A stretch of 64,000 bases of DNA. Origin: a bacterium. Its GTDB lineage: Bacteria; Bacteroidota; Ignavibacteria; SZUA-365. How positions within the stretch are numbered: position 1 is the stretch's first letter; every line of letters begins with the position of its first letter. The DNA lies in contig JAHLLD010000001.1 of assembly GCA_020444325.1 (NCBI GenBank), positions 1 through 64,000 on the forward strand. Reading direction: 5' to 3'. The notes under the pieces are model-generated. The model saw nothing but the letters and a program-made list of their open reading frames with translations, searched no databases and was not told the DNA's origin. Positions 1 through 64,000 of this stretch are shown here, piece after piece. The translations under genes were made by a program, and so were the position numbers.

Positions 1-117
1 GCAGGCGAAACCACTCGCCGCAGGCGAAACCACTCGCCGCAGGCGAAACCACTCGCCGCAGGCGAAACCACTCGTCCCGCAACGCGGGACGAAACACCGG
101 ACCGCAGGCGGCGCTAT
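1..117. repeat. Hairpin-module array at the window edge
   Basis: Four copies of the 19-bp unit GCAGGCGAAACCACTCGCC begin at 1, 20, 39 and 58. Read across the junctions, each unit is a short hairpin (CGCC-GCA-GGCG) joined by the linker AAACCACT. The array continues with a CGTCCCGC/GCGGGACG hairpin and a GGCGC-TAT-GCGCC hairpin that reaches 118. There are no unique spacers, so this is not CRISPR. The left end lies outside the window. The same architecture returns in many other gaps. Confidence 0.8.
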
Positions 118-130
118 GCGCCGACGAGGT

Positions 131-934
131 TTACGGACAGAAGGGGTCTGGCTGGGGGATGTCGAAGTTGATGAGTTCCTGGCGGGCCTGGCCGTAGGTG
201 AGATCAAGGGGGAGTCCGCCGCGCAGAAGCGTGAAAATGGCCGTGGAGCCTTCGATGACCACGATGCCATGGGCACGCGTGTAGTAGAAATCGGCATCCT
301 CGTCGATAGTGATGGGAACGAGAATGTTATCGGGATTGGGGATACTGGCGTCGATGGAGAGCGTGACATGGGCGCAATCCTTGTACGTGCGCTGGTCGGT
401 AACCACGGAAGTCCGTCCCCGGTACCGTCCAGAAATCCGGTAACGGATGGTCAGCAGGGGGATGGGAGAATATTCGAAATTGAAGATGGTCCACTCTGTC
501 TGCGGATTATCGACAGATGGCACGGCCAGGAATTCACTCGGGATGTCCTCGATAGGAAGTCCCGGAATACTGCCGATGGATGCGAGCTGGATGAGTCCGG
601 GACTGCTCATCATCACCCCGGCGGCCGTTTTGCGGACGAACAGTGTATCCGTCGTGGGACCCATCGCCGTGATCACCTGGTTGAGCTGCACGGCATAGGA
701 AAGGCTGTCAACCGCTCTCGTACCGGTGATGCTGGAGCGCACCTGTGCGACGCCCTTTGCCCAGCTCCCGTTCCGCATCGTATCGACGCGGTATTCCCAC
801 GCGCTTCCCGCTTCCACGGGATAGTACTGCATGTCCGCCATGAGGGCATTCCCGCTGGAAACGACATCAGGAGGGGCTTCATTACAGGCGACGAGCACGA
901 GGCTCAGCAGAAGAAGGGGAAGAACGCTGCGCAT
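131..934 (-). CDS. Hypothetical lipoprotein, 267 aa
   Basis: The N-terminus is a lipoprotein signal: MRSV, a hydrophobic run of about 12 residues, then the lipobox LVAC at residues 14-17. The rest is predicted beta-rich and periplasmic or surface-exposed, with no motif I recognise. The start at 934 is preceded by a GAGAGG ribosome site. It begins 10 bp after the rdgB stop on the same strand, so the two are probably co-transcribed. Its stop lies about 13 bp from hairpin array 1. Function unknown. Confidence 0.75.
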   Translation of the reverse strand: MRSVLPLLLLSLVLVACNEAPPDVVSSGNALMADMQYYPVEAGSAWEYRVDTMRNGSWAKGVAQVRSSITGTRAVDSLSYAVQLNQVITAMGPTTDTLFVRKTAAGVMMSSPGLIQLASIGSIPGLPIEDIPSEFLAVPSVDNPQTEWTIFNFEYSPIPLLTIRYRISGRYRGRTSVVTDQRTYKDCAHVTLSIDASIPNPDNILVPITIDEDADFYYTRAHGIVVIEGSTAIFTLLRGGLPLDLTYGQARQELINFDIPQPDPFCP

Positions 935-944
935 GGGGAACCTC

Positions 945-1535
945 TCAGCTCTGGAGGAATTGCTTGAGTTTCATGATGGCGAGTGCACGATGACTGATAC
1001 TGTTTTTTTCTTCAGCGGTCAGTTCGGCGTAGCTGCGGTCATATCCTTCGGGACGAAAAACGGGATCGTAGCCGAAGCCGTTTTCACCGCTGGGATGGCG
1101 CAGAATGTCTCCCTCGACCTTCCCCTCGAAATACTCTTCCATCCTGTGTCCCACCAAAGCAATCACGCAGCGGAAGCGCGCATCGCGCCGGCGCGGCGGT
1201 ACCTGCCGCATGGCACCCAGCAATTTCTCATTGTTGTCCGCATACGTCGCATCCTCACCCGCATAACGCGCCGAGTACACCCCGGGAGCGCCAAGGAGGT
1301 AGTACACTTCCAGTCCCGTATCATCGGCAATCACCGGCAATCCGGTGCACTTGTGCGCCGCCAGCGCTTTCTTGAGCGCGTTCGCCTCCAGCGTCTTGCC
1401 GTCCTCTTCGACTTCAGGACAGTCCGGAAATTCCGTCAGATCACGGATGGTGATCGGGAGTCCCTCAAGCATGGCGCGGAGTTCTTCTGTTTTGTGAGGA
1501 TTGCGTGTCGCAAGGACGAGCGTATCGAACTTCAT
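945..1535 (-). CDS. rdgB: XTP/dITP diphosphatase (RdgB/HAM1), 196 aa
   Basis: This is a nucleotide-pool sanitising enzyme that hydrolyses dITP, XTP and dHAPTP to the monophosphate plus pyrophosphate in the cytoplasm. All family blocks are present: the N-terminal substrate loop LATRNPHKTEEL, EEDGKTLEANALKKA, the catalytic-metal region VIADDTGLEV, SARYAGEDAT, NGFGYDPVF, and the C-terminal TAEEKNSISHRALA. The length is typical (about 195-200 aa). It is the upstream gene of a likely two-gene unit with the lipoprotein that starts 10 bp after its stop. Confidence 0.95.
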   Translation of the reverse strand: MKFDTLVLATRNPHKTEELRAMLEGLPITIRDLTEFPDCPEVEEDGKTLEANALKKALAAHKCTGLPVIADDTGLEVYYLLGAPGVYSARYAGEDATYADNNEKLLGAMRQVPPRRRDARFRCVIALVGHRMEEYFEGKVEGDILRHPSGENGFGYDPVFRPEGYDRSYAELTAEEKNSISHRALAIMKLKQFLQS

Positions 1536-1608
1536 TGTGGACTGGATACCAGTTGTGGATGCAATACGTCAACTTACTGCAGTTTGCGGATAAGGGCAAC
1601 CTTTACGC

Positions 1609-1908
1609 TCAGGCATCCCCGGGATCGCTTTCCAGCGTCACCATCTCCATCCCCTGCCCTGATGATTCCATGATCTCGCGCGAAATACGGCGTCCCTCCG
1701 GCGAAGCAAACGCCTCGTTCATCGCATCTTCGGTGGCAAAGCGGGCCTCGACCATCAATTGTGCCGGGAATTCTCCCATCGCCGACGCCACCACGCGCAG
1801 CATGGCAATCCCCTCCGCTCCCGGAAGCGCATGCAGTAACGGAAGAAAGCTTTCCTTTATATACGCTTCCTGTTCCTTATCGTTGAATAACCAGATCGTA
1901 CGAATCAT
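1609..1908 (-). CDS. Small EthD-like / dimeric alpha-beta barrel protein, 99 aa
   Basis: This is a 99-residue cytoplasmic protein with an alternating beta-alpha pattern. The segment FASPEGRRISREI resembles the conserved end of EthD-type dimeric alpha-beta barrel domains, which often bind or degrade small aromatic or lipid-like compounds. The family match is by pattern only. It lies 73 bp upstream of rdgB on the same strand, and hairpin array 2 lies directly upstream of its start, leaving little room for a promoter. Alternatives include a DUF with the same ferredoxin-like fold. Confidence 0.6.
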   Translation of the reverse strand: MIRTIWLFNDKEQEAYIKESFLPLLHALPGAEGIAMLRVVASAMGEFPAQLMVEARFATEDAMNEAFASPEGRRISREIMESSGQGMEMVTLESDPGDA

Positions 1909-1921
1909 AATGGGGTCCTTT

Positions 1922-2001
1922 GCGCCTTACGGCGCAGGTGTTTGTGCCTGGCGGCACAGGTGTTTGCGCCTGACGGCGCAGGTGTTCGCGCCTTACGGCG
2001 C
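1922..2001. repeat. Hairpin-module array 2 (four hairpins, 22-bp period)
   Basis: Four 14-nt hairpins (GCGCCTTACGGCGC, GTGCCTGGCGGCAC, GCGCCTGACGGCGC, GCGCCTTACGGCGC) are spaced by the linkers AGGTGTTT, AGGTGTTT and AGGTGTTC, giving an exact 22-bp period. In the second hairpin both stem arms changed together (GCGCC/GGCGC to GTGCC/GGCAC), so base pairing is kept while sequence is not. The array sits between two minus-strand genes. Confidence 0.85.
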
Positions 2002-2038
2002 GATTAGAACACCTTAAAGAAGCGCGATAACCTACTCA

Positions 2039-2779
2039 CTACTCCCGTGTGCGGGCGAGGAGGCGGAGAATTTCGATGTACAGCCAGACGAGGGTGACCA
2101 TCAGGGCGAAGGCACCGTACCATTCCATCTGCTTCGGGGCGCCGGATGAGGACAGCCGCGCAATCAGATCGAAGTCGAGCACGAGGTTGAGCGTGGCGAT
2201 GCCAATGATGGCGAGATTGAGCACGATGCCCAGCGTTCCGCCACCGTGCAGCAGGGGCATGGAAACGCCGAACATACCCATCACCATTGACGCCATATAG
2301 AAGAGGAACACTCCTCCCGTAGCGGCTATGACACCGATGCGGAATTTCTGTGTTACAGGGATGAGTCCCGCACGGTAGGTGACGAGCATGCCCACCATGA
2401 TGCCGAATGTAAGAACGACGGCAGGAATGACGATGCCGGGATAGCGCGCTTCGAAAAATGCGGAGATTCCGCCCAGAAACATGCCCTCGAGGAAGGCGTA
2501 GATGGGAGCGGAAATCGGCGCCCACTGGGGACGAAAGGATGTCGCGATGGCGGCGATAAATCCGCCGATCAGGCCAATTATCATTTTGGCGGACATCCCG
2601 GCGGCCGGCGCGCCCCAGCTGACGTCGGACCAGGACCAGCTCGCACCGAGCAGTACGATGAGAAAGAGCAGACCTGTCTTGTTCAGGGCTCCGTTGAACG
2701 TCATGCGCTCCTCGCCCGCGAACTGCACCGCAGCGGACTGAAAGCGTCGCTCGTTGAGTATGGGATTACCGGACTTCAT
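2039..2779 (-). CDS. Bax inhibitor-1 / YccA-family membrane protein, 246 aa
   Basis: This is an integral inner-membrane protein with about seven hydrophobic segments after a cytoplasmic N-terminal tail (MKSGNPILNERRF). The segment order and the C-terminal Asp-containing helix (NLVLDFDLIARLSS, then WYGAFALMVTLVWLYIEILRLLAR) match the Bax inhibitor-1/YccA family, whose members act as pH-sensitive calcium leak channels or modulate membrane proteases. The start at 2779 has a strong GAGGAG ribosome site. It appears to be a single gene. Confidence 0.88.
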   Translation of the reverse strand: MKSGNPILNERRFQSAAVQFAGEERMTFNGALNKTGLLFLIVLLGASWSWSDVSWGAPAAGMSAKMIIGLIGGFIAAIATSFRPQWAPISAPIYAFLEGMFLGGISAFFEARYPGIVIPAVVLTFGIMVGMLVTYRAGLIPVTQKFRIGVIAATGGVFLFYMASMVMGMFGVSMPLLHGGGTLGIVLNLAIIGIATLNLVLDFDLIARLSSSGAPKQMEWYGAFALMVTLVWLYIEILRLLARTRE

Positions 2780-2847
2780 GGCGATCTCCTCGAGTGAATA
2801 TCAATTACCTACCGATAGAACACAGGAGTCTCGCCGGGAGTTCTCCG

Positions 2848-3597
2848 TCAGTTCTGCACCGGTGGATGACCCTCGGGCAACTCGCTTCCGCTGTTCTGCT
2901 GCGGAGCGTCTACCGGCGGATGTCCCTCGGGGAAACTGCTGATAACCTCGGGCTCCGTGATCTTCGCATCGGTCGGTGGATTGAACATGTCGCGGGTGGG
3001 AGTGAAGTCGGTATCGATGTCCACCGCCGTCATGACGATATGCTGTCCACCCATCACGACGTCCATTTTCATGGTCAGTCCCTTCCACAGCGCAACCTTG
3101 ATGCCGCCCATGCCGAGCTCGTACACATCGCATTCGCGGTCGAGGATGGTTTCGGTGCCGACCTTCGTTCCGCCACCACGCACGATGAAGGATTCCTGGA
3201 AATGTTCTTTTTCTTCAGGACTGAAATCCGCCACCAGACGGCGAATACGTGAGGTATCGAAATTGCTGCGCGTGCCTTCCATCGTCGTCAGATCGATGTT
3301 CCACTGCACGGTGTCGGCCGTGATGTCGAGCTGATGAATGCTGCGCGTATTCCCCTGGAAGCTGAAAGTCATCGAATCCAGCAGCGCCTGGTACATGCCG
3401 TAATTGGCGATGGTATGCGTCTTGTTCCCCGATGCTGCATCGCTGTATTCATAGGTAATGATGGCATTCGGGACGCCATAAAGCTTCACCGGCGGCGGCG
3501 TGGTGGAAAGCGCATCACCGTGTTCTCCCCCACCGCCACAGGCGGCCAAAACCATTCCTGAAACAAGTAGAATCGTGGCAATAATCGATCTGCGCAT
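2848..3597 (-). CDS. Hypothetical lipoprotein with duplicated C-terminal motif, 249 aa
   Basis: MRRSIIATILLVSGMVLAAC is a lipoprotein signal with lipobox LAAC, followed by a GGGG linker. The body resembles bacterial DUF4412-type lipoproteins (TVQWNIDLTTMEGTR, VDIDTDFTPTRDMFNPPTDAKI), which is a weak pattern match. The last 30 residues hold two copies of PEGHPPV separated by a Gln/Ser-rich linker, probably a small local duplication. The upstream gap to tRNA-Val is about 64 bp. Function unknown; likely periplasmic or surface. Confidence 0.72.
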   Translation of the reverse strand: MRRSIIATILLVSGMVLAACGGGGEHGDALSTTPPPVKLYGVPNAIITYEYSDAASGNKTHTIANYGMYQALLDSMTFSFQGNTRSIHQLDITADTVQWNIDLTTMEGTRSNFDTSRIRRLVADFSPEEKEHFQESFIVRGGGTKVGTETILDRECDVYELGMGGIKVALWKGLTMKMDVVMGGQHIVMTAVDIDTDFTPTRDMFNPPTDAKITEPEVISSFPEGHPPVDAPQQNSGSELPEGHPPVQN

Positions 3598-3661
3598 GGT
3601 GTGCTTCGCTCCGCATTAACGTATCTGGAAAACCTCGCCAGGCGAGTGCAAGGAAGGATTG

Positions 3662-3736
3662 TGGGCAGTGAGGGATTCGAACCCCCGACCTTCTGGGTGT
3701 AAACCAGACGCTCTGAACCTGCTGAGCTAACTGCCC
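3662..3736 (-). tRNA. tRNA-Val, anticodon UAC
   Basis: The minus strand folds into a complete cloverleaf: acceptor stem GGGCAGT/ACTGCCC, D-stem GCTC/GAGC, anticodon stem TCTGG/CCAGA around loop TTTACAC (anticodon TAC, reading GUA codons), extra loop, and T-arm with the invariant GGTTCGAAT-type loop. The discriminator base is A. The 3' CCA is not encoded. Both flanks are non-coding. Confidence 0.95.
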
Positions 3737-3741
3737 AAGTC

Positions 3742-3822
3742 AGGTAATATAACAAATTTCATATTACAAATTACAGATTGCAGATTTTGCCATTTGCGAT
3801 CTGAAATCTGTAATCTGAAATA
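3742..3822. repeat. AGATT-word inverted repeat upstream of the M14 peptidase
   Basis: The segment is built from alternating ATTACAGATT / GCAGATT words in the left half and AAATCTGTAATCTGAAAT in the right half, forming an imperfect inverted repeat around 'TTGCCATTTGCGATCTG'. It lies between tRNA-Val and the peptidase and probably contains or displaces the promoter. It is related in style, but not identical, to the CGCAGATT elements at 30-38 kb. Confidence 0.6.
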
Positions 3823-3864
3823 TGTACTTTGTTTGTTTTCATCGGCATAGTTGGAGAACAAGGC

Positions 3865-5643
3865 ATGCGTTTGATCTGGCTGGGATTGGTATTGCTGGCG
3901 GCCGCCAACAGCGCGGCAGGGCAGGATTGGGAAACGTATTACGAGGCGTCGGGGGGCGTGGCCTCGCCCGATTTTGCCGAGACGATGAAATACCTGCAGC
4001 GGCTGGAGCAGGCGTCCACATGGATTCATGTGACGGACTTCGGCGTGACGCCGCAGGGACGCAGGCTTCCGCTGGTCATCCTGGCGAAGGACGGGGAATT
4101 TACCCCGGAACGCGCCGCAGCATCGGGAAAGGAAATCCTCCTGATACAGGCGGGCATTCACGCGGGAGAGATCGACGGGAAAGATGCCGGCATGATGCTC
4201 CTGCGGGATATCGCCATCACGCATGATCTCGCCTCGCTGGTGGATTCCACGATCGTGCTGTTCATGCCGATTTTCAATCTCGATGGACACGAGCGACGCA
4301 GTCCCTACAACCGCATCAATCAGAACGGGCCCGAAATCATGGGCTGGCGCACGACGGCGCAAAACCTGAATCTCAACCGTGACTACCTGAAGGCGGACGC
4401 CCCGGAAATGCGTGCCTGGCTGCGCCTGTTCAATAACTGGATGCCCGACATGCTGATCGACTGTCATGTGACCGACGGTATCGATTTTCAGTACAACCTG
4501 ACCTACACCATGGAAATGCACGGGAACATGTCTCCCCCCGTGGTGACATGGCAGCGTGGACTCGAAGCGGCATGCATCGACGGGATGCAGGCGAAGAACG
4601 ACCCCATCGCGCCGTATACCTGGCCACGGGAACGCAGCGATCTGAGCAAGGGGATTGTAGACTGGGCGAGTCCCCCGCGCCTGAGCACGGGATATGCCGC
4701 CGTGCGCAATCGCGCCAACCTCCTGATCGAAACTCATATGCTGAAACCCTACAGCGCACGCGTACAGGCAACGTACAACATGCTGGAGCTGGTACTGCGC
4801 TACGTGCATGACCATCACGGCTCCCTGCGTGCCGCCGTCCGCGCCGCGGAAAAACGCGATCTCGCGCATTTCGGCAGCGGTGATACGACATCCGTGCCCG
4901 TAGCTTTCCGCGCCGCAGGCAGCACGAGGGAATTCCATTTCCTGGGATATGCCTCCGAGGTTCATGAAAGCGAAATCAGCGGCGGTGAGTATGTGACCTG
5001 GGATCACTCGCGTCCCATGGAGGCCACCATACCCCTGTTCGATGACGTACAGCCCACCGTCAGCATTCGTCCCCCGCGTTTCTACCTGATTCCGCAGGAA
5101 TGGAAGGACGTTCTGGAAGTTCTGCGTTTTCACGCCGTCGAGCTCGCGCGCCTGACGCGGGATATCAGACTTATCGTTGAAACCTATGTGTTCAGTGAGC
5201 CGAAGTGGAGGGAGAGTCCTTACGAAGGACGCTTCACCGTCGAAGCGGAGCAGCAGACGCGGCAGGACACCATGATTTTCCCGGAAGGGACATACGTGGT
5301 CGACATGGCACAGGCTTCCGCCCGTGCCGCACTGCATCTGCTCGAACCCCGGGCACCGGATTCCTTCGTGTACTGGGGTTTCTTCAACGCCATCTTCGAA
5401 CGCAAGGAGTATTTCGAGGATTACGTGATGGAAGCCATGGCGCCGGACATGCTGGAAAACGATCCGCAGCTGCGCGCCGAATTCGAACAGCGTCTCGCCT
5501 CCGACAGCACCTTCGCCGCTTCTCCCCGCGAGCGACTCATGTTCTTCTATCAGCGCTCCCCGTACTGGGACAAGAAGAAGGATGTCTATCCCGTGCGCCG
5601 GCTTATGCGACCGATGAGGCTGCCCACGGAGAGTGCTCGCTAG
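3865..5643 (+). CDS. M14-family zinc carboxypeptidase, secreted, 592 aa
   Basis: This is a metallopeptidase of the M14 (carboxypeptidase A) family. The zinc ligands are visible as HAGEIDGKDAG (HxxE, about residue 103) and the later His in LIDCHVTDG. A catalytic-type Glu lies in LLIETHMLKPY. NLNLNRDYLKAD matches the substrate-binding Asn-Arg region. A longer frame begins at 3829, but the Met at 3865 starts a clean signal peptide (MRLIWLGLVLLAAANSAAG) and is preceded by GGAGAACAAGG, so I chose it. The residues after about 320 are an accessory C-terminal region typical of long M14 members. Likely exported to the periplasm or outside for peptide or cell-wall peptide trimming. Confidence 0.88.
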   Translation: MRLIWLGLVLLAAANSAAGQDWETYYEASGGVASPDFAETMKYLQRLEQASTWIHVTDFGVTPQGRRLPLVILAKDGEFTPERAAASGKEILLIQAGIHAGEIDGKDAGMMLLRDIAITHDLASLVDSTIVLFMPIFNLDGHERRSPYNRINQNGPEIMGWRTTAQNLNLNRDYLKADAPEMRAWLRLFNNWMPDMLIDCHVTDGIDFQYNLTYTMEMHGNMSPPVVTWQRGLEAACIDGMQAKNDPIAPYTWPRERSDLSKGIVDWASPPRLSTGYAAVRNRANLLIETHMLKPYSARVQATYNMLELVLRYVHDHHGSLRAAVRAAEKRDLAHFGSGDTTSVPVAFRAAGSTREFHFLGYASEVHESEISGGEYVTWDHSRPMEATIPLFDDVQPTVSIRPPRFYLIPQEWKDVLEVLRFHAVELARLTRDIRLIVETYVFSEPKWRESPYEGRFTVEAEQQTRQDTMIFPEGTYVVDMAQASARAALHLLEPRAPDSFVYWGFFNAIFERKEYFEDYVMEAMAPDMLENDPQLRAEFEQRLASDSTFAASPRERLMFFYQRSPYWDKKKDVYPVRRLMRPMRLPTESAR

Positions 5644-5820
5644 CGCTCGCGCGGGAGTCTCATCCCGCCTCGCGGGATTCGACGCGGAAGTTCCTTCGGA
5701 ACGCTGGGGCGCCGAAGGCGCGCGTGCGAAGCACTCATGCGGCCCCTCGCGAAGCGGGGGGCTCCAGCGTCCCGATTTAACGGGACTCACGCGTTCCGCG
5801 TCTCTGTCCGTCGAAGCATG
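5641..5820. repeat. Hairpin-module array 3
   Basis: The array starts at the stop codon of the peptidase gene and consists of short stems such as CCCGCCTCGCGGG, GTTCCTTCGGAAC, GCGCCGAAGGCGC, GTGCGAAGCAC and CCCCTCGCGAAGCGGGG, with linkers GCGGGAGTCTC and CTCACGCG. It ends 30 bp before the uvrB-end palindrome. Confidence 0.75.
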
Positions 5821-5850
5821 AGTAAAGCGAAGGTGGAAGCGGAACTCACG

Positions 5851-5904
5851 CGAATTGAAGCAAGGTAATCCACGCTGCAGCGTGGATTACCTTGCTTCAA
5901 TTCG
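5851..5904. terminator. 54-bp perfect palindrome covering the uvrB 3' end
   Basis: Two exact 24-bp arms (5851-5874 and 5881-5904) flank CTGCAG, itself a palindrome, so all 54 bases are self-complementary. The right arm includes the last five codons and stop of uvrB; the left arm is an inverted copy of them. In RNA this would be an extremely stable stem able to end transcription and protect the uvrB mRNA 3' end. There is no T-run, so terminator activity is inferred. Confidence 0.7.
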
Positions 5905-7902
5905 GGCTATCTCGTCGCGGAGTTGGGCGGCGCGTTCGAATTCGAGGTCTTTGGCGGCTTCGCGCATTTCGCCGCGGAGCTGTTCGATGAGTTCTTTTTT
6001 CTGTTCGTCGGTCATGAAGCGCAGGACGGGCTCGGCGACCAGTTTGGGCTTCTGACGCTCCTGCCGCTCGTCGCGTTTGGCCTTGACATCGGCGATTGCG
6101 GTGGAGTGCATGATTTCGTCCATCGACTTGCGGATGGTTTCGGGATTGATGCCGTGTTCGGTGTTGTAATCTTTCTGCAGCACGCGGCGGCGCGTGGTTT
6201 CGTCGATGACGCGCTGCATGGAATCCGTGATACGATCGGCATACATGATCACCAGTCCGTCAGCGTTGCGCGCGGTGCGCCCCGCGATCTGCATGATTGC
6301 ACTTTCACTGCGGAGGAAGCCTTCCTTGTCCGCATCCAGAATAGCGACGAGTGAGACCTCGGGGAGATCGAGTCCTTCACGCAGCAGATTTACACCCACC
6401 AGCACATCGAAATTCCCGAGACGCAGTTCGCGCAGGATTTCCACGCGTTCGAGTGAATCGATATCGGAGTGCATGTAGCGCACGCGGATCCCGATGTTTT
6501 CGAGGTACTCGGTGAGATCCTCGGACATACGCTTGGTAAGCGTGGTGACAAGGACGCGCTCATTCTTCGCTGCGCGTTCGCGGATTTCGGCGATGAGATC
6601 GTCGATCTGATTGCGCACGGGACGCACCTCCATGGGAGGATCGAGGAGTCCGGTGGGACGAATAATCTGTTCCACCACCACGCCCCCGCTGCGTTCGAGC
6701 TCATAGGGTCCGGGAGTCGCGCTGACGAAAATGCACTGGTTGATCAGCGTCTCAAATTCGTCGAATTTCTGCGGCCTGTTGTCCAGCGCCGACGGCAGCC
6801 GGAATCCATGCTCAACGAGGGTGGTTTTCCGCATGCGGTCGCCATTGTACATGGCACGCACCTGGGGCAGCGTCTGATGCGATTCGTCGATCACGAGGAG
6901 GAAATCTTCCGGGAAATAATCCAGCAGGCATTCCGGCCGATCCCCCGGTTGTCTTCCCGCCAGGTGCCGTGAGTAATTCTCCACTCCCGAGCAGTATCCT
7001 ATTTCCTTCATCATCTCCAGGTCGTAGCGTGTGCGCTGTTCCAGCCGCTGCGCTTCGAGAAATTTCCCGCTGTTGCGGAAAAACTCCAGCTGTTCATCCA
7101 GCTCGACCTCGATATCCTTGATGGCGCGCTTCAATTCCTCTTCCGTCGTCAGGAAATGCTTTGCCGGATACACCGCCGCTTCCTGGATTTTCTCGCGTAC
7201 CTTTCCCGTCATGCGATCCACCAGCGACAGCGTATCGATTTCATCCCCGAAAAACTCCACGCGCAGCACTTCATCCGATTCATAGGCCTGGATGATCTCA
7301 ATGACATCACCCCGCACGCGGAAGGTCCCGCGTGAAAAATCGAAATCGTTGCGCACGTAGTGGATGTCCGTCAGCCGTCGCAGAAAGGCATCGCGCGACA
7401 CCTCCTCACCCGCGCGCAAGAACACCAGCTGATCCGCATACGCCTCGCGAGAACCGATGCCGTAAATACAGGATACCGACGCCACGATGATAACGTCCCT
7501 TCGTCCCTCTATCAGCGCCGTCGTCGCCTTCAGCCGCAGGCGGTCGATCTCGTCGTTGATGGACATATCCTTCTCTATATATGTGTCCGTCGACGGGATA
7601 TAGGCTTCCGGCTGATAGTAGTCGTAGTAGGAAATGAAGAATTCCACCGCATTGTCAGGGAAAAAACTTTTGAATTCCCCGTACAACTGCGCGGCCAGGG
7701 TCTTGTTGTGGGAAATGACAAGCGTGGGACGCCCGATCTCCTCTATCACGTTCGATACCGTAAACGTCTTGCCACTGCCCGTCACCCCCAGCAGCGTCTG
7801 AAAATCATCACCCCGGTTGATTCCCTCTATCAGCTGACGAATCGCCTCGGGCTGATCACCGGTCGGCTTATACTCCGATACGAGCTTGAACTTCCTGTCC
7901 AT
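5887..7902 (-). CDS. uvrB: Excinuclease ABC subunit B, 671 aa
   Basis: UvrB is the central helicase-like subunit of nucleotide excision repair: it is loaded by UvrA, verifies damage with its beta-hairpin and recruits UvrC. Visible are Walker A GVTGSGKT, the beta-hairpin region [11 protein letters not shown], the DESH motif [11 protein letters not shown], helicase motifs ([43 protein letters not shown]) and the C-terminal UVR coiled coil that binds UvrC. The open frame extends 84 codons upstream, but the Met at 7902 ([17 protein letters not shown]) follows AGGAAAGG and gives the standard length. The last codons lie in a 54-bp palindrome. Confidence 0.97.
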
Positions 7903-7976
7903 GTCACCTTTCCTGCCTTGATGCTGCACAACATGAAAGATAGGGAGAATTTCTGAATATATCCGGGGGACACAAC

Positions 7977-8018
7977 GACACCAAGGCACGAAGACACCAA
8001 GGCACGAAGACACCAAGA
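7977..8018. repeat. 16-bp tandem repeat, 2.6 copies
   Basis: The unit GACACCAAGGCACGAA is repeated at 16-bp spacing, two full copies and a partial GACACCAAG. It is non-coding and lies in the uvrB leader. Confidence 0.8.
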
Positions 8019-8103
8019 GACAAGTAAAATATGACAATGTGCGGTCATGTTTCCATCGTTCGATATTTCCATTTTTCCATTCTGACGGCCGTAAGCATCT
8101 GTT

Positions 8104-8159
8104 ATTATGCACTTTCTGCATATTCTGCCGCGGGATTTTATGCAGAAACTGCATAAAAT
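8104..8159. repeat. Dispersed 21-mer plus related 25-bp palindrome
   Basis: At 8104-8124 there is a 21-base sequence centred on TTATGCACTTTCTGCATA; an identical copy occurs at 53707-53727. At 8135-8159 lies a perfect palindrome, ATTTTATGCAG-AAA-CTGCATAAAAT in two arms. A third relative lies at 43389-43408. The pair sits about 200-260 bp upstream of the uvrB start. It could be an operator, but two copies lie inside coding sequence. Confidence 0.65.
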
Positions 8160-8478
8160 TTCGCAGTCGTTTGATCCACTTGATGCGATTTTGAGTGCGC
8201 TATCGCCACAGAGTGAATTTTTTTCACGTTTCCTCTTGAAATTGATGGAATTCCTGAATATGTTTACACCATAAGCCCAAAAAGTACCTATGGTCAGCAG
8301 TTTTTTGTGGTCTCCCATGTGGAGCTACTGTTGTTTGCTGACTCTTGAGAATTGCCAACTCAATCGTTTCTGACCGGTTTTTTTCATCTGGACGTTACCG
8401 CATGTATTCAGCGGCAGCTTCAGGATGGAAGTTCTGCCGGGGATGAGATGTTTTCTTTTACTATTCACGAGGTATGTC

Positions 8479-11400
8479 ATGAGGCTCATGCAACCACTTC
8501 CTTTTCGGAAGCGTGCTGTTGTGTTTGCGATTGCGCTTTCCGTGCTCTTTCTGGGCGCAGAAGTGCTGCAGGCACAGCAAATGATGCCGCTTCCTGCTTA
8601 CAACAACACATACAATGGTCAGGTCCGTGGACTCTGGTTCACCGCGCCTGCGGATTTCCGCATTGTCGGACTCCGTGTCCCCACTGATGTGGGTACTGGC
8701 GTGCAGAATATCCAGGTCGTCAAGATGAACGCCGCCCTGCAGCCCTGGCCCGCGACCACGACGAACTACACTTCGCTGGGGGTATGGACGAATGTGAATT
8801 CGACCAATATGATTCCCTGCGACATTCTGATAAGCAATGGTGATATCATCGGTATCATCGGGACGCGCGGCAGCAATGGTTCGACGCAGGCGAACTCCTA
8901 CTCTGTCGGCAACTCGCCGTGGACGGCGAGCAACGGTATTTTCGGTCTCCCCGTGACACTGCATCGTTTCGGTCATCAGGGATACACCTATCCCGTCGGT
9001 GATGTGTGGTGGGAGCCCAATTATCAGGTCTGCCGCGTCGAGATGTATTACACCTCCGCCGTCACCGGTCCCAACGATGCCGGTATCGGATCGATCGATT
9101 CTCCGTTCAATTTCTGCGCCGGCAATGAGGACATCATCGTCACGCTGAAGAATTTCGGAACCAATCAGATTACGTCCGCAACGATCAACTGGACGCTGAA
9201 CGGTGTGCCGCAGACGCCGTACAACTGGACCGGACTGCTGGATACGCTGAATTTCAGCACGCGTTCAACGCAGGTCACGCTTGCGAACATGAGTTTCCAG
9301 AGCGGTGTGCCCTATACCATCACGGCGTGGACCACGATGCCGAACGGTGTGCAGGATACCATAACCAGTAATGACAGCTCTTCCGTGACCGTGCAGGCGG
9401 CTATCGCCGGCACCTTCACCATCGGCGGCGCATCACCGGATTACACGGATTTCGCTTCCGCCGTCAATGATCTCAACCAGTTTGGAGTGTGCGGTCCCGT
9501 TGTCTACAACGTGCGTCCAGGCACCTACAATGAACAGGTGGAACTGAGCGACATTGCAGGGACATCATCCATTAACACCATCACCTTCCAGGGTGAAACC
9601 GGCAACAACGCCGATGTACACATGACGTTTGCGGCAACAGGAACCGCGAACAACTACGTTGTCAGTTACAACGGCTGCCAGTGGGTAACGTTCAAGGACA
9701 TGACAATTGAAGGAACCGGCTCCTCCTACGGAACCGCCGTGCTCATTCAGGGAACGGCGACCGACAACACTGTTGAGGGCTGCGAGCTGATATCCCCCGA
9801 TGTGAATTCCACATCAACCTACATGGCCGTCGTGTATTCGCCGTCCGGTTCACTCAATCACCGCACGTCCTTCATCGACTGCGGCATTCGTGAAGGTGGA
9901 TACGGCATGTACCTGTATGGCAGCAATACCACATCCACGATGGACGGCTGCCTCATCCAGGGCTGCGAATTCACCGGACAGTACTATCGTCCCTACTACG
10001 GTGTGTATCTTGGGGAGATCAAGTTCCTCGACAACCGCATCGTGCAGGAAGCGGCAAACACGTACACGTACCACTATCCCGCTTCTTTCTACTACGGATA
10101 CAATTCGCAGATCGAACGCAACACGTTCATTTCCTACGGCGGCAACTACTGCTATGGTGTGTATTTCTATTATGAGAACTACTACCAGAGCGGTCAGTCG
10201 CGATTTGTCAACAACATGATCTCGATGCTGGATTGCAATTACGGGTATTACAGTGTCTACGCGTACCGTATGGGCAATACCCTGTTTGCACACAACACCA
10301 TTTACAGCAACACCCCGTACACCAGCAGTTATCTCGTCTACGCACCCTATGGACAGGGCAGCGACATCTACAACAACATCTTCTATCATGCCGGTGCAGG
10401 ATATTGCTGGTATGAAGTCGGCAACGGCTACATCAACGACTCCGATTACAACCTCTGGTATTCGAACGGTAACAACCTCGCGTACTGGGGCGGCGCGCGT
10501 GCAAGTCTCGCGGCACTGCAATCCTACACCGGCATGGACGCGAATTCGATCAGCAAGTCCGTCACCTACAAAGACTGGTATGCCGGCGATCTGCATCTGG
10601 CGAGTCCTTCAGACGACGACACCGATCTGTTCGGAACATTGCTGGCGTCGGTCACTGACGACATCGACCATGAGGCACGCGTCAATCCCTATCGCGGGGC
10701 GGACGAAGCCTGCTACGTGGCACCTGGAAGTCTGAATTACAGCTTCGTTGACGCACAGGGACTTCCCGCAGCCTATGCGGAAGCGCCCGGGACCATCGGC
10801 GTCGAGTATTCAGTGACCTTCCCCGAGTTCGCCTCCACGGTCACCTTCACCGTTCAGTTCTTCGATGTCACGACCAACACCCTCGCGTGGCAGACCAGCT
10901 TCCAGGCAGCGAAAGCCTATGGTGTGCCGCTCAGTGGCGTGCAATACATCAACCTGCCGCAGTCGCTGCAGCCGGGCACGTACAAGATTGAAGTGATCTT
11001 CAACACGAAAAACAGCTGCGACGTCTACCGCGACTACATGCCGTATCCCGTGGCCCTGCTTGTCGTGGGTGAAGGACAGAAGCCCTGCGTGGTCTGGCCG
11101 GGTGATGTCAACAACGACGGTATCGTGACATACGTCGATCGCCGCGATCTCAACCTCTATATTTACAATGCCAACTTGCGCTCGACCTGGCTGAGTGGTC
11201 CCGCCCGTTACCAGGCCGATGCTGAAACCAATCCCTTCACATACGTCGAGTGGAAACCGCAGGCTGCCGCCCCATGGTACACCCCCGAGGGCTGCTACAT
11301 GGATACCGACGGTAACGGCGTCGTGAACAATATGGACTACATCGCGATGAAGCTGAACTGGGCGCAGACCACGCCGACCTATCCCGGCACGCCGAAGTCC

Positions 11401-11697
11401 AGCGCTCCCACCGCTGCCAGCTTCTCGATGGATCAGAACTATCCGAATCCATTTAATCCGACCACGATGATCAAGTTCTCGGTTCCCGAACAGTCGCATG
11501 TGCGCCTGGTGGTGACCGACGCACTCGGACGTCAGGTGGCGGAACTGGTCGACGGCAGTGTCGACCAGGGTCTGCATGAAGTGCAGTTCGATGCTTCCCA
11601 GCTCTCGAGTGGCACCTACATCGCCACCATCAGTGTGACCGGCAGCGAGTCGAACCTGACCTTCACGAAGACCATCAAAATGGCGCTGTCCAAATAG
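8479..11697 (+). CDS. Secreted beta-helix protein with dockerin-like repeats and type IX-like sorting domain, 1072 aa
   Basis: The chosen Met at 8479 (MRLMQPLPFRKRAVVFAIAL..., cleavage near VLQAQ) follows a CGAGG ribosome site; the frame is open 18 codons further upstream. After an N-terminal module of about 300 residues comes a right-handed beta-helix (from about residue 315 to 690) rich in Asn, Gly and aromatic residues. A beta-sandwich-like region follows. Two calcium-loop motifs (GDVNNDGIVTYVDRRD and DTDGNGVVNNMDY) together look like a dockerin. The C-terminus is a sorting domain starting at QNYPNPFNPTT and ending in a basic-hydrophobic tail. Likely transported by a type IX-like secretion system and held at the surface or released. 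The ligand is unknown. Confidence 0.85.
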   Translation: MRLMQPLPFRKRAVVFAIALSVLFLGAEVLQAQQMMPLPAYNNTYNGQVRGLWFTAPADFRIVGLRVPTDVGTGVQNIQVVKMNAALQPWPATTTNYTSLGVWTNVNSTNMIPCDILISNGDIIGIIGTRGSNGSTQANSYSVGNSPWTASNGIFGLPVTLHRFGHQGYTYPVGDVWWEPNYQVCRVEMYYTSAVTGPNDAGIGSIDSPFNFCAGNEDIIVTLKNFGTNQITSATINWTLNGVPQTPYNWTGLLDTLNFSTRSTQVTLANMSFQSGVPYTITAWTTMPNGVQDTITSNDSSSVTVQAAIAGTFTIGGASPDYTDFASAVNDLNQFGVCGPVVYNVRPGTYNEQVELSDIAGTSSINTITFQGETGNNADVHMTFAATGTANNYVVSYNGCQWVTFKDMTIEGTGSSYGTAVLIQGTATDNTVEGCELISPDVNSTSTYMAVVYSPSGSLNHRTSFIDCGIREGGYGMYLYGSNTTSTMDGCLIQGCEFTGQYYRPYYGVYLGEIKFLDNRIVQEAANTYTYHYPASFYYGYNSQIERNTFISYGGNYCYGVYFYYENYYQSGQSRFVNNMISMLDCNYGYYSVYAYRMGNTLFAHNTIYSNTPYTSSYLVYAPYGQGSDIYNNIFYHAGAGYCWYEVGNGYINDSDYNLWYSNGNNLAYWGGARASLAALQSYTGMDANSISKSVTYKDWYAGDLHLASPSDDDTDLFGTLLASVTDDIDHEARVNPYRGADEACYVAPGSLNYSFVDAQGLPAAYAEAPGTIGVEYSVTFPEFASTVTFTVQFFDVTTNTLAWQTSFQAAKAYGVPLSGVQYINLPQSLQPGTYKIEVIFNTKNSCDVYRDYMPYPVALLVVGEGQKPCVVWPGDVNNDGIVTYVDRRDLNLYIYNANLRSTWLSGPARYQADAETNPFTYVEWKPQAAAPWYTPEGCYMDTDGNGVVNNMDYIAMKLNWAQTTPTYPGTPKSSAPTAASFSMDQNYPNPFNPTTMIKFSVPEQSHVRLVVTDALGRQVAELVDGSVDQGLHEVQFDASQLSSGTYIATISVTGSESNLTFTKTIKMALSK

Positions 11698-11731
11698 CGT
11701 CCGACTTTCCACATACCTCATGGAACGATAT

Positions 11732-11765
11732 CCCCCGGTCCGCCGCATTTTCGGTTGGCCGGGGG
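11732..11765. terminator. Hairpin after the beta-helix gene
   Basis: CCCCCGG (11732-11738) pairs with CCGGGGG (11759-11765) across a 20-nt loop that can form further CCG/CGG pairs. It is 35 bp past the stop. There is no T-run, so intrinsic termination is only probable. Confidence 0.5.
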
Positions 11766-11769
11766 TTGT

Positions 11770-11945
11770 CGTTATGCTCGTTCCCGATTGCATCGGGAAC
11801 TCGGTGCGGGAGCGCCTGTCGGCGCGCGGGAGCTCGTCCCGTAAACGGGACTCGCGCAGAAGTCTCGCTTCGCTCGACGGAGGAGTTCCGCTACGCGGAA
11901 CGCGGGAGCTTCGCTTCGCTCGACGCGATGGTGCCTTTGGACCTG
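11770..11945. repeat. Hairpin-module array 4 and remaining gap to 12239
   Basis: The modules include CCCGATTGCATCGGG, GCGCCTGTCGGCGC, GTCCCGTAAACGGGAC, CGAAGTCTCGCTTCG-type and GTTCCGCTACGCGGAAC, joined by GCGGGAG and CTCGCGC linkers. From 11946 to 12239 the gap holds a TTTCCATCC-rich stretch, a partial inverted repeat of 'GGGATTGCTTCC' (around 12030 and 12080), tandem TTTGTCAT/ATCTGCCATCTGC words, and more short Ser/Leu-coding GC-rich modules. I see no gene there. Confidence 0.65.
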
Positions 11946-12239
11946 TCATCAATGCCAGTATGATGTTTCCATCCTTCAATTTTTCTATCTTTTGATTGTC
12001 TGCCATGGTATACCTGTTTTTGTCATCCGGGATTGCTTCCTGGATGAATCGGTGCATCCGGGAATACGTTGCCGGAAGCAATCCCGGCTCCACAGGAATT
12101 TGTCATTTGCGATTTGTCATCTGCCATCTGCTCCGCCTTCGTCCCGTCCCGCTTCCTCCTTCGCTTTCGCTTCGCTCAAGCTTCGGCGGACAGGTGCGCG
12201 GGTGGACTTCGGCGCGACAGGAATCTGGAATTTGAGCCC

Positions 12240-13109
12240 ATGCGTAACGTACTTGTCACCGGAGCGAATGGTTTTTTGGGGTACAATGTGTGCCGGGGGA
12301 TGCGAGAGTATGGGTTGCGCGTGGTGGGGACGTCACGGAGTCCGGAAGACGGACATAGCGAAGCGGAGCTGTGGCTGCGCTTCGAATTGAATGGTGGCGA
12401 TGCACATGCGCTGCTCGATCAGGCAGCCAGCGACGTGGTCGTGCATGCGGCAGCCTGTGCGGCGCGAAAGGATTGCGCCTCCGATCCATCCTACGCGAAT
12501 CGCATCAATGCCGGTGCCGCGGCCGAACTGGCGGCTGCCTGCAGGGAGCGCGATATCGGCTTCTTCTTCATATCTACCGATCTCGTTTTCGATGGCAGTG
12601 CTGCTCCCTACGCGGAAGATGATATGCCAGCCCCGGCTTCGATTTACGGCGCAAGCAAGGCGGAAGCGGAAGGCGCGGTCATGGCTGCGCATCCAGATGC
12701 GTATGTACTTCGCTGCGCACTGATCTACGGGAATGATGCTGCCGGGAATCCCGCCTCTTTTCTGTCGTGGAATGTGCAGCATCCCCTCCGCGGCATTTCC
12801 ATCTCCCTGTACGAAAACCAGCATCGCACGCCTCTCTTCGTCGACGATGTCGCCCGTGCCATTCGCGTACTCGAAAGCACGGACGCCGCGCCCGGCATAT
12901 ACCACCTGGGCGGACCCGACCGCCTCAGCCGCATGGACATCGGTATCCATCTCTCCCGCCACTACGGCTTCTCTCCCGCCCTGATCCAATCCGTCGCTCT
13001 CCCCGAAACCGACGACACATCACTGCGCACGGACAAAATCCGTGAAGCCTGCGGAATGGAGTTTACCAGCTTCGAGGACGGTCTGCGTCAGCTGACAGCT
13101 TCGATGTAG
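12240..13109 (+). CDS. NAD(P)-dependent reductase/epimerase, RmlD-like extended SDR, 289 aa
   Basis: This is an extended short-chain dehydrogenase with an N-terminal Rossmann motif TGANGFLG, an active-site Ser/Thr region FFFISTDLVFDG (the phrase typical of dTDP-4-dehydrorhamnose reductases) and the catalytic YxxxK in YGASKAE. It probably acts on a nucleotide-linked sugar, possibly the last step of dTDP-rhamnose synthesis, but rmlA and rmlB are not nearby and an rfbC-type epimerase lies 25 kb away. The frame is open 57 codons further upstream through repeat-like DNA; the Met at 12240 starts exactly at the Rossmann strand. The 3' end, including the stop, is partly duplicated just downstream. 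Confidence 0.8.
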   Translation: MRNVLVTGANGFLGYNVCRGMREYGLRVVGTSRSPEDGHSEAELWLRFELNGGDAHALLDQAASDVVVHAAACAARKDCASDPSYANRINAGAAAELAAACRERDIGFFFISTDLVFDGSAAPYAEDDMPAPASIYGASKAEAEGAVMAAHPDAYVLRCALIYGNDAAGNPASFLSWNVQHPLRGISISLYENQHRTPLFVDDVARAIRVLESTDAAPGIYHLGGPDRLSRMDIGIHLSRHYGFSPALIQSVALPETDDTSLRTDKIREACGMEFTSFEDGLRQLTASM

Positions 13110-13182
13110 GCCTGCAGTCTCTTCCGCTCGGATATGACTTCAGCTGACCGCTTCGATGCAGGCTGACAGTCCCTTCTTCTCG
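13089..13182. repeat. Imperfect tandem duplication of the reductase 3' end
   Basis: A segment of about 42 bp starting CAGCTGACAGCTTCGATG (13089-13130), which contains the stop codon, is repeated with several changes at 13141-13182 (CAGCTGACCGCTTCGATG). The second copy is non-coding. A local slippage or template-switch duplication is the simplest explanation. Confidence 0.75.
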
Positions 13183-13185
13183 GCC

Positions 13186-13257
13186 GACTATGGAATGATG
13201 GAAATATGGGGTCACGGGTATGATTCCATTTTTCCATCATTTCATCTTTCCATAGTC
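13186..13257. repeat. Imperfect inverted repeat of GGAATGATGGAAA words
   Basis: GACTATGGAA at 13186 pairs with TTCCATAGTC ending at 13257, and an inner TGATGGAAA segment pairs with TTTCCATCA. It may act as a terminator for the upstream reductase. The same TTTCCATC/GATGGAAA vocabulary appears near 8048, 11965 and 43145, indicating another minor dispersed family. Confidence 0.6.
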
Positions 13258-13341
13258 ACCACACTTTCACGGTGTACGCACCATGCGCACATTTTCCCTA
13301 TATTGATAGGTTGAATACAGAAAGAAGAATCAGAGCATTGT

Positions 13342-14808
13342 ATGACAGATGACAAGACCGCCATGGAGAACATGGACGACGTACTGTACGAACCTGAAAA
13401 CGCGCTGCCGGATTTCAGTTTTTCGGCACTGCCGGATGAACTGCGGGAGCGGGTGAAGTCGCTCGGATGGACCGAGCCGACGCCGGTGCAGAAAAAGGCC
13501 ATTCCCTACCTCCTCGAGGGAAGGGACATGATCGTGCAGGCGCGCACGGGGAGCGGGAAAACGGGTGCGTACCTCCTCCCCATCATCGAAACGATTGATA
13601 CGAAAAAGAAATACTGCCAGGCGCTGATCCTCGCTCCCACAAGGGAACTGGCAAAGCAGGTAAGCGATGTGCTGGTGCAGCTGACGAGTGGGACGGAATT
13701 GAAATCCACTGTCATTTACGGTGGTGTGCGCTATGGGAACCAGATCCGCGACCTGAAGGACGGAGCGCAAATCGTGGTCGGGACACCGGGACGCATCCTT
13801 GACCACGTGTACAAGGGAACGCTCACGCTGATGAACATCCACACGCTGGTGTTCGACGAGGCGGATGAGATGCTGTCGATGGGCTTCTATCCCTCCATGC
13901 GCAAGCTGCGAAGGCAGATTCCGGAGAAGCGCAAGACCTACATGTTCAGCGCCACCATCCCGTATCACGTCGAGCAACTCGCGTATGAATTCCTGCACAA
14001 TCCCGATCGCCTGAGCCTGAGCAAGGGAAATCAGTCCGTCTCCGAACTCGAACACCGTTACTATATCGCTCCTCAGCTGCAGAAAGATCGCTCCCTGCTG
14101 CGTTTGATCGAATACGAGAATCCCGATTCCGCATTGATCTTTACCAACACCAAGCGGGATGCGGAATACCTGTCCGAGTACCTGAAAAACAACGGCATCG
14201 ATGCCGAGCATCTGACCGGTGATCTGCGGCAGAGCAAGCGTGAGCGCATCATGGAGCAACTGCGGAGTGGAGAGCTTCGCTACGTCATCGCTACCGATGT
14301 CGCTGCACGCGGTATCGACATCAGCGATCTCAGCTATGTGTTTCTCTATGACATCCCGGAGCACGTCGAGGTGTATGTGCATCGCTCGGGAAGAACGGCA
14401 CGCGCGGGCAAGACCGGTATCGCCATTACCATCTGCGAGAGCATACAGGAGCGGAAACTGCTGGGCATCGCAAAGCAGTATGGTTTCAGCGTGGAGCAAC
14501 GCGAACTGCCATCGGATGAAATGCTGCAGGAGCGGCTCTCCGAACGTCTGATCGTACGCCTCGAAGATCAGCTGCATGATTACGCCATGATGGATCGCGA
14601 ACGTATCGCGCACTTCCTCCCTGTCGTCGACACGCTGTACGAAGACGATGAAATGCGCATGCTGCTCGCCATGCTCCTCGACCGCAGCTACCGCCAGACA
14701 CTGCACGCCCGCCTCTTCGAACAACAGGAGAATGCGCGTAAGAGCAGCGGGGGAGCGAGCAAATCCGGAGGGGGAAGCGGGAAATCCGGCAGAAAGCGTA
14801 GACGATAA
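13342..14808 (+). CDS. DEAD-box RNA helicase, 488 aa
   Basis: This is an ATP-dependent RNA helicase with the full motif set: Q motif WTEPTPVQKKAIP, Walker A ARTGSGKT, Ia PTRELAKQ, TPGRILD, DEAD in VFDEADEM, SAT in MFSATIP, and the second RecA domain with TNTKRDAEYLSEYL, ATDVAARGIDI and HRSGRTARAGKTG. A helical region follows to about residue 460, and then a Ser/Gly/Lys/Arg-rich tail (KSGGGSGKSGRKRRR) typical of RNA-binding extensions. It acts in the cytoplasm on ribosome assembly or mRNA turnover; which role cannot be told. Single gene; a hairpin array starts at its stop. Confidence 0.95.
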   Translation: MTDDKTAMENMDDVLYEPENALPDFSFSALPDELRERVKSLGWTEPTPVQKKAIPYLLEGRDMIVQARTGSGKTGAYLLPIIETIDTKKKYCQALILAPTRELAKQVSDVLVQLTSGTELKSTVIYGGVRYGNQIRDLKDGAQIVVGTPGRILDHVYKGTLTLMNIHTLVFDEADEMLSMGFYPSMRKLRRQIPEKRKTYMFSATIPYHVEQLAYEFLHNPDRLSLSKGNQSVSELEHRYYIAPQLQKDRSLLRLIEYENPDSALIFTNTKRDAEYLSEYLKNNGIDAEHLTGDLRQSKRERIMEQLRSGELRYVIATDVAARGIDISDLSYVFLYDIPEHVEVYVHRSGRTARAGKTGIAITICESIQERKLLGIAKQYGFSVEQRELPSDEMLQERLSERLIVRLEDQLHDYAMMDRERIAHFLPVVDTLYEDDEMRMLLAMLLDRSYRQTLHARLFEQQENARKSSGGASKSGGGSGKSGRKRRR

Positions 14809-15044
14809 GCTTGCTAACGCTCGCGCTTGAGCCGCTTCGCGGCGCGGGAGTCCCGCTGACGCGGGACGCTTGAGTCTCCGCCTTCGGCGGAGCCGCGGGA
14901 AGAAAATTCATCGTCGCTGTGACAGCAGCGACTCAGGCGTGCGAAGCACTCACGCGTTCCGCAGAGCGGAACTCCAGCGTGAGCGCAAGCGAACTCCAGC
15001 GCGGCGATAGCCGCTCCAGCGCGAGCCCCGTAAACGGGGCGAGC
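14809..15044. repeat. Hairpin-module array 5 between convergent genes
   Basis: About ten stems are recognisable, among them GCCGCTTCGCGGC, GTCCCGCTGACGCGGGAC, TCCGCCTTCGGCGGA, GTCGCTGTGACAGCAGCGAC, GTGCGAAGCAC, GTTCCGCAGAGCGGAAC, GCGGCGATAGCCGC and GCCCCGTAAACGGGGC, with linkers CGCGGGAG, CTCACGCG and CTCCAGCG. It fills the whole gap between the helicase and clpX stops, so it probably terminates transcription from both sides. Confidence 0.85.
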
Positions 15045-16301
15045 TTACGCGGTCTTCTTCTGTTCCTTCATCGTGTACATGGGTTCGGCACCGTTGTCGA
15101 TGGTGTCGCGGGTGATGAAGCAGCGGGTGACGGCGTCTTTGGAGGGGAGGTTGTACATGATTTCCATCATGGCGCGTTCCATGATCGAGCGAAGGGCCCG
15201 GGCTCCTGTTCCGCGCAGGAGGGCTTTTTCAACAATGGCTTCAAGCGCGGCGTGGTCGAATTCAAGGGCCACGTTTTCCATTTCAAAGAGTTTGATGTAC
15301 TGCTTGACCAGGGCGTTCTTCGGCTGGGTGAGGATGTTGAGCAGTCCCTCTTTGGAAATCGGGTGCAGGGAGGACATCACCGGGAGACGTCCGATCAATT
15401 CAGGAATGAGTCCGTAACGCAGCAGGTCCTCAGGCTCCACATGGGTAAGGATGTACTGCCGCTCGGCCTTGTTAAGTGTGAGCATATCCGAACCGAAGCC
15501 GACCGGGTTTTTCCCGATGCGGCGCTGGATGATGTTCTCGAGTCCATCAAACGCACCGCCGCAGATGAAGAGGATATCCCGCGTGTTGATAGTGATCAGC
15601 GGCTGCTCGGGATGCTTGCGTCCCCCTTTCGGCGGAACACCGACGGTTGATCCTTCGAGAATTTTCAGCAGCGCCTGCTGCACGCCTTCGCCGGACACGT
15701 CGCGGGTGATGGACATGTTCTCACTTTTGCGCGCGATCTTGTCGATTTCATCGATATAGATGATGCCCTGCTCGGCGCGCTGAACATTGTACTCCGCGTT
15801 CTGGAGAAGATGCACGAGAATGGATTCCACATCGTCACCGACGTAACCGGATTCGGTCAGCGTGGTGGCATCTGCGATGGCGAAGGGGACATCGAGTACG
15901 CGGGCCAGTGTCTTTGCCAGCAGGGTTTTGCCGGTGCCGGTGGGACCGATAAGCAGGATATTGCTCTTCTCGATTTCCACATCCGTGTCGGCAAACACCT
16001 GCTTGCTCTCCAATCGCTTGTAGTGATTGTACACGGCGACGGAAAGCGTTTTCTTTGCCGATTCCTGTCCCACCACATATTCGTCCAGTGCTTTTTTCAG
16101 CTCTGCGGGACGACGGACGGATTTTTTCGCACCCAGTTCTCTGCCGGTGAACGCCGCGGAATTGCTGCGAAGAATGTCGACCGAACTCATCACGCAATTG
16201 TTGCAGATGTAGACACTGGGTCCGGCAATGATACTGTCGACCTCTTTCGAGCTGCGGCCACAGAATGAACACTTTATATTTTCGTTTTTCTTTGTACTCA
16301 T
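15045..16301 (-). CDS. clpX: ATP-dependent protease ATP-binding subunit ClpX, 418 aa
   Basis: ClpX is the AAA+ unfoldase that feeds tagged proteins to ClpP. The N-terminal C4 zinc domain (CSFCGRS... CNNC) spans about residues 11-40. Walker A GPTGTGKT is near residue 118 and Walker [11 protein letters not shown] near 180; the pore loop GYVGDDVES and the [23 protein letters not shown] region follow, with sensor arginines and the C-terminal small domain. Length is standard. clpP is not adjacent here. It ends in hairpin array 5. Confidence 0.97.
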
Positions 16302-16350
16302 GGAATCCAGAAATCAGTAGATAAACCGTCGGCTCTAGTAAAGATACGAA

Positions 16351-16387
16351 AATGCCGCCTCACGCGACAAACACGCAAGGCGGCATT
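16351..16387 (-). terminator. Rho-independent terminator of the histone-like gene
   Basis: On the minus strand AATGCCGCCT and AGGCGGCATT form a 10-bp stem across a 17-nt loop, followed at once by TTTTCG. It lies 28 bp past the stop of the lysine-rich protein and before the clpX start. Confidence 0.75.
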
Positions 16388-16415
16388 GGAAATTGGGAGA
16401 GATGAGGACGCGGAC

Positions 16416-16982
16416 TTACTTCCGGCCGACGGCCTTCAGAAATTCGTCTTCAATCTCGCGGAGACTCTTCAGGTACTCGAGACGTGCTTCCGCAATCTCG
16501 ATCTCACGATCAAGTGCGTTGCCGAGTACGGGGGAGGCAAAATCGAGCTTCGAGGGTACCGATGCAGGGGCGGCGGCCACGGCTTTCTTCTTGCTTCCAG
16601 GCTTGGGACCCGGCTTCCTGCCCGGCTTCTTCGCAGCAGCCTTCCTGGCAACAGCTTTCTTCGTCGCCTTTTTCGCCGCCGCTTTTTTCACCGCTTTTTT
16701 GCGTCCGGCCTTTTTCGTGGCACGCTTGCTGCCAGGCTTCGGTCCGCGCTTTGCAGGAGTTTTCGCCGCAGGCACTCCCGTCGCGGGAACGCCGCCACCG
16801 GTGAAGGCTTTTACAAAATCATCCCAGCGTTTTTTCACACCGTCGGTGACGCGCTTGGACTTATTCTTTTTAATATTCATCAGCGTCACATAATTAATGC
16901 CGCTGCGCTTTGCCATTTGATTCAGGGAGATATCCTTTTCCAGTTTGGAGATATCCGCCTGCATCTTTTTAATGTCTTCCAT
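16416..16982 (-). CDS. Histone H1-like Lys/Ala/Pro-rich DNA-binding protein, 188 aa
   Basis: Three parts are visible. Residues 1-60 form a helical head (SLNQMAKRSGINYVTLMNIKKNKSKR) that looks like a helix-turn-helix reading head. Residues about 65-135 are a KKA/AKK and PGRKPGPKPG-rich tail resembling bacterial H1-like proteins and AT-hooks. Residues about 145-188 form a charged amphipathic helix (DREIEIAEARLEYLKSLREIEDEFL) suited to coiled-coil pairing. It probably coats or bridges DNA in the nucleoid. It has its own terminator. The partnering of a sequence-reading head with an H1 tail is unusual, but the head assignment is pattern-based. Confidence 0.8.
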   Translation of the reverse strand: MEDIKKMQADISKLEKDISLNQMAKRSGINYVTLMNIKKNKSKRVTDGVKKRWDDFVKAFTGGGVPATGVPAAKTPAKRGPKPGSKRATKKAGRKKAVKKAAAKKATKKAVARKAAAKKPGRKPGPKPGSKKKAVAAAPASVPSKLDFASPVLGNALDREIEIAEARLEYLKSLREIEDEFLKAVGRK

Positions 16983-17054
16983 GAATATTCCTTGCTAATT
17001 GATGTGTTGGCTACAATTCACGAAAATTATAATACAATAGCAAGAAGTATAGCG

Positions 17055-18746
17055 TTAAAAAGTTATACCAATCGCACTGCCGTACCCTCTGGGATCAGAA
17101 CACCCATCCATCATATTCTTATCCGGGTATGCGATTACGGCATCACAGCGTCCCATCTCATGCTCATACTTGAAATGGTGTCCCATCACTTCCAGCGCCT
17201 TGCGCGTAGAGGGGGATAACGCATCGTCCTCATACCGCACAATATCGGGATACCACTGATGATGAAATCGCGGTGACGTCACCGCCTCATCAACAGGCAT
17301 ATCCCCATCGATCATATTCAGAATACTCTGCAACACCGTTGTTATAATCGTGGAGCCGCCCGGACTCCCGGTCAGCATCACGACGTTATTGTCTTTCATG
17401 ACAATCGTCGGAGTCATGGAACTGAGCATCCGTTTCCCCGGCTGTATACTGTTTGCCTCTCCCCCCAGCAGTCCGAATTGATTCGGCACTCCCGGACGCG
17501 CACTGAAATCATCCATTTCATTATTCAACAAAAACCCTGTTCCGGGCACAACATACAGCGACCCGAAAGAACTGTTAATTGTTGTCGTCACCGACAAGGC
17601 ATTCCCCCAGCGGTCCATCACCGAATAATGCGTGGTCTGCTTCCCATCCTTCGGAGGGAGCAGCGTATGCGGCATTTCCCTGTTATCCGTCGCCCGGTTC
17701 GCCTGAATACTGTTATATAAAGAGTCGGTATATCGCCGCGAGAGCAGTCGCTGAAGTGGGACATTGTAGAATGCAGGGTCACCCAGATACATGGCACGAT
17801 CAGCGAATGCGCGTCGCATGCTTTCAATCATATAGTGCGCAGTGGGAACATCGTCCTTCGCCGGAATCACCAGTGTCCGATGTTCCAGCATGGCGAGCAT
17901 CTGCAGCAGCGCCACTCCTCCGGAGCTGGAAGGGGGCATGGAAAGGATTGTATATCCTCTATAACTTCCCCGCAGCGGTTTTCGAACAATACTTCTATAG
18001 GAGGCCAGATCCGTAAGCGTTATGAGTCCCCCGTCACGCTCCATGGCATCCGCGATCCTTCGCGCAGTCTCGCCTGTATAGAAACCTGCGTTCCCATGGT
18101 CTTCAATCAGCCGCAGCGTATGCGCGAGTGCCGGTTGTTTCCAAACCTCACGTTCTTCATAGTTTCTGCCGTTGCGGGTAAACTTCTCCAGCGTCTCCGG
18201 GAAGCGGGACAGATCATCGCGCTTCATCTTCAGGTAGCGTGCAAGGCGCGGATGCAGGGGGAGTCCTTCTTCAGCAAGCTGCAGTGCGGGACGCAGTACC
18301 GCGCTTCGGGACATTGTTCCGAATTGCTCGAGCGCCGTCAGCAGTCCATGCACAGACCCCGGCACTCCCGCCGCCAGTGGACCATACAGCGATCGTTCGG
18401 TGACCACATCCCCATTCTCATCGAGATACATATCCCTGTGCGCTGCGGCAGGCGCCGTTTCCCGCGCATCCACCGCCGCCTCTCGTCCATCCGCCATGCG
18501 CAACACGATATAGCATCCACCCCCGATATTGCCGGCGGATGGATAGCTCACTGCCAGTGCGAAGCCCACCGCCACCGCAGCATCCACCGCATTTCCTCCC
18601 GCACGCAGCATCGCCGCTCCCGCCTCGCTGGCCTCCGCACTCGCGGATACCACCATTCCCCCATTTGCCGTCACCCGCTCCCCCGCGTTTTGGGCTTGCA
18701 GAGGTGTAGCGAGTATGAGAACTATTATCGTGAATGCTAATTTCAT
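17055..18746 (-). CDS. ggt: Gamma-glutamyltransferase, 563 aa
   Basis: This is a periplasmic/extracellular N-terminal nucleophile hydrolase that cleaves gamma-glutamyl bonds of glutathione and related compounds. It has a signal peptide (MKLAFTIIVLILATPLQAQ), the self-processing site TTHYSVMDRWG near residue 371, where the first Thr becomes the catalytic N-terminus of the small subunit, the small-subunit motif FLLNNEMDDFS and the glycine loop TGSPGGSTI. Length and order match the family. Single gene; the upstream gap holds hairpin array 6. Confidence 0.95.
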   Translation of the reverse strand: MKLAFTIIVLILATPLQAQNAGERVTANGGMVVSASAEASEAGAAMLRAGGNAVDAAVAVGFALAVSYPSAGNIGGGCYIVLRMADGREAAVDARETAPAAAHRDMYLDENGDVVTERSLYGPLAAGVPGSVHGLLTALEQFGTMSRSAVLRPALQLAEEGLPLHPRLARYLKMKRDDLSRFPETLEKFTRNGRNYEEREVWKQPALAHTLRLIEDHGNAGFYTGETARRIADAMERDGGLITLTDLASYRSIVRKPLRGSYRGYTILSMPPSSSGGVALLQMLAMLEHRTLVIPAKDDVPTAHYMIESMRRAFADRAMYLGDPAFYNVPLQRLLSRRYTDSLYNSIQANRATDNREMPHTLLPPKDGKQTTHYSVMDRWGNALSVTTTINSSFGSLYVVPGTGFLLNNEMDDFSARPGVPNQFGLLGGEANSIQPGKRMLSSMTPTIVMKDNNVVMLTGSPGGSTIITTVLQSILNMIDGDMPVDEAVTSPRFHHQWYPDIVRYEDDALSPSTRKALEVMGHHFKYEHEMGRCDAVIAYPDKNMMDGCSDPRGYGSAIGITF

Positions 18747-18779
18747 ACGTAATGGTACAATTGCGGGAGTAGGTTTGCA

Positions 18780-19012
18780 AGCTGCGGGAGTACCTTCGCT
18801 GCGCTCGGCACGCGGGAGCGCCTTACGGCGCGCGGGAGTCTCGTCCCGCTACGCGTGGACTCGACGCGAGAGCACATCGTCGCTGCGTTAGCAGCGACTC
18901 AAGCGTGCGAAGCACTCACGCGCGACGCGAAGCGGCGCTCAGGCGCGAGGCCCCGATGCAATCGGGGACGAGCTCCAGCGCTCGGACACCGATGAAATCG
19001 GTGGACGAGCAA
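18780..19012. repeat. Hairpin-module array 6
   Basis: The modules include GTACCTTCGCTGCGC-type stems, GCGCCTTACGGCGC, GTCGCTGCGTTAGCAGCGAC, GTGCGAAGCAC, CCCCGATGCAATCGGGG and ACCGATGAAATCGGT, linked by GCGGGAG, CTCAAGCG, CTCCAGCG and CTCAGGCG. Here it occupies a divergent gap (ggt and the VWA gene), so both promoters must lie inside or beside the array (18747-18779 and 19013-19082). Confidence 0.8.
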
Positions 19013-19082
19013 AATACCCTTGCTACTCTTCAAGATGGTGGATATAATACAGGACCATTCCCTCACGAGTTCGGGCGGTGAT

Positions 19083-20687
19083 ATGAAACGGTTTGCTTCT
19101 GTCTTTATGTGTTGTCTGCTGCTTCCTGCCATTGCGATGGCGCAGGTGCAGCTGAATATTGACAGCGTCGATGTGACGGCGTATCCGACCGTGCGCATGA
19201 AAGTGCGCGTGACGGATGGTAATTCGAATGTCGGTGGACTGGGACTGCAAAATTTCGCAGCACTTGAAATGGGCATCAACATGCCGCTGACGGCAGTGTA
19301 CTGTGAGGACACTCTTTCCCGTGCTTCCGTCGCCGTTCTTCTGCTCATTGATATCAGCGGGAGTATGCGGTCTTCGCTTGATGATGCGAAACGTGCCGCG
19401 ACTTCATTCGTAAACCGCCTGCAGCCGGGCGACAGCGCGGCGCTTGTCGCATTCGACGACAATCCTTCGTACGTGCAGCCATGGACGGCGGACATGGATC
19501 TTCTCAAGTCCAGGATCAACAGCCTTTTCATTGGCATTTTCGGAGGCACGGCACTCTGGGATGCCGTGGTAGCCGCTTCCAACATCATCCGCTATCGGAC
19601 GCAGCGTCGAATTATCATCGTTCTGTCTGATGGTGCGGACAGAGACTCGCAGAATGGTCCGGGTACAGCCATCAGCTACGCGATCAGCGCCGACGCCACG
19701 GTGTATACCATCGGACTCGGGAGGCTGGTCGACGAAGATGAGTTGATCCGTCTGGCGGATATGACAGAGGGAAAATATTTCTATGCGCCGAATTCCACCG
19801 ACCTGGATCAGATTTATTCCGAGATCGCCGAGCAGCTGCAAACCACGGGCGTGTGTGAGCTGCAGTACATTTCGCCAATTGACTGCTGGAATGGGGACGA
19901 GGTCCATGTCGATGTCGAAGTGAATGCGCCGGGTGGACTCGCATTCGCGTCCACCTCCTACAATCTTCCCTACGACACCACCACGTTTTCCTATGTACAG
20001 ACATCCATTCTTCGCGACTACGTCGTCGAAGCCGGCGAACAGATCACGATCCCTGTTCAGTTGACACGTGTTTCCCCTGAACGTGCCCCCAGCATCTTCG
20101 AATTCAGTGTCGACTATGACACGGACCTGCTGCACCTGGTAGATGCGACCGTCGGGGATCTGACGACCGGGTACACGATTCAGCGTAATGAAACCCTCCG
20201 CGGCAGCGATGTGCGCATCATTGGCGGCAACGACGTCACCACGCCGGGAGAGCTCTGTTACCTCACATTTGAAGCCGCCCCCATCTTTGAAAGCCGCAAG
20301 ACGGAAATCGGCATCTCCCCGCCTGAAGTCCAGCAATTCTGCACGATCGCCAGTTCCCAGAACGGTCTTGTCACCGTAAGCGGAACCTGCGAGCGCGCAT
20401 TGGGACAGTCCGAGGGCACCGTACAGCGCGAGGGAATTCTCAACACCCATCCCAATCCCATCACCGGAAACGGCTCCGTCACCTTCGGCATCGCCACGGA
20501 TCGTCACGTCATTCTCCGTCTCGTCGACGCCATGGGGAATGAAGTCCGCCGGCTCATCGACGCCAGCATGCAGAAAGGCGAGTACTTCGCCCGTATCGAT
20601 AGCGACCATCTCCCCAGCGGACGCTACTTCCTCGTCCTCTCTACCGGCAGCACGCAGGAAGTGGTGTCTCTCATCGTAGCTCGCTGA
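19083..20687 (+). CDS. Secreted VWA-domain protein with cohesin-like domain and type IX-like sorting domain, 534 aa
   Basis: Start at 19083 (MKRFASVFMCCLLLPAIAMAQ signal peptide); the frame is open 21 codons upstream. A von Willebrand A domain follows with an intact MIDAS (LLIDISGSMRSS; later GGTALWDAV and VLSDGADRD), so it should bind a divalent metal and a protein ligand. Next, QITIPVQLTRVSPERAPSI, FEFSVDYDTDLLHLVDA and GELCYLTFEA read like a cohesin-type beta-sandwich. The last 80 residues (HPNPITGNGSVTFGI ... GRYFLVLSTGS) form a sorting domain. Likely a surface adhesion or scaffold protein. The dockerin-like protein at 8.5-11.7 kb is a possible partner. Confidence 0.82.
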   Translation: MKRFASVFMCCLLLPAIAMAQVQLNIDSVDVTAYPTVRMKVRVTDGNSNVGGLGLQNFAALEMGINMPLTAVYCEDTLSRASVAVLLLIDISGSMRSSLDDAKRAATSFVNRLQPGDSAALVAFDDNPSYVQPWTADMDLLKSRINSLFIGIFGGTALWDAVVAASNIIRYRTQRRIIIVLSDGADRDSQNGPGTAISYAISADATVYTIGLGRLVDEDELIRLADMTEGKYFYAPNSTDLDQIYSEIAEQLQTTGVCELQYISPIDCWNGDEVHVDVEVNAPGGLAFASTSYNLPYDTTTFSYVQTSILRDYVVEAGEQITIPVQLTRVSPERAPSIFEFSVDYDTDLLHLVDATVGDLTTGYTIQRNETLRGSDVRIIGGNDVTTPGELCYLTFEAAPIFESRKTEIGISPPEVQQFCTIASSQNGLVTVSGTCERALGQSEGTVQREGILNTHPNPITGNGSVTFGIATDRHVILRLVDAMGNEVRRLIDASMQKGEYFARIDSDHLPSGRYFLVLSTGSTQEVVSLIVAR

Positions 20688-20935
20688 CGCTCGCGCGGGA
20701 GTGGCTTCGCCACGCTAGAGCGCCTACCGGCGCGCGGGTGTGGCTTCGCCACGCTAGAGCGCCTAACGGCGCGCGGGAGTGGCTTCGCCACGCTAGAGCG
20801 CCTAACGGCGCGCGGGAGTGGCTTCGCCACGCGGGAGCGCCTAACGGCGCGCGGGAGTGGCTTCGCTGCGCTTGAGCCTCGTCCCGCTTCGCCCGGACCT
20901 GGCTCGGGAGCACTGCTTCGCAGTGCGTGACAGAA
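20688..20935. repeat. Hairpin-module array 7 with a 39-bp composite tandem unit
   Basis: From about 20690 to 20875 a 39-bp unit repeats about 4.5 times. Each unit contains two hairpins, GTGGC-TTC-GCCAC and GCGCC-TAAC-GGCGC, separated by GCTAGA or GCGGGA and by GCGGGA. The rest holds GTCCCGCTTCGCCCGGAC- and GCACTGCTTCGCAGTGC-type stems. The same 39-bp unit recurs in array 9. Short Arg/Ala-rich frames through it are repeat artefacts. Confidence 0.9.
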
Positions 20936-20972
20936 CGCGCATCGTCCCAATGTTTGAAGCGATCCGCCTGTT

Positions 20973-21006
20973 ACCCATAAGCCCCGCCGTGGCGGGGCTT
21001 ATGGGT
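20973..21006. terminator. Bidirectional terminator-like hairpin
   Basis: Two exact 16-nt arms (ACCCATAAGCCCCGCC and its complement) are separated by only GT. It stands between the convergent VWA and subtilase genes and differs in style from the array hairpins. It is the best candidate for a conventional terminator of both genes. Confidence 0.8.
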
Positions 21007-21028
21007 TGTTGGCGTAAGCTTCGTTCGA

Positions 21029-22417
21029 TCAGCGGACCGCAGTCGCTGCATTTATCCGGCCTTTGCCGTAGTAGGGATCATTGCCCGGCGCGCCGAGATC
21101 ATCGGCGGTGTTCTGCAGATGCGCTTGCAGGTAGCCGGGATTGCTGTTTCCTTTCGCGGCCTCGATGAGTGCCGCTGTTCCGCATACGTGCGGTGCAGCC
21201 ATGCTCGTTCCCCAGGCCCAAACATAGTAGCCTGTGGGATTCGGGAGTCCATCAACATTTGCCGCAACCCAGGGAGCATAGCACGAGAGTACACCATCGT
21301 ACGTATTTACGATACCCACGCCGCCACAGTCACCGTTTCCGCCTGGGGCTGCGACGTTAATAAAACTGTTTCCATAATTGGAAAAACATGCGAAATCGTC
21401 AAAGTTGGCTTGATCCACGGGACCGGTGGCACTCACTACCACGCCTGCGCCGGCTTCTGCCGGCAGATAGACCATCTGACCGCTGTGATCGAGATCCAGC
21501 ATTTCATTCCCCGCAGACATGACGACAAGAACACCGTGGCTGTTTGCATAGTTGACAGCGCGGATCACGGTGGAGATGAAATTTCCGTAGTGTGCACGTG
21601 GCCCGTACCCACCGAGACTCATATTGATTATATCGCAATCCGCAACGTCTGTTGCATAGACAATGCCACGGATGATATCCTCAAACCACCCTTCCCCGTT
21701 ATCATTCATCACCTTGATTGCGACCAGCGTCACATCGGAAGCCACTCCTGCAACGACGATATTGTTCGTCGCTACTGTCCCAGCGACATGCGTTCCGTGA
21801 AAATGCCTGTCCACCCATATGGCAGGGTTATAATTATCCTCTTCGCTGAAATTGATGCAGTAGTCTTCATCGTATTTACCGTAGAGGTCAATATGGTCGG
21901 GGCTTCCTCCCGTGTCGAGGATACCGACACGAATCTCACTCGACCCTGTCGTCGTCGCCCATGCTTCCGGTGCATGAATTGCATGCATATTCCACTGAAT
22001 GGCAAGAGCTGAGGCATCCCCGGGTGCGCCGGTTGGTTGTGGATTGGTGAAATGCTGTGCAGATCCAGCCAGTGCCTCCTGCAGGCTCGGGACGAATTTC
22101 ATCTTCATGTCCCTGGTGACTTTCTGTATACCATTACTGTTCGCAAGCTGCTGAGCCGCCTGATCCGTGAGTCCACTCACAATTGCAACCTTGATTGCGT
22201 CAATATCCTCCACCAGCGTCCCGCCCGCATTTTCCAGGGCTTTCATCATTTTGTTTCCATTACTGTACTCAACCAGGTACCTGTCAGAGAGTTTGTGCAG
22301 GACCTGAGCTTCGTCGCTCTGTGTGGCATCGATCGGATTCTGAGTTTCCTCGCTGCACGCAACAAACATCGTCACAAGCAGGATGAAGCCAAGTGTCAAC
22401 GACATGCTTTGTTTCAT
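21029..22417 (-). CDS. Subtilisin-family (S8) serine protease, lipoprotein, 462 aa
   Basis: The catalytic triad is complete: Asp in VGILDTGGSPDH, His in HFHGTHVAGTVA and Ser in WGTSMAAPHVCGTAAL. An inhibitor-I9-like propeptide lies at about residues 45-110 (RYLVEYSNGNKMMKALENA). The frame is open 67 codons upstream through a TTG, but the ATG at 22417 follows AGAGGAG and begins a lipoprotein signal MKQSMSLTLGFILLVTMFVAC, so the enzyme is likely anchored in a membrane and acts outside the cytoplasm. No sorting domain. Two operator-like palindromes lie about 205-235 bp upstream. Confidence 0.92.
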   Translation of the reverse strand: MKQSMSLTLGFILLVTMFVACSEETQNPIDATQSDEAQVLHKLSDRYLVEYSNGNKMMKALENAGGTLVEDIDAIKVAIVSGLTDQAAQQLANSNGIQKVTRDMKMKFVPSLQEALAGSAQHFTNPQPTGAPGDASALAIQWNMHAIHAPEAWATTTGSSEIRVGILDTGGSPDHIDLYGKYDEDYCINFSEEDNYNPAIWVDRHFHGTHVAGTVATNNIVVAGVASDVTLVAIKVMNDNGEGWFEDIIRGIVYATDVADCDIINMSLGGYGPRAHYGNFISTVIRAVNYANSHGVLVVMSAGNEMLDLDHSGQMVYLPAEAGAGVVVSATGPVDQANFDDFACFSNYGNSFINVAAPGGNGDCGGVGIVNTYDGVLSCYAPWVAANVDGLPNPTGYYVWAWGTSMAAPHVCGTAALIEAAKGNSNPGYLQAHLQNTADDLGAPGNDPYYGKGRINAATAVR

Positions 22418-22620
22418 AGTGTGCTTCTCCTCTTGATAGTATGAATTTGGATATGTTGGCGACATCCGGGCACAGTGATCCGTTATGCATGAGCAAAGAA
22501 TCGCCGGGTCCCGCGCTCGAGAATAGTCGGGTCGAGGAAATGCGCGTAGAAAACGCAACACGTTTGTTATGATGGGATAAGACGATAAAAAAATAGTCCG
22601 CCTGTTGCAGGCAGGCAATA

Positions 22621-22654
22621 GGTAGTACTACCTGTTTTCCTGGGTAGTACCACC
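22621..22654. promoter_or_regulatory. Pair of 12-bp operator-like palindromes
   Basis: GGTAGTACTACC (22621-22632) is a perfect palindrome; GGTAGTACCACC (22643-22654) matches it at 11 of 12 positions. The centres are 22 bp apart, two helical turns, the usual geometry for cooperative dimer binding. The sites lie upstream of the subtilase lipoprotein gene and may also face the amidohydrolase gene. The binding protein is unknown. Confidence 0.5.
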
Positions 22655-22694
22655 TAGTAGCAGACAATAAAATCTTCAGAACGTTTTGTCGGTG

Positions 22695-22885
22695 GGACGC
22701 GGGAGCGCCTGGCGGCACGCTAGAGGACTGAGCCCGTCGCTGCGGCAGCAGCGACTCAAGCGTGACCCCGCGAAGTTCCGCTCTGCGGAACGAAGCGGAT
22801 GAACTCAGGCGCGGCGATAGCCGCTCAAGCGCCACGAAGTGGCTCAAGCACTCGGACCCGATGCAATCGGGAACGAGCCCCAGCT
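22695..22885. repeat. Hairpin-module array 8
   Basis: The stems include GTCGCTGCGGCAGCAGCGAC, GTTCCGCTCTGCGGAAC, GCGGCGATAGCCGC, GCCACGAAGTGGC and CCCGATGCAATCGGG; the linkers are GCGGGAG, GCTAGAG and CTCAAGCG. Several modules are identical in sequence to modules of arrays 5 and 6 but in another order. Confidence 0.8.
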
Positions 22886-23041
22886 TGACATTCCCCTCCT
22901 TATACCGTATATACGGGTGTCACTATCTTTTTTACAGGTAATCGGCCGCGCGTCTCGCCGTGCGTGCAATGCGGTGTATTGTACCATTCCTGCCAGCGGG
23001 GGCGGTAGCCGTGTCATGTCCTAGCACAAGGAGAAAGGTTC

Positions 23042-25375
23042 ATGAAACACTCGCATTCGGTACTGTCAACGCATGCCTGGCCGTTGGGGCTGTCCCTCCT
23101 GCTCTGCATGTTCCTCCTTCAACCATCACATTATCTGCATGCACAGTCACAACCTGTGAATGCATCGCAGCTCACCAGCATCCATGACATTCAGTACACC
23201 ACCTCGGCTTCAGGCGACTCTCCCATGGAGGGAGATGTTGTAACTGTACGAGGGATCGTTACCGCCACCTATTACAATGGTTTCATTGTTGCGGATGACG
23301 AAGGTCCATGGAACGCGATTTTCGTGTACACCTACAATGCTGGTCCCGACATCGGTCACAAGGTCCAGTTCTCAGCCACTGTTTCTGAGTACTGGGGACT
23401 CACGGAGCTGTCGAACGTCACCAATTACACCCTGCTTTCCGTGAAGCACCCCAACCATATCCGTCCCGTGGTCGTGCCCGTACAACTTGCCCGGTCGGAA
23501 GCATACGAATCCGTTCTCGTCACCTGCGAGAACGTGACGGTGACCGGCTTCCCATCGCATCCGTACTACTACAATGACGATTGGCAGATTACAGACAACA
23601 GCGGCAGCATGCTGTGCAACTATGCCAACGACTATACTTACTACCCGCAGCTCAATGATCAGCTCGATGCTGTGACAGGAATCGTGCGCTACGAGTTCAG
23701 CGACTTCCGACTCATGCCGAGAAGTACGCAGGATATCGAATCCACTCTCATCCCACACTATGCGATCAAGGGTATCGTCGTCACGATGAACAAGCAGCGC
23801 CGCATCATCATGAACGGGTACGTGGAAATTCATGGCAATGATATCGTGAAAGTTTCACAGAATCGTCCCGCCTGCGACATCGTGCTCGAAGTCGATGGCT
23901 ACATTCTGCCCGGACTCATCGATGCCCACAACCATCCCTATTACAACGTGTTCGGGGTCATCCCGTTTGCCATTCCACCGTATTTCTCGCACAGGGATCA
24001 GTGGGCAGAGACAGCACTGTATGACGAATTCAAGGTGGAGTATAATGATGTTCATGGCTACTCTGTGTTTTACCCGGGCATTCAAACGCTCAATATCGTC
24101 AAGTGGGGGGAACTCCGGGCACTTTGTGCAGGAACGACTACATGGCAGGGAACGAACCCGAATGAGATAAATCATGACGAGCATTACGCCGCACAGGGAA
24201 TTGGCATCAACAATGCCGAGCGCTTCCCCGCGCGAAGCAAACACATCGTCTTTCCCACATCGAAATCCTCGATTCCGCAGTGGCCTACTTGGCTGAACCA
24301 ATACTGGGATCGTTTCATCATACACCTCAGCGAAGGAACGGATGCGTATGCATACGCACAGTTCCAGTTGTTAGATCAAGCCGGAATCATGGATGAACGT
24401 TTCAGCATCATTCACGGTGTCGCACTCGGTGCATCCGATTTCGCCAAGATGGCTGCGGTAAACAGCAAACTCATCTGGTCGCCGCAGAGCAACGTTGCGC
24501 TGTACGGTGCGACCGCCGATGTCCCTGCTGCTTTGAACGCCGGCGTCACCGTGGCTCTGGGAGCCGATTGGACGGAATCCGGATCCTTCAACCTGCTGGA
24601 CGAAATGCGGTTTGCGAAAAATTGGTCGCAGTCCCACTGGAACAACCTGCTGACCTCTGAGGACCTCGTGGAATTCGTCACCGTCAACGCAGCGGATGCG
24701 CTGGGGCTCTCGGATCGCATCGGCAGTATCGAAGAAGGGAAACAGGCCGATCTCGTGGTGATCCCGAAGTTGAGCAACAATCCCTACGATGACGTCCTTC
24801 AGGCCTACGAGGATGACGTCATGCTCACCGTCGTAAGCGGGAGTCCGATGTACGGAGATGCAAACCTGATGCAGGCGTTCCCCTTCCTCTTCTGGCCGGA
24901 AACCATCAACCTCTGCGGAACGGCGAAAACCGTGGCATGGGCGATTCCCTCTCACTACTCCCTCCTGGCCGCCATGCCGGTCAGCCAGATGGAAACGGAG
25001 CTCATCGCCGCCTACTCGGCAGCATCCATCAAGCCCGCACCGTTCCTGCATTACGACAGATGCGCTCCGCCAGTACCAAAGCAGGTGCGTCCCGAGATCA
25101 CACTTCCCGAGCACATGCTCATACTCGCGCAGAATTATCCGAACCCGTTCAATCCGACAACAACCATAACCTTTACCGTACCTGTCGATGGTTCAGTACA
25201 GCTCACTGTTCACGATGTCCTTGGAAGAACCCTTGCGACACTCGTCGACGAACACCGCCGCGCCGGACAGTATACCGAACAGTTCGACGCAGCGGCGCTG
25301 CCATCAGGCACGTATCTCTGCAGACTGACTTTTGAAGGAGAAACACAGACGAAATGGATGACGCTGGCGAGGTAG
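23042..25375 (+). CDS. Secreted amidohydrolase with N-terminal OB-like domain and type IX-like sorting domain, 777 aa
   Basis: The order is: a signal peptide (cleavage near HLHAQ); an OB-fold-like domain at about residues 45-230 (GDVVTVRGIVTATYYNGFIVAD..., as found beside secreted nucleases); an amidohydrolase-superfamily barrel at about 240-600 with metal motif DAHNH, later His in IIHGVAL and Asp in LGADWTES, plus the closing strand EEGKQADLVVI; and a sorting domain from QNYPNPFNPTTTITF to the end. It probably hydrolyses an amide, ester or deaminates a substrate at the cell surface; the substrate is unknown. Secreted amidohydrolases carrying this combination are uncommon. Strong ribosome site AAGGAGAAAGG before the start. 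Confidence 0.85.
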   Translation: MKHSHSVLSTHAWPLGLSLLLCMFLLQPSHYLHAQSQPVNASQLTSIHDIQYTTSASGDSPMEGDVVTVRGIVTATYYNGFIVADDEGPWNAIFVYTYNAGPDIGHKVQFSATVSEYWGLTELSNVTNYTLLSVKHPNHIRPVVVPVQLARSEAYESVLVTCENVTVTGFPSHPYYYNDDWQITDNSGSMLCNYANDYTYYPQLNDQLDAVTGIVRYEFSDFRLMPRSTQDIESTLIPHYAIKGIVVTMNKQRRIIMNGYVEIHGNDIVKVSQNRPACDIVLEVDGYILPGLIDAHNHPYYNVFGVIPFAIPPYFSHRDQWAETALYDEFKVEYNDVHGYSVFYPGIQTLNIVKWGELRALCAGTTTWQGTNPNEINHDEHYAAQGIGINNAERFPARSKHIVFPTSKSSIPQWPTWLNQYWDRFIIHLSEGTDAYAYAQFQLLDQAGIMDERFSIIHGVALGASDFAKMAAVNSKLIWSPQSNVALYGATADVPAALNAGVTVALGADWTESGSFNLLDEMRFAKNWSQSHWNNLLTSEDLVEFVTVNAADALGLSDRIGSIEEGKQADLVVIPKLSNNPYDDVLQAYEDDVMLTVVSGSPMYGDANLMQAFPFLFWPETINLCGTAKTVAWAIPSHYSLLAAMPVSQMETELIAAYSAASIKPAPFLHYDRCAPPVPKQVRPEITLPEHMLILAQNYPNPFNPTTTITFTVPVDGSVQLTVHDVLGRTLATLVDEHRRAGQYTEQFDAAALPSGTYLCRLTFEGETQTKWMTLAR

Positions 25376-25743
25376 TCCCGCTAACGCGGCGCGCGGGAGT
25401 GGCTCCGCCACGCTGGAGCGCCTAACGGCGCGCGGGAGTGGCTTCGCCACGCGGGAGCGCCTGACGGCGCGCGGGAGTGGCTCCGCCACGCGGGAGCGCC
25501 TGACGGCGCGCGGGAGTGGCTTCGCCACGCGGGAGCGCCTGACGGCGCGCTTGAGCGCCGCTTACGCGGCGCGAGGGATGAACGGACTCGTCCCGCTTGC
25601 GGGACTCTGGCGCGAGGCCCCGATGCAATCGGGGACGAGCTCAAGCGCCGAATCCTCCCGCGAAGCGGGACAGGATGAGGCTCACGCGCGAGCTTCGCAG
25701 GGCGAAGCGAGCTCACGCGCCGAGTGCAACGAGGCTCACGCGA
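25376..25743. repeat. Hairpin-module array 9
   Basis: The array begins 2 bp after the amidohydrolase stop with about four copies of the 39-bp composite unit of array 7; in two copies the loop reads TCC instead of TTC. It continues with GCCGCTTACGCGGC, GTCCCGCTTGCGGGAC, CCCCGATGCAATCGGGG, CCCGCGAAGCGGG and others, linked by CTCAAGCG and CTCACGCG. It ends at the SRP RNA terminator. Confidence 0.9.
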
Positions 25744-25745
25744 GC

Positions 25746-25850
25746 AAAAAAAAGGGCCAAGCGACCCTCGTCACATGTAGATATACCGGCCGTTGCTTCC
25801 TTCCGGACCTGGCGGGGTTGGGTATCCATACATTGCGAGGGACTTGGCCC
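25746..25850 (-). ncRNA. ffs: Signal recognition particle RNA (4.5S type)
   Basis: The minus strand reads GGGCCAAGTCCCTCG at the 5' end and CGAGGGTCGCTTGGCCC at the 3' end, which pair as the long helix. The tip carries the invariant SRP domain IV sequence CAGGTCCGGAAGGAAGCA, where Ffh binds. A run of eight T follows at 25746-25753 as terminator. The folded part is 97 nt, the short bacterial form. It guides membrane proteins to the translocon. It lies 39 bp upstream of where the minus-strand recX operon ends. Confidence 0.95.
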
Positions 25851-25889
25851 AGCAACAAATATACGATGTTCCGCTAAGGGAACAAAAGA

Positions 25890-26513
25890 TCACTTCTCGA
25901 GGGAATTGAGGATTTCGTAGACGAGGGAGGGGCGGAATCCTTTCCTCTGCAGATAACCTGCGAGCCGGCGCTTGAGGACGGGGGTATCGAGCGAACTGTG
26001 GGAACGAATGTAGGAATCCGCCATGTCGCGGGCGAGCTCATTTTCCGTCTCCGCATTGAAATGGGCGGCGAGAACGCTGTCTACGATCTCGCCGTCTATG
26101 CCATGACCGCGCAGCTCGCGACGCAACACACTGGAGGCCCGGGGACGCAAAAGGAGACGATCGCGCACAAAGGCTTCCGCGAACTCCCGGTCGTTCAGGA
26201 GTCCCACCCGCGTGAATGTGCTGACGGTCTCATCAATGATTTCCTCGGGGAATTCCTTCTCCTTCAAACGGCGCCGCAGCTCACGCTCGGAACGCATACG
26301 CGTTCCAATCAGCCGTTCCGCCGCCAGCTTGGCCTGCACCCTGTTGTCATAATCCTCGATTTCCTGCCGTTTCTCTTCATCGATTTCCATCCCCTTATGC
26401 ATACCGAAGCGAAACGCAGTGTCTTCGCTGCAGCCGAATGCGAAATCGCCATCGAGAAATACCGAGACTCGATGGCGACGTTTCTTCTGTCGTTCCAAAC
26501 GGGTGATGAGCAT
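25890..26513 (-). CDS. recX: Regulatory protein RecX, 207 aa
   Basis: RecX modulates RecA filaments. The protein consists of tandem three-helix repeats: RMRSERELRRRLKEKEFPEEIIDETVSTF and GLLNDREFAEAFVRDRLLLRPRASSVLRRELRGHGID are the two most conserved blocks, preceded by a family-typical beta-rich N-terminus (RHRVSVFLDGDFAFG). Length is normal. It starts 11 bp after a DUF4249-like gene and is the last gene of a unit whose earlier member is recA; recX next to recA is usual, but here two lipoprotein genes stand between them. Confidence 0.92.
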   Translation of the reverse strand: MLITRLERQKKRRHRVSVFLDGDFAFGCSEDTAFRFGMHKGMEIDEEKRQEIEDYDNRVQAKLAAERLIGTRMRSERELRRRLKEKEFPEEIIDETVSTFTRVGLLNDREFAEAFVRDRLLLRPRASSVLRRELRGHGIDGEIVDSVLAAHFNAETENELARDMADSYIRSHSSLDTPVLKRRLAGYLQRKGFRPSLVYEILNSLEK

Positions 26514-26524
26514 GAATTTCGGGC

Positions 26525-27451
26525 TTACTGTGTCACGATGGAGCTGTAACTGACACGGGTGGAGTCCGGATACAGGGCACCGAAGATGCCGACACCGTTG
26601 CGGATGTTGGACACATCCGGAAGATCCTGTCGCACGGACACCGGATCGTCAAAGCCACGCACAAGCTTGTAATAGCTGTAGATGAATTTGTCGAGTGAAT
26701 AGGATGTCGCCGCGAGATACTTGCCGGACACATTCTGCTCCGCACGAAGCTGCTCCTGCGCCTCGACAATTTTATCTATACTGAATTTTATCTCGCTGGC
26801 ACGTGAAGGCTCCGTGTAAACCCACTCATCTTCACTGCCTGTGTTTTCCTTCCGCCACAAAACTTCCTTGCGGATTTCAGTGGTATTCCCTCCTTCAACC
26901 TTTTCACCGACGACCCAGAGGCGGAACTGGAAGGCATCCGGGGGATACGCCGTTTCGTCCTCCCCGATGACGAGAAGACCGGTCACGGTGTTCCGTATCT
27001 GCACGTACGCACGGCTCGGAACCTGCGTCGAAGCAGATATCCTCTCAAAACCCGGGACATCGACGGCGAGCGTGTAATCGATTCCTTCGGTCGGTACGAG
27101 GTCGTAGTTCACCCACACACGCTTCTGGCTGCCGTCAGGCAACGCAATCAGTGTATCATGAAACACGAAACTTTTGCGCGGCGTGGAAATCGTGACGCGG
27201 GCGGAATCAACGACGTTCTGCGTCAGCGGCTCGTCAGGATTGCTCAGATCGGCATCGTAAGTGGATTCCAGGCGCACGACCTGGTATGCCGCCGTAGGGT
27301 CGAGGACGCTGAACACCACGATGCGCTCTTCGTACGGCGCTTTGGGTGTGAAGGTATTCTCACATCCGGCGAGAAGAAAGAGGGCAACGAAGGGAAGAAT
27401 ATATCGCGACTGCAAAAGTACCTCGAGTTTCGAAAGTAGAGAAAGCGGCAT
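26525..27451 (-). CDS. DUF4249-like lipoprotein, 308 aa (copy 1)
   Basis: The lipobox LLAGC ends at residue 30 after a long signal region. The body carries the pattern of DUF4249 proteins of Bacteroidota: ERIVVFSVLDPTAAYQVVRLESTYDAD near the start, a beta-sandwich-like middle and a C-terminal YYKLVRGFDDPVSVRQDLPDVSNIRNGVGIFGA. It is clearly paralogous to the next gene (shared ...AVFCILDP..., FKDTL, YSYYKIVRGFDDP). Such proteins are surface lipoproteins often linked to TonB receptors, but none is adjacent. Role unknown. Confidence 0.8.
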   Translation of the reverse strand: MPLSLLSKLEVLLQSRYILPFVALFLLAGCENTFTPKAPYEERIVVFSVLDPTAAYQVVRLESTYDADLSNPDEPLTQNVVDSARVTISTPRKSFVFHDTLIALPDGSQKRVWVNYDLVPTEGIDYTLAVDVPGFERISASTQVPSRAYVQIRNTVTGLLVIGEDETAYPPDAFQFRLWVVGEKVEGGNTTEIRKEVLWRKENTGSEDEWVYTEPSRASEIKFSIDKIVEAQEQLRAEQNVSGKYLAATSYSLDKFIYSYYKLVRGFDDPVSVRQDLPDVSNIRNGVGIFGALYPDSTRVSYSSIVTQ

Positions 27452-27529
27452 GCGTCAACTAACTACGCACCTGTATCCGGTTTGGCGCAAGGCAAATCGG
27501 AGCACAGATGTAAAAGATACGCAGAAAAC

Positions 27530-28456
27530 TCAGTTGGTGAAAAGGAAAACGCTGTACTGGGTTGAATCCGGCGTGACGGCGCCGAACACTCCCAGTCCCC
27601 CTTCGATAAATGACACATCCGGCAGATCCAGACGCACTGTCCGGGGATCGTCAAACCCCCGCACGATTTTGTAATAACTGTAGAAGGGACGATCCATCGC
27701 GTATCCTTTGACGATACATCGTCGCGACAGCACCGAATCCGCCGGCTGTTCATTGGCATCGACAAACTGCCTGACAACTCCGGGCAGGAAGGCCGCCTCC
27801 ATGGCGCGGGACGGGGCGGAATACACCCATCCACCGCCTCCCGGAGAGCTATAGATCGGCACCTCCAGCCGCGGCTTGATCGTATCCCCACTGGGAAGCA
27901 GCTTCCATGTTTCCACGAACAACCTGAAATAATATGCGTCCGGCGGAACGGGGAAACCCGTCGCGGCGGGATAGACGCGCACATGTCCATCGCCCGTATC
28001 CGGCCGCGTTCTTTTCGCCTGCACGTAAATGCGCGGCGGTTGGGAAATTGATGCTTTGAGCTGGGGCTCTTCCGGCACGTCGATCTGCAGCCGGTAATTC
28101 AAACCCGGCTTGGGCACGAGTTCCCGGCTGATCCACGCGGTTCGCGTTCCGCCGTCATCGAGCGTTACCAGGGTATCCTTGAAATCGAAGGTTTTCCCTT
28201 CCCCGTAAATACGTACGGTCGCGCCCTCCACCTCCTTGCTGGTCAGCGGCTGCAGGGAAATGCCCAGTTCCGCGTCATAACTGCGCGCCACCACGACGGT
28301 CTGGACTTCCTGCACGGGATCGAGAATGCAGAACACTGCGATTTTACTCTCGAAGTCCGACTTCGGGGAAAAATCATTGTCGCAGCCCGTGGAAAACAGC
28401 ATCGTCGCGGCAATGAGTACGATAGGAGGATACAGCAGAAGAGCGCGTGTGCGCAT
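27530..28456 (-). CDS. DUF4249-like lipoprotein, 308 aa (copy 2)
   Basis: Same length and order as its neighbour, with lipobox FSTGC and the blocks SKIAVFCILDPVQEVQTVVVARSYDAEL and FYSYYKIVRGFDDPRTVRLDLPDVSFIEGGLGVFGAV. The two copies have diverged strongly, so the duplication is old. It begins 11 bp after the recA stop and is therefore probably translated from recA-containing mRNA. Predicted outer-membrane or surface lipoprotein of unknown function. Confidence 0.8.
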   Translation of the reverse strand: MRTRALLLYPPIVLIAATMLFSTGCDNDFSPKSDFESKIAVFCILDPVQEVQTVVVARSYDAELGISLQPLTSKEVEGATVRIYGEGKTFDFKDTLVTLDDGGTRTAWISRELVPKPGLNYRLQIDVPEEPQLKASISQPPRIYVQAKRTRPDTGDGHVRVYPAATGFPVPPDAYYFRLFVETWKLLPSGDTIKPRLEVPIYSSPGGGGWVYSAPSRAMEAAFLPGVVRQFVDANEQPADSVLSRRCIVKGYAMDRPFYSYYKIVRGFDDPRTVRLDLPDVSFIEGGLGVFGAVTPDSTQYSVFLFTN

Positions 28457-28467
28457 AACAAACTCCG

Positions 28468-29550
28468 TTATTTTTTCTTTCCCTTCGTGTCTGTTTCAGC
28501 AGCGTCTTCCGCTTCTTCCTTTTTCCCTTCATCGGCGGGCGCTTCCTCTTCGAACACGCCGATACCGAGTTCACGCTGCACATCCTTTTCGATGCGCTGC
28601 AGCAACTCCGGCGTTTCCTTGAGGAATTTCCGCACACCCTCGCGACCCTGTCCCAGCCGCTCGTCCCCGTACGAGAACCACGAACCACTTTTCTGCACCA
28701 CGCCGCATTCGACGCCCACGTCGAGCAGGTCACCGATTTTGGAGATGCCTTCGTTGTACAGAATATCGAATTCCGTTTCCCTGAACGGCGGTGCCATCTT
28801 GTTTTTCACGACCTTGATGCGCACGCGATTCCCGATGATGTTGCCGGTATCCTTGAGCACATCCTTGCGGCGGATATCCATGCGAATGGACGCGTAAAAC
28901 TTGAGCGCGTTACCGCCCGTGGTAGTTTCCGGGTTGCCGAACATGATGCCGATTTTCGAGCGCAGCTGGTTGGTGAAGATCACCGTCGTCTTGCTCTTGC
29001 TGATGGCGGACGTGAGTTTGCGCAGCGCCTGCGACATGAGGCGGGCCTGCGTACCCATGGTCGGATCTCCCATCTCGCCTTCGATTTCCGCGCGCGGCAC
29101 CAGCGCGGCGACGGAATCGATAATGATGATATCGATCGCGTTCGAGCGCACCAGCGTCTCGCAGATCTCGAGTGCCTGCTCGCCATATTCCGGCTGGGAA
29201 ACGAGAAGGTTGCTGACATCCACGCCGATCTTGCGGGCATAGCCGATATCCAGCGCGTGCTCCGCGTCGATGAAGGCCGCCATGCCGCCACGCTTCTGTG
29301 CCTCGGCGACGATGTGGAGGCAGACGGTGGTCTTCCCGGAAGATTCCGGTCCGTAGATTTCCACAATACGTCCCCTGGGAATACCGCCGATACCGAGCGC
29401 AGCATCCAGGGAAATGGACCCGGTAGGAATGGTTTCGACCTGCGCGATCACACCGTCTCCCAGGCGCATAATCGATCCCTTCCCGAAATTCTTCTCGATC
29501 TGCTGCATCGCGAGATCGAGAGCTTTAAGCTTGCCGTTGTCTTCAGCCAT
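28468..29550 (-). CDS. recA: Recombinase RecA, 360 aa
   Basis: RecA forms the ATP-dependent strand-exchange filament and activates the SOS response. It has Walker [10 protein letters not shown], the [12 protein letters not shown] block, Walker [23 protein letters not shown], loop 2 [28 protein letters not shown] and an acidic/Lys-rich C-terminal tail. An ATG lies at 29556 too, but there AAGGA touches the start codon; the ATG at 29550 ([12 protein letters not shown]) has proper spacing and matches family N-termini. Upstream is thpR; downstream are two lipoprotein genes and recX. Confidence 0.97.
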
Positions 29551-29585
29551 TGTCATTTCCTTCGTTTGGTAAAACGTCCCCGCAG

Positions 29586-30161
29586 TTATGTCCCGGGTAT
29601 GAGTGAAATACGGGCGCGTTCTTTATGTATCGCTCCCCTGGGGGTGAGCGTGCTTTCCATTATATGTACAGCGGAAAAATGCACCGTCGCAGGCTGAAAA
29701 CTACATGCTGCCAGCGCATTTTCCAAACCCCCGGTATCCGCCCCGCGGCGCGCCCTGCCGACGGTAAAATGCGGTGTAAATTTCTTCTTCTCCTGCTCCA
29801 GTCCATGCCGTGCACAGAGCTCCTCCGTCCATCGCTGCAGTCCCATCACCCGCGGCACCGCCTCCGCAAACCCGAGCCACACAATCCTCGGCCTGCGCAG
29901 ATTCGGAAACCCGCCCGTACGATTTATCTCCGCCACAATCTCGCCCTCCCTGCGCACCTCCGCCTCCATCTCCCGCGCAATCGCATCCAGCGTCGCGGAC
30001 TCGACATCCCCGAGGAATTTGAGGGTTATGTGGACTTTATCCGGCTGCTCCCAGCGAATGGAGCGGTCCTCAGATCCCAGACAGCCGATAAAGTCGCTAA
30101 TGTGAGTCAGCGCTTCATAGTCGGGGTAGAGAGCAATGAATGAGCGGATATACTTAGACAT
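29586..30161 (-). CDS. thpR: RNA 2',3'-cyclic phosphodiesterase / 2'-5' RNA ligase-like protein, 191 aa
   Basis: This is a member of the 2H phosphoesterase superfamily. The two HxT/S motifs are HITLKFLG (about residue 45) and HFTVGRA (about 132). FIALYPD and [14 protein letters not shown] also match bacterial LigT/ThpR proteins, which open 2',3'-cyclic phosphate ends of RNA. It ends about 35 bp before recA on the same strand, as often seen in other bacteria, so it may be in the same transcript. Confidence 0.9.
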
Positions 30162-30198
30162 AAAACTAACTTACTATATTAGGTTATCTAATGCAAGA

Positions 30199-30455
30199 GA
30201 ATGTAAGAGGAACGCAGATTATCGCTGATTGGTCGCGGATTATCGCTGGTGTATGAATGTAAGAAGAACGCAGATTATCACTGATTGGTCGCGGATTGTC
30301 GCTGGTGTATGAATGTAAGAGGAACGCGGATTATCGCTGATTGGTCGCGGATTGTCGCTGGTGTATGAATGTAAGAGGAACGCGGATTATCGCTGATTGG
30401 TCGCAGATTGTCGCTGGTGTATGAATGTAAGAGGAACGCGGATTGTCGCTGGTGG
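30199..30455. repeat. 56-bp tandem repeat, four and a half copies (left arm of the GxxExxY element)
   Basis: Copies start at 30199, 30255, 30311, 30367 and 30423. Each unit holds GAGGAACGCGGATTATCGC, TGATTGGTCGCGGATTGTCGC and TGGTGTATGAATGTAA. It is made from the same NCGCAGATT words as the other elements at 30-38 kb but expanded in tandem. It lies directly 3' of the GxxExxY gene, while the inverse orientation of the words lies on its 5' side. There are no spacers, so it is not a CRISPR array. Confidence 0.9.
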
Positions 30456-30458
30456 TGG

Positions 30459-30899
30459 TTAGGATGAGCGTGGGGGGGGATCGGGAAGGAAGTGTTCGCG
30501 GAGGCGCTTTCTTTCGTACTCACGCGTGACGCGATGGATTCCTTTCTGCATGTTGTGCTCATTGAAATTGAGGATGAGTCCGATTTCTCTGTCCGTTAAG
30601 CGGAGATAGGTAAGCAGTTGCGCTCTGTGCATCGGAATGACTCTATCGACGGTTTTGATTTCGACAATGACCTCATTTGCTATGAGCAGATCAAGCCGGT
30701 AGCCGACTTCTAGACGGATTGTTTTGTAAACAAGGGGAATTGGAACCTGCTCCTCAACTTTGAGGCCAGCTTGACGAATTTCCAATGCAAGACAGGCTTC
30801 ATACGCTGATTCGAGCAGACCTGGGCCCAGCGCTGAATGAATCTTGTACGCACAGCCAATAATAGCTGAGGTCAATTCGTTGATCTTCTCCATTTCCAT
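30459..30899 (-). CDS. GxxExxY protein (PD-(D/E)XK nuclease-like), 146 aa
   Basis: The family-naming motif is present as GPGLLESAYEACLALE; nuclease-fold residues follow in YRLDLLIANEVIVEIKTVDRV (D and ExK). GIHRVTREYERK ends the domain. The ATG at 30899 follows GGGAG with 6-nt spacing; a longer frame starts at 30926. These small proteins are widespread, lack a proven function and often occur in repeat-rich gaps. Here the gene is enclosed by CGCAGATT words in direct orientation on one side and inverted on the other, as if carried by the element. Confidence 0.9.
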   Translation of the reverse strand: MEMEKINELTSAIIGCAYKIHSALGPGLLESAYEACLALEIRQAGLKVEEQVPIPLVYKTIRLEVGYRLDLLIANEVIVEIKTVDRVIPMHRAQLLTYLRLTDREIGLILNFNEHNMQKGIHRVTREYERKRLREHFLPDPPPRSS

Positions 30900-31005
30900 C
30901 AGATACTCCCAATACCGATGTCTCAATGTGGAGACACAATTTGCATTTCCACATCATCTCCAACAAGTCATAAAACCCAACCGGATCGGTACATCCCCTA
31001 GATGT

Positions 31006-31225
31006 GCAGCGCAGATTTTACGCGGTTGGAGGAGCTACACAGATTGTCGCAAATAAATACGTAGCTTTTCGCAGGAAAGGCTTTCTTACCACTTACCTGC
31101 GTGAATCTGCGGTCAATCAGCGAAAATCTGTGTTCCTCTTCTCCCCCATTTTACTCCGCGAGAATCTGCGATTAATCCGCGATAATCTGCGTAGCTCTTC
31201 CTCCTGCGCTAAATCTGCGTTCCTC
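31006..31225. repeat. CGCAGATT-word element, right arm beside the GxxExxY gene
   Basis: The first 50 bp carry forward words (GCGCAGATTTTACGCGG, GAGCTACACAGATTGTCGC). After an AT-rich centre the words are inverted (AATCTGCGGTCAATCAGCG, GAGAATCTGCGATTAATCCGCG, ATAATCTGCGTAGCTCTTCC, AAATCTGCGTTCCTCTTC). The outer AATCTGCGTTCCTC is the exact complement of GAGGAACGCAGATT at the other side of the GxxExxY gene. The 30927-31005 stretch holds nothing else. Confidence 0.85.
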
Positions 31226-31254
31226 TTCTCATCTTGCTTTCGTATTTTTACCAC

Positions 31255-31878
31255 ATGCGCTACCAACAAACACCCATATCACGCCTGGCGAAGGCCGGGA
31301 AGTTTTTGCAGTCGGATGGTGCGTGGCACCCGTTTGTGGATGAGGAAGGGATGTACTACAGGGTGCGGGAAAAGATGGTGCAGCGGGTGAGGATTGAGAA
31401 GGGCGAGGATGACGAAACGCTGCTCAGGTTGTTTGAGGATTTCGAGCCGCTGCCGCTGCGCGTATTGAAGGAAGGTTTCCGGGAGGAATTGCAGTTCGTG
31501 GTCGATGACGACCGCTACCTGCTTACCGGCAATCTGCTGCGTGTGTATGATGGATGGGAACAGCTGTCGGCCGCGGGCAAACGGCTCGGCATTCGCCTGT
31601 TTTTCCTCGGCGGGAATTCGCTGCAATATTCGATCGAGTTCACGGAATGGCACTCGCAGGAAATCGCGCGCGTGCTGCTGCTCTCGAAGGCGTTTGCGCG
31701 TGTGGCGTCCCAGCTGGTGAAGGACGCCCGGGAGGGTATCCCGCATCTCCACACAGAAATCACCGGACTCCTCCGCACCGCCCATGAAATGATGATGGAA
31801 CAGAACAACATCAACAAGGAAGCGCCCCCCCGCCGCGGAAAAAAAGCCGATGTGCAGGGGAGGCTGTTTGATGAATGA
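31255..31878 (+). CDS. Protein of unknown function, 207 aa
   Basis: I do not recognise a family. It is a soluble, charged, mixed alpha/beta protein, with a basic-acidic middle (REKMVQRVRIEKGEDDETLLRLFEDFEPLPLRVL), a beta-rich segment (LGIRLFFLGGNSLQYSIEFTEWHSQE), a long helix near the end and a Lys/Arg-rich tail (APPRRGKKADVQGRLFDE). The Met at 31255 was preferred over an upstream Met at 31234 because 31234 lies in an unusual hydrophobic stretch without ribosome site. Both flanks are CGCAGATT elements, so it is an isolated gene. Confidence 0.65.
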   Translation: MRYQQTPISRLAKAGKFLQSDGAWHPFVDEEGMYYRVREKMVQRVRIEKGEDDETLLRLFEDFEPLPLRVLKEGFREELQFVVDDDRYLLTGNLLRVYDGWEQLSAAGKRLGIRLFFLGGNSLQYSIEFTEWHSQEIARVLLLSKAFARVASQLVKDAREGIPHLHTEITGLLRTAHEMMMEQNNINKEAPPRRGKKADVQGRLFDE

Positions 31879-31879
31879 A

Positions 31880-32108
31880 ATTAAGCGGAACGCAGATTTT
31901 AACGCAGAGAGAAGAGCTACGCAGATTCTCACAGATTAAACGCAGATTTACGCCGGTTTGGCTTGAAGAATTTTTATACCTGCGAAAATTTGCGATAACT
32001 CAGCGAGAATCTGCGTTCATCTTCTTCTCCCCCATTTCACTCAGCGAGAATCTGCGACCAATCAGCGATAATCTGCGTAGCTCTTAAAATCTGCGTAGCT
32101 CCTTTACC
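31880..32108. repeat. CGCAGATT-word inverted-repeat element
   Basis: The element fills the complete gap between two plus-strand genes. The left half reads GGAACGCAGATTTTAACGC and GAGCTACGCAGATTCTCAC; the centre is AT-rich and ends with ACCTGCG; the right half reads GCGAGAATCTGCGTTC, GCGATAATCTGCGTAGCTC and again AATCTGCGTAGCTC. The element therefore also occupies the whole leader of the sua5 gene. Confidence 0.88.
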
Positions 32109-32111
32109 AGT

Positions 32112-33116
32112 ATGAATACTCATCTCCTCCATACCACCCACACAGATATCACCACGGCGGCGCGGTTGCTGCGGGAGGGGGGATTGGTGGCGTTTCCGAC
32201 GGAGACGGTGTATGGACTGGGGGCGAATGCGCTGGATGAACAGGCGGTGCGCAAGGTGTATGAGGTGAAGGGGCGTCCCACGGATAATCCGATGATCGTG
32301 CATGTCAGCAGCGTGCAGCAGGCAAGGGAGCTGATGCAGGTCGAACCGCCGCTGTTTGCGGAGCTGACCAATGAGTTCTGGCCGGGACCGCTGACCCTTA
32401 TCGTCCGGCACAATGCGGCGGTACTGGATGTGGTGACGGCCGCGCTCGATACGGTGGCCCTCCGCATGCCGGATCTCGCGGTCACACGCCGACTGCTCGA
32501 AGCTGCCGGGGTCCCCGTCGCGGCACCTTCGGCCAATCTTTCGGGACGTCCATCCCCCACCACGGCGCAAACGGTGTTCGAGGAATTGAACGGACGCATC
32601 GACGCGGTGCTCGATGGCGGAGATTGTCCCGTCGGCATCGAGAGCACGGTACTCGATCTCACTTCCCCGCAACCGGTCATTCTGCGTCCGGGTACCGTCA
32701 CGCGCGAGGATATCGAAGAGGTGATCCAGGGAAATGTCTATTTCGCGGATGCGCAATCCGGCGCACCTCGTTCACCGGGAACGAAGTACCGTCACTACGC
32801 GCCGCATGCTCCGCTGAAGATCATCCCGTGGGAATCCGATCCCACTGAAATGCAGAATGCCCTGCAACGAAGCATTGCAGGGCATCTTGAAGAGAACGAG
32901 CGCGTGGGACTCCTTGCCCCCTCCTCTTACCGCGACTGCGGTGAACATGTCTTCTTCTCTCTCGGCGACGGCAGCGCTCTCTCTTACGCGCGCCTGCTGT
33001 ATGCCGGACTCCGATCCCTCGACACCGCCAACGTCGACATCATCCTCTGCCCCGCCATCGAAGCCGTGGGAGTGGGGGTGGCAGTGATGAATCGATTGGA
33101 GAAGGCCGCAGATTGA
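32112..33116 (+). CDS. L-threonylcarbamoyladenylate synthase, Sua5 type, 334 aa
   Basis: The enzyme makes threonylcarbamoyl-AMP for the t6A modification of tRNA at position 37. The YrdC domain (residues about 8-200) shows LREGGLVAFPTETVYGLGANA, KVYEVKGRPTDNPMIVHV, FWPGPLTLIV and APSANLSGRPSPTTA; STVLDLT and RPGTVTREDIEEV close it. The extra C-terminal domain (about 235-330) makes it the long Sua5 form. The last two codons and stop (GCAGAT TGA) are part of the CGCAGATT element, suggesting that the original end was overwritten. Confidence 0.93.
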   Translation: MNTHLLHTTHTDITTAARLLREGGLVAFPTETVYGLGANALDEQAVRKVYEVKGRPTDNPMIVHVSSVQQARELMQVEPPLFAELTNEFWPGPLTLIVRHNAAVLDVVTAALDTVALRMPDLAVTRRLLEAAGVPVAAPSANLSGRPSPTTAQTVFEELNGRIDAVLDGGDCPVGIESTVLDLTSPQPVILRPGTVTREDIEEVIQGNVYFADAQSGAPRSPGTKYRHYAPHAPLKIIPWESDPTEMQNALQRSIAGHLEENERVGLLAPSSYRDCGEHVFFSLGDGSALSYARLLYAGLRSLDTANVDIILCPAIEAVGVGVAVMNRLEKAAD

Positions 33117-33262
33117 ACGCAGAGGGAAGAGCTACGCAGATTTTCGCAGATTAATCGCAGATTTTCGCTGAGAGAATTTTGTTAAAATATACCTGCGAGA
33201 ATCTGCGGATTATCCGCGAAAATCTGCGTAGCTCTTCCCTCTGCGTTTCATCTGCGTAATCT
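33105..33262. repeat. CGCAGATT-word inverted-repeat element, best-preserved copy
   Basis: The left arm and the complement of the right arm share the stretch from AACGCAGAGGGAAG through GAGCTACGCAGATTTTCGC, more than 30 identical bases, and stay similar over about 65 bp. The AT-rich centre is TTTTGTTAAAATATA followed by CCTGCG. The element supplies the stop of sua5 on one side (GCAGAT-TGA) and abuts the TAG stop of the TonB receptor on the other. Confidence 0.92.
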
Positions 33263-35558
33263 AGAACACCGCGGACACTCCGATACTCGGCAAGATCCCG
33301 ATACTCCCGCCCTGGGTTTCGACGCGGTTGTTGCGGGGATCCCAGCGGTAGGATTGGACGTTCTTGCGGTTGTAGAGGTTCTGGATGTCGATGTAGGTGA
33401 TGAGACTCCATCCGCTGAACAGCCAGCGACGCTCGACGCGGAGGTCGAGGGAGTGGAAGTCCGGCAGACGGGCTTCGTTGTAATCTGCCTCGTAATTGCG
33501 GCTGCCGTCCGGTTGGAAGGGGGTGTAGGGCGTGCCCGAGCCGTAACGGAATTTCGACGAGACTTCCCACTTCTCCCCGATCTTCCATCCCCCACTCAAA
33601 TTCAAAATGACGCGCTGGTCGTAGAGTCCGGGACGCGACACGCCGTCGATCGCGGTGTACTCGGTCTCGTTCAGCGACAGACTGAATATCCCGTAAAACG
33701 GTAGCTCCGAAAGACGCTTCTGCACGAGCAGTTCGATTCCCCGCGAGGTGCCGTTTCCCACACTCTGCAGGTTGTCGAAACCGAAGGCGTCGAAACCGCT
33801 CTCCGCTCCGCCAAAGCCGGCACCGGTGTTGGCGAGCACGAGCCAGGGACGCTCACTGCTGGCGGGATAGTCGTGGTACTCCTTGTAATACCCCTCCACA
33901 CGCACACGGAGATCGGAGCGCAGCAGGTGCTCGACGCCGAGCACGGTCTGCTGCACTTTCACGAAATCCAGGCTCGTGTTGGCTGGATTGGACATCAGCC
34001 AGATGTAGCTGGGGGATTGATAGTACGTGCCTCCGCTCGCAGTGACGGAAGTCACGTCGGTGAAGGAATACCGGACCGATGCCCGGGGGGAAATGGCGAC
34101 GGGGTTTTCGATGAGATTGAAATAATCCATGCGTCCCCCAACAGTCACCCGCAGCTTCGGCAGCAGATCACGCGCCAGCTGCACGTATGCATTGGCCTTG
34201 TACGCAGTGGTATCCCACTGGTTTTCCATGTTGCTGATCATCGGATTTTCGTTGAAACTGTCCGGGGTCGGGGTCCACGCAAATGCGCCGTCAATCTTCG
34301 CCCGCTTCCCCTGCACACCGAAACTCAGCTCCAGTGCGCGGTCATCGAGAAGGAACACGCCATCCGCCCGCAGACTCGTCTCCCCTTCCTTCGAGTCGCT
34401 GACGAAAACAGGATTGAGCAGGGAATCGGACTGCAGGAAACTGTAATCGACGAACGTCCTCCCAAGCGCAAAGCTCACAAAGCCGTTATCCATCAGATGC
34501 CTCCAGCGGATGTTGGAGAAATACTGATCCTGCGCATTCCCTAGCACGCGGCTGTTGGAAAAGCGCTGCTCCTCGTCGTCGTTGAAAAAGCGGACGTTGT
34601 CGAGCACGCCGATGGTCAGGAAGGAAATTTCATTCGCGCGGTCGATGTCGTACGTGGCCTTGCCGATGAAATCCCAGTATTCAGGCACGAAGCCGAAGCC
34701 CGCGGCCTTGAAGATGAAATCGAGGTAGCTGCGCCGGGCGCTGAAGAGGAAGGAACCGTGTTCGCCGATGGGACCCTCGGAATTGAGTCCGAACTGTGTG
34801 GCGGACACGTTGACCTTGCCGCCGAGGCGATCACGTCGACCCTCCTGCAGCGTGATGTTCATGACGGAAGAAAGTTTGTCGCCGTAGCGCGGACCAAATC
34901 CCCCGGTCGCGAAAGTCACGTCCTTCACGAAATCCAGGTTGATGAAGCTCAGGGGACCCCCGGTCGCGCCCTGCGTGCCGAAGTGATTGATGTTGGGAAT
35001 TTCGAGTCCATCAACCACGTAAAGATTTTCCGAAGGCGCGCCGCCGCGCACGATCAGGTCGTTTCGTCCCGCCGACGCCTGCACCACCCCGGGCAGCACC
35101 GCAATGGCGCGCACGACATCCTCCTGTCCCCCGGGGAAACGGCGGATTTCCTCATACGACAGCGTCTGCGCACTCACCGGCGCATCCGCATTCTCGCGGA
35201 AATAATCCGCCTCGACCACCACTTCGTCCAGATCGATGGCAGTGGAAGCGAGGTCGAAATCCACCTGCGTCTCGCGTCCCGGCTGCACGACCACATCGGT
35301 CTCGATCTGCGCCTTGTAGCCAATGACAGAAGCCTGCACCCGGTAGGTGCCCGCATCCACATTGTCGACCACATAGCGTCCCTCCAGATCCGTCGCCGCC
35401 CCGAAAGAACTGCCCTTCAAAAACACGTTCGCACCCACCAGCGGCTCTTTCGTCACCGCATCCAGCACCCTGCCCCGCACCGACCCCGTGCCCTGGGCAT
35501 GCAGCATGGCCGTGGAAACGAGCATGGTAAATGTTAGGATATGTAAAATTTGTCTCAT
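33261..35558 (-). CDS. TonB-dependent outer-membrane receptor, 765 aa
   Basis: The signal peptide is MRQILHILTFTMLVSTAMLHAQ. A carboxypeptidase-regulatory-like domain (about residues 25-110: GSVRGRVLDAVTKEPLVGANVFLKGSSFGAATDLEGRY in two halves) precedes the plug (about 130-230: RFPGGQEDVVRAIAVLPGVVQ, NDLIVRGGAPSENLYVVDGLEIPN), and the beta-barrel runs to the C-terminus. The last residue is Phe, as in most outer-membrane barrels (SAVF). It imports an unknown ligand, or serves in surface assembly. The upstream gap (35559-35830) is almost entirely repeat, leaving about 20 bp before the element. Confidence 0.93.
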   Translation of the reverse strand: MRQILHILTFTMLVSTAMLHAQGTGSVRGRVLDAVTKEPLVGANVFLKGSSFGAATDLEGRYVVDNVDAGTYRVQASVIGYKAQIETDVVVQPGRETQVDFDLASTAIDLDEVVVEADYFRENADAPVSAQTLSYEEIRRFPGGQEDVVRAIAVLPGVVQASAGRNDLIVRGGAPSENLYVVDGLEIPNINHFGTQGATGGPLSFINLDFVKDVTFATGGFGPRYGDKLSSVMNITLQEGRRDRLGGKVNVSATQFGLNSEGPIGEHGSFLFSARRSYLDFIFKAAGFGFVPEYWDFIGKATYDIDRANEISFLTIGVLDNVRFFNDDEEQRFSNSRVLGNAQDQYFSNIRWRHLMDNGFVSFALGRTFVDYSFLQSDSLLNPVFVSDSKEGETSLRADGVFLLDDRALELSFGVQGKRAKIDGAFAWTPTPDSFNENPMISNMENQWDTTAYKANAYVQLARDLLPKLRVTVGGRMDYFNLIENPVAISPRASVRYSFTDVTSVTASGGTYYQSPSYIWLMSNPANTSLDFVKVQQTVLGVEHLLRSDLRVRVEGYYKEYHDYPASSERPWLVLANTGAGFGGAESGFDAFGFDNLQSVGNGTSRGIELLVQKRLSELPFYGIFSLSLNETEYTAIDGVSRPGLYDQRVILNLSGGWKIGEKWEVSSKFRYGSGTPYTPFQPDGSRNYEADYNEARLPDFHSLDLRVERRWLFSGWSLITYIDIQNLYNRKNVQSYRWDPRNNRVETQGGSIGILPSIGVSAVF

Positions 35559-35574
35559 GTCTGTCTAATTAAAT

Positions 35575-35840
35575 GCAACCACAGATTACACGGATTTAAA
35601 CACAGATTCCTCAGAGGGAATTCCCGGGCGCAGATTGAACGCAGAGGGAAGAGGAACGCAGATTATCGCGGATTACACGCGGATTATCGCTGAGTGAAAT
35701 GGGAAAAAAGAGTAACGCAGATTTTCGCTGAGTTATCGCTGATTTTCGCAGGTATAACAATTCTTCAAGACTAACCGGCGAAAATCTGCGTTTAATCTAT
35801 GAGAATCCGCGTAGCTCTTCCCTCCTGCGTTCAATCTGCG
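35575..35840. repeat. CGCAGATT-word element, longest simple copy
   Basis: It starts with ACAGATTACACGGATTTAAAC, a diverged flank, then GCGCAGATTGAACGCAGAGG, GAGGAACGCAGATTATCGC, GGATTACACGCGGATTATCGC and others forward, an AT-rich centre (ACAATTCTTCAAGAC), then inverted GGCGAAAATCTGCGTTTAATC and GAATCCGCGTAGCTC. It ends inside the next gene's stop region: CTC GCA GAT TGA. Confidence 0.88.
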
Positions 35841-37141
35841 AGTTTCTCCGGGGGATGGTAGATTCCTTTTTTGATGGCTTCCTCCATGAGTCGGTTGGCG
35901 AATGGAGGAATTCCATGGTAGAGGCCCGTGCCGGTTTGCTTCCATTCGCTTAGTCCGTGTGTGAGTCGGGTTTTCATGATTCGCATGCTGGGCAGGGACA
36001 TGTGAATGGAGCCGAGATTGAAGAGCAGTGCGAGGGACACAATGACCCAAACGAGGTTTTTCCTTGATCTCAACCAGGGTCCGGCGTACTCGATAAATGC
36101 CAGGTACAGCATGATGAGAGCGACAATGGCGAAAATTCTGTACCGTGGAATCAGAGCCTGGTGTTCGCCCCAGCCTGAGCGGCTGAGTCCGATTAGCAGC
36201 ATGGTCAGGAAGAGGAAAAGCAGAAAGTAATAAGCCACGGGATTTCGCCGCATGTATCCTTTCCAGGTGAGGAAAGCGAAGAACAGCGCCTCAGCCACTC
36301 CTACCGCCAGCACGAGCCTGTGGTCCAGAAACTTCAGATACGATCCGGCGAGGATTCCGGCAGTCTTCATCACCAAAACGGGATTGAGTAGTGCTGCGAC
36401 GAGGTCCGGTGCATGCCCCGGAGTCTGATAGCCATCGAGGTACAGGTACGCTGCACTGGCGGCAGCGATAATGAGAATGCCCAGGTGCAGATTTTCGCGC
36501 ACGCCCAGTTTCCAGTTCACATAACGGCGGGACTTCAGATTCCCTGCGATTCTGAACAGTTCCCAGATGAGCAACACCACGAAAACCAGTATCCCGTTTC
36601 CACCTGTGAACGCAGCCATCACGGCAAATACGGCCGCCACGAGATATGACCACGTCTTTCCCCTGCTCCACAGGAGGAGGGAAAGCAGTACGAACAAAAG
36701 GACCCAGAAGTTCTGCAGCGAGGCCATTGCCCAGATCATGTTTCGCCACGATTGCGGCTGGAACAGCAGATACGCTACCGGCACGAAAAACATGATCGGA
36801 TATTTGAGAGACCTGTACATTTTCAGCAGCAACAGAAACAGCAGCAGCAGCGCGAGATTTCCGAAGTACATCAGATGCTCAAAATTTATCTCACCGAACA
36901 GATGATAATACCCCGATGCACTGAGCCGTATCCATGCCACCCGATGCTCATTGAACTGCGCAATCCACCCCGATAAATCTGCCCGATCAGAAACAACGTG
37001 TGCCAGTATCGTATCGTAATCATCCAGCGCAGGGATATTCACACCGTAGTGCTGAAGCAGCACCACATACCCGATCATCGGTAGCAGCATCAGAACAGAT
37101 GCATAAACCCGGGGAGTGATATGTGGGAATTGAAGTTTCAA
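35831..37141 (-). CDS. GT-C-like multi-spanning membrane protein, 436 aa
   Basis: About ten hydrophobic segments follow a first periplasmic loop that carries an acidic pair (VNIPALDDYDTILAHV), the typical place of the catalytic Asp in GT-C glycosyltransferases, and NEHRVAWIRLSASGYYHLFGEINFEH. It probably transfers a sugar from a polyprenyl-phosphate donor, but the exact family is not clear. The C-terminus LAD-stop is encoded by the edge of the CGCAGATT element, so the native end may be lost. Last gene of the polysaccharide locus. Confidence 0.7.
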   Translation of the reverse strand: MKLQFPHITPRVYASVLMLLPMIGYVVLLQHYGVNIPALDDYDTILAHVVSDRADLSGWIAQFNEHRVAWIRLSASGYYHLFGEINFEHLMYFGNLALLLLFLLLLKMYRSLKYPIMFFVPVAYLLFQPQSWRNMIWAMASLQNFWVLLFVLLSLLLWSRGKTWSYLVAAVFAVMAAFTGGNGILVFVVLLIWELFRIAGNLKSRRYVNWKLGVRENLHLGILIIAAASAAYLYLDGYQTPGHAPDLVAALLNPVLVMKTAGILAGSYLKFLDHRLVLAVGVAEALFFAFLTWKGYMRRNPVAYYFLLFLFLTMLLIGLSRSGWGEHQALIPRYRIFAIVALIMLYLAFIEYAGPWLRSRKNLVWVIVSLALLFNLGSIHMSLPSMRIMKTRLTHGLSEWKQTGTGLYHGIPPFANRLMEEAIKKGIYHPPEKLAD

Positions 37142-37262
37142 AGATTAAGAGCTACGCAGATTTTCGCAGGTGAGGTTGAATACAAATTCATACCGGCGAA
37201 AATCTGCGTTTAATCTGTGAGAATCTGCGTGGCTCTTTCCTCTGCGCTGAATCCGCGAAATC
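37142..37262. repeat. CGCAGATT-word element
   Basis: It fills the whole 121-bp gap between rfbC and the GT-C-like gene: TTAAGAGCTACGCAGATTTT forward, the AT-rich centre GAATACAAATTCATAC, then GGCGAAAATCTGCGTTTAATC and GAGAATCTGCGTGGCTC inverted. It abuts the TAA stop of rfbC. Confidence 0.88.
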
Positions 37263-37808
37263 TTACATGTATTCCGGCAGATTTTCAAGTTCCCTCAACC
37301 GCAACCCTTTCCGGTCCTTCTCTGACAGCAGCGGTTCATCCACTGGCCAAGTGATGCCGATGGCGGGGTCGTTCCAGAGGAGGGTGTGTTCGTGTTCGGG
37401 GTGGTAGTAGTCGGAGCATTTGTAGAGGAAGTCGGCGCTGTCGGTAAGGACGCAGAAGCCGTGCGCGAAGCCGGGGGGAACCCAGAGCTGCCGCTTGTTT
37501 TCGGCGCTGAGTTCGTGTCCTTCCCATTTCCCGAAGGTCGGCGAGCCGTGACGGACGTCGACCAGCACATCATACACCGCTCCAGTGGTGACGCGAATGA
37601 GTTTCCCCTGTCCATGCGGATGCTGGAAATGCAGTCCCCGCAGCGTCCCCTTCACCGACCGCGAATGATTATCCTGCACCAGCGCCGGCACCCCCTGCGC
37701 CTCAAACGCATCCTTCCGGAAGCTCTCCATAAAAAAGCCCCGCTCATCGCCGAAGACCTTCGGTTCGATGAGGAGAATGCCAGGGAGGGTGGTGGTGATG
37801 AAGTTCAT
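37263..37808 (-). CDS. rfbC: dTDP-4-dehydrorhamnose 3,5-epimerase (RmlC-type), 181 aa
   Basis: A cupin-fold epimerase in nucleotide-sugar synthesis. It has GILLIEPKVFGDERGFFMESF, DNHSRSVKGTLRGLHFQ, the catalytic-His region, GKWEGHELSAENKRQLWVPPGFAHGFCVL, YKCSDYYHPEHEHTLLWNDP and IGITWP. The ATG at 37808 was chosen because the further in-frame start at 37817 is TTG without a ribosome site. A CGCAGATT element begins 6 bp upstream, so there is no native promoter; expression must come from the upstream ugd transcript or the element. rmlA and rmlB are not in the window. Confidence 0.93.
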   Translation of the reverse strand: MNFITTTLPGILLIEPKVFGDERGFFMESFRKDAFEAQGVPALVQDNHSRSVKGTLRGLHFQHPHGQGKLIRVTTGAVYDVLVDVRHGSPTFGKWEGHELSAENKRQLWVPPGFAHGFCVLTDSADFLYKCSDYYHPEHEHTLLWNDPAIGITWPVDEPLLSEKDRKGLRLRELENLPEYM

Positions 37809-37814
37809 AGGTAT

Positions 37815-37975
37815 CAACTGAAGAGGAACGCAGATTCTCGCTGATTTTCCGCAGATTCTCGCAGGTAAAAATTATAAAATCCTTCCCTGCGATAATCTGC
37901 GTTTAATTTGCGATAATCTGCGTAGCTCTTACTCCTGCGTTAAATCTGCGTAGCTCTTACTCCTGCGTAATCTAT
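37815..37975. repeat. CGCAGATT-word element with a duplicated edge
   Basis: It fills the gap between ugd and rfbC. The centre is GCAGGTAAAAATTATAAAAT, with CCCTGCG on the right side. The right edge TAAATCTGCGTAGCTCTTAC (with TCCTGCG) occurs twice in tandem, a fresh-looking duplication. ATTACGCAG at the edge follows the TAG stop of ugd directly. Confidence 0.9.
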
Positions 37976-39315
37976 TTCCTTCCGCGTACAGGGGGACGTC
38001 CGATCGAGAAATAATCAAACCCGTTCTCTTCCATCTCTTCCATGTCGTAGATGTTGCGGCCATCGAAGACGACGGGGACGTTGAGCATGGAGTGGATTTT
38101 CTTCCAGTCGGGCATGCGGAATTCATTCCACTCGGTGACGAGGAGAAGGGCGTCGGCGTTTTCGAGTGCGGCGTAGGCGCCTTCGGCATAAGTGATGCGG
38201 TCGCCGAAACGCAGCTCACGCGTGTTTTCCATGGCCTCGGGATCGTAGGCCTGCACTTTTGCACCGGCGTCGAGCAGGTGATCGATGATGATGAAGGCCG
38301 GGGCTTCGCGCGTGTCGTCGGTGTTGGGCTTGAACGCGAGTCCCCAGATGGCAAAGGTCTTGCCCGCGAGATCGCCGTCGAAGTACTCATACACTTTCTT
38401 GAAAAAGCGCTTGGGCTGATCGGCGTTGACATCCTCCACTGCCTGCACGATGCGCAGGGTGTTCTGCGCGTTGGTGCTGGTCTTGAGCAGTGCCTTGACG
38501 TCCTTCGGGAAACAACTGCCACCGTAGCCGGATCCCGCGAAGAGGAATTTCTTGCCGATGCGCGAATCCGTGCCGATGCCGCGGCGCACGTTGTCGATGT
38601 TGGCGCCGAGGATTTCGCACAGGTTGGCCAGGTCGTTCATGAAGGAAATGCGCATGGCCAGGTGCGAGTTGGCGGCGTACTTGGTGATTTCCGCGCTGCG
38701 TTCGTCCATGACGATGATGGGATTTCCGGAAAGGACGAAAGGCTCGTACAGTTCGGTGAGAATGTCGATGGCGCGCTCGTCGCTGGCGCCGATGACCACG
38801 CGATCGGGACGCAGACTGTCCTCCACCGCGAAGCCTTCACGCAGGAATTCCGGGTTCGATGCCACGCTGAATTCGCCGTCATAGTTCGCGCGAATGGTTT
38901 CGGTGACTTTCTCCGATGTCCCAATCGGCACGGTGCTCTTGTCGACGATGACTTTGAACGGCTGCGGTGCGTGCTTCGCGAGAATGTTGCCGATGTCCTC
39001 GGCCACTTTCAGCACGTACTGCAGGTCGGCGCTGCCGTCTTCCTGCGGAGGCGTAGGGAGACAGAGGAAAATCACATCCGAATTCAGCACCGCGTGCTCG
39101 AGGTCGTCAGTGAATTTCAATCGTCCACGCTGATAATTGCGTTCGTACAGGGGATGCAGTCCCGGTTCGTAAATCGGGATCTGTCCATTATTCAGCTTCT
39201 GCAGCTTCTTCGGGTCATTATCGACGCAGATCACCTGGTTGCCGTTCTCGGCAAAGCAGGTGCCGGAAACCAGGCCTACGTAGCCTGTTCCTACAACACT
39301 GATGTTATACGACAT
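37972..39315 (-). CDS. ugd: UDP-glucose 6-dehydrogenase, 447 aa
   Basis: Oxidises UDP-glucose twice with NAD+ to UDP-glucuronate, a precursor for acidic polysaccharides. The N-terminal Rossmann motif is VVGTGYVGLVSGTCFAENG; IYEPGL, STVPIGTSEKV, ASNPEFLREGFAVEDSLRPDRVVIG, the catalytic-Cys loop GSGYGGSCFPKDVKALL and the C-terminal WGLAFKPNTDDTREAPA region follow. Length standard. The product fits with asnB downstream of the locus centre (uronamide formation) as inference. Stop TAG is fused to the repeat edge. Confidence 0.95.
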   Translation of the reverse strand: MSYNISVVGTGYVGLVSGTCFAENGNQVICVDNDPKKLQKLNNGQIPIYEPGLHPLYERNYQRGRLKFTDDLEHAVLNSDVIFLCLPTPPQEDGSADLQYVLKVAEDIGNILAKHAPQPFKVIVDKSTVPIGTSEKVTETIRANYDGEFSVASNPEFLREGFAVEDSLRPDRVVIGASDERAIDILTELYEPFVLSGNPIIVMDERSAEITKYAANSHLAMRISFMNDLANLCEILGANIDNVRRGIGTDSRIGKKFLFAGSGYGGSCFPKDVKALLKTSTNAQNTLRIVQAVEDVNADQPKRFFKKVYEYFDGDLAGKTFAIWGLAFKPNTDDTREAPAFIIIDHLLDAGAKVQAYDPEAMENTRELRFGDRITYAEGAYAALENADALLLVTEWNEFRMPDWKKIHSMLNVPVVFDGRNIYDMEEMEENGFDYFSIGRPPVRGRK

Positions 39316-39369
39316 ACATACTCACAGAATAAGTCAGGGAGAACATTTCTATGTGGTGGTGGACGAAGC

Positions 39370-40809
39370 TCATGCGGCGTCTGAATCAGCAGCGCGATCT
39401 CCGTCGTTGGACTTCTTCTTTTCTTTCCCGCTGGAAGTGCCATTACCGTTCTTGTGATGACCGTTCCCGTTTTTTCCATTGGCATGGAAACCATTCCCAT
39501 TCGTATGCAGTCCATTTCCGTTGGAATGCACTCCGTTGCCGTTGCCGTTGCCGTTGACATGGATGCCATTGCCGTTCACATGCACGCCATTCCCGTTGAC
39601 GTGAATCCCGTTGCCGTTCACGTGCACGCCATTCCCGTTGGCATGAATGCCGTTCGATTTCCCGTTCCCGTTGCGGACGAGGACATCATGCGCGAGGGCT
39701 TCGAAATTGGGGATGTGACGGCGCGCGCGTCTGCGAGCCGCGAGCGAGGGCAGCACGAGTTCGGTGTAACCAAGCTTGTGAAGGAAGGCGGCCTTGCCGG
39801 CGATGAGAACACCGATGAGTATCCATCCCCCGGTGGGAGGAAGCATGGCCACCGCGATACCGGCGATGCCGTAGAGGGAGGACAGCAGAGCGAGCACACC
39901 GACCGAGCGACTGAGCGAGAGGTTGAAGCGCTCTTTCACCATGTGGTGGATGTGCAGCAGGTCGGCCGAGAAGGGGTTGGACCCGCGCATGATGCGCCGG
40001 AAAAATGCCAGCAGTGTGTCGGAAACCGGGAGTCCCAGAATGATGATGGGGACGAGGATGGAAATGAAATCGTCGGGTCCCGCGTCGACGATCATCCAGC
40101 CGCTGAAGGCGAGGACGAAGCCGATGAACATCGATCCCCCATCACCCATGAAGATGCGCGCGGGATGCGTGTTGAAGGTCAGGAAGCCCAGGATAGCGCC
40201 ACTCAGCGTAAGCAGCATGAGTCCGATCACCGGATTGCCCCACAGAAAAGCCACCACCGCCAGCGCAATGGCGGAAATCAGCGAGGTCGCGCCCGCGAGT
40301 CCATCCATCCCGTCAATCATGTTGATGGCGTTGGTCGTCCCGACCAGCCACAGCAGAGACACCACCATGCCGATGGAATTCACCAGCACGCCGGAATTCT
40401 CAATACTGAACACTGAAGGGAAAAGGTTCGATTTCGTGGCCCCGAGAATCATCAGGAAGGCCGCGATGAACTGGAAGAAGAACTTCTGCGAATACGTCAG
40501 CTCGCGCAGATCGTCGATGACGCCGAGGACGACAATGATCAGCGTTGCTTCCGCGATGTACAGGTACATCGGCACGAAGTTCGCGTACTCGGCTGCGAAA
40601 AAACCCACGCCCTCGATTGCGAGCATCACCCCCATCGCCACGGTGAACGCCGCGATGATCCCGTACCCACCGGTAAACGGCACGCTTTCCGCGTGCATTT
40701 TCCGCTGTTCGTCGGGACGATCCAGCAATCCGTACCGCCGGGCGAGACGTATGCACAATGGCATCGCCGTCACGGCAAGCAGCAGGGCGAGTATGGGATA
40801 TAGCATCAT
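39370..40809 (-). CDS. WecA/TagO-type polyprenyl-phosphate sugar-1-phosphate transferase with Asn-Gly-His repeat tail, 479 aa
   Basis: An integral membrane enzyme starting polysaccharide synthesis by moving a HexNAc-1-phosphate to undecaprenyl phosphate. The MraY/WecA motifs are VLGVIDDLRELTYSQK, NMIDGMDGLAGATS, FMGDGGSMFIGF and LLHIHHMVKERF. The Met pair at 40809/40806 begins the first membrane helix; an upstream Met at 40890 would add 27 poorly related residues. The last 100 residues are most odd: repeated NGNGxHxNGNG units with about a dozen His, then a KEKKKSNDGD tail, facing the cytoplasm if the family topology holds. Confidence 0.88.
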   Translation of the reverse strand: MMLYPILALLLAVTAMPLCIRLARRYGLLDRPDEQRKMHAESVPFTGGYGIIAAFTVAMGVMLAIEGVGFFAAEYANFVPMYLYIAEATLIIVVLGVIDDLRELTYSQKFFFQFIAAFLMILGATKSNLFPSVFSIENSGVLVNSIGMVVSLLWLVGTTNAINMIDGMDGLAGATSLISAIALAVVAFLWGNPVIGLMLLTLSGAILGFLTFNTHPARIFMGDGGSMFIGFVLAFSGWMIVDAGPDDFISILVPIIILGLPVSDTLLAFFRRIMRGSNPFSADLLHIHHMVKERFNLSLSRSVGVLALLSSLYGIAGIAVAMLPPTGGWILIGVLIAGKAAFLHKLGYTELVLPSLAARRRARRHIPNFEALAHDVLVRNGNGKSNGIHANGNGVHVNGNGIHVNGNGVHVNGNGIHVNGNGNGNGVHSNGNGLHTNGNGFHANGKNGNGHHKNGNGTSSGKEKKKSNDGDRAADSDAA

Positions 40810-40954
40810 CAGCGCATGCGCTCCAGTTCGGTCAATTATCGAAAAATACGAAGATCGGGGGAGGGAACAAACTTCATTGGTGTTTGTCACCTACGCGGGA
40901 ATTGACACAATGGGTGCGGGTATGTTACAGGGTTCTTTCCGATTGACCTCAGCT

Positions 40955-41155
40955 TCGCTGAGTCAATCGGAGGTGTTTCCGCTTCGCGGAGGCGTTTGCC
41001 CTCCGCTACGCGGAGCGCAGGTATTGCCCCTCCGGGGCGTACACAGATTACACGGATGCTGCCGAAAACTATCCCCGCGCAGCGGGGATAAAGAACTGGC
41101 CTCCGCGCAGCGGAAGACAAACACCTCGACGCGAGCGCAGCGAGCGGCGAAACAC
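40955..41155. repeat. Hairpin-module array 10 (AGGTGTTT linker class) with surrounding gap
   Basis: Modules include GATTGACCTCAGCTTCGCTG (to AGTCAATC), CCGCTTCGCGG, CTCCGCTACGCGGAG, GCCCCTCCGGGGC, ATCCCCGCGCAGCGGGGAT and CCGCGCAGCGG, with linkers AGGTGTTT, AGGCGTTT, AGGTATT and, inverted, AAACACCT. It also contains a short ACACAGATTACACGGAT piece of the other repeat family. The 40810-40954 part holds the wec leader; no gene is seen. Confidence 0.75.
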
Positions 41156-43102
41156 CTACTTACCGAGCAGTCTGGAAGCCAGCACAAAAGCCCATTTTCT
41201 TTCCCAGTTTGCAGCCGGACCCGACAACGCTGGGACTGCTTTCCAGCTGTCGATGCGGGAGTCCTGCTCGAGCCAGTGGCGGATGGGGACCTGGAAGCCG
41301 GTTTTGCGGCGGTCGAGGAGTTTCTGGGGAATGGGACGCGAGGGGGCGTGCGCGAGGTAGCGCTTGCGCTCGGTGAGAACGGTGGGCGGCAGCAGGGGTG
41401 CGACGGACTGCAGAAGGACACTGTCCACCAGTGGCACCCTGATCTCGATACTGTGCGCCATGCCGGCCCAGTCGGAATCACGCAGCAGCTGATTGCGCAT
41501 GTACAGTCCGGCTTCCAGCGCGGCCACACGTCCATAGGCGTTTCCCGGATCCGGCTGCATGGCGGCTTCTATACGCTCCATGAGCTGCAGCTGCTGTATC
41601 CCGTCGTGCACCATATCCTGATCGAACAGCTCGGCCAGCTCCCACGGCATGAACAGTCCCCTGCGTAAAAACCACGCGCCGGGATAACTGCCGCCGTACT
41701 TGAGCACGCCGGCGATCTTGGGTGAACGGCCGGTTTTCCCCGCAACAAGCGAGGAATACAGCGTGCGGAAAGTATCCCCCAGCAGCGGCATTTTGGATGG
41801 AATGCGGAAACGCTGTACCCAGGCAGGGACATCTTCAAAGGTGTTATATCCCGCGAACAGTTCGTCTCCTCCCAATCCGCTCAGCGCGACTTTGAGTCCG
41901 TTTTCCTGCGCCGCCTTGCTGACGTAATACGTGTTGATACCGTCGATGGATGGCTGATCCATCACGTGAAGGATATGCTCGAGATCGCCGGAGAATTCCT
42001 GCTGCGTGAGCATGCGCGTGCGGTGATCGGTCGCGTAATGCGCGGCCACTTCCGCGGCAAGTGGCGCTTCGTCATCATGCCGCCCGCGAAATTCCTCGAA
42101 CGCCAGCGTCACCGTGCGCAGGTCTTCAATGCCCGCGTCGCGCACGAGTCCAACCAGTGACCCCGAATCGATTCCCGCGGAAAGGAATGCTCCCACGGGC
42201 ACGTCGGCGATCATGTGGTGGGAGGTGGAATCCTTCAGGGCCGCGGAGATCACCTCACGTGGAGCAGGGATTGAATCCCCCTGCGACCCTGCATCATCAC
42301 GTGGAGCAGGGATTGAATCCCCCTGCGACCCTGACATAGAGGATTTTTTCGATGAATGTGCGTTTGAACCCGTGGACGTGTATTTGGAAAGGGATTCAAT
42401 CCCTTCTCCTAATATCTCGGGTAATGAGAAATATGATACGGGATCCCGGAAGCCCTTTGCGTCTGCCTCGATATACGAGCCCGCAGGTAATGCCTTTATG
42501 CCTTCGTAAATCGTGCGGGGTTCGGGGACGGAGCCGAGCATGAGGAAGCCCATGAGGGAGGCGTGGTCGATGGTGGCGGAGACGTTGCCGCCGGCGACGA
42601 GGGCTTTGACCTGCGAAGCGAGGCGGATGCTGTGTCCGTCGCTCGCGTAGTACAGCGGTTTGATGCCATAGGGATCGCGGGCCGCGAAAAGGCGCTTCCG
42701 CTCGGCATCCCAGATGGCGAACGCGAACATCCCGCGAAGCATCGGCAGCATGTCCACCCCATGCCGCGCATACAGTGCCATGAGGACTTCCGTGTCCGTC
42801 TCCGAATGGAACTGCCATCCCTCATCCAGCAGCCGTTGGCGTAGCGGCTGATAGTTATATATCTCGCCGTTGAAGGTGATGGTAAAGCGTTTGTTGACCG
42901 AGTGCATCGGCTGCGCGCCGCGTTCGGAGAGATCGATGATGGAGAGGCGCCGGTGGCCGAAGCCCACGCGTCCGTCGTCGGACACCCACTCCCCGTAGCC
43001 ATCGGGTCCGCGCGCGCTCATGTGATCCCGCGTCTCCCGCAGCTCGGCGAGATCCACACGGGCTTCGGTCTTGAAATGGTATATAGCGTTTATGCCGCAC
43101 AT
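41156..43102 (-). CDS. asnB: Asparagine synthase-like amidotransferase (glutamine-hydrolysing), 648 aa, with repeat-derived insertion
   Basis: Residues 1-210 form the glutaminase domain with the nucleophile Cys2 (MCGINAIYHF), RGPDGYGEW, GHRRLSIIDLS and FNGEIYNY. The synthetase domain begins near residue 300 with the PP-loop DVPVGAFLSAGIDSGS, and later GLGGDELFAGYN and the IEIRVPLVDS block. In polysaccharide loci such enzymes often amidate uronic acids, which would fit ugd here (inference). Between the domains about 50 residues are foreign: a Ser-rich stretch and two copies of GSQGDSIPAPR encoded by a 42-bp tandem repeat of non-coding type. Confidence 0.92.
   Translation of the reverse strand: MCGINAIYHFKTEARVDLAELRETRDHMSARGPDGYGEWVSDDGRVGFGHRRLSIIDLSERGAQPMHSVNKRFTITFNGEIYNYQPLRQRLLDEGWQFHSETDTEVLMALYARHGVDMLPMLRGMFAFAIWDAERKRLFAARDPYGIKPLYYASDGHSIRLASQVKALVAGGNVSATIDHASLMGFLMLGSVPEPRTIYEGIKALPAGSYIEADAKGFRDPVSYFSLPEILGEGIESLSKYTSTGSNAHSSKKSSMSGSQGDSIPAPRDDAGSQGDSIPAPREVISAALKDSTSHHMIADVPVGAFLSAGIDSGSLVGLVRDAGIEDLRTVTLAFEEFRGRHDDEAPLAAEVAAHYATDHRTRMLTQQEFSGDLEHILHVMDQPSIDGINTYYVSKAAQENGLKVALSGLGGDELFAGYNTFEDVPAWVQRFRIPSKMPLLGDTFRTLYSSLVAGKTGRSPKIAGVLKYGGSYPGAWFLRRGLFMPWELAELFDQDMVHDGIQQLQLMERIEAAMQPDPGNAYGRVAALEAGLYMRNQLLRDSDWAGMAHSIEIRVPLVDSVLLQSVAPLLPPTVLTERKRYLAHAPSRPIPQKLLDRRKTGFQVPIRHWLEQDSRIDSWKAVPALSGPAANWERKWAFVLASRLLGK
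42257..42420. repeat. GGATTGAATCC repeat modules inside asnB
   Basis: Two 42-bp units (42257-42298 and 42299-42340) each hold ACGTGGAGCAGGGATTGAAT followed by CCCCCTGCGACCCTG; GGGATTGAATCCC is palindromic. A third, inverted relative, GGGATTCAATCCCTTCTCC, lies at 42392-42412. The length multiple of three keeps the asnB frame open. The same module family is intergenic at 43190-43350. Confidence 0.85.
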
Positions 43103-43189
43103 GGGGGGAGTTGAGCTCCGGGGGTTTGTTACTGAGAATCAGGTCGATGGAAAGATAGAAATATGAAAAGATGGAACAATGGAATAATG

Positions 43190-43350
43190 CTTCCGTGGAG
43201 AATGGATTGATTTCCCTTCGATCGATAAACATCCTGTGGAGCATGGATTGAATTCCCTTGCAGCTTCCGACGCGGGTTTTGTGTTGCGTCGATGGATACG
43301 ATCCCTCGGTGGTTATCTGCTGGAGAATTCAATCCATTCTCCTGTCGGAG
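43190..43350. repeat. GGATTGAATTCC module array between asnB and the GT-C gene
   Basis: Modules GTGGAGAATGGATTGATTTCC, GTGGAGCATGGATTGAATTCC and, inverted, GGAGAATTCAATCCATTCTCC fill the gap and run about 20 bp into the 3' end of the neighbouring membrane gene. An isolated module (TGGAGTATGGATTGATTTC) occurs at 44875-44894, in the N-terminal coding part of that same gene. Confidence 0.75.
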
Positions 43351-44912
43351 TGGGTTCTCACCCAGATTTCCAGGTTGTAGTCGGACAAATATGCAGTTTC
43401 TGCATAATCGGGGGCGATTTGCTCGAAAAAGCCGCGGGATTGCAGCCAGGTGTAGATGGTCATGCCGGGAGGGAAGTTCCAGTAGGAGGCGCCGCGTTCG
43501 ATGAGGAGGATGGCAGGCGCGTGGGTGCGGATGTCCTCCATCAACTCGCGGTAGTATTTTTCCTCGAACCAGGCGCGGTCGGGCCAGGGCGAGATGGTGT
43601 TCCTTCCCGCGTAGCACATGGTGACGGGGAATGCATAGTAATAACGCGAGCCGTAACGTCGTCCCGCATACGTGATGGCGGGGAACTGGGGATCGACTTC
43701 GTCGGAAATCGCGACGATGGAATCGTCCTTGTCGGACAGCTGGGTGATGAGGGAGGATACGGCGTTGCCTGCGGGACGCGGGGCGTCGGCGTGCAGCCAG
43801 AATGAGGGACGAGGCAGGAAACCGATCTGCAGCAGGAGAAAAACGACGAGGAGCAGCATCGTGGCGCGGGGACGTTTTTCCTCACGCACCTGCCTCCATA
43901 TCAACAGGTACATCGCGAAGCCGACGATCAGCGCGGCGACGTGGTGAAGAGGGACGTAGTGATAGCTCCACCCCTTCCCCTGCACAATCATGGCGATGGC
44001 CATTGCCGCGAAGAGGATGCCGAGAAGCTGAATCAACTGCATCCACCGCGCATGTCCCCTCGCCAGGAATACTGCAAGGACGAAGGAAATGACGGACACG
44101 AGGAATTCCCATGACAGCAGCAGTCCACCAAACTCCCCGAGCGGATCGTATCCCATCGCGCGGTGGAAGTCCACAAACAGCGGCCACCAGTTCCCGTAAT
44201 AATCCCGCAGCGACGGCAGGAGGAGGAAAAGGATGATGACGAGTGCGGCTGCTTCCAGAGGCACGCGCAACCGGCGCAGCTGAAGGTAGGATTTCCAGCG
44301 GAGGCGGATGAGCAGCCACAGCTCCACTCCCACCGGCAGGGCGCCGTACATCGGTTTCATCAGCAGCGCCACGGCGAGGAAAAGGGCGATGAGGGATTGC
44401 AGCAGAGCGGGACTCCGCTCCCCCTGCAGTCGCAATGCGGCATGCAGCGCGTAGGGCAGAAGCATGAGGAAAATCAGCTGATCGCGCTGACCGTAATCCC
44501 CTCGGTACAGCAGCAGCGCCGTGACATTCGCGAGCAGCAGCAGGAACAGCGCCGGCAGCCAGCGCCGCTCCTCAGGCAGCACGCGTGCGAGCAGCCACGC
44601 ACCCACTCCCCCGCTCGCGGCAATCAATGCGAGGACGCTCAGATGTGTGGCCCGGACGATATCGATTCCGGCAACATCCCGCACCCAGGTCGGTACGACG
44701 CTGAGGTACATGATGAGCGGGGGATTCGTGTCGATCATATCCCGCATCGGCACCGCTCCCCCGCGCAGCATTTCCCCCATGCTCACCAGCATCGCCACAT
44801 CCGCCTCCATCCACCACCGCCATGCAATCACGGCGAGGAGGTGGAGGAAAGCGAGGGTGATAACAATCATCCCTGGAGTATGGATTGATTTCTTTTTCAA
44901 ACCCTCACTCAT
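43329..44912 (-). CDS. GT-C-like membrane protein, tandem paralogue A, 527 aa
   Basis: A multi-spanning protein (about 11 helices) with a first periplasmic loop MEADVAMLVSMGEMLRGGAVPMRDMIDTNPP and a periplasmic C-terminal part. It shares with its two upstream neighbours the blocks DTNPPxxxYLS, GDYGQRDQLIF, LLMKPMYGALP, QGKGWSYHYVP and GRRYGSRYYYAFPVTMCY. The layout resembles GT39/GT83-type lipid-linked sugar transferases; donor and acceptor are unknown. The frame starts at 44990, but the Met at 44912 lies 19 bp after the stop of the upstream gene and is more likely. Two codons near the start and the last codons overlap repeat modules. Confidence 0.75.
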   Translation of the reverse strand: MSEGLKKKSIHTPGMIVITLAFLHLLAVIAWRWWMEADVAMLVSMGEMLRGGAVPMRDMIDTNPPLIMYLSVVPTWVRDVAGIDIVRATHLSVLALIAASGGVGAWLLARVLPEERRWLPALFLLLLANVTALLLYRGDYGQRDQLIFLMLLPYALHAALRLQGERSPALLQSLIALFLAVALLMKPMYGALPVGVELWLLIRLRWKSYLQLRRLRVPLEAAALVIILFLLLPSLRDYYGNWWPLFVDFHRAMGYDPLGEFGGLLLSWEFLVSVISFVLAVFLARGHARWMQLIQLLGILFAAMAIAMIVQGKGWSYHYVPLHHVAALIVGFAMYLLIWRQVREEKRPRATMLLLVVFLLLQIGFLPRPSFWLHADAPRPAGNAVSSLITQLSDKDDSIVAISDEVDPQFPAITYAGRRYGSRYYYAFPVTMCYAGRNTISPWPDRAWFEEKYYRELMEDIRTHAPAILLIERGASYWNFPPGMTIYTWLQSRGFFEQIAPDYAETAYLSDYNLEIWVRTHSDRRMD

Positions 44913-44931
44913 GATATGCGGAACATCATTT

Positions 44932-46578
44932 TCAATAACTTGTCCCGGCGTAGTTCCGCAAAGCCCCGCTAGGCGGAGCGAGCGGGACAAAGCCGGAATC
45001 CATGTTCCTTACGTACATCACCATGCCATTTTCGGGGAAATATTGAACCTCGTGATAATGTTTTCCCTCACCTTCAAAAAATCCCTTATGATCGAGCCAT
45101 GTCTTCAGGTTGAAGCCGGGGGGGAATTTCCAACGGCCTTTCTGAACGTCGATGAGGAGGATGGCGGGTTTGTTTTTGTGGATGTCTTCAAGCATCGCGC
45201 GGTAGTATTTCGCTTCATACCACTCACGTCCGGCGATGGGACGAGCGTCGTGCTGACCGGAGTAACACATGGTAACGGGGTAGGACCAGTAGTAGCGGGA
45301 TCCGTAGCGCCGGCCAGAATACGTGATGTCCGGAAAGTGCGTGGGCACTTCTCTCGAAAACGCAACCACGCAATCGTCCGCCAGCGTATGCGTCCTGATC
45401 GCTTCCGAGAGCGCGGTTCTCGGCGGCTCCGGCCAGCCGGCACGAAGCGTACCCGGCAGGTCCGGGTACAATCCCAGCTGCAGCACAAACATGACAGCCA
45501 GGCTTGTGTTCAATGCGCTGCGTGAAACCTGCCGCCCTTTTCCCGAAACGACGGCGAGCGCATACAGTACGAAAGGCACGATCAGCCACATGGTCATGCG
45601 CATGGGGAGGATATGATAATTCCATCCCTTCCCCTGGCTCAGCATGGCCAGGACAAAGGCCGGATACAGCAGCATGATCGCGTCCAGCAGCAGCGCGAGA
45701 TTTGATTTTCTGAGCGCGGTCCTCAGCAGCAATGCGAGCGTGAGGACTGCGAGCGCAAATTGAAAGTGTGGCTGCTGCACAAGCTCGAACAGCTCGACCT
45801 TGATCCTGAAGCCCAGCGTTCTGTGGAAATCCAGCATCAGGGGAAATATTTCCGTGTAGTAATGCCAGAGAGGCCTGATGGCGAGGAGGAGAGCGACGGA
45901 CCACAACAGGGTGAGCGCCGGCAACAGCAGTGTCTTACCGTATTTTCGCATGCCCCCGCTCCGCCACAGTATCAGCAGTTCAACGGCGAATGGAGCGAGT
46001 CCATACATGGGCTTCATCAGCATCGCCACCGCGAGCAGCAGGGCGCTGACAGTCATCACAGCTCGCGAAATGGGAATGCTACGCAGCGACAGCAGGCGCA
46101 GAAAAACGTAGGGAATAATCGCAGTGAATATGAGCTGCTCTCTCTGCCCGAAATCGTTCTCATGCACATTGAGAACAGCCAGGTACATCCACACACCAGA
46201 GAAAAGATACAGCGCTGTTGTGCCCGATTCACTTCCAGTGAGTTTTCTCAGCGCGTAGATGGAGAGCAGACCGGTCAATCCCAGGTAGAGGACCGTCGCC
46301 GCGTGTGTTGCATGCATTAAGCTCAGGCCCAGCAGATCCCTCAACAGGAGTGGGATATAGCCGAGGTAGACGACCATGGGGGGATTGGTATCGTGAAGCT
46401 GTGTGGCGGGAAGAACACCTTGACGCAGCATATCCGACATGGTCATGAGCATGGCCGCATCCGTGCTGAAGACACGAGCGTACACCACCACTATGATAAC
46501 ATGCAGCAGCGCAAGGACGAACAGCGTGCGCGTGATGATGCGGGACTGAAAAACGGTGAGGATTCGATTGGACTGCAT
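44932..46578 (-). CDS. GT-C-like membrane protein, tandem paralogue B, 548 aa
   Basis: Same family as its neighbours: FSTDAAMLMTMSDMLRQG, LHDTNPPMVVYLGYIP, NDFGQREQLIF, LLMKPMYGLAPF, QGKGWNYHILP and GRRYGSRYYWSYPVTMCYSG. It starts in TAATG overlap with the stop of paralogue C. The last 15 residues (APPSGALRNYAGTSY) have no counterpart in the paralogues and are encoded by hairpin modules (GTTCCGC.., CGCTAGGCG, CCCGCTAGGCGGAGCGAGCGGG), so the native C-terminus was probably replaced. Probably moves sugars from a lipid donor outside the inner membrane. Confidence 0.75.
   Translation of the reverse strand: MQSNRILTVFQSRIITRTLFVLALLHVIIVVVYARVFSTDAAMLMTMSDMLRQGVLPATQLHDTNPPMVVYLGYIPLLLRDLLGLSLMHATHAATVLYLGLTGLLSIYALRKLTGSESGTTALYLFSGVWMYLAVLNVHENDFGQREQLIFTAIIPYVFLRLLSLRSIPISRAVMTVSALLLAVAMLMKPMYGLAPFAVELLILWRSGGMRKYGKTLLLPALTLLWSVALLLAIRPLWHYYTEIFPLMLDFHRTLGFRIKVELFELVQQPHFQFALAVLTLALLLRTALRKSNLALLLDAIMLLYPAFVLAMLSQGKGWNYHILPMRMTMWLIVPFVLYALAVVSGKGRQVSRSALNTSLAVMFVLQLGLYPDLPGTLRAGWPEPPRTALSEAIRTHTLADDCVVAFSREVPTHFPDITYSGRRYGSRYYWSYPVTMCYSGQHDARPIAGREWYEAKYYRAMLEDIHKNKPAILLIDVQKGRWKFPPGFNLKTWLDHKGFFEGEGKHYHEVQYFPENGMVMYVRNMDSGFVPLAPPSGALRNYAGTSY
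44938..44992. repeat. Hairpin modules inside the end of paralogue B
   Basis: TTGTCCCG at 44939 pairs with CGGGACAA near 44986, enclosing GTTCCGC and CCGCTAGGCGG stems. The vocabulary is that of the intergenic arrays, but the DNA is translated as the last residues of the membrane protein. Confidence 0.6.
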
Positions 46579-48173
46579 TACTCCTCCACCGCCTTTGCAT
46601 GAACGCCGGAGGTATCCATGTCAGTCCTGCGCTTGAACACAGCCAACCTCCCCGCTACGCCTTCCAGGGGAGCATACGCGATTCCCGGACCGTCCAGAAA
46701 AAACCCTTCCGCCTGCAGCCAGGTGAGAGCGGACATCGTATCGGGCAGGAACCAGCGTGCACGCGTGGAATCGACGAGCACGAGTTCGGGCCGTGTGCGT
46801 TCGATGTCAGACCAGAGTTCCTGACGATACTTATCCACGAACCACTTCCGTTCTTCACGCACGCGCTGCGCAGGCTGTCCTCCATACCCCATCACCAGCG
46901 GAAACGCGAGCAGATACCGCGATCCATATCTCCTGCCGCTCTGGGTAATGGCAGGAAAACCAAATTCGATGCCGGGATTGACCACGACGACGTAGTCGTC
47001 GGGATGGGTATTGTGCTCGATCACCTGCTGCAGAGGGGTGGACGGTGCACGGGGAGGAGAGATGCGCAGCCAGCTGGTGATGGTCGGAAACAGGGCGAGC
47101 TGAAGGATGGCGAACAGCAGGACAATGCCGAATACTCCCTTCTCCATCGGAAGCTTCCAGTGCTCCACATGCTGAAGAGCCACCAGAAGCACCATCGCCG
47201 TCAGTACGCAGAAACCGTAAATGGAGGGGATATAGTGATAGTTCCACCCCTTGCCCTGCAGCAGCATACCGAGAAATGCACCGACCGTAAGAAGCATGAC
47301 GGCAAGGAGCAGATCACGCAGTCCACGTGCTTTCATCCCCCTGTACAGCAGCAGCGCCGCAGCAAATATCACAAGGCTGAAGTGAAAGACCTGTTCCTGG
47401 CAAAGCTCCTTCAATAATTCCCAAATGTCATAACCGTAGGACCGGTGGTAGCGGATGATCAGTCCCCACCAGTCCGTCACGTAGAGCCGCATCGCTTCCG
47501 AAAGTGCCACGGCGAGTATTCCGAGGACCGCGGCTATGAGAACGATGCGCAGATGACGCAAATACTTCCGCATCCCCAGCCGCAGCAGCACCGCCATTTC
47601 AAACACCAGCGGCAGGGCACCATACATCGGTTTGAGCAGCAGCGCCAGTGCAAGCAGCGCCGCCGCAGCAAATTCCGCGGGAAGTGGCAGTGCGCGTTCG
47701 CGCATTGCCACCATTCGGAGAAAGGCGTAGGGAAACATTGCGGCAATGATAAGGTGATCTCGCTGACCGAAGTCGCCCATGTGCAGCACGTATACGGCCA
47801 GCAGAATCCAAACCGCAGCAAACACACGCGTCGCCGCAGGCCGATCGGGCAGCTGCAGAAAACGCATTGCATACGCAGTCAACCAGCCGGTGCCTGCCAG
47901 GAAGAGCGTCACGGCCACATGCGCACTGCGAACGATATCCAGTCCCGTCCAATTGCCAATCCAAACCGGAATGACGCTCAGGTACATGATGGTCGGGGGA
48001 TTGGTGTCGAACACATCCCTGAACGGCAGAGCTCCATCGAGAATCATCCGCGCCATGGTGATATACTGGGCGACATCGATGTTGAGCGTTTTCGCATATG
48101 CAAGGACGATGAGGAATTGCAGTCCGAGCAACGCGAAGAGCGCATGGGCGAGCCTTGTGTAATTCACCTTCAT
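46578..48173 (-). CDS. GT-C-like membrane protein, tandem paralogue C, 531 aa
   Basis: The third member: LNIDVAQYITMARMILDGALPFRDVFDTNPPTIMYLS is split over the first periplasmic loop; GDFGQRDHLII, LLLKPMYGALPL, QGKGWNYHYIPS and GRRYGSRYLLAFPLVMGYGG follow. It starts in ATGA overlap with gene 48170-49765 and ends one base into paralogue B, so the set is translationally coupled. The C-terminal soluble domain (ELWSDIERTRPELVLVDSTRARW) is shared in outline by A and B. Substrate unknown. Confidence 0.75.
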   Translation of the reverse strand: MKVNYTRLAHALFALLGLQFLIVLAYAKTLNIDVAQYITMARMILDGALPFRDVFDTNPPTIMYLSVIPVWIGNWTGLDIVRSAHVAVTLFLAGTGWLTAYAMRFLQLPDRPAATRVFAAVWILLAVYVLHMGDFGQRDHLIIAAMFPYAFLRMVAMRERALPLPAEFAAAALLALALLLKPMYGALPLVFEMAVLLRLGMRKYLRHLRIVLIAAVLGILAVALSEAMRLYVTDWWGLIIRYHRSYGYDIWELLKELCQEQVFHFSLVIFAAALLLYRGMKARGLRDLLLAVMLLTVGAFLGMLLQGKGWNYHYIPSIYGFCVLTAMVLLVALQHVEHWKLPMEKGVFGIVLLFAILQLALFPTITSWLRISPPRAPSTPLQQVIEHNTHPDDYVVVVNPGIEFGFPAITQSGRRYGSRYLLAFPLVMGYGGQPAQRVREERKWFVDKYRQELWSDIERTRPELVLVDSTRARWFLPDTMSALTWLQAEGFFLDGPGIAYAPLEGVAGRLAVFKRRTDMDTSGVHAKAVEE

Positions 48174-49765
48174 GGCACAGGCTCGGACTCCTGTGAGGCA
48201 GGGACCGCGGTGTCTGCAGGCCTGGCGGAAACCGCGAATATGTATCCCTCCGGTATTGAGAGCACGGTATCCAGGCGATAGTATTGTTGAAGCTCCGTGA
48301 GGGGCATTGCGATGCCGAAGCCTCCCCAGTCAAACCATGCCAGGTATACAGGCTGCTTTTCACGGAAACACCGGTTTAGCTTCTCCCGCTGTTTCCGGAA
48401 TTTGGCAGGATCCCAGGCTGGACTGCCTTCATCGAGCAACGATCGCTCCGCCTGTAATCCACCATACCATGATATCATGATCGGGAGATTCGACAGCAGA
48501 AACGCATCCGGAGATTGCAGCATGATTGCTTTTGCCTCAGGGATCAATCTGTTCTCACGCCACTCGACCGCACTCCACCCTTCCGCCCGGTAATCCTTCA
48601 ACGCCAGCAGCCGGGAAGCTGGAATGATGGATGCCGCGACAAGCAGCAGCAGGAGCACGGTGATACCGAATGCGCGCTGAAAGGGAAACAGCTTCACCGT
48701 CCAGTACAACCACATCATGTACATCAACGCCGCGGGAATTGCAAGCGGAGCGAGTAATCGTGGAACGATATGGTCCATACTCACGGTCACGGTCGAAATG
48801 ATCATGAAGAATGTGTACACGAAAGAAAAGATGACTAGTATCAGCGCCAGTTTCGCACTCGGGTGCGTACGAAATCTGCTGTCGCGAACAATACGTATCC
48901 ACCCGGCAATGAAGACAAGCGATATGAGCAATACCGGGATCGGATCAGCGGCAATCCTGCCCGGAAGGAACCAGCGAAGGACAAAATGAAGGAGGTCCGC
49001 GATCGCCGCATCAATACTGTAGTGCGAAGGCAGGCGTGGGCCTGTCAGCGTAGCGCTGACCATATAGTTTCGCAAAACCCACAGAATGAGTGGCAGCACA
49101 GCGGTGACGCTAAAGATCAGCACCTTGCGTATGCGTGAACGCAATGTTTCCTCGAAAAGCAGCAGAAGAATGACCCCGGTCACAAGCAGCGATATACCGG
49201 CATAGCGCGTCATCATTGCCGCTGCTGCGGTGATACCCATGAGTGGGACGGAATTCGCTCCTTTCGCGCTGAATCGCAATGCGACGGTGAAAAACAGTAT
49301 CGTAAATGCTATAAACAGTGGCTCCGACAGAAACCAGAGGGAAATGACAACGAGGGGCGAGGAAAGCAGAAGCAATGGGATGGACATCCAGGACGCATGC
49401 ACTCTGTCCTCTTCCTGCAGAGCGTTCCACAACAGCCAGCTCCCCAGTCCTGCGCTGACGATATAGCTGATGGAGTTCAGAACAGCAGCGAGCTGATCCG
49501 GTTCTGACAGGCCCACGAGGCGGAGGAGTGCGAGGAACAGAGGCAGCAGCGGAGGCCAGACAGTGACGGGAACGCCGAGGTAATCCGTAAAGGAAGCGTC
49601 CTCCACCAGGTGCCGGGAGATTGTGAGATATCCGAAGGAATCCGTTGTGAAAGACGCACCCGCCTTCAGTATCAACAGCACAACGAGCACAGCGGCAGCA
49701 AGAACGGGCAGAAGCGCGAGAGCGGAAACACTGTTCAACCATTGTTTCTGGTAGTTCCGCATCAT
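48170..49765 (-). CDS. GT-C-like multi-spanning membrane protein, 531 aa
   Basis: About ten helices; the first loop holds FTTDSFGYLTISRHLVEDASF, in which Asp may be the metal or donor contact of GT-C enzymes, followed by PVTVWPPLLPLFLALLR. It is not closely related to paralogues A-C: the DTNPP and DFGQR blocks are missing. It overlaps both neighbours by 4 bp (ATGA). Probably a polyprenyl-phosphate-dependent sugar transferase; alternative: flippase-like or unknown membrane protein. Confidence 0.7.
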   Translation of the reverse strand: MMRNYQKQWLNSVSALALLPVLAAAVLVVLLILKAGASFTTDSFGYLTISRHLVEDASFTDYLGVPVTVWPPLLPLFLALLRLVGLSEPDQLAAVLNSISYIVSAGLGSWLLWNALQEEDRVHASWMSIPLLLLSSPLVVISLWFLSEPLFIAFTILFFTVALRFSAKGANSVPLMGITAAAAMMTRYAGISLLVTGVILLLLFEETLRSRIRKVLIFSVTAVLPLILWVLRNYMVSATLTGPRLPSHYSIDAAIADLLHFVLRWFLPGRIAADPIPVLLISLVFIAGWIRIVRDSRFRTHPSAKLALILVIFSFVYTFFMIISTVTVSMDHIVPRLLAPLAIPAALMYMMWLYWTVKLFPFQRAFGITVLLLLLVAASIIPASRLLALKDYRAEGWSAVEWRENRLIPEAKAIMLQSPDAFLLSNLPIMISWYGGLQAERSLLDEGSPAWDPAKFRKQREKLNRCFREKQPVYLAWFDWGGFGIAMPLTELQQYYRLDTVLSIPEGYIFAVSARPADTAVPASQESEPVP

Positions 49766-51456
49766 CGAACAGGCTCCGTCTGTGCGAAGCGTAGATAATC
49801 GTCCATGCGCTCATACCTGTAGTCGCGCTCCACGAGATATCGAGCACCGTCGACGGGGACTCTCTGCAGCAGACACACTCGCAGGTAATTCCCCGGCTTC
49901 ACCTCCTGCTCCCATCCGATCGTGAAATCCTCAGGCAGGGTAAAGGTACTCTCCTGGAAAAAGGTCGTGCGCGGGTCAGCGGACGCGAAAACAAGCGTAT
50001 CACCGCGGCGGAAGATGTCATACTGAAATCCCGTCCTGCTTCCGTATTGCAGATCGACAAGTACGGGAAACTTGACGAACGTGCTGTCTTTGCCGAATGC
50101 ATGATGGCGGTGGAAATACATTGCGTACGAATCGAAATACTGTCGGGAGACCATGAGACGATATTGCTCTGGATGACCCTGTTCATCAGCGAGGAGCTGA
50201 CGATATCGATGATTGCTCACCTGATCATAAAACCGGGGAAGCTCGACGGCAGCAGTTGCGGCGAGATGCAAACCCAGAAAAACACCGGCCAGCGCCATCC
50301 CATACCGGCGCGGCAGCTGCAGCGCAAACCAGCAGAGGAAAAGAAGTATGAGAACGACCTGTATCGAATTCACACGCGGTGCGGAAAAGTGCAGAATTCG
50401 TGGATAGAGTGAGATGGCATAGAGCAGCGCAAACCCCAGAAGGGTGCGTCGCTGAAGAGAAGAAAAACGCTGAAGCAGCCAGACAGCAAGCGCGACAAGC
50501 AGCACTGCCACCACCATCGCCGCTGCCTTGTGGTACACGAAATAGGTATACACCGGTTCTGCCAGGGTGGGATGGAAGGCAATCAGGGAAATGCCTATTG
50601 CGGACATCATTTTCTCAGGGAGCCACTGAAACGGCAGGCTCGACAGTCTCGGATCATGCAGAATGGTTACCCAGGCATAGGCTGCCGTCAGGAGAAACAG
50701 AGGCACCGAGGCAGAGAAGATGCTCCTGACACGCAGCGGGGTCCGGTCCGTCCGATGCAGCAGGTATCCAACGAAAAGGAATAACAGCGGGAAATGCGCT
50801 GGCTGCGCTTTTGTGGCGAGCATGAGAACAAACAGTAGATACACCGCAAGCAGTTGCATACGCCTGCCCGTACTGAAATACTGCAGCATGGTCAGTACAC
50901 CAAGCAGGTAGAGCAGAATCATGAGTACTTCCGTCCGATTCGAGATCCAGACGGCAGCGTAAAACATATCGGCATGGAGAATAAACGCACTGGCAAACAG
51001 CAGGGGAAGGATGCTGTCCCCATACGGAGAAAACTGCACGATCAATCTGCGCATGAGCATGTACAGGGCCAGCGAAGCCAACCATACCATGAGCAGGTTG
51101 CTCACGTAGTACCAGCCACTGTGCGTGTCGAACAACAGGTAATCCAGTCCCAGCGACAGCATGGCCAGTGGACGCATCGCTGCGTGGTACGGCCCTGCCG
51201 TCCCGGAAAACGGAGATGGTATGCCCCTCTCACGCAGCAGTGTCAGGAGGTAATAGTCATCGGTATAAAACTCAGCATGCGAAAGGACGTTGGGGAGGTA
51301 AAATGCAAGCAGCACGAGCAGAAGGATTGCCGGAGCAAACCACTTTTTCGCGGATGCATTGAATCCGAACGTTCTGCGCGCTGTCGCCCCGGACGCAATG
51401 TGGTCGCGGTCAGTGCTCAAGACTGTACCCCTGTCTCGCTTTCTCAGTGACGTCAT
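49762..51456 (-). CDS. GT-C-like multi-spanning membrane protein, 564 aa
   Basis: It has a cytoplasmic basic head, first helix LLLVLLAFYLPNVLSH, then the acidic loop EFYTDDYYLLTLLRERG typical of GT-C catalytic loops, about nine more helices, and a soluble C-terminal domain (MYFHRHHAFGKDSTFVKFPVLVDLQY...). The start is uncertain: ATG at 51456 overlaps the sulfatase-like gene by 47 bp; a TTG after AGGGG about 14 bp before that gene's stop is equally plausible and would shorten the protein by some 12 residues. Function by fold only. Confidence 0.7.
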   Translation of the reverse strand: MTSLRKRDRGTVLSTDRDHIASGATARRTFGFNASAKKWFAPAILLLVLLAFYLPNVLSHAEFYTDDYYLLTLLRERGIPSPFSGTAGPYHAAMRPLAMLSLGLDYLLFDTHSGWYYVSNLLMVWLASLALYMLMRRLIVQFSPYGDSILPLLFASAFILHADMFYAAVWISNRTEVLMILLYLLGVLTMLQYFSTGRRMQLLAVYLLFVLMLATKAQPAHFPLLFLFVGYLLHRTDRTPLRVRSIFSASVPLFLLTAAYAWVTILHDPRLSSLPFQWLPEKMMSAIGISLIAFHPTLAEPVYTYFVYHKAAAMVVAVLLVALAVWLLQRFSSLQRRTLLGFALLYAISLYPRILHFSAPRVNSIQVVLILLFLCWFALQLPRRYGMALAGVFLGLHLAATAAVELPRFYDQVSNHRYRQLLADEQGHPEQYRLMVSRQYFDSYAMYFHRHHAFGKDSTFVKFPVLVDLQYGSRTGFQYDIFRRGDTLVFASADPRTTFFQESTFTLPEDFTIGWEQEVKPGNYLRVCLLQRVPVDGARYLVERDYRYERMDDYLRFAQTEPVR

Positions 51457-52987
51457 AAAGGCGCAATGGCTGCTTCCAGGTGGAGAGAAACGCACGGTCT
51501 GGAACTGTGCTGCTGTCCGTATCGAACAAATATGAAAACAGACGTCGAAACGTATTTACGGGCGTGATATCCGGGTAGAACAATCCTGCAGGAGCACCGG
51601 GTACCCTGTACGCACTGAGAACAGGGAATCGCTCACGCACATTTGTGCGGCCTGCATTGTCGAAATCGAACATCGAACCGGGACCATGGTCGGACATAAG
51701 TATGATACAGGCATCGCTGTTCGCCTTGATCAATTGATCAAGTGCGTCCATCACCAGTTCATCCAGCTTCACAACCTGCGATGCATATCGTCTGCGGTAT
51801 TCCGCAGGCGCGACACCTGCCTCCTGCAGATGATGCGATGCATCGGCGCCGACATACGGACGATTCTTTATATCAGCGGTATTCACCCTGCCGAGAACAA
51901 AGGGCGGATGCGGAGAAATGATATGACAGAAAACAAATACCGGTTCATCGAAATCCATGTATGCCGGCAGATCCGACAACTGGGATTTTACGAGCAGTCC
52001 GAATCGCTCCAATTCATTTGGTGTTGTGAGAATCCCGATCCAGCGCAGCACTTTCTCGAAGAAGAAACGGCTACTGTATTCCCACACAGCTGTTTCATAC
52101 AGCACAAGATGATCACGGGGAATGACCTCTCCGACAGATTCGTCGAAATGATAGGTGTTCTGCCAGGAAAGATCTATGAGACTGTGATATCCCTCCGCTT
52201 TCAGCTTCCTGTGTGCTGCTTCTCGCAGGATCATGTGGCTCATCCTTCGGCGCACTTCCTCACCGTCCATACTGGCGTAATCCGACGGATCAATGTACTC
52301 CATGCTGAACATTGCCGTCATGGAGAGCTGTGTCTGTGGATAGTTGGCGAACGCCCTGTCTGCCACGTAGAAGTTCCTGGAACGCAAAAATTCAATCAGC
52401 CGGCCATTGTCGACGCCGTACAGTTCCTTGAGTACATCCTGCCTCGCATGTCCATCGAGAACTATCATTACGATGTCAGGCGGACGATCGGTACTATCCG
52501 CTGCTGCATACTGCTGCGTGAACCCTTCTGATCGTACTGGCGTATGGTTGTCGGGAAATGCAATGCGCCCAACATCAAAAAGCAGGAACAGCGCAACCGC
52601 AAGTGTCCCACCAAGCAGCAGCTTTCCTGGCTCTTTCACGCGTGTAACAATCCAGAGCAGGAGCAAAAACCAGAACACATGAAGGGCACCCTGAAACAGT
52701 AGATTCCTCGTCAGCTCCATGCTGAATCCGATCCACTGCAGAAAGAGACGAAAACCGATGTTCACGCCGAGCAGCAGCAGCATTCCTGCGGCAAAGACAC
52801 CTGCTTTGGGGATGTCCCTCCACAAAGCATATCCAAGTGCGAGCATGCAGACAGCAGCCGCCAGGAAGCAGCAGCTGACAAAGAGAACATCCTCCACGAA
52901 TGCCGTCCCTGGATTCTCGGCCAGAACGTGCATCGGTACCATCAGGGCAATCAGCAACGGTAGAAACAGGGCATTCCACTGTTTCAT
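51410..52987 (-). CDS. Membrane sulfatase-fold hydrolase/transferase, 525 aa
   Basis: Four or five N-terminal helices (to about residue 145) anchor a large periplasmic alkaline-phosphatase/sulfatase-type domain. PPDIVMIVLDGHARQDVLKELYG carries the first metal Asp; NYPQTQLSMTAMFSMEYI has the likely nucleophile Thr or Ser position; VFCHIISPHPPFV and ILMSDHGPGSMFDF carry further ligands. The DGHAR form rather than the Cys-x-Pro-x-Arg sulfatase signature suggests a phospho- or phosphoglycerol-transferase-like action on a glycan, not sulfate removal. ATGA overlap with the methyltransferase fixes the start at 52987; upstream Met at 53008 is rejected. Confidence 0.8.
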   Translation of the reverse strand: MKQWNALFLPLLIALMVPMHVLAENPGTAFVEDVLFVSCCFLAAAVCMLALGYALWRDIPKAGVFAAGMLLLLGVNIGFRLFLQWIGFSMELTRNLLFQGALHVFWFLLLLWIVTRVKEPGKLLLGGTLAVALFLLFDVGRIAFPDNHTPVRSEGFTQQYAAADSTDRPPDIVMIVLDGHARQDVLKELYGVDNGRLIEFLRSRNFYVADRAFANYPQTQLSMTAMFSMEYIDPSDYASMDGEEVRRRMSHMILREAAHRKLKAEGYHSLIDLSWQNTYHFDESVGEVIPRDHLVLYETAVWEYSSRFFFEKVLRWIGILTTPNELERFGLLVKSQLSDLPAYMDFDEPVFVFCHIISPHPPFVLGRVNTADIKNRPYVGADASHHLQEAGVAPAEYRRRYASQVVKLDELVMDALDQLIKANSDACIILMSDHGPGSMFDFDNAGRTNVRERFPVLSAYRVPGAPAGLFYPDITPVNTFRRLFSYLFDTDSSTVPDRAFLSTWKQPLRLYDVTEKARQGYSLEH

Positions 52988-54369
52988 ATCGCGCCCTTCC
53001 GCATACATACCATCAATTCCCGCCCACTGCTCTCCAACATCTCTGTGTATGAAACGTCAAAGTACTCTGCCAGCGAGATCATGAGTAGTTCCCGGGAATA
53101 GGCGAATCCACTCCGGCTGCCGCGGGCGAGGAGTTTGACGTTGGGATCGTCGGGGGGAATCCACTCGAGGATTACATTGCGGGCGATGCGGGCGAGGTAG
53201 GCGGCCTGCTGCTCGAGCGGGATCATGTGCGTGTAGCGGAGGTGGTGGATGAGTCCGAGATACAGCACGAGGTCGGCGGGACCGCGCTGTTCGAGTGAAA
53301 GGCGCTCCTCATGTGCCCAGCCGAGGGCGGGGGAGGGATTGGCCAGGTTCATCACCAGTGGCGTGCAGTGTTCGCGCTTCTCTTTCTTCCACTCCCTGTA
53401 CATGGCATCAACCACGGCATCATCCGCATCCATGGCGATGACCGTCGCTCCTTCCTCCGCGGCGATACGGGCATATCGTCCGGTATTGCTGCCGAGATCC
53501 CATACCATGGCCGGCGCGAGCTTTCGAACGCTGTCGCGAATGAAATTCTCTTTCGCGGTGGTTTCGGCTTCGTCGTAGACGGTGTCGGCATAGTAGCCGG
53601 ACCAGTGACTTTCGGGCGCCGGCGCCGTCATTTTTTGAATGGTGCGTTCGAGGCTGTCGAGCAATGCGAGTGTCTGCTGCCTGCTCTGATGGGTGGGACG
53701 CCCGGAATTATGCACTTTCTGCATATTTTTCCGGATGCTGCGGGCGTGGAGGTGCACGTGCAGCAGTTCAGCGGGACTGAATCGCCGCAACCCACGCAGC
53801 ATGCGTGCGGCCAGCGTGAGCGGAATGCCATCGATATGGGCACGCAGGAGGCTGGATACAGAGCGTCCCGCCCTGCGGGACAGCAGAAGCGGGACGAAAA
53901 ACTGCTCACAAAACTGCAGATACGCCTGCCAGGGGGCTCCTTCTTCATAGCGGGTGAAGGAGAGGATATCCGCAAACAGCGGCTGCGTACCGCGGAAGCT
54001 CACATTAAACGCGGAGGCATCTTTCAGTGTGAGTCCATGCTTCAGTGCCATACGCTGCACACGAAGCGTCAGCAGCGCGGCATCCCTGAGCTGCGTAAAG
54101 CTCCATTCATACGGATAGGAGAAGAAAGGCAGCTGCTCCGGCCGCAGCACGCGAACGATATCTGATGGAAGTGCGGAGAGTCCGATAATCTCCTCATGCG
54201 CGGGCAGCAGTCCCTTCCCCGTCAGCTCATCATACAGCCCCGACTCCTGCAGCAGACGATAGTCCGCATCCCCTTCCGCGCGCAACGCCCGGAAGACTAC
54301 TCCTTCGCGTTCAAATACATACCCGGCAGGATCACGAAACGACCCACCCAGCAGTCCCTCATTCCTCAC
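52984..54369 (-). CDS. NoeA-like class I SAM-dependent methyltransferase, 461 aa
   Basis: Residues 1-240 form a family-specific N-domain (SFRDPAGYVFEREGVVFRAL, GLYDELTGKGLLPAHEEI, FFSYPYEWSFTQLRDAALLTLRVQ, LKDASAFNVSFRG, FADILSFTRYEEGAPWQAYLQFCEQF), partly kinase-like in outline. The C-domain is a Rossmann methyltransferase: VWDLGSNTGRYARIA with MDADD as SAM-binding acid, and ARNVILEWIPPDDPNVKLL. Starts with GTG inside the 3' end of the 55-aa peptide gene and ends in ATGA overlap with the sulfatase-like gene. It likely modifies a sugar or lipid-linked intermediate. A 21-bp sequence shared with the uvrB leader lies within it (53707-53727). Confidence 0.82.
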   Translation of the reverse strand: MRNEGLLGGSFRDPAGYVFEREGVVFRALRAEGDADYRLLQESGLYDELTGKGLLPAHEEIIGLSALPSDIVRVLRPEQLPFFSYPYEWSFTQLRDAALLTLRVQRMALKHGLTLKDASAFNVSFRGTQPLFADILSFTRYEEGAPWQAYLQFCEQFFVPLLLSRRAGRSVSSLLRAHIDGIPLTLAARMLRGLRRFSPAELLHVHLHARSIRKNMQKVHNSGRPTHQSRQQTLALLDSLERTIQKMTAPAPESHWSGYYADTVYDEAETTAKENFIRDSVRKLAPAMVWDLGSNTGRYARIAAEEGATVIAMDADDAVVDAMYREWKKEKREHCTPLVMNLANPSPALGWAHEERLSLEQRGPADLVLYLGLIHHLRYTHMIPLEQQAAYLARIARNVILEWIPPDDPNVKLLARGSRSGFAYSRELLMISLAEYFDVSYTEMLESSGRELMVCMRKGAI

Positions 54370-54526
54370 CCTCTTCCCCTTTTATCCCGCGCAGCCTCCT
54401 CCACATATCCCTCAGCCACTTCCGAATCACAAACAAAAATCCCAGCACACCCGCAATAACCGCCTGCGCAATAAAACTCCCAGTACCTGGGTCTACATAA
54501 AGCGTCAGATGATTGAACGCAAGCAT
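54359..54526 (-). CDS. Small 'DPGTG' membrane protein, 55 aa
   Basis: An unlisted short gene: ATG at 54526, stop TGA at 54359-54361, overlapping the methyltransferase start by 11 bp. The sequence is a short head MLAFNHLTLYVDPGTGSFI, one membrane helix AQAVIAGVLGFLFVI, and a basic-then-acidic tail RKWLRDMWRRLRGIKGEEGEE. A YxDPGTGS head before a single helix is a form I have seen in small proteins beside surface-polysaccharide methyltransferase/sulfatase genes. The coupling suggests a subunit or membrane tether for the next two enzymes. Function unproven. Confidence 0.8.
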   Translation of the reverse strand: MLAFNHLTLYVDPGTGSFIAQAVIAGVLGFLFVIRKWLRDMWRRLRGIKGEEGEE

Positions 54527-54535
54527 ATTCAAATC

Positions 54536-55018
54536 CTAGATGATTGGTTTAAGATTGCGAATGAAATCTGCGTAAGATGTTTCAGCAAGCAGTGGTTTTC
54601 CTACTCGGGCCTTTGGGACAGCTGGATTGCCGGCTGCGAATGTGTATTCCGGAATTGAAGTAGACACCACACTCCCAGTAGCAATCACCGAACCTTTGCC
54701 AATTTTGACATCCGGAAGTATCACAACATTAATGCCAATGAACACATCATCGTCTATATAGACCGAATACTCCTTGTTGACATTCTGGCCAAGTTCACGA
54801 AAATGAGCCACAACGACTACGTTCATACTCAACTGAGTATTTTTGCCAATATGTATCCGATGCGGCGCAGCACTATCGAGATGCACATGCTGCCCTATAA
54901 AGACATCATCTCCAATGCTAACACCGCGTAGTCTGTGAATGCGGACTCGAAGTGATTTTGCACCTGGTATATTGTATGCAAGCAGCTGACCCAGTCTCAG
55001 TAACACCTTCCGTATCAT
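54536..55018 (-). CDS. Left-handed beta-helix (hexapeptide) O-acyltransferase, 160 aa
   Basis: Hexapeptide repeats run from about residue 35 to 135 (VSIGDDVFIGQHVHLD, IHIGKNTQLS, VYIDDDVFIGINVVILPDVKIGKGSVIATGSVV), ending with the common AAGNPAVPKARVGKP. The expected acyl donor is acetyl-CoA or, given the neighbours, an acyl-ACP; the acceptor is a sugar. The Met at 55018 gives ATGA overlap with the deacetylase-like gene; a longer frame to 55171 runs antiparallel through that gene and is rejected. Base composition here is visibly AT-richer. Confidence 0.88.
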   Translation of the reverse strand: MIRKVLLRLGQLLAYNIPGAKSLRVRIHRLRGVSIGDDVFIGQHVHLDSAAPHRIHIGKNTQLSMNVVVVAHFRELGQNVNKEYSVYIDDDVFIGINVVILPDVKIGKGSVIATGSVVSTSIPEYTFAAGNPAVPKARVGKPLLAETSYADFIRNLKPII

Positions 55019-55857
55019 CTGCGACTCCCTTTGCGAATATCGAGATACTCCTTCATATACTTCGCGGCATACATAGTATCGTAATACATATTCAGCGTAT
55101 AATATTTCATTGCTGATTCCGCCCAGTGTATTGGGTGTGTCAGCACTATCACCCTTGCGGCCTCCTCCCATGCGCCCACATTGGCATCACTAAACTTCCA
55201 ACGCTTGCCACCAATAAATGACGCATCACTGAAATAGAGGTCACGATCGACACTATAGGCCTCGTACTTCAACTGTAAATAATCCAGCCTCAGTTTACGG
55301 TGCGAATCGATAAACACATTCTCCGATCCGCTAGATTGCGACTGAGGAGTGCCTTTTCTATACACATTTCGCAGCATATTTCCATGAGGTGATACGCCGA
55401 CAATATGTACTCCTTGGGACCGCAATACCTGCACTTGATCCTTGAGATAAACTTCTGGGTCTGCTTCGTGAAAGAACTGTATGTGCATCAGGTCTAGATG
55501 CAGACCAATCTCATGTCCTAGTTCATTTTGCATATAGAGGACCTTTTCAAGTGTCCTTGGCTCTAAGCCACCATCACTTCGTGTTTTAAAATAGTTCGCT
55601 GTATGCAAAATAAAATATGTCGCAGAAACACCTATGTCATGCTCCAGCTGCGCCATCCTCAATGCTTGCATCAACGATGAATCCACATCATGCCGCATTG
55701 AGACGACACCAGTCATACGTTCGCTTGGACTTGCCATTTGCTCTAACTTTACGAACGAGAAACCAGCGAGCTGCACTTCCTGCATAAAACCTCGGTAGGA
55801 CTCAAAAGTCCTCGAGTCAAATGACAGTGCCTTCCGTATTTTTCGCACTGGGCTCAT
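55015..55857 (-). CDS. Polysaccharide deacetylase-like protein (NodB-fold), 280 aa
   Basis: The motif MRHDVDSSLMQALRMAQLEHDIG includes the HDxD-type metal pair of NodB enzymes; ATYFILHTANYF and the second motif LGHEIGLHLDLMHIQF (HxxxH-like) follow. VSPHGN and VLTHPIHW would complete the site. It lacks a signal peptide, so it should act in the cytoplasm on an activated or lipid-linked sugar, or it is a non-hydrolytic relative. Located between an SDR and an acyltransferase, it fits removal of one acyl group before addition of another (inference). Confidence 0.75.
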   Translation of the reverse strand: MSPVRKIRKALSFDSRTFESYRGFMQEVQLAGFSFVKLEQMASPSERMTGVVSMRHDVDSSLMQALRMAQLEHDIGVSATYFILHTANYFKTRSDGGLEPRTLEKVLYMQNELGHEIGLHLDLMHIQFFHEADPEVYLKDQVQVLRSQGVHIVGVSPHGNMLRNVYRKGTPQSQSSGSENVFIDSHRKLRLDYLQLKYEAYSVDRDLYFSDASFIGGKRWKFSDANVGAWEEAARVIVLTHPIHWAESAMKYYTLNMYYDTMYAAKYMKEYLDIRKGSRR

Positions 55858-55908
55858 ATGGCGATAGAGAAATCAGGGACTGTAGGGAGGTATTGGCACA
55901 TTTATGAC

Positions 55909-56631
55909 TCATATTGTCCCTGAATCAACGAAGATATTCTGACCTGTTATCGATTTCGATTTCTCAGATAGCAAGAACCATATTGTTTCCGCCACCGACT
56001 GCTCATCCACTGCACTTTTCAGAGATGTTCGCCGGTATATTCTATCCTTCTGCCCATCAGAAAGCGAGGAAGTCATTTCGGTATTCATAAAACCAGCCAC
56101 GATACAATTCGATCGGATTCCCAACTCACCCCATTCCCGAGCAATGTTCTTCGAATAGGCTTCCAATGCACCCTTCGTTGAAGCATACATAGACAAACCT
56201 TTATATCCAGTATGAACACTTATTGATGATATGTGGACCATCGAACCAGCAACTCTGTTGAGAAGCATATTACGAAGTATATATTTCGTCATTATGATTG
56301 GAGTAATAACGTTGATTCTGTGCATTTCCAGCAGCCGATCACTATTTGCGTTCGATGCAATATCATCGTATGCATAGGCAGCATTGTTGACAAAACCATG
56401 GATCGGCGTCGTAAGGCCTATCCACTCTTTCATGATCTTGTCGCGCACAAGCACATCATCACTCAAGTCATAACTCAGCCATCTCATTTGATCCGGGTAG
56501 TGCTCAATAAGACCGACAAGCTGTTCTGTCTCTTTTCTGCTAATTCCATAGACAGTGTGTCCTGCATCAAGCAACAATTCAGCTGTTACGAAACCCAAGC
56601 CTCTGGATACACCTGTCAGCAGAATGTTCAT
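55909..56631 (-). CDS. SDR-family oxidoreductase, FabG-like, 240 aa
   Basis: A classical short-chain dehydrogenase: cofactor motif TGVSRGLGFVTAELLL, NNAAYAYDD, catalytic Ser in VHISSISVHTG, YASTKGALEAYSKN (YxxxK) and the C-terminal LLSEKSKSITGQNIFVDSG. One base separates it from the ligase gene. Beside an acyl carrier protein and an adenylating ligase, it could reduce a carrier-bound 3-oxoacyl group, or act on a sugar. Substrate not predictable. Confidence 0.85.
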   Translation of the reverse strand: MNILLTGVSRGLGFVTAELLLDAGHTVYGISRKETEQLVGLIEHYPDQMRWLSYDLSDDVLVRDKIMKEWIGLTTPIHGFVNNAAYAYDDIASNANSDRLLEMHRINVITPIIMTKYILRNMLLNRVAGSMVHISSISVHTGYKGLSMYASTKGALEAYSKNIAREWGELGIRSNCIVAGFMNTEMTSSLSDGQKDRIYRRTSLKSAVDEQSVAETIWFLLSEKSKSITGQNIFVDSGTI

Positions 56632-56632
56632 G

Positions 56633-57871
56633 TCATCCTCTTTTCGTTTTCCCTGATCTCGTCGTTTCTACTCGGTCAACAAATTTAATAATTCTTGGTA
56701 TTTTGTACTCCTGCAACCTCTCGGCCAGATAGGTTCGAATGGCGGATTCACATATCGCGCTTTCTTCGGACACAATATCACAACACACTATGTTTCCAAG
56801 TACGCTGTTGCGTTTCCCATATACATGCACATCCACAATTCCAGGATACTGGCGCAGCGCATCCTCAACATCCTTGGGATTGACCTTGTTTCCACCAACA
56901 TTTATCATTTCCTCCTTCCTGCCTACAAATCTGAATCGTGTAGGATCTTCCGAAAGAATCTCAACAGAATCACCTGTCCGATACCATTCTTCATCCTGAA
57001 CCACACCATCTCCAAGTGCATCACGATGTATCCACAGTTCATTCTCAACCACCTTTACGAGCAATTTAAACGACTCCTTTACCACAAACTCCTCACCAGT
57101 ACTTGCAAGCAGTGCCCCAGCTTCTGTTGATGCATACACATTCCTGAGTCTTGCGTTGGGGAAGCCTTTGCGAAGCGTGTCGAGCAACGTCTTTTCGTAC
57201 CCTTCACCACCAATGGTCAACTGCCTCACATTGTCGCAAATCCCAAAGTAAGGCATATTCACTCGGTAAAACGTTGGTGTGGCGGAGATACTCGTAACGC
57301 CATATTTTCGAATGATATCTCCAAGATCTAATGCATTCCCACCCGATAGATCTACCAACGGGTTTCCATTCAGTACAGCCTGGAAAAACACCTGCACCCC
57401 TGCCATGTGGGTCGGGATATACGTATATCCCCATACATCATCCTGATGTGCGGGCGACTGTTTAATTGAACGGGTAATGGACTTAAAACTGTGCACCACA
57501 CTCTTTGGTTTCCCTGTCGTGCCAGATGTAAACAAGGTGATACACCAACTATCCTCGACATCTTGAATCAGGGACGTCAACGTCTCCTTGCTAATATCGG
57601 CATCCAAAACTGGCTGTTTAATTACTTGCTTCTCAATCCTCGACTCAGAATCATCCAGTATTATGCCTCGTTCATACTCACTAATATCATGATCTATCAA
57701 CGTTATTGGCCGCCCGATCAATAGCGATAGAATAATATTGACAAATATCCTGTAGGAATCCGAACTACTGTAGATTGGCTGGTATATCTTTATCGCGCGA
57801 ACATCTTCAATAAGATTTTGCCATGTCTTGGTGGATTCATGAGCTGGATCAATGTAAAAGAGATCTTTCAT
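56633..57871 (-). CDS. AMP-forming acyl/aryl ligase (ANL superfamily), 412 aa
   Basis: An adenylating enzyme: P-loop CITLFTSGTTGKPKSVVHSF, the A5-like motif NVYASTEAG, YRTGDSVEILSEDPTRFRFVGRKEEMINVGGNKVNPKDVEDAL and the C-terminal Lys in SGKTKRG. At 412 residues it is short for the family (usually 500 or more): the N-terminal subdomain is reduced. It overlaps the carrier-protein gene by 4 bp (ATGA), so it most likely loads an acid onto that carrier. The acid is unknown. Confidence 0.88.
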   Translation of the reverse strand: MKDLFYIDPAHESTKTWQNLIEDVRAIKIYQPIYSSSDSYRIFVNIILSLLIGRPITLIDHDISEYERGIILDDSESRIEKQVIKQPVLDADISKETLTSLIQDVEDSWCITLFTSGTTGKPKSVVHSFKSITRSIKQSPAHQDDVWGYTYIPTHMAGVQVFFQAVLNGNPLVDLSGGNALDLGDIIRKYGVTSISATPTFYRVNMPYFGICDNVRQLTIGGEGYEKTLLDTLRKGFPNARLRNVYASTEAGALLASTGEEFVVKESFKLLVKVVENELWIHRDALGDGVVQDEEWYRTGDSVEILSEDPTRFRFVGRKEEMINVGGNKVNPKDVEDALRQYPGIVDVHVYGKRNSVLGNIVCCDIVSEESAICESAIRTYLAERLQEYKIPRIIKFVDRVETTRSGKTKRG

Positions 57872-58101
57872 TTACTACTAATCTTGTCGTATACTTCTTG
57901 GATGGTCGATACAATACCGTTTTCAAAAATGTCGACATCATACTCTGCTTCTATCCGAACCGTCAGTTCTGCCAGGTCCAGCGAATCGAAACCAATGTCA
58001 TCTCGCAAACGCGTGGGCCCTTCAATTCCAGACAAAGTCTTTCTCTGTCTGTTTTGCAATATCAGATTGACAATCTCAAGAATCTTGTCTTCTGTATTCA
58101 T
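57868..58101 (-). CDS. Acyl carrier protein, 77 aa
   Basis: A four-helix carrier with the phosphopantetheine Ser in GFDSLDLAELTVRIE. It differs from the housekeeping AcpP sequence (DSLD with ..SLDLVEL usual; here more basic N-half RQRKTLSG), and no fab genes are near. The 4-bp overlap with the ligase and the hexapeptide acyltransferase downstream point to a dedicated carrier for sugar acylation. Confidence 0.92.
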   Translation of the reverse strand: MNTEDKILEIVNLILQNRQRKTLSGIEGPTRLRDDIGFDSLDLAELTVRIEAEYDVDIFENGIVSTIQEVYDKISSK

Positions 58102-58129
58102 AAATCAAGCCATGCAATTAAGGAAATAA

Positions 58130-59395
58130 TCAATATTTGTAGGAATAATCTGTTACCACGGCTAGTCCACCTATTAGTGGTAGTAGACCAACCATCAATG
58201 GTACAATATACGTCGGTGTTAATCCAGCTGAAAACCCCAGCCATATTATCAAGGCTCCCATACCCAGAAATCGCCACTCACCTCGCAACTTCCAAACAAC
58301 CCAGATTGTGCGGCCCAACCATAATAGATACAGCAGCAGCCCGACTGCTCCAGACATTAACAATATGCGCAGAAAATCATTGTGCGCACCGAAACCGGTA
58401 CCTATTGTAGACTCATCGACAGCAAACGGCACTCCAAGAAGCTTAGCATGTAACGGAAGCCCTGCGTATTGCTTCAAAAATGCCTCCCAAATATACCCTC
58501 GTGAGTTTCCCAGGTGTTCGATGGGCGCATCACCACGCAAAATAGCGAAATCCGGACCGAGCACCTTTTCGTAGTTCGGGTCCGGCCGAAGCAGGAAAGC
58601 AGCAATGGGTGCACAAACAGCAATCAGCAGCAGAATGGCGGACTTCAGCCACAGCCGCTGCCAGAGCATCCCGATCAGCAAGGCTACTGTGAGCGATGCC
58701 AACACCACCCAGGTTGTGACATGAACCACCCAGGGTGTCGAGATACCAAAAACCAGAACGAATATACAAACGATGGTAAACCATCGCCAGGATCCGCGCT
58801 TCAATACTAGGTATCCAGCTCCAAGGTAGCCCATGCTGAAATAGAAACCATAGACGGACACCTGCGCGTATGGCCCCACAAAGCGCACTACACCACTGCG
58901 GACGGAGGTCGAGATCGGCTGGACGAAAATCTCAAAGCAAACGAACATCAGCGGGAACAAGGCTGCCAGAACGAACATGAGCGCGATATGATCAAACATC
59001 TCGCGCTCACGCAAAAGCAGAAATCCGAAAAACAGCAGTAAACCGGGTAGGATAAACTTGATCAGTATGCCCAGACTCTCTGTGCCGGGACTGTCCACAA
59101 GCATGGCCAGTCCAGAAAACAGACAGAGTATCAACCAGGCAACAACCTCAGCATGACGCTTAGCGATACCATCGAGCAGTCCGCGCCTCGTCCACATCGC
59201 AACCAGAAGAAACAACGGCAGTAGCACACCGACAACCTGCAGGGGAGAAACACCGATTGCGTAGTTTTTCCACTTCCAGGTCATGTCGATAACGGGTCTC
59301 AGAAGAATGAGCAGCAGCAGCACCCCCACTGGCCATTCAAAACGCGACCAGAGGTGGATAAGCCTGCTCCCATTTTGCGCTTCAGCGCACGGCAT
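58130..59395 (-). CDS. O-antigen ligase/polymerase-like membrane protein, 421 aa
   Basis: About eleven helices with one large periplasmic loop near the C-terminus that holds the Wzy_C-type signature GTGFGAHNDFLRILLMSGAVGLLLYL, including the conserved His. GNSRGYIWEAFLKQY before it also fits. It either joins polysaccharide to lipid A core or polymerises repeat units. One-base overlap with the glycosyltransferase gene upstream. Confidence 0.85.
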   Translation of the reverse strand: MPCAEAQNGSRLIHLWSRFEWPVGVLLLLILLRPVIDMTWKWKNYAIGVSPLQVVGVLLPLFLLVAMWTRRGLLDGIAKRHAEVVAWLILCLFSGLAMLVDSPGTESLGILIKFILPGLLLFFGFLLLREREMFDHIALMFVLAALFPLMFVCFEIFVQPISTSVRSGVVRFVGPYAQVSVYGFYFSMGYLGAGYLVLKRGSWRWFTIVCIFVLVFGISTPWVVHVTTWVVLASLTVALLIGMLWQRLWLKSAILLLIAVCAPIAAFLLRPDPNYEKVLGPDFAILRGDAPIEHLGNSRGYIWEAFLKQYAGLPLHAKLLGVPFAVDESTIGTGFGAHNDFLRILLMSGAVGLLLYLLWLGRTIWVVWKLRGEWRFLGMGALIIWLGFSAGLTPTYIVPLMVGLLPLIGGLAVVTDYSYKY

Positions 59396-60543
59396 CAGGC
59401 TTTTCCGGCTGTTACATACGCAATTGCCTGGCGGAAGCCATCCACCATGCGCTCGATATTTGCTTCGCTCTCCTCAGTGTCCAGTGCATTTGCCTTCATC
59501 GCAAGCAACAACTCTCTGTCTTCTATCAGCATCGCGATGGTGTTGGAAAGTGCTTCAGGACCGGGGTTGGACAGCAACCCGTTTTCACCATGTCTCAGAT
59601 ATTCGAGTTCTGGTCCATGAAATGGGCCTGTTTCGGTTGATGCATAGGTGATTACGGGAAGTCCAAATGCATACGCATGCACGAGGGCGAGTCCCACCGC
59701 GCCGGGCAATACGAGCACATCCATTGCTTCAAGAATTGGCGCCGTTGCTTCGACGTCATGAATTTCGCCGAGATAGCGAAAGCCCTCGCTCTCAGCTCGC
59801 TCTCTTACCATACTTTCAAGTTCACCCCCGCCAATTACTGTCAGAGTTACATTACTATGTTTTGCGCGAAGCAATGTAAACGCATCAAGCAGGTCGAGGA
59901 TACGCTTGCTTTTAACAAGCTTACCAAAGTACAGAAGATGTAAAGCAGCGCCCTTCTCAACACCGGATTCAATTTTGCCGTCACGCGTCAATTGCGAACG
60001 CACTTCGGCCAGCTTTTTGGTGTCCATACTATTTACAGCTACGAAGGCACGAGTGGACAATGCTGTATGACGCTGAACCACACTTTCCCTTCTTGCATGG
60101 GAGTAGAACAGCACAGCGTCCATCATGCGAAACAAATACGGAGAGATATAGTAGTGTCTGCTCTTTGACTGACAGACCACATCCTTGTTACGAATGCCAT
60201 GCGACCAGCTGATAAGTTTGTACCTGAAGACTGGACGCAGGAGGAGAAGTTTCCAGAATGTCGTGAAACCAAAAGAGAATTGAGTGATTACGACTTCAGG
60301 ACTGTGTTTTCGAAGCACTGGCAGAATTTGCTGCCGATAGTAGCTGCTTTTCCCGACTATTCTTTTTCCAGGAAGAATTTCGTTTGGATAGTCAATGTCC
60401 TCGGAAGCCGATCTTGCATCCACGCTATGACAGACAATTATCCCCAGCTTCTCAAACAGGTGCCGAAATACATCTACCCTGTACGAGGGTACAATTCGCT
60501 GGAAGAGCAATGTCCCTGATCGATCAGGCAGAAGTCGACTCAC
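59395..60543 (-). CDS. Glycosyltransferase, GT4-like, 382 aa
   Basis: A GT-B fold cytoplasmic enzyme: the N-domain has [20 protein letters not shown] and SWSHGIRN; the C-domain starts with [20 protein letters not shown], then [28 protein letters not shown], the phosphate-binding [24 protein letters not shown] and the ETGPFHGPE acid pair. Retaining mechanism expected from the family. Its start overlaps fcl by 20 bp. Donor could be GDP-fucose or another sugar; not decidable. Confidence 0.88.
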
Positions 60544-61570
60544 AGTAGAAATCGTACACGCGTTTTATACCCTCCTCCAGCGAAATAGCTGGCGCCCATC
60601 CCAGGTTCTTCAACCGACTCACATCCATGAGCTTTCGCGGTGTGCCATCCGGATACTCATCGTTGAAACGAATCTCCCCTTCAAATCCCACGATATCCTT
60701 CACCAGCTCAGCCAGCTCACGAATGGAAATATCCTCTCCAGTCCCGACATTCAAATGCTGTTCACCATTGTAATTCTGCATCATATACACCAACGCCGAC
60801 GCACAATCATCCACATGCAGAAACTCCCTCCTCGGCGCCCCCGTCCCCCACACCTCAACGGAATCCGCTGTCACACCGAAAGAAGCCAATAATCTTTCCA
60901 GATCTTCGTCCGAAGCGCCCTCCACCTCCCTCCGCGTAGATCCGCATTCCAAATCCGTGCGAATCCGTGTTCCCCCTCCCTGCTGCAGCAGCTTTGCCAA
61001 GTGAAATTTGCGAATAAGTGCCGGCAGCACATGACTATTCTTCAAATCGAAGTTGTCATTCATCCCGTACATATTCGTCGGCATGGCGGAGATGAAGTCA
61101 TCCCCATACTGACGCTTGTACGACTCGCACATCTTGAGTCCCGCAATCTTCGCGATCGCGTACGGCTCATTCGTCGGTTCCAGCTCACCGGTAAGCAGAT
61201 GTTCTTCCTGCATGGGCTGAGGGGCGTGCTTCGGGTAAATGCAGGACGAGCCCAGGAAAAGCAGCTTCTTTACACCGTGCTCATGCGCTGTGTGAATGAC
61301 GTTATTCTGTATTGCCAGGTTCTGGTAAATGAACTCGCCGCGATACACGTTGTTCGCGTAAATGCCACCCACACGGGCGGCGGCCAGGAAGACATAGTAT
61401 GGTTTTTCCTCATCGAAGAATTTCTGCACGGCGGACTGCTTCGTCAAATCGAGTTCATCAATGGATTTCCCGACAAGGTTGGAAAATCCATCCAATTCCA
61501 GCTTCCGCCAGATGGCAGAACCAACCATGCCGGTGTGTCCGGCAACGTAAATTTTTGCGTTTTTGTCCAT
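60524..61570 (-). CDS. fcl: GDP-L-fucose synthase, 348 aa
   Basis: Converts GDP-4-keto-6-deoxymannose to GDP-L-fucose. Extended [52 protein letters not shown] (YxxxK), [12 protein letters not shown] and [16 protein letters not shown]. It is longer than the about 315-residue enzymes because of the segment 197-232; long forms with an extra loop here are known in Bacteroidota. Within this loop the DNA at 60905-60979 reads like intergenic repeat (ACACGGATTCGCACGGATTT). Paired with gmd, 7 bp away. Confidence 0.95.
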
Positions 61571-61577
61571 CTTTTTC

Positions 61578-62618
61578 TCAGTATCCGCGACGCAGGACCT
61601 TCTCGTGATCCGATTGCGCCATGATTTTAACCAGTTCCTCGAATTTCACCTGCGGCTCCCAGTTGAGCTTTTCCTTCGCCTTGGCCGGATCACCGATCAG
61701 GATTTCGACCTCGGTAGGACGATAGTAACGGGGACTGACTTCCACCAACACCTTGCCATCACCCCGGTTGCGTCCGATTTCCTTATCTTCCTTACCTTCC
61801 CAGTCCAATTCAATCCCCAACTCACGAAATGCGATCATCGTGAATTCGCGCACGGTATGCGTCTCACCGGTCGCTACCACAAAATCATCCGGAACATCCT
61901 GCTGCAGCATGCGCCACATTGCATCGACATACTCGGGAGCGTAACCCCAGTCGCGCTTGGCATCCAGGTTGCCGAGCACCAGCTTGTCCTGCAGTCCCTC
62001 CTTAATCCTCGCCGCTGCGCGTGTGATTTTACGTGTGACGAAGGTCTCGCCACGACGCGGTGACTCATGGTTGAACAGGATACCGTTACATGCATAAAGG
62101 TTGTATGCTTCCCGGTAGTTCACGACGATCCAGTAACCGTAAATCTTTGCAACGGCATAGGGTGAACGCGGATAAAACGGTGTGGTCTCTGTCTGCGGTA
62201 TTTCGCGCACCTTTCCGTACAACTCGCTGGTAGACGCCTGGTAGAAACGCGTTTTCACGCCGGTTTCCTTGATCGCATCCAGGAAGCGCAGCGTCCCAAC
62301 CGCATCCACTTCCGCCGTATACTCCGGCACCTCGAAGGAGACTTTCACATGACTCTGCGCTGCGAGATTATACACCTCATCCGGATCGATCTTCTCGAGC
62401 AACCGATTCAGATTACTTGAATCCGTCATATCACCATAGTGCAGAAACAGCTTTTCATTATACACCGACGGATCATTGTACAGATGGTCAATACGGCCGG
62501 TGTTAAAAGATGAACTGCGACGCATGATGCCATGAACCGTGTAGCCTTTCTCGAGCAGGAGCTCTGCGAGGTAAGAGCCATCCTGGCCGGTTATGCCGGT
62601 GATTAGAGCGGTCTTCAT
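61578..62618 (-). CDS. gmd: GDP-mannose 4,6-dehydratase, 346 aa
   Basis: First enzyme of GDP-fucose formation. Features: [25 protein letters not shown] (Rossmann), [51 protein letters not shown], the catalytic STSELYGKV and [15 protein letters not shown], and [17 protein letters not shown]. Length and order are standard. It is the first gene of the continuous polysaccharide transcript; a CGCAGATT element lies upstream. Confidence 0.97.
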
Positions 62619-62654
62619 GTTGATCTAAGTCTCGTTTGGTAAAGATTTCGGAAG

Positions 62655-62772
62655 GAACTGAAGAGCAACGCAGATTTTCGCGGGTTCACCGCAGAGAACG
62701 CAGATGAAAAATGTAAAAGCCTGATCAGCGAAAATCTGCGTAAAATCTGTGACAATCTGCGTTCCTCTTTTC
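62655..62772. repeat. CGCAGATT-word element outside the main cluster
   Basis: GAAGAGCAACGCAGATTTTCG and CACCGCAGAGAACGCAG forward, centre GAAAAATGTAAAAGCCTGAT, then CAGCGAAAATCTGCG and GACAATCTGCGTTCCTCTTTT inverted. It fills nearly the whole gap between gmd and the barrel gene and touches the TAA stop of the latter. Confidence 0.88.
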
Positions 62773-64000
62773 TTAGAACCCGATGTTGAACCCACCTGAA
62801 ATAGTGGTGGTTTTTCCAAGATACGCCGCGGGGACGTAAAGTGCCGCATCGGGGCCGGTGATGTCGCGGAGGGTGAGGGAGGCGAAGAGGCGGCCGTTGT
62901 GGGTGAGTTCGTAGCCGGCTTCGAGGTTGATGGTCTGGTTTTCGTAGCGCACGGATTCCATGAAGGGGACTTTAATAGCTTGTCGTCCAGTCACATAGAC
63001 AACGTCGGGACCTTTACGTGCCTTGCTGAATTCGGCCTTGAGTCGGAGTCCTCGCAGGGGCTTCACGATGACGGAGGCGTAGAGTTCGTCCGCATTGTCG
63101 CGCAGGTAATGCCCTAACACGTAACGGTTTGTCTCGAATGTGGTGGTCGCGAGGTTGTGCTTGTACACCATGGGATTTGTGTGCGTGAATTCACCGGTGA
63201 GGATGACGTCTTTAACCGGCCAGTTGCTCAACCGTGCACCTGTCTTGAGGCTGTAGAAGTTGTTGTCCTCGCCCTCTGTGAAGCGGCGCGTGTTCAGCTC
63301 ATCGAAAAACACCGTGGCATAGAGATGAAGGTGACGGATCTGACGGGAACTGATGTCGAGAAACATCTGCGCATTCTGCCCTGTCTTGTTCGCTGCACCG
63401 TTGAGTGTGTGGTCGACGGACTTGTAAAACAGAAAGGGTACAAAGTATGCGGCCTGCAGTCCGACGTCACTGTAGATGATGGAATTCCCGAAAGACACAT
63501 GCAGTTGTTGCAACGGTTTGAAGGTGAACAGGTTCGTGGCCAGGTATTTTTCGCGGAATATCTCGCGGTACACTCCTTCCTGTGTGTTGAATGAGCGTGT
63601 ACTGTCGAGTACTTCCGACACCAGCCAGGCATGAATGTAGTTGAATTCGAACCAGTCCACCGGAGCCAGATGCAGCCGCAGCTGTCCCGGCGAAGGGAAG
63701 CGGCCGGAATAGATATTCGTCCCTGCATACCCGCTCCCCCACTGGAAATAATCCTTCACCAAACCAACAGAACCCCAGTCCCACCCCACGGTAATTCCAC
63801 CCCGTGCTTCGCTGTAATCGCGTCCCCCTGTCGCCGCACCCTTGCTCGGCGTTCCATACCGGTCATTCAGAAACTCCGCACGCGTAATCTGATAGCTCTC
63901 GTGATTATCGCGGAGGCTCGTGTAGATGCCAACATGTTCACCGATATACCCGTATGCGGAAATCCCCTGCCAGCGGTGGTAGAAAAACTCATTCTCAGTA
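62773..64000 (-). CDS. Outer-membrane beta-barrel protein, Wzi-like capsule assembly family, partial
   Basis: The frame is open from the TAA stop at 62773 to the window edge, so the 5' part is outside; at least 409 residues. It is beta-barrel-like: alternating hydrophobic strands with aromatic girdles, ending TISGGFNIGF with terminal Phe. The pattern VDWFEFNYIHAWL, QQLHVSFGNSIIYSDVGLQAAYFVPFLFY and FLDISSRQIRHLHLYATVFFDEL resembles Wzi-type proteins, which bind capsule to the surface. Position next to gmd/fcl supports this. The family call is by pattern only. Confidence 0.65.
   Translation of the reverse strand, partial: TENEFFYHRWQGISAYGYIGEHVGIYTSLRDNHESYQITRAEFLNDRYGTPSKGAATGGRDYSEARGGITVGWDWGSVGLVKDYFQWGSGYAGTNIYSGRFPSPGQLRLHLAPVDWFEFNYIHAWLVSEVLDSTRSFNTQEGVYREIFREKYLATNLFTFKPLQQLHVSFGNSIIYSDVGLQAAYFVPFLFYKSVDHTLNGAANKTGQNAQMFLDISSRQIRHLHLYATVFFDELNTRRFTEGEDNNFYSLKTGARLSNWPVKDVILTGEFTHTNPMVYKHNLATTTFETNRYVLGHYLRDNADELYASVIVKPLRGLRLKAEFSKARKGPDVVYVTGRQAIKVPFMESVRYENQTINLEAGYELTHNGRLFASLTLRDITGPDAALYVPAAYLGKTTTISGGFNIGF

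Follow-up and report, generated by a model that had tools for sequence, protein, structure and literature searches.

GxxExxY genes and dispersed word arrays as probable halves of a nuclease/array system resembling REPIN-RAYT

RAYTs are vertically inherited, single-copy genes that have not been observed on plasmids, and REPINs are commoner where a RAYT gene is present (PMC8049555). The locus described here resembles that pair in its organisation: a chromosomal, mainly vertically inherited gene of nuclease type lies between inverted repeat units, dozens of short intergenic derivatives lack the gene and are commoner in genomes that carry it, and the type of repeat tracks the protein. The parts differ, however. 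Whereas the REPIN-RAYT enzyme is an HUH Y1 tyrosine enzyme, GxxExxY (PF13366) is of the PD-(D/E)XK type, and unlike the REP, a hairpin of 20-40 nt, its arms are composed of four direct words per 46 nt, with no arm pairing maintained at the spacers. Neither the class of enzyme nor the anatomy of the DNA is related, so the GxxExxY system is not a REPIN-RAYT member; we rate its components as categorically new and its logic as working like this known kind. Our main reading, to which we assign a probability of roughly 0.6, is that GxxExxY genes and word arrays are the two halves of one nuclease/array system, REPIN-RAYT-like but made of unrelated parts.

Cas4, lambda exonuclease and the RecB-type nucleases share with GxxExxY the predicted fold and an active-site set that includes QxxxY, but GxxExxY has just ~155 aa and is tied to dispersed word arrays, and no CRISPR or recombination operon was seen among the neighbours read around the window gene and in its congeners (recA, thpR, ORF214 and Sua5). 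TnsA of Tn7 is a PD-(D/E)XK enzyme that works on mobile-element ends, together with its DDE partner TnsB and others; in contrast to TnsA, which needs these, no partner transposase lies between the GxxExxY arms. MITEs are likewise short gene-less inverted-repeat elements with the ends of a gene-bearing form, although here no convincing target duplication was found, the enzyme is not DDE and the gene-bearing form appears locus-stable. The 23S rRNA intervening sequences with their S23/four-helix-bundle protein also have inverted repeats around a small gene, but the GxxExxY protein is unrelated and the S23 words differ, with a period of 7-8. No functional description of GxxExxY/PF13366 was found in the open-access literature searched; one passage there names the family just as a reverse transcriptase neighbour, and no relevant paper was found there for the word sequences.

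Genes of TIGR02436, a 23S-rRNA-IVP-like four-helix-bundle family unrelated to GxxExxY, were observed in the window's phylum to be enclosed by inverted word arrays (L114-L143). Fifteen of 30 such loci score above 30 (control 99th percentile 23), and their flank words, of period 7-8, include TTAGCTG, CTAAGAT, AAGTATC and TACTGGC. The gene is present in 114 of 148 genomes, and its family may possess a parallel version of the nuclease/array system. No association of the four-helix-bundle gene with CRCNRAG arrays was found, and genomes that have it without GxxExxY contain almost no such arrays.

The window, by which we mean the whole 64,000-nucleotide stretch analysed, contains an intact GxxExxY gene at 30459-30926 on the minus strand. 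It encodes a 155-aa protein with the family motif G36xxE39xxY42, scoring 142.5 bits against TIGR04256 (cut-off 35) and 139.5 bits against PF13366 (cut-off 22) in profile searches. The active-site set is E39, D79, E89, K91, Q103 and Y107 (E / D / ExK / QxxxY); E39, D79 and Q103 are found in 201/201 proteins, while E89, Y107 and K91 are each found in 200/201, the exception at K91 being an unreadable residue. Sequence search yielded no solved structural relative. An AlphaFold2 model (pLDDT 88.5) was matched by Foldseek to Cas4 SSO0001 with E 4.6e-4, the nearest structure at a VIA Z of 9.2; LHK-Exo and lambda exonuclease are among the best Foldseek matches, and VIA Z stays below 8 for restriction enzymes and Hjc. 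As TM-scores are just 0.4-0.5, assignment to the Cas4/lambda-exo branch is moderate. GxxExxY is hence predicted to be a small PD-(D/E)XK nuclease with a Cas4/lambda-exonuclease-like fold, in keeping with the PD-(D/E)XK fold proposed in the first-pass annotation. A known defence gene was considered and rejected, PADLOC giving just weak Cas4 profile matches (best E 1e-4) and candidate-system matches.

That annotation had also placed forward words, expanded to a 56-bp tandem, on the 3' side of the gene and inverted words on its 5' side. The 3' part is as described: 30199-30451 (+) comprises 4.5 copies of the 56-bp tandem with CGCAGATT-type words, each unit consisting of a 46-nt arm with four words and a further 10 nt (arms 30205-30250, 30261-30306, 30317-30362 and 30373-30418, partial arm 30429-30451, all +). 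On the 5' side the array at 31000-31230 (minus; arms 31095-31140 and 31154-31199, outer half-arm 31205-31227) also has forward words at 31010 and 31038, which brings it nearer to a full palindrome than to inverted words alone. The outer edges, 30205-30220 and 31212-31227, are indeed exact complements (16 nt, 100%). The window has 40 occurrences of CGCAGATT where 3.5 (sd 1.9) are expected, 11-fold over chance, with lone words at 29896 (inside thpR), 51044 and 54565 falling within chance. Pattern searches, the source of all genome-wide word counts, gave 75 occurrences of CGCAGATTNNCGC in the 4.65-Mb genome and 0 of the reversed pattern.

Gene-less elements lie at 31888-32100 (arms 31912-31957, +, 31978-32023, -, and 32040-32085, -), 33127-33236 (110 bp), 35649-35819 (arms 35649-35694, +, 35708-35753, +, and 35774-35819, -), 37155-37237 (a single full arm at 37192-37237, -, with a facing word at 37155, +), 37821-37930 (110 bp; arms 37821-37866, +, and 37885-37930, -) and 62661-62769 (left arm 62661-62706, +, degraded; right arm 62724-62769, -). 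The genome has just three GxxExxY genes, in the window, at C10:110903 and at C3:102654, all TIR-bounded and each with a different word family; since two of them use other words, the remaining CGCAGATT elements are without this gene, as had been supposed. The C10:110903 gene has CACAAAG/CACGAAG words in 33-nt arms (94% complementary) and the C3:102654 gene CACGGATC words in 52-nt arms (81% complementary). Both the CACGAAG and the CACGGATC family are present gene-less elsewhere in the genome, the former resting on a few clusters of a short pattern with high background; a gene-less word array at 60953-60969 (minus) of the window belongs to the CACGGATC/T family, whose words flank the C3:102654 gene.

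Across 18 CGCAGATT elements (46-nt arms, span 108-112 bp), 33 columns show 94% conservation. At the ten variable columns arms of the same element match at 0.378 and arms of different elements at 0.377; there is no excess of arm-arm pairing at these positions, which indicates that pairing is not maintained. This rules out hairpin or cruciform selection for the CGCAGATT family and disfavours the earlier proposal of an enzyme acting on palindromes. Judged from their sequences, the arms look like protein-recognition arrays rather than selected hairpins. The loops are homologous among the copies of each genome, with an identity of 0.495 in the window genome (G000; 0.414, sd 0.006, shuffled) and 0.571 in its congener G298 (0.384, sd 0.008, shuffled), supporting within-genome copying. 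No convincing target-site duplication was found among 27 elements, for which the mean anchored repeat is 0.96 versus 0.60 (sd 0.23) shuffled, with no fixed length. Recent movement is not visible in G000 because the variable positions of its copies are saturated.

Some elements (L145, L157 and 33115-33250 of the window) have a second inverted repeat around them, such as AACGCAGAGGG...CCCTCTGCGTT, as if newer ones replace older at the same spot. In G298 the outer ends of elements are tandemly duplicated (GGCAACCACAGGAAA...; L302, L307, L308, L315 and L260) and resemble the 56-bp tandem of the window, which suggests that elements gain or lose sequence stepwise at their ends. Two 39-bp tandem arrays of the window, at 20692-20877 and 25387-25550, have the core GCGGGAGTGGCTnCGCCACGC in common and appear to form a further palindromic repeat family; other tandem repeats lie at 1-74, 1919-2001 and 39491-39654, with periods of 19, 22 and 21/42 bp.

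The generality of inverted word flanks was assessed in two sets: 110 loci of the same phylum and, from other bacteria, the 80 loci that best match the window's family. Word patterns were set after inspecting loci; independent of them is a model-free test in which the left flank is aligned to the reverse complement of the right, and in which 62 of 102 loci score above the 99th percentile of 213 fake genes placed on the same contigs as controls. At least two inward words on both sides are present at 72% of 183 loci and 2.8% of controls, while ~28% of loci are without detectable words on both sides yet retain the catalytic residues, which counts against the main reading; these fractions may not extend to the whole family because the other-phyla loci are best matches to this branch of it. 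Positive loci come from at least 10 named phyla. Words vary from locus to locus around the common form C-R-C-N-R-A-x within one architecture, which rules out a single shared repeat type. Four-word arms are spaced a-b-a, most commonly 10-11-10 (n=89 arms, 68 loci), the outer gaps being equal in 77/89 and the middle gap longest in 82/89; just 2 word runs are longer than four. A 10-11-10 spacing puts one word on each helical turn, and words on one helical face suggest that a protein reads them.

In place of the one repeat type of the first-pass annotation, word families co-vary with protein clades. On a tree of 191 protein rows the word suffix (GAG, AAG or GAT) changes 24 times, compared with 57.5 (sd 3.1) when shuffled, 43.5 (sd 2.9) for shuffles confined to genera and 36.5 (sd 2.5) for swaps confined to genomes; 0/1000 shuffles reached 24 in each of the three schemes. 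CAC/CGC changes number 22 versus 47.0 (sd 3.2) shuffled. The columns most tied to word type, by an association that ignores phylogeny, are 19-20, 101 and 124-131, and these residues are only a lead as candidate specificity residues. A gene and a TIR that merely travel together would be expected to co-vary as well.

GxxExxY was found in 152 of 296 sampled genomes of the phylum. At least 10 triple-word arrays are present in 60 of the 152 gene-positive genomes and in 1 of the 144 gene-negative genomes (odds ratio 93, p=2.5e-19), with means of 18.3 and 0.58 arrays; for the reversed pattern the means are 0.64 and 0.11, respectively. The difference persists within four well-sampled families (19.2 versus 0.67 arrays, family-stratified p=5e-5). 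Gene presence thus predicts the repeats, as anticipated; a lack of such association in other genomes would have refuted the first-pass proposal, which withstood this check. The comparison with REP sequences and their RAYT fits well in that gene-less derivatives go with the gene. Furthermore, at 18 array-bearing loci of other bacteria the likeness of nearby arrays to the locus's own words is 0.55 versus 0.34 (sd 0.08) permuted, a value reached by 12 of 2000 permutations. The expectation that gene flanks match the repeats of their own genome was borne out at these loci, in the three-gene genome and in G298.

G298 carries ~17 copies with CACAGAATnC words and the ends AAAGGCAACC...GGTTGCCTTT, and its sole GxxExxY gene has a complete element copy on each side. 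The word pattern of G298 gives 25 exact matches in G298 and 1 in G000, that of G000 about 42 in G000 and 0 in G298. By flanking sequence, 6/8 comparable slots are occupied in both genomes, with different word families (two of the six shared slots came from the G000 side); the chance of such sharing is estimated at ~1e-11 with p=35/3900, both numbers being rough assumptions. In G298 the slot orthologous to 31888-32100 has a CACAGAATnC element; CACAGAATnC words also occupy the G298 slot orthologous to 33127-33236, which in G297 has CACAAAGG words instead. Further word families occupy the same slots in G297 and G296, the outer ends in G297 being as in G298 and the inner words different. Gene-less elements start near a stop codon at most sites read. 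At the slots compared, a clean recent insertion whose junction could be resolved was not found; G307, G312 and G296 have short element-free intergenics, too diverged for junction placement. One slot that is gene-less in G000 (L153) contains a GxxExxY gene in G306:C209, G301:C46 and G304:C191 (L280-L282); inverted arrays are not clear there, and the element may have lost its arms.

The gene locus itself appears stable. The recA-thpR-GxxExxY-ORF214/Sua5 order is kept in 5/5 congeners, where two protein lineages occupy the recA-thpR locus, one in G000, G296 and G299 (GATT words) and one in G297 and G298. The other two G000 genes have conserved loci in relatives with word type unchanged, beside adenine deaminase in several and between methyltransferase/ArfB-like genes in G297. 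Throughout a genus or family, each gene lineage usually keeps to a single chromosomal locus. GxxExxY was found in 8/72,556 plasmids and 0/50,697 phages, numbers that rule out plasmid or phage cargo.

The gene between its arms had been taken for an autonomous element. A corresponding transposon family, with GxxExxY as stand-alone transposase, the four-word arms as TIRs and the gene-less elements as MITEs moved by cut-and-paste or copy-paste, would account for the TIR-gene-TIR anatomy, for loops that are homologous among gene-less copies and for the presence of distinct gene lineages at one locus in sister species. Classical transposition is nonetheless weakened because gene lineages stay at conserved loci, were found on few plasmids and on no phages, and show no convincing target duplication. 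Genomes moreover hold at most about a dozen GxxExxY genes, and a lone PD-(D/E)XK transposase would, to our knowledge, be unprecedented. The autonomous element is therefore unproven, and we regard a transposon family as a serious but unlikely explanation.

Considerably less probable, in our estimate, is that the arrays are terminators or chromosome organisers of the host, bound by another protein, with the nuclease gene a passenger trapped between them. Elements directly after stop codons, slots conserved between species and genes between two complete palindromes (the window and L283) would suit such a repeat, but word type tracks nuclease clade even within single genomes, and genomes without the gene have almost no arrays, a contrast that persists within families. 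We give scarcely more than marginal credence to arrays as operators through which GxxExxY regulates itself and many genes: they are as regular as protein sites and adjoin genes, yet in the slots examined they follow stop codons rather than occupy promoters, and a pure repressor has no need of near-invariant catalytic residues. Short, degenerate words could in principle be a chance or low-complexity artefact; this is refuted by the same-contig, reversed-pattern and outward-orientation controls, all of which are near background.

In the nuclease/array system that we favour, GxxExxY would recognise the arms as four direct repeats of ~7-8-nt words (C-R-C-N-R-A-x) on one helix face. Two arms would face each other, either around the nuclease's own gene or around a ~20-nt loop, the latter giving a gene-less element of ~105-112 bp. 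Like RAYT, the gene would stay at a fixed locus and be retained chiefly through descent, and its product would maintain and multiply the gene-less elements in trans. Most likely, a cut at an arm or an older element in an intergenic slot would lead to repair that copies another element in. Nuclease-driven copying may in this way homogenise the words of each genome, and a new nuclease lineage would overwrite old slots, which would explain the different word families at the same slots in sister species. We infer binding of the protein to the words, cutting, and copying via break repair instead of classical transposition. A similar picture would result from ordinary gene conversion by RecA with no nuclease involved.

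A more far-reaching proposal, for which we judge the odds to fall a little short of even, is that this is a new class spanning at least 10 phyla, in which a solo Cas4-like nuclease reads four-word arms and, via nuclease-induced repair, has gene-less arrays copied into conserved intergenic slots, resulting in concerted evolution of nuclease specificity and the dozens of dispersed arrays. GxxExxY is a very common family of 'function unknown', and word repeats are scattered through environmental genomes. A common explanation for both would provide the family with a definite DNA substrate and with natural specificity variants in the form of the word types. If the nuclease does read the words, REPIN-RAYT would have a counterpart that evolved independently, and this system might serve as a source of small nucleases with sequence specificity.
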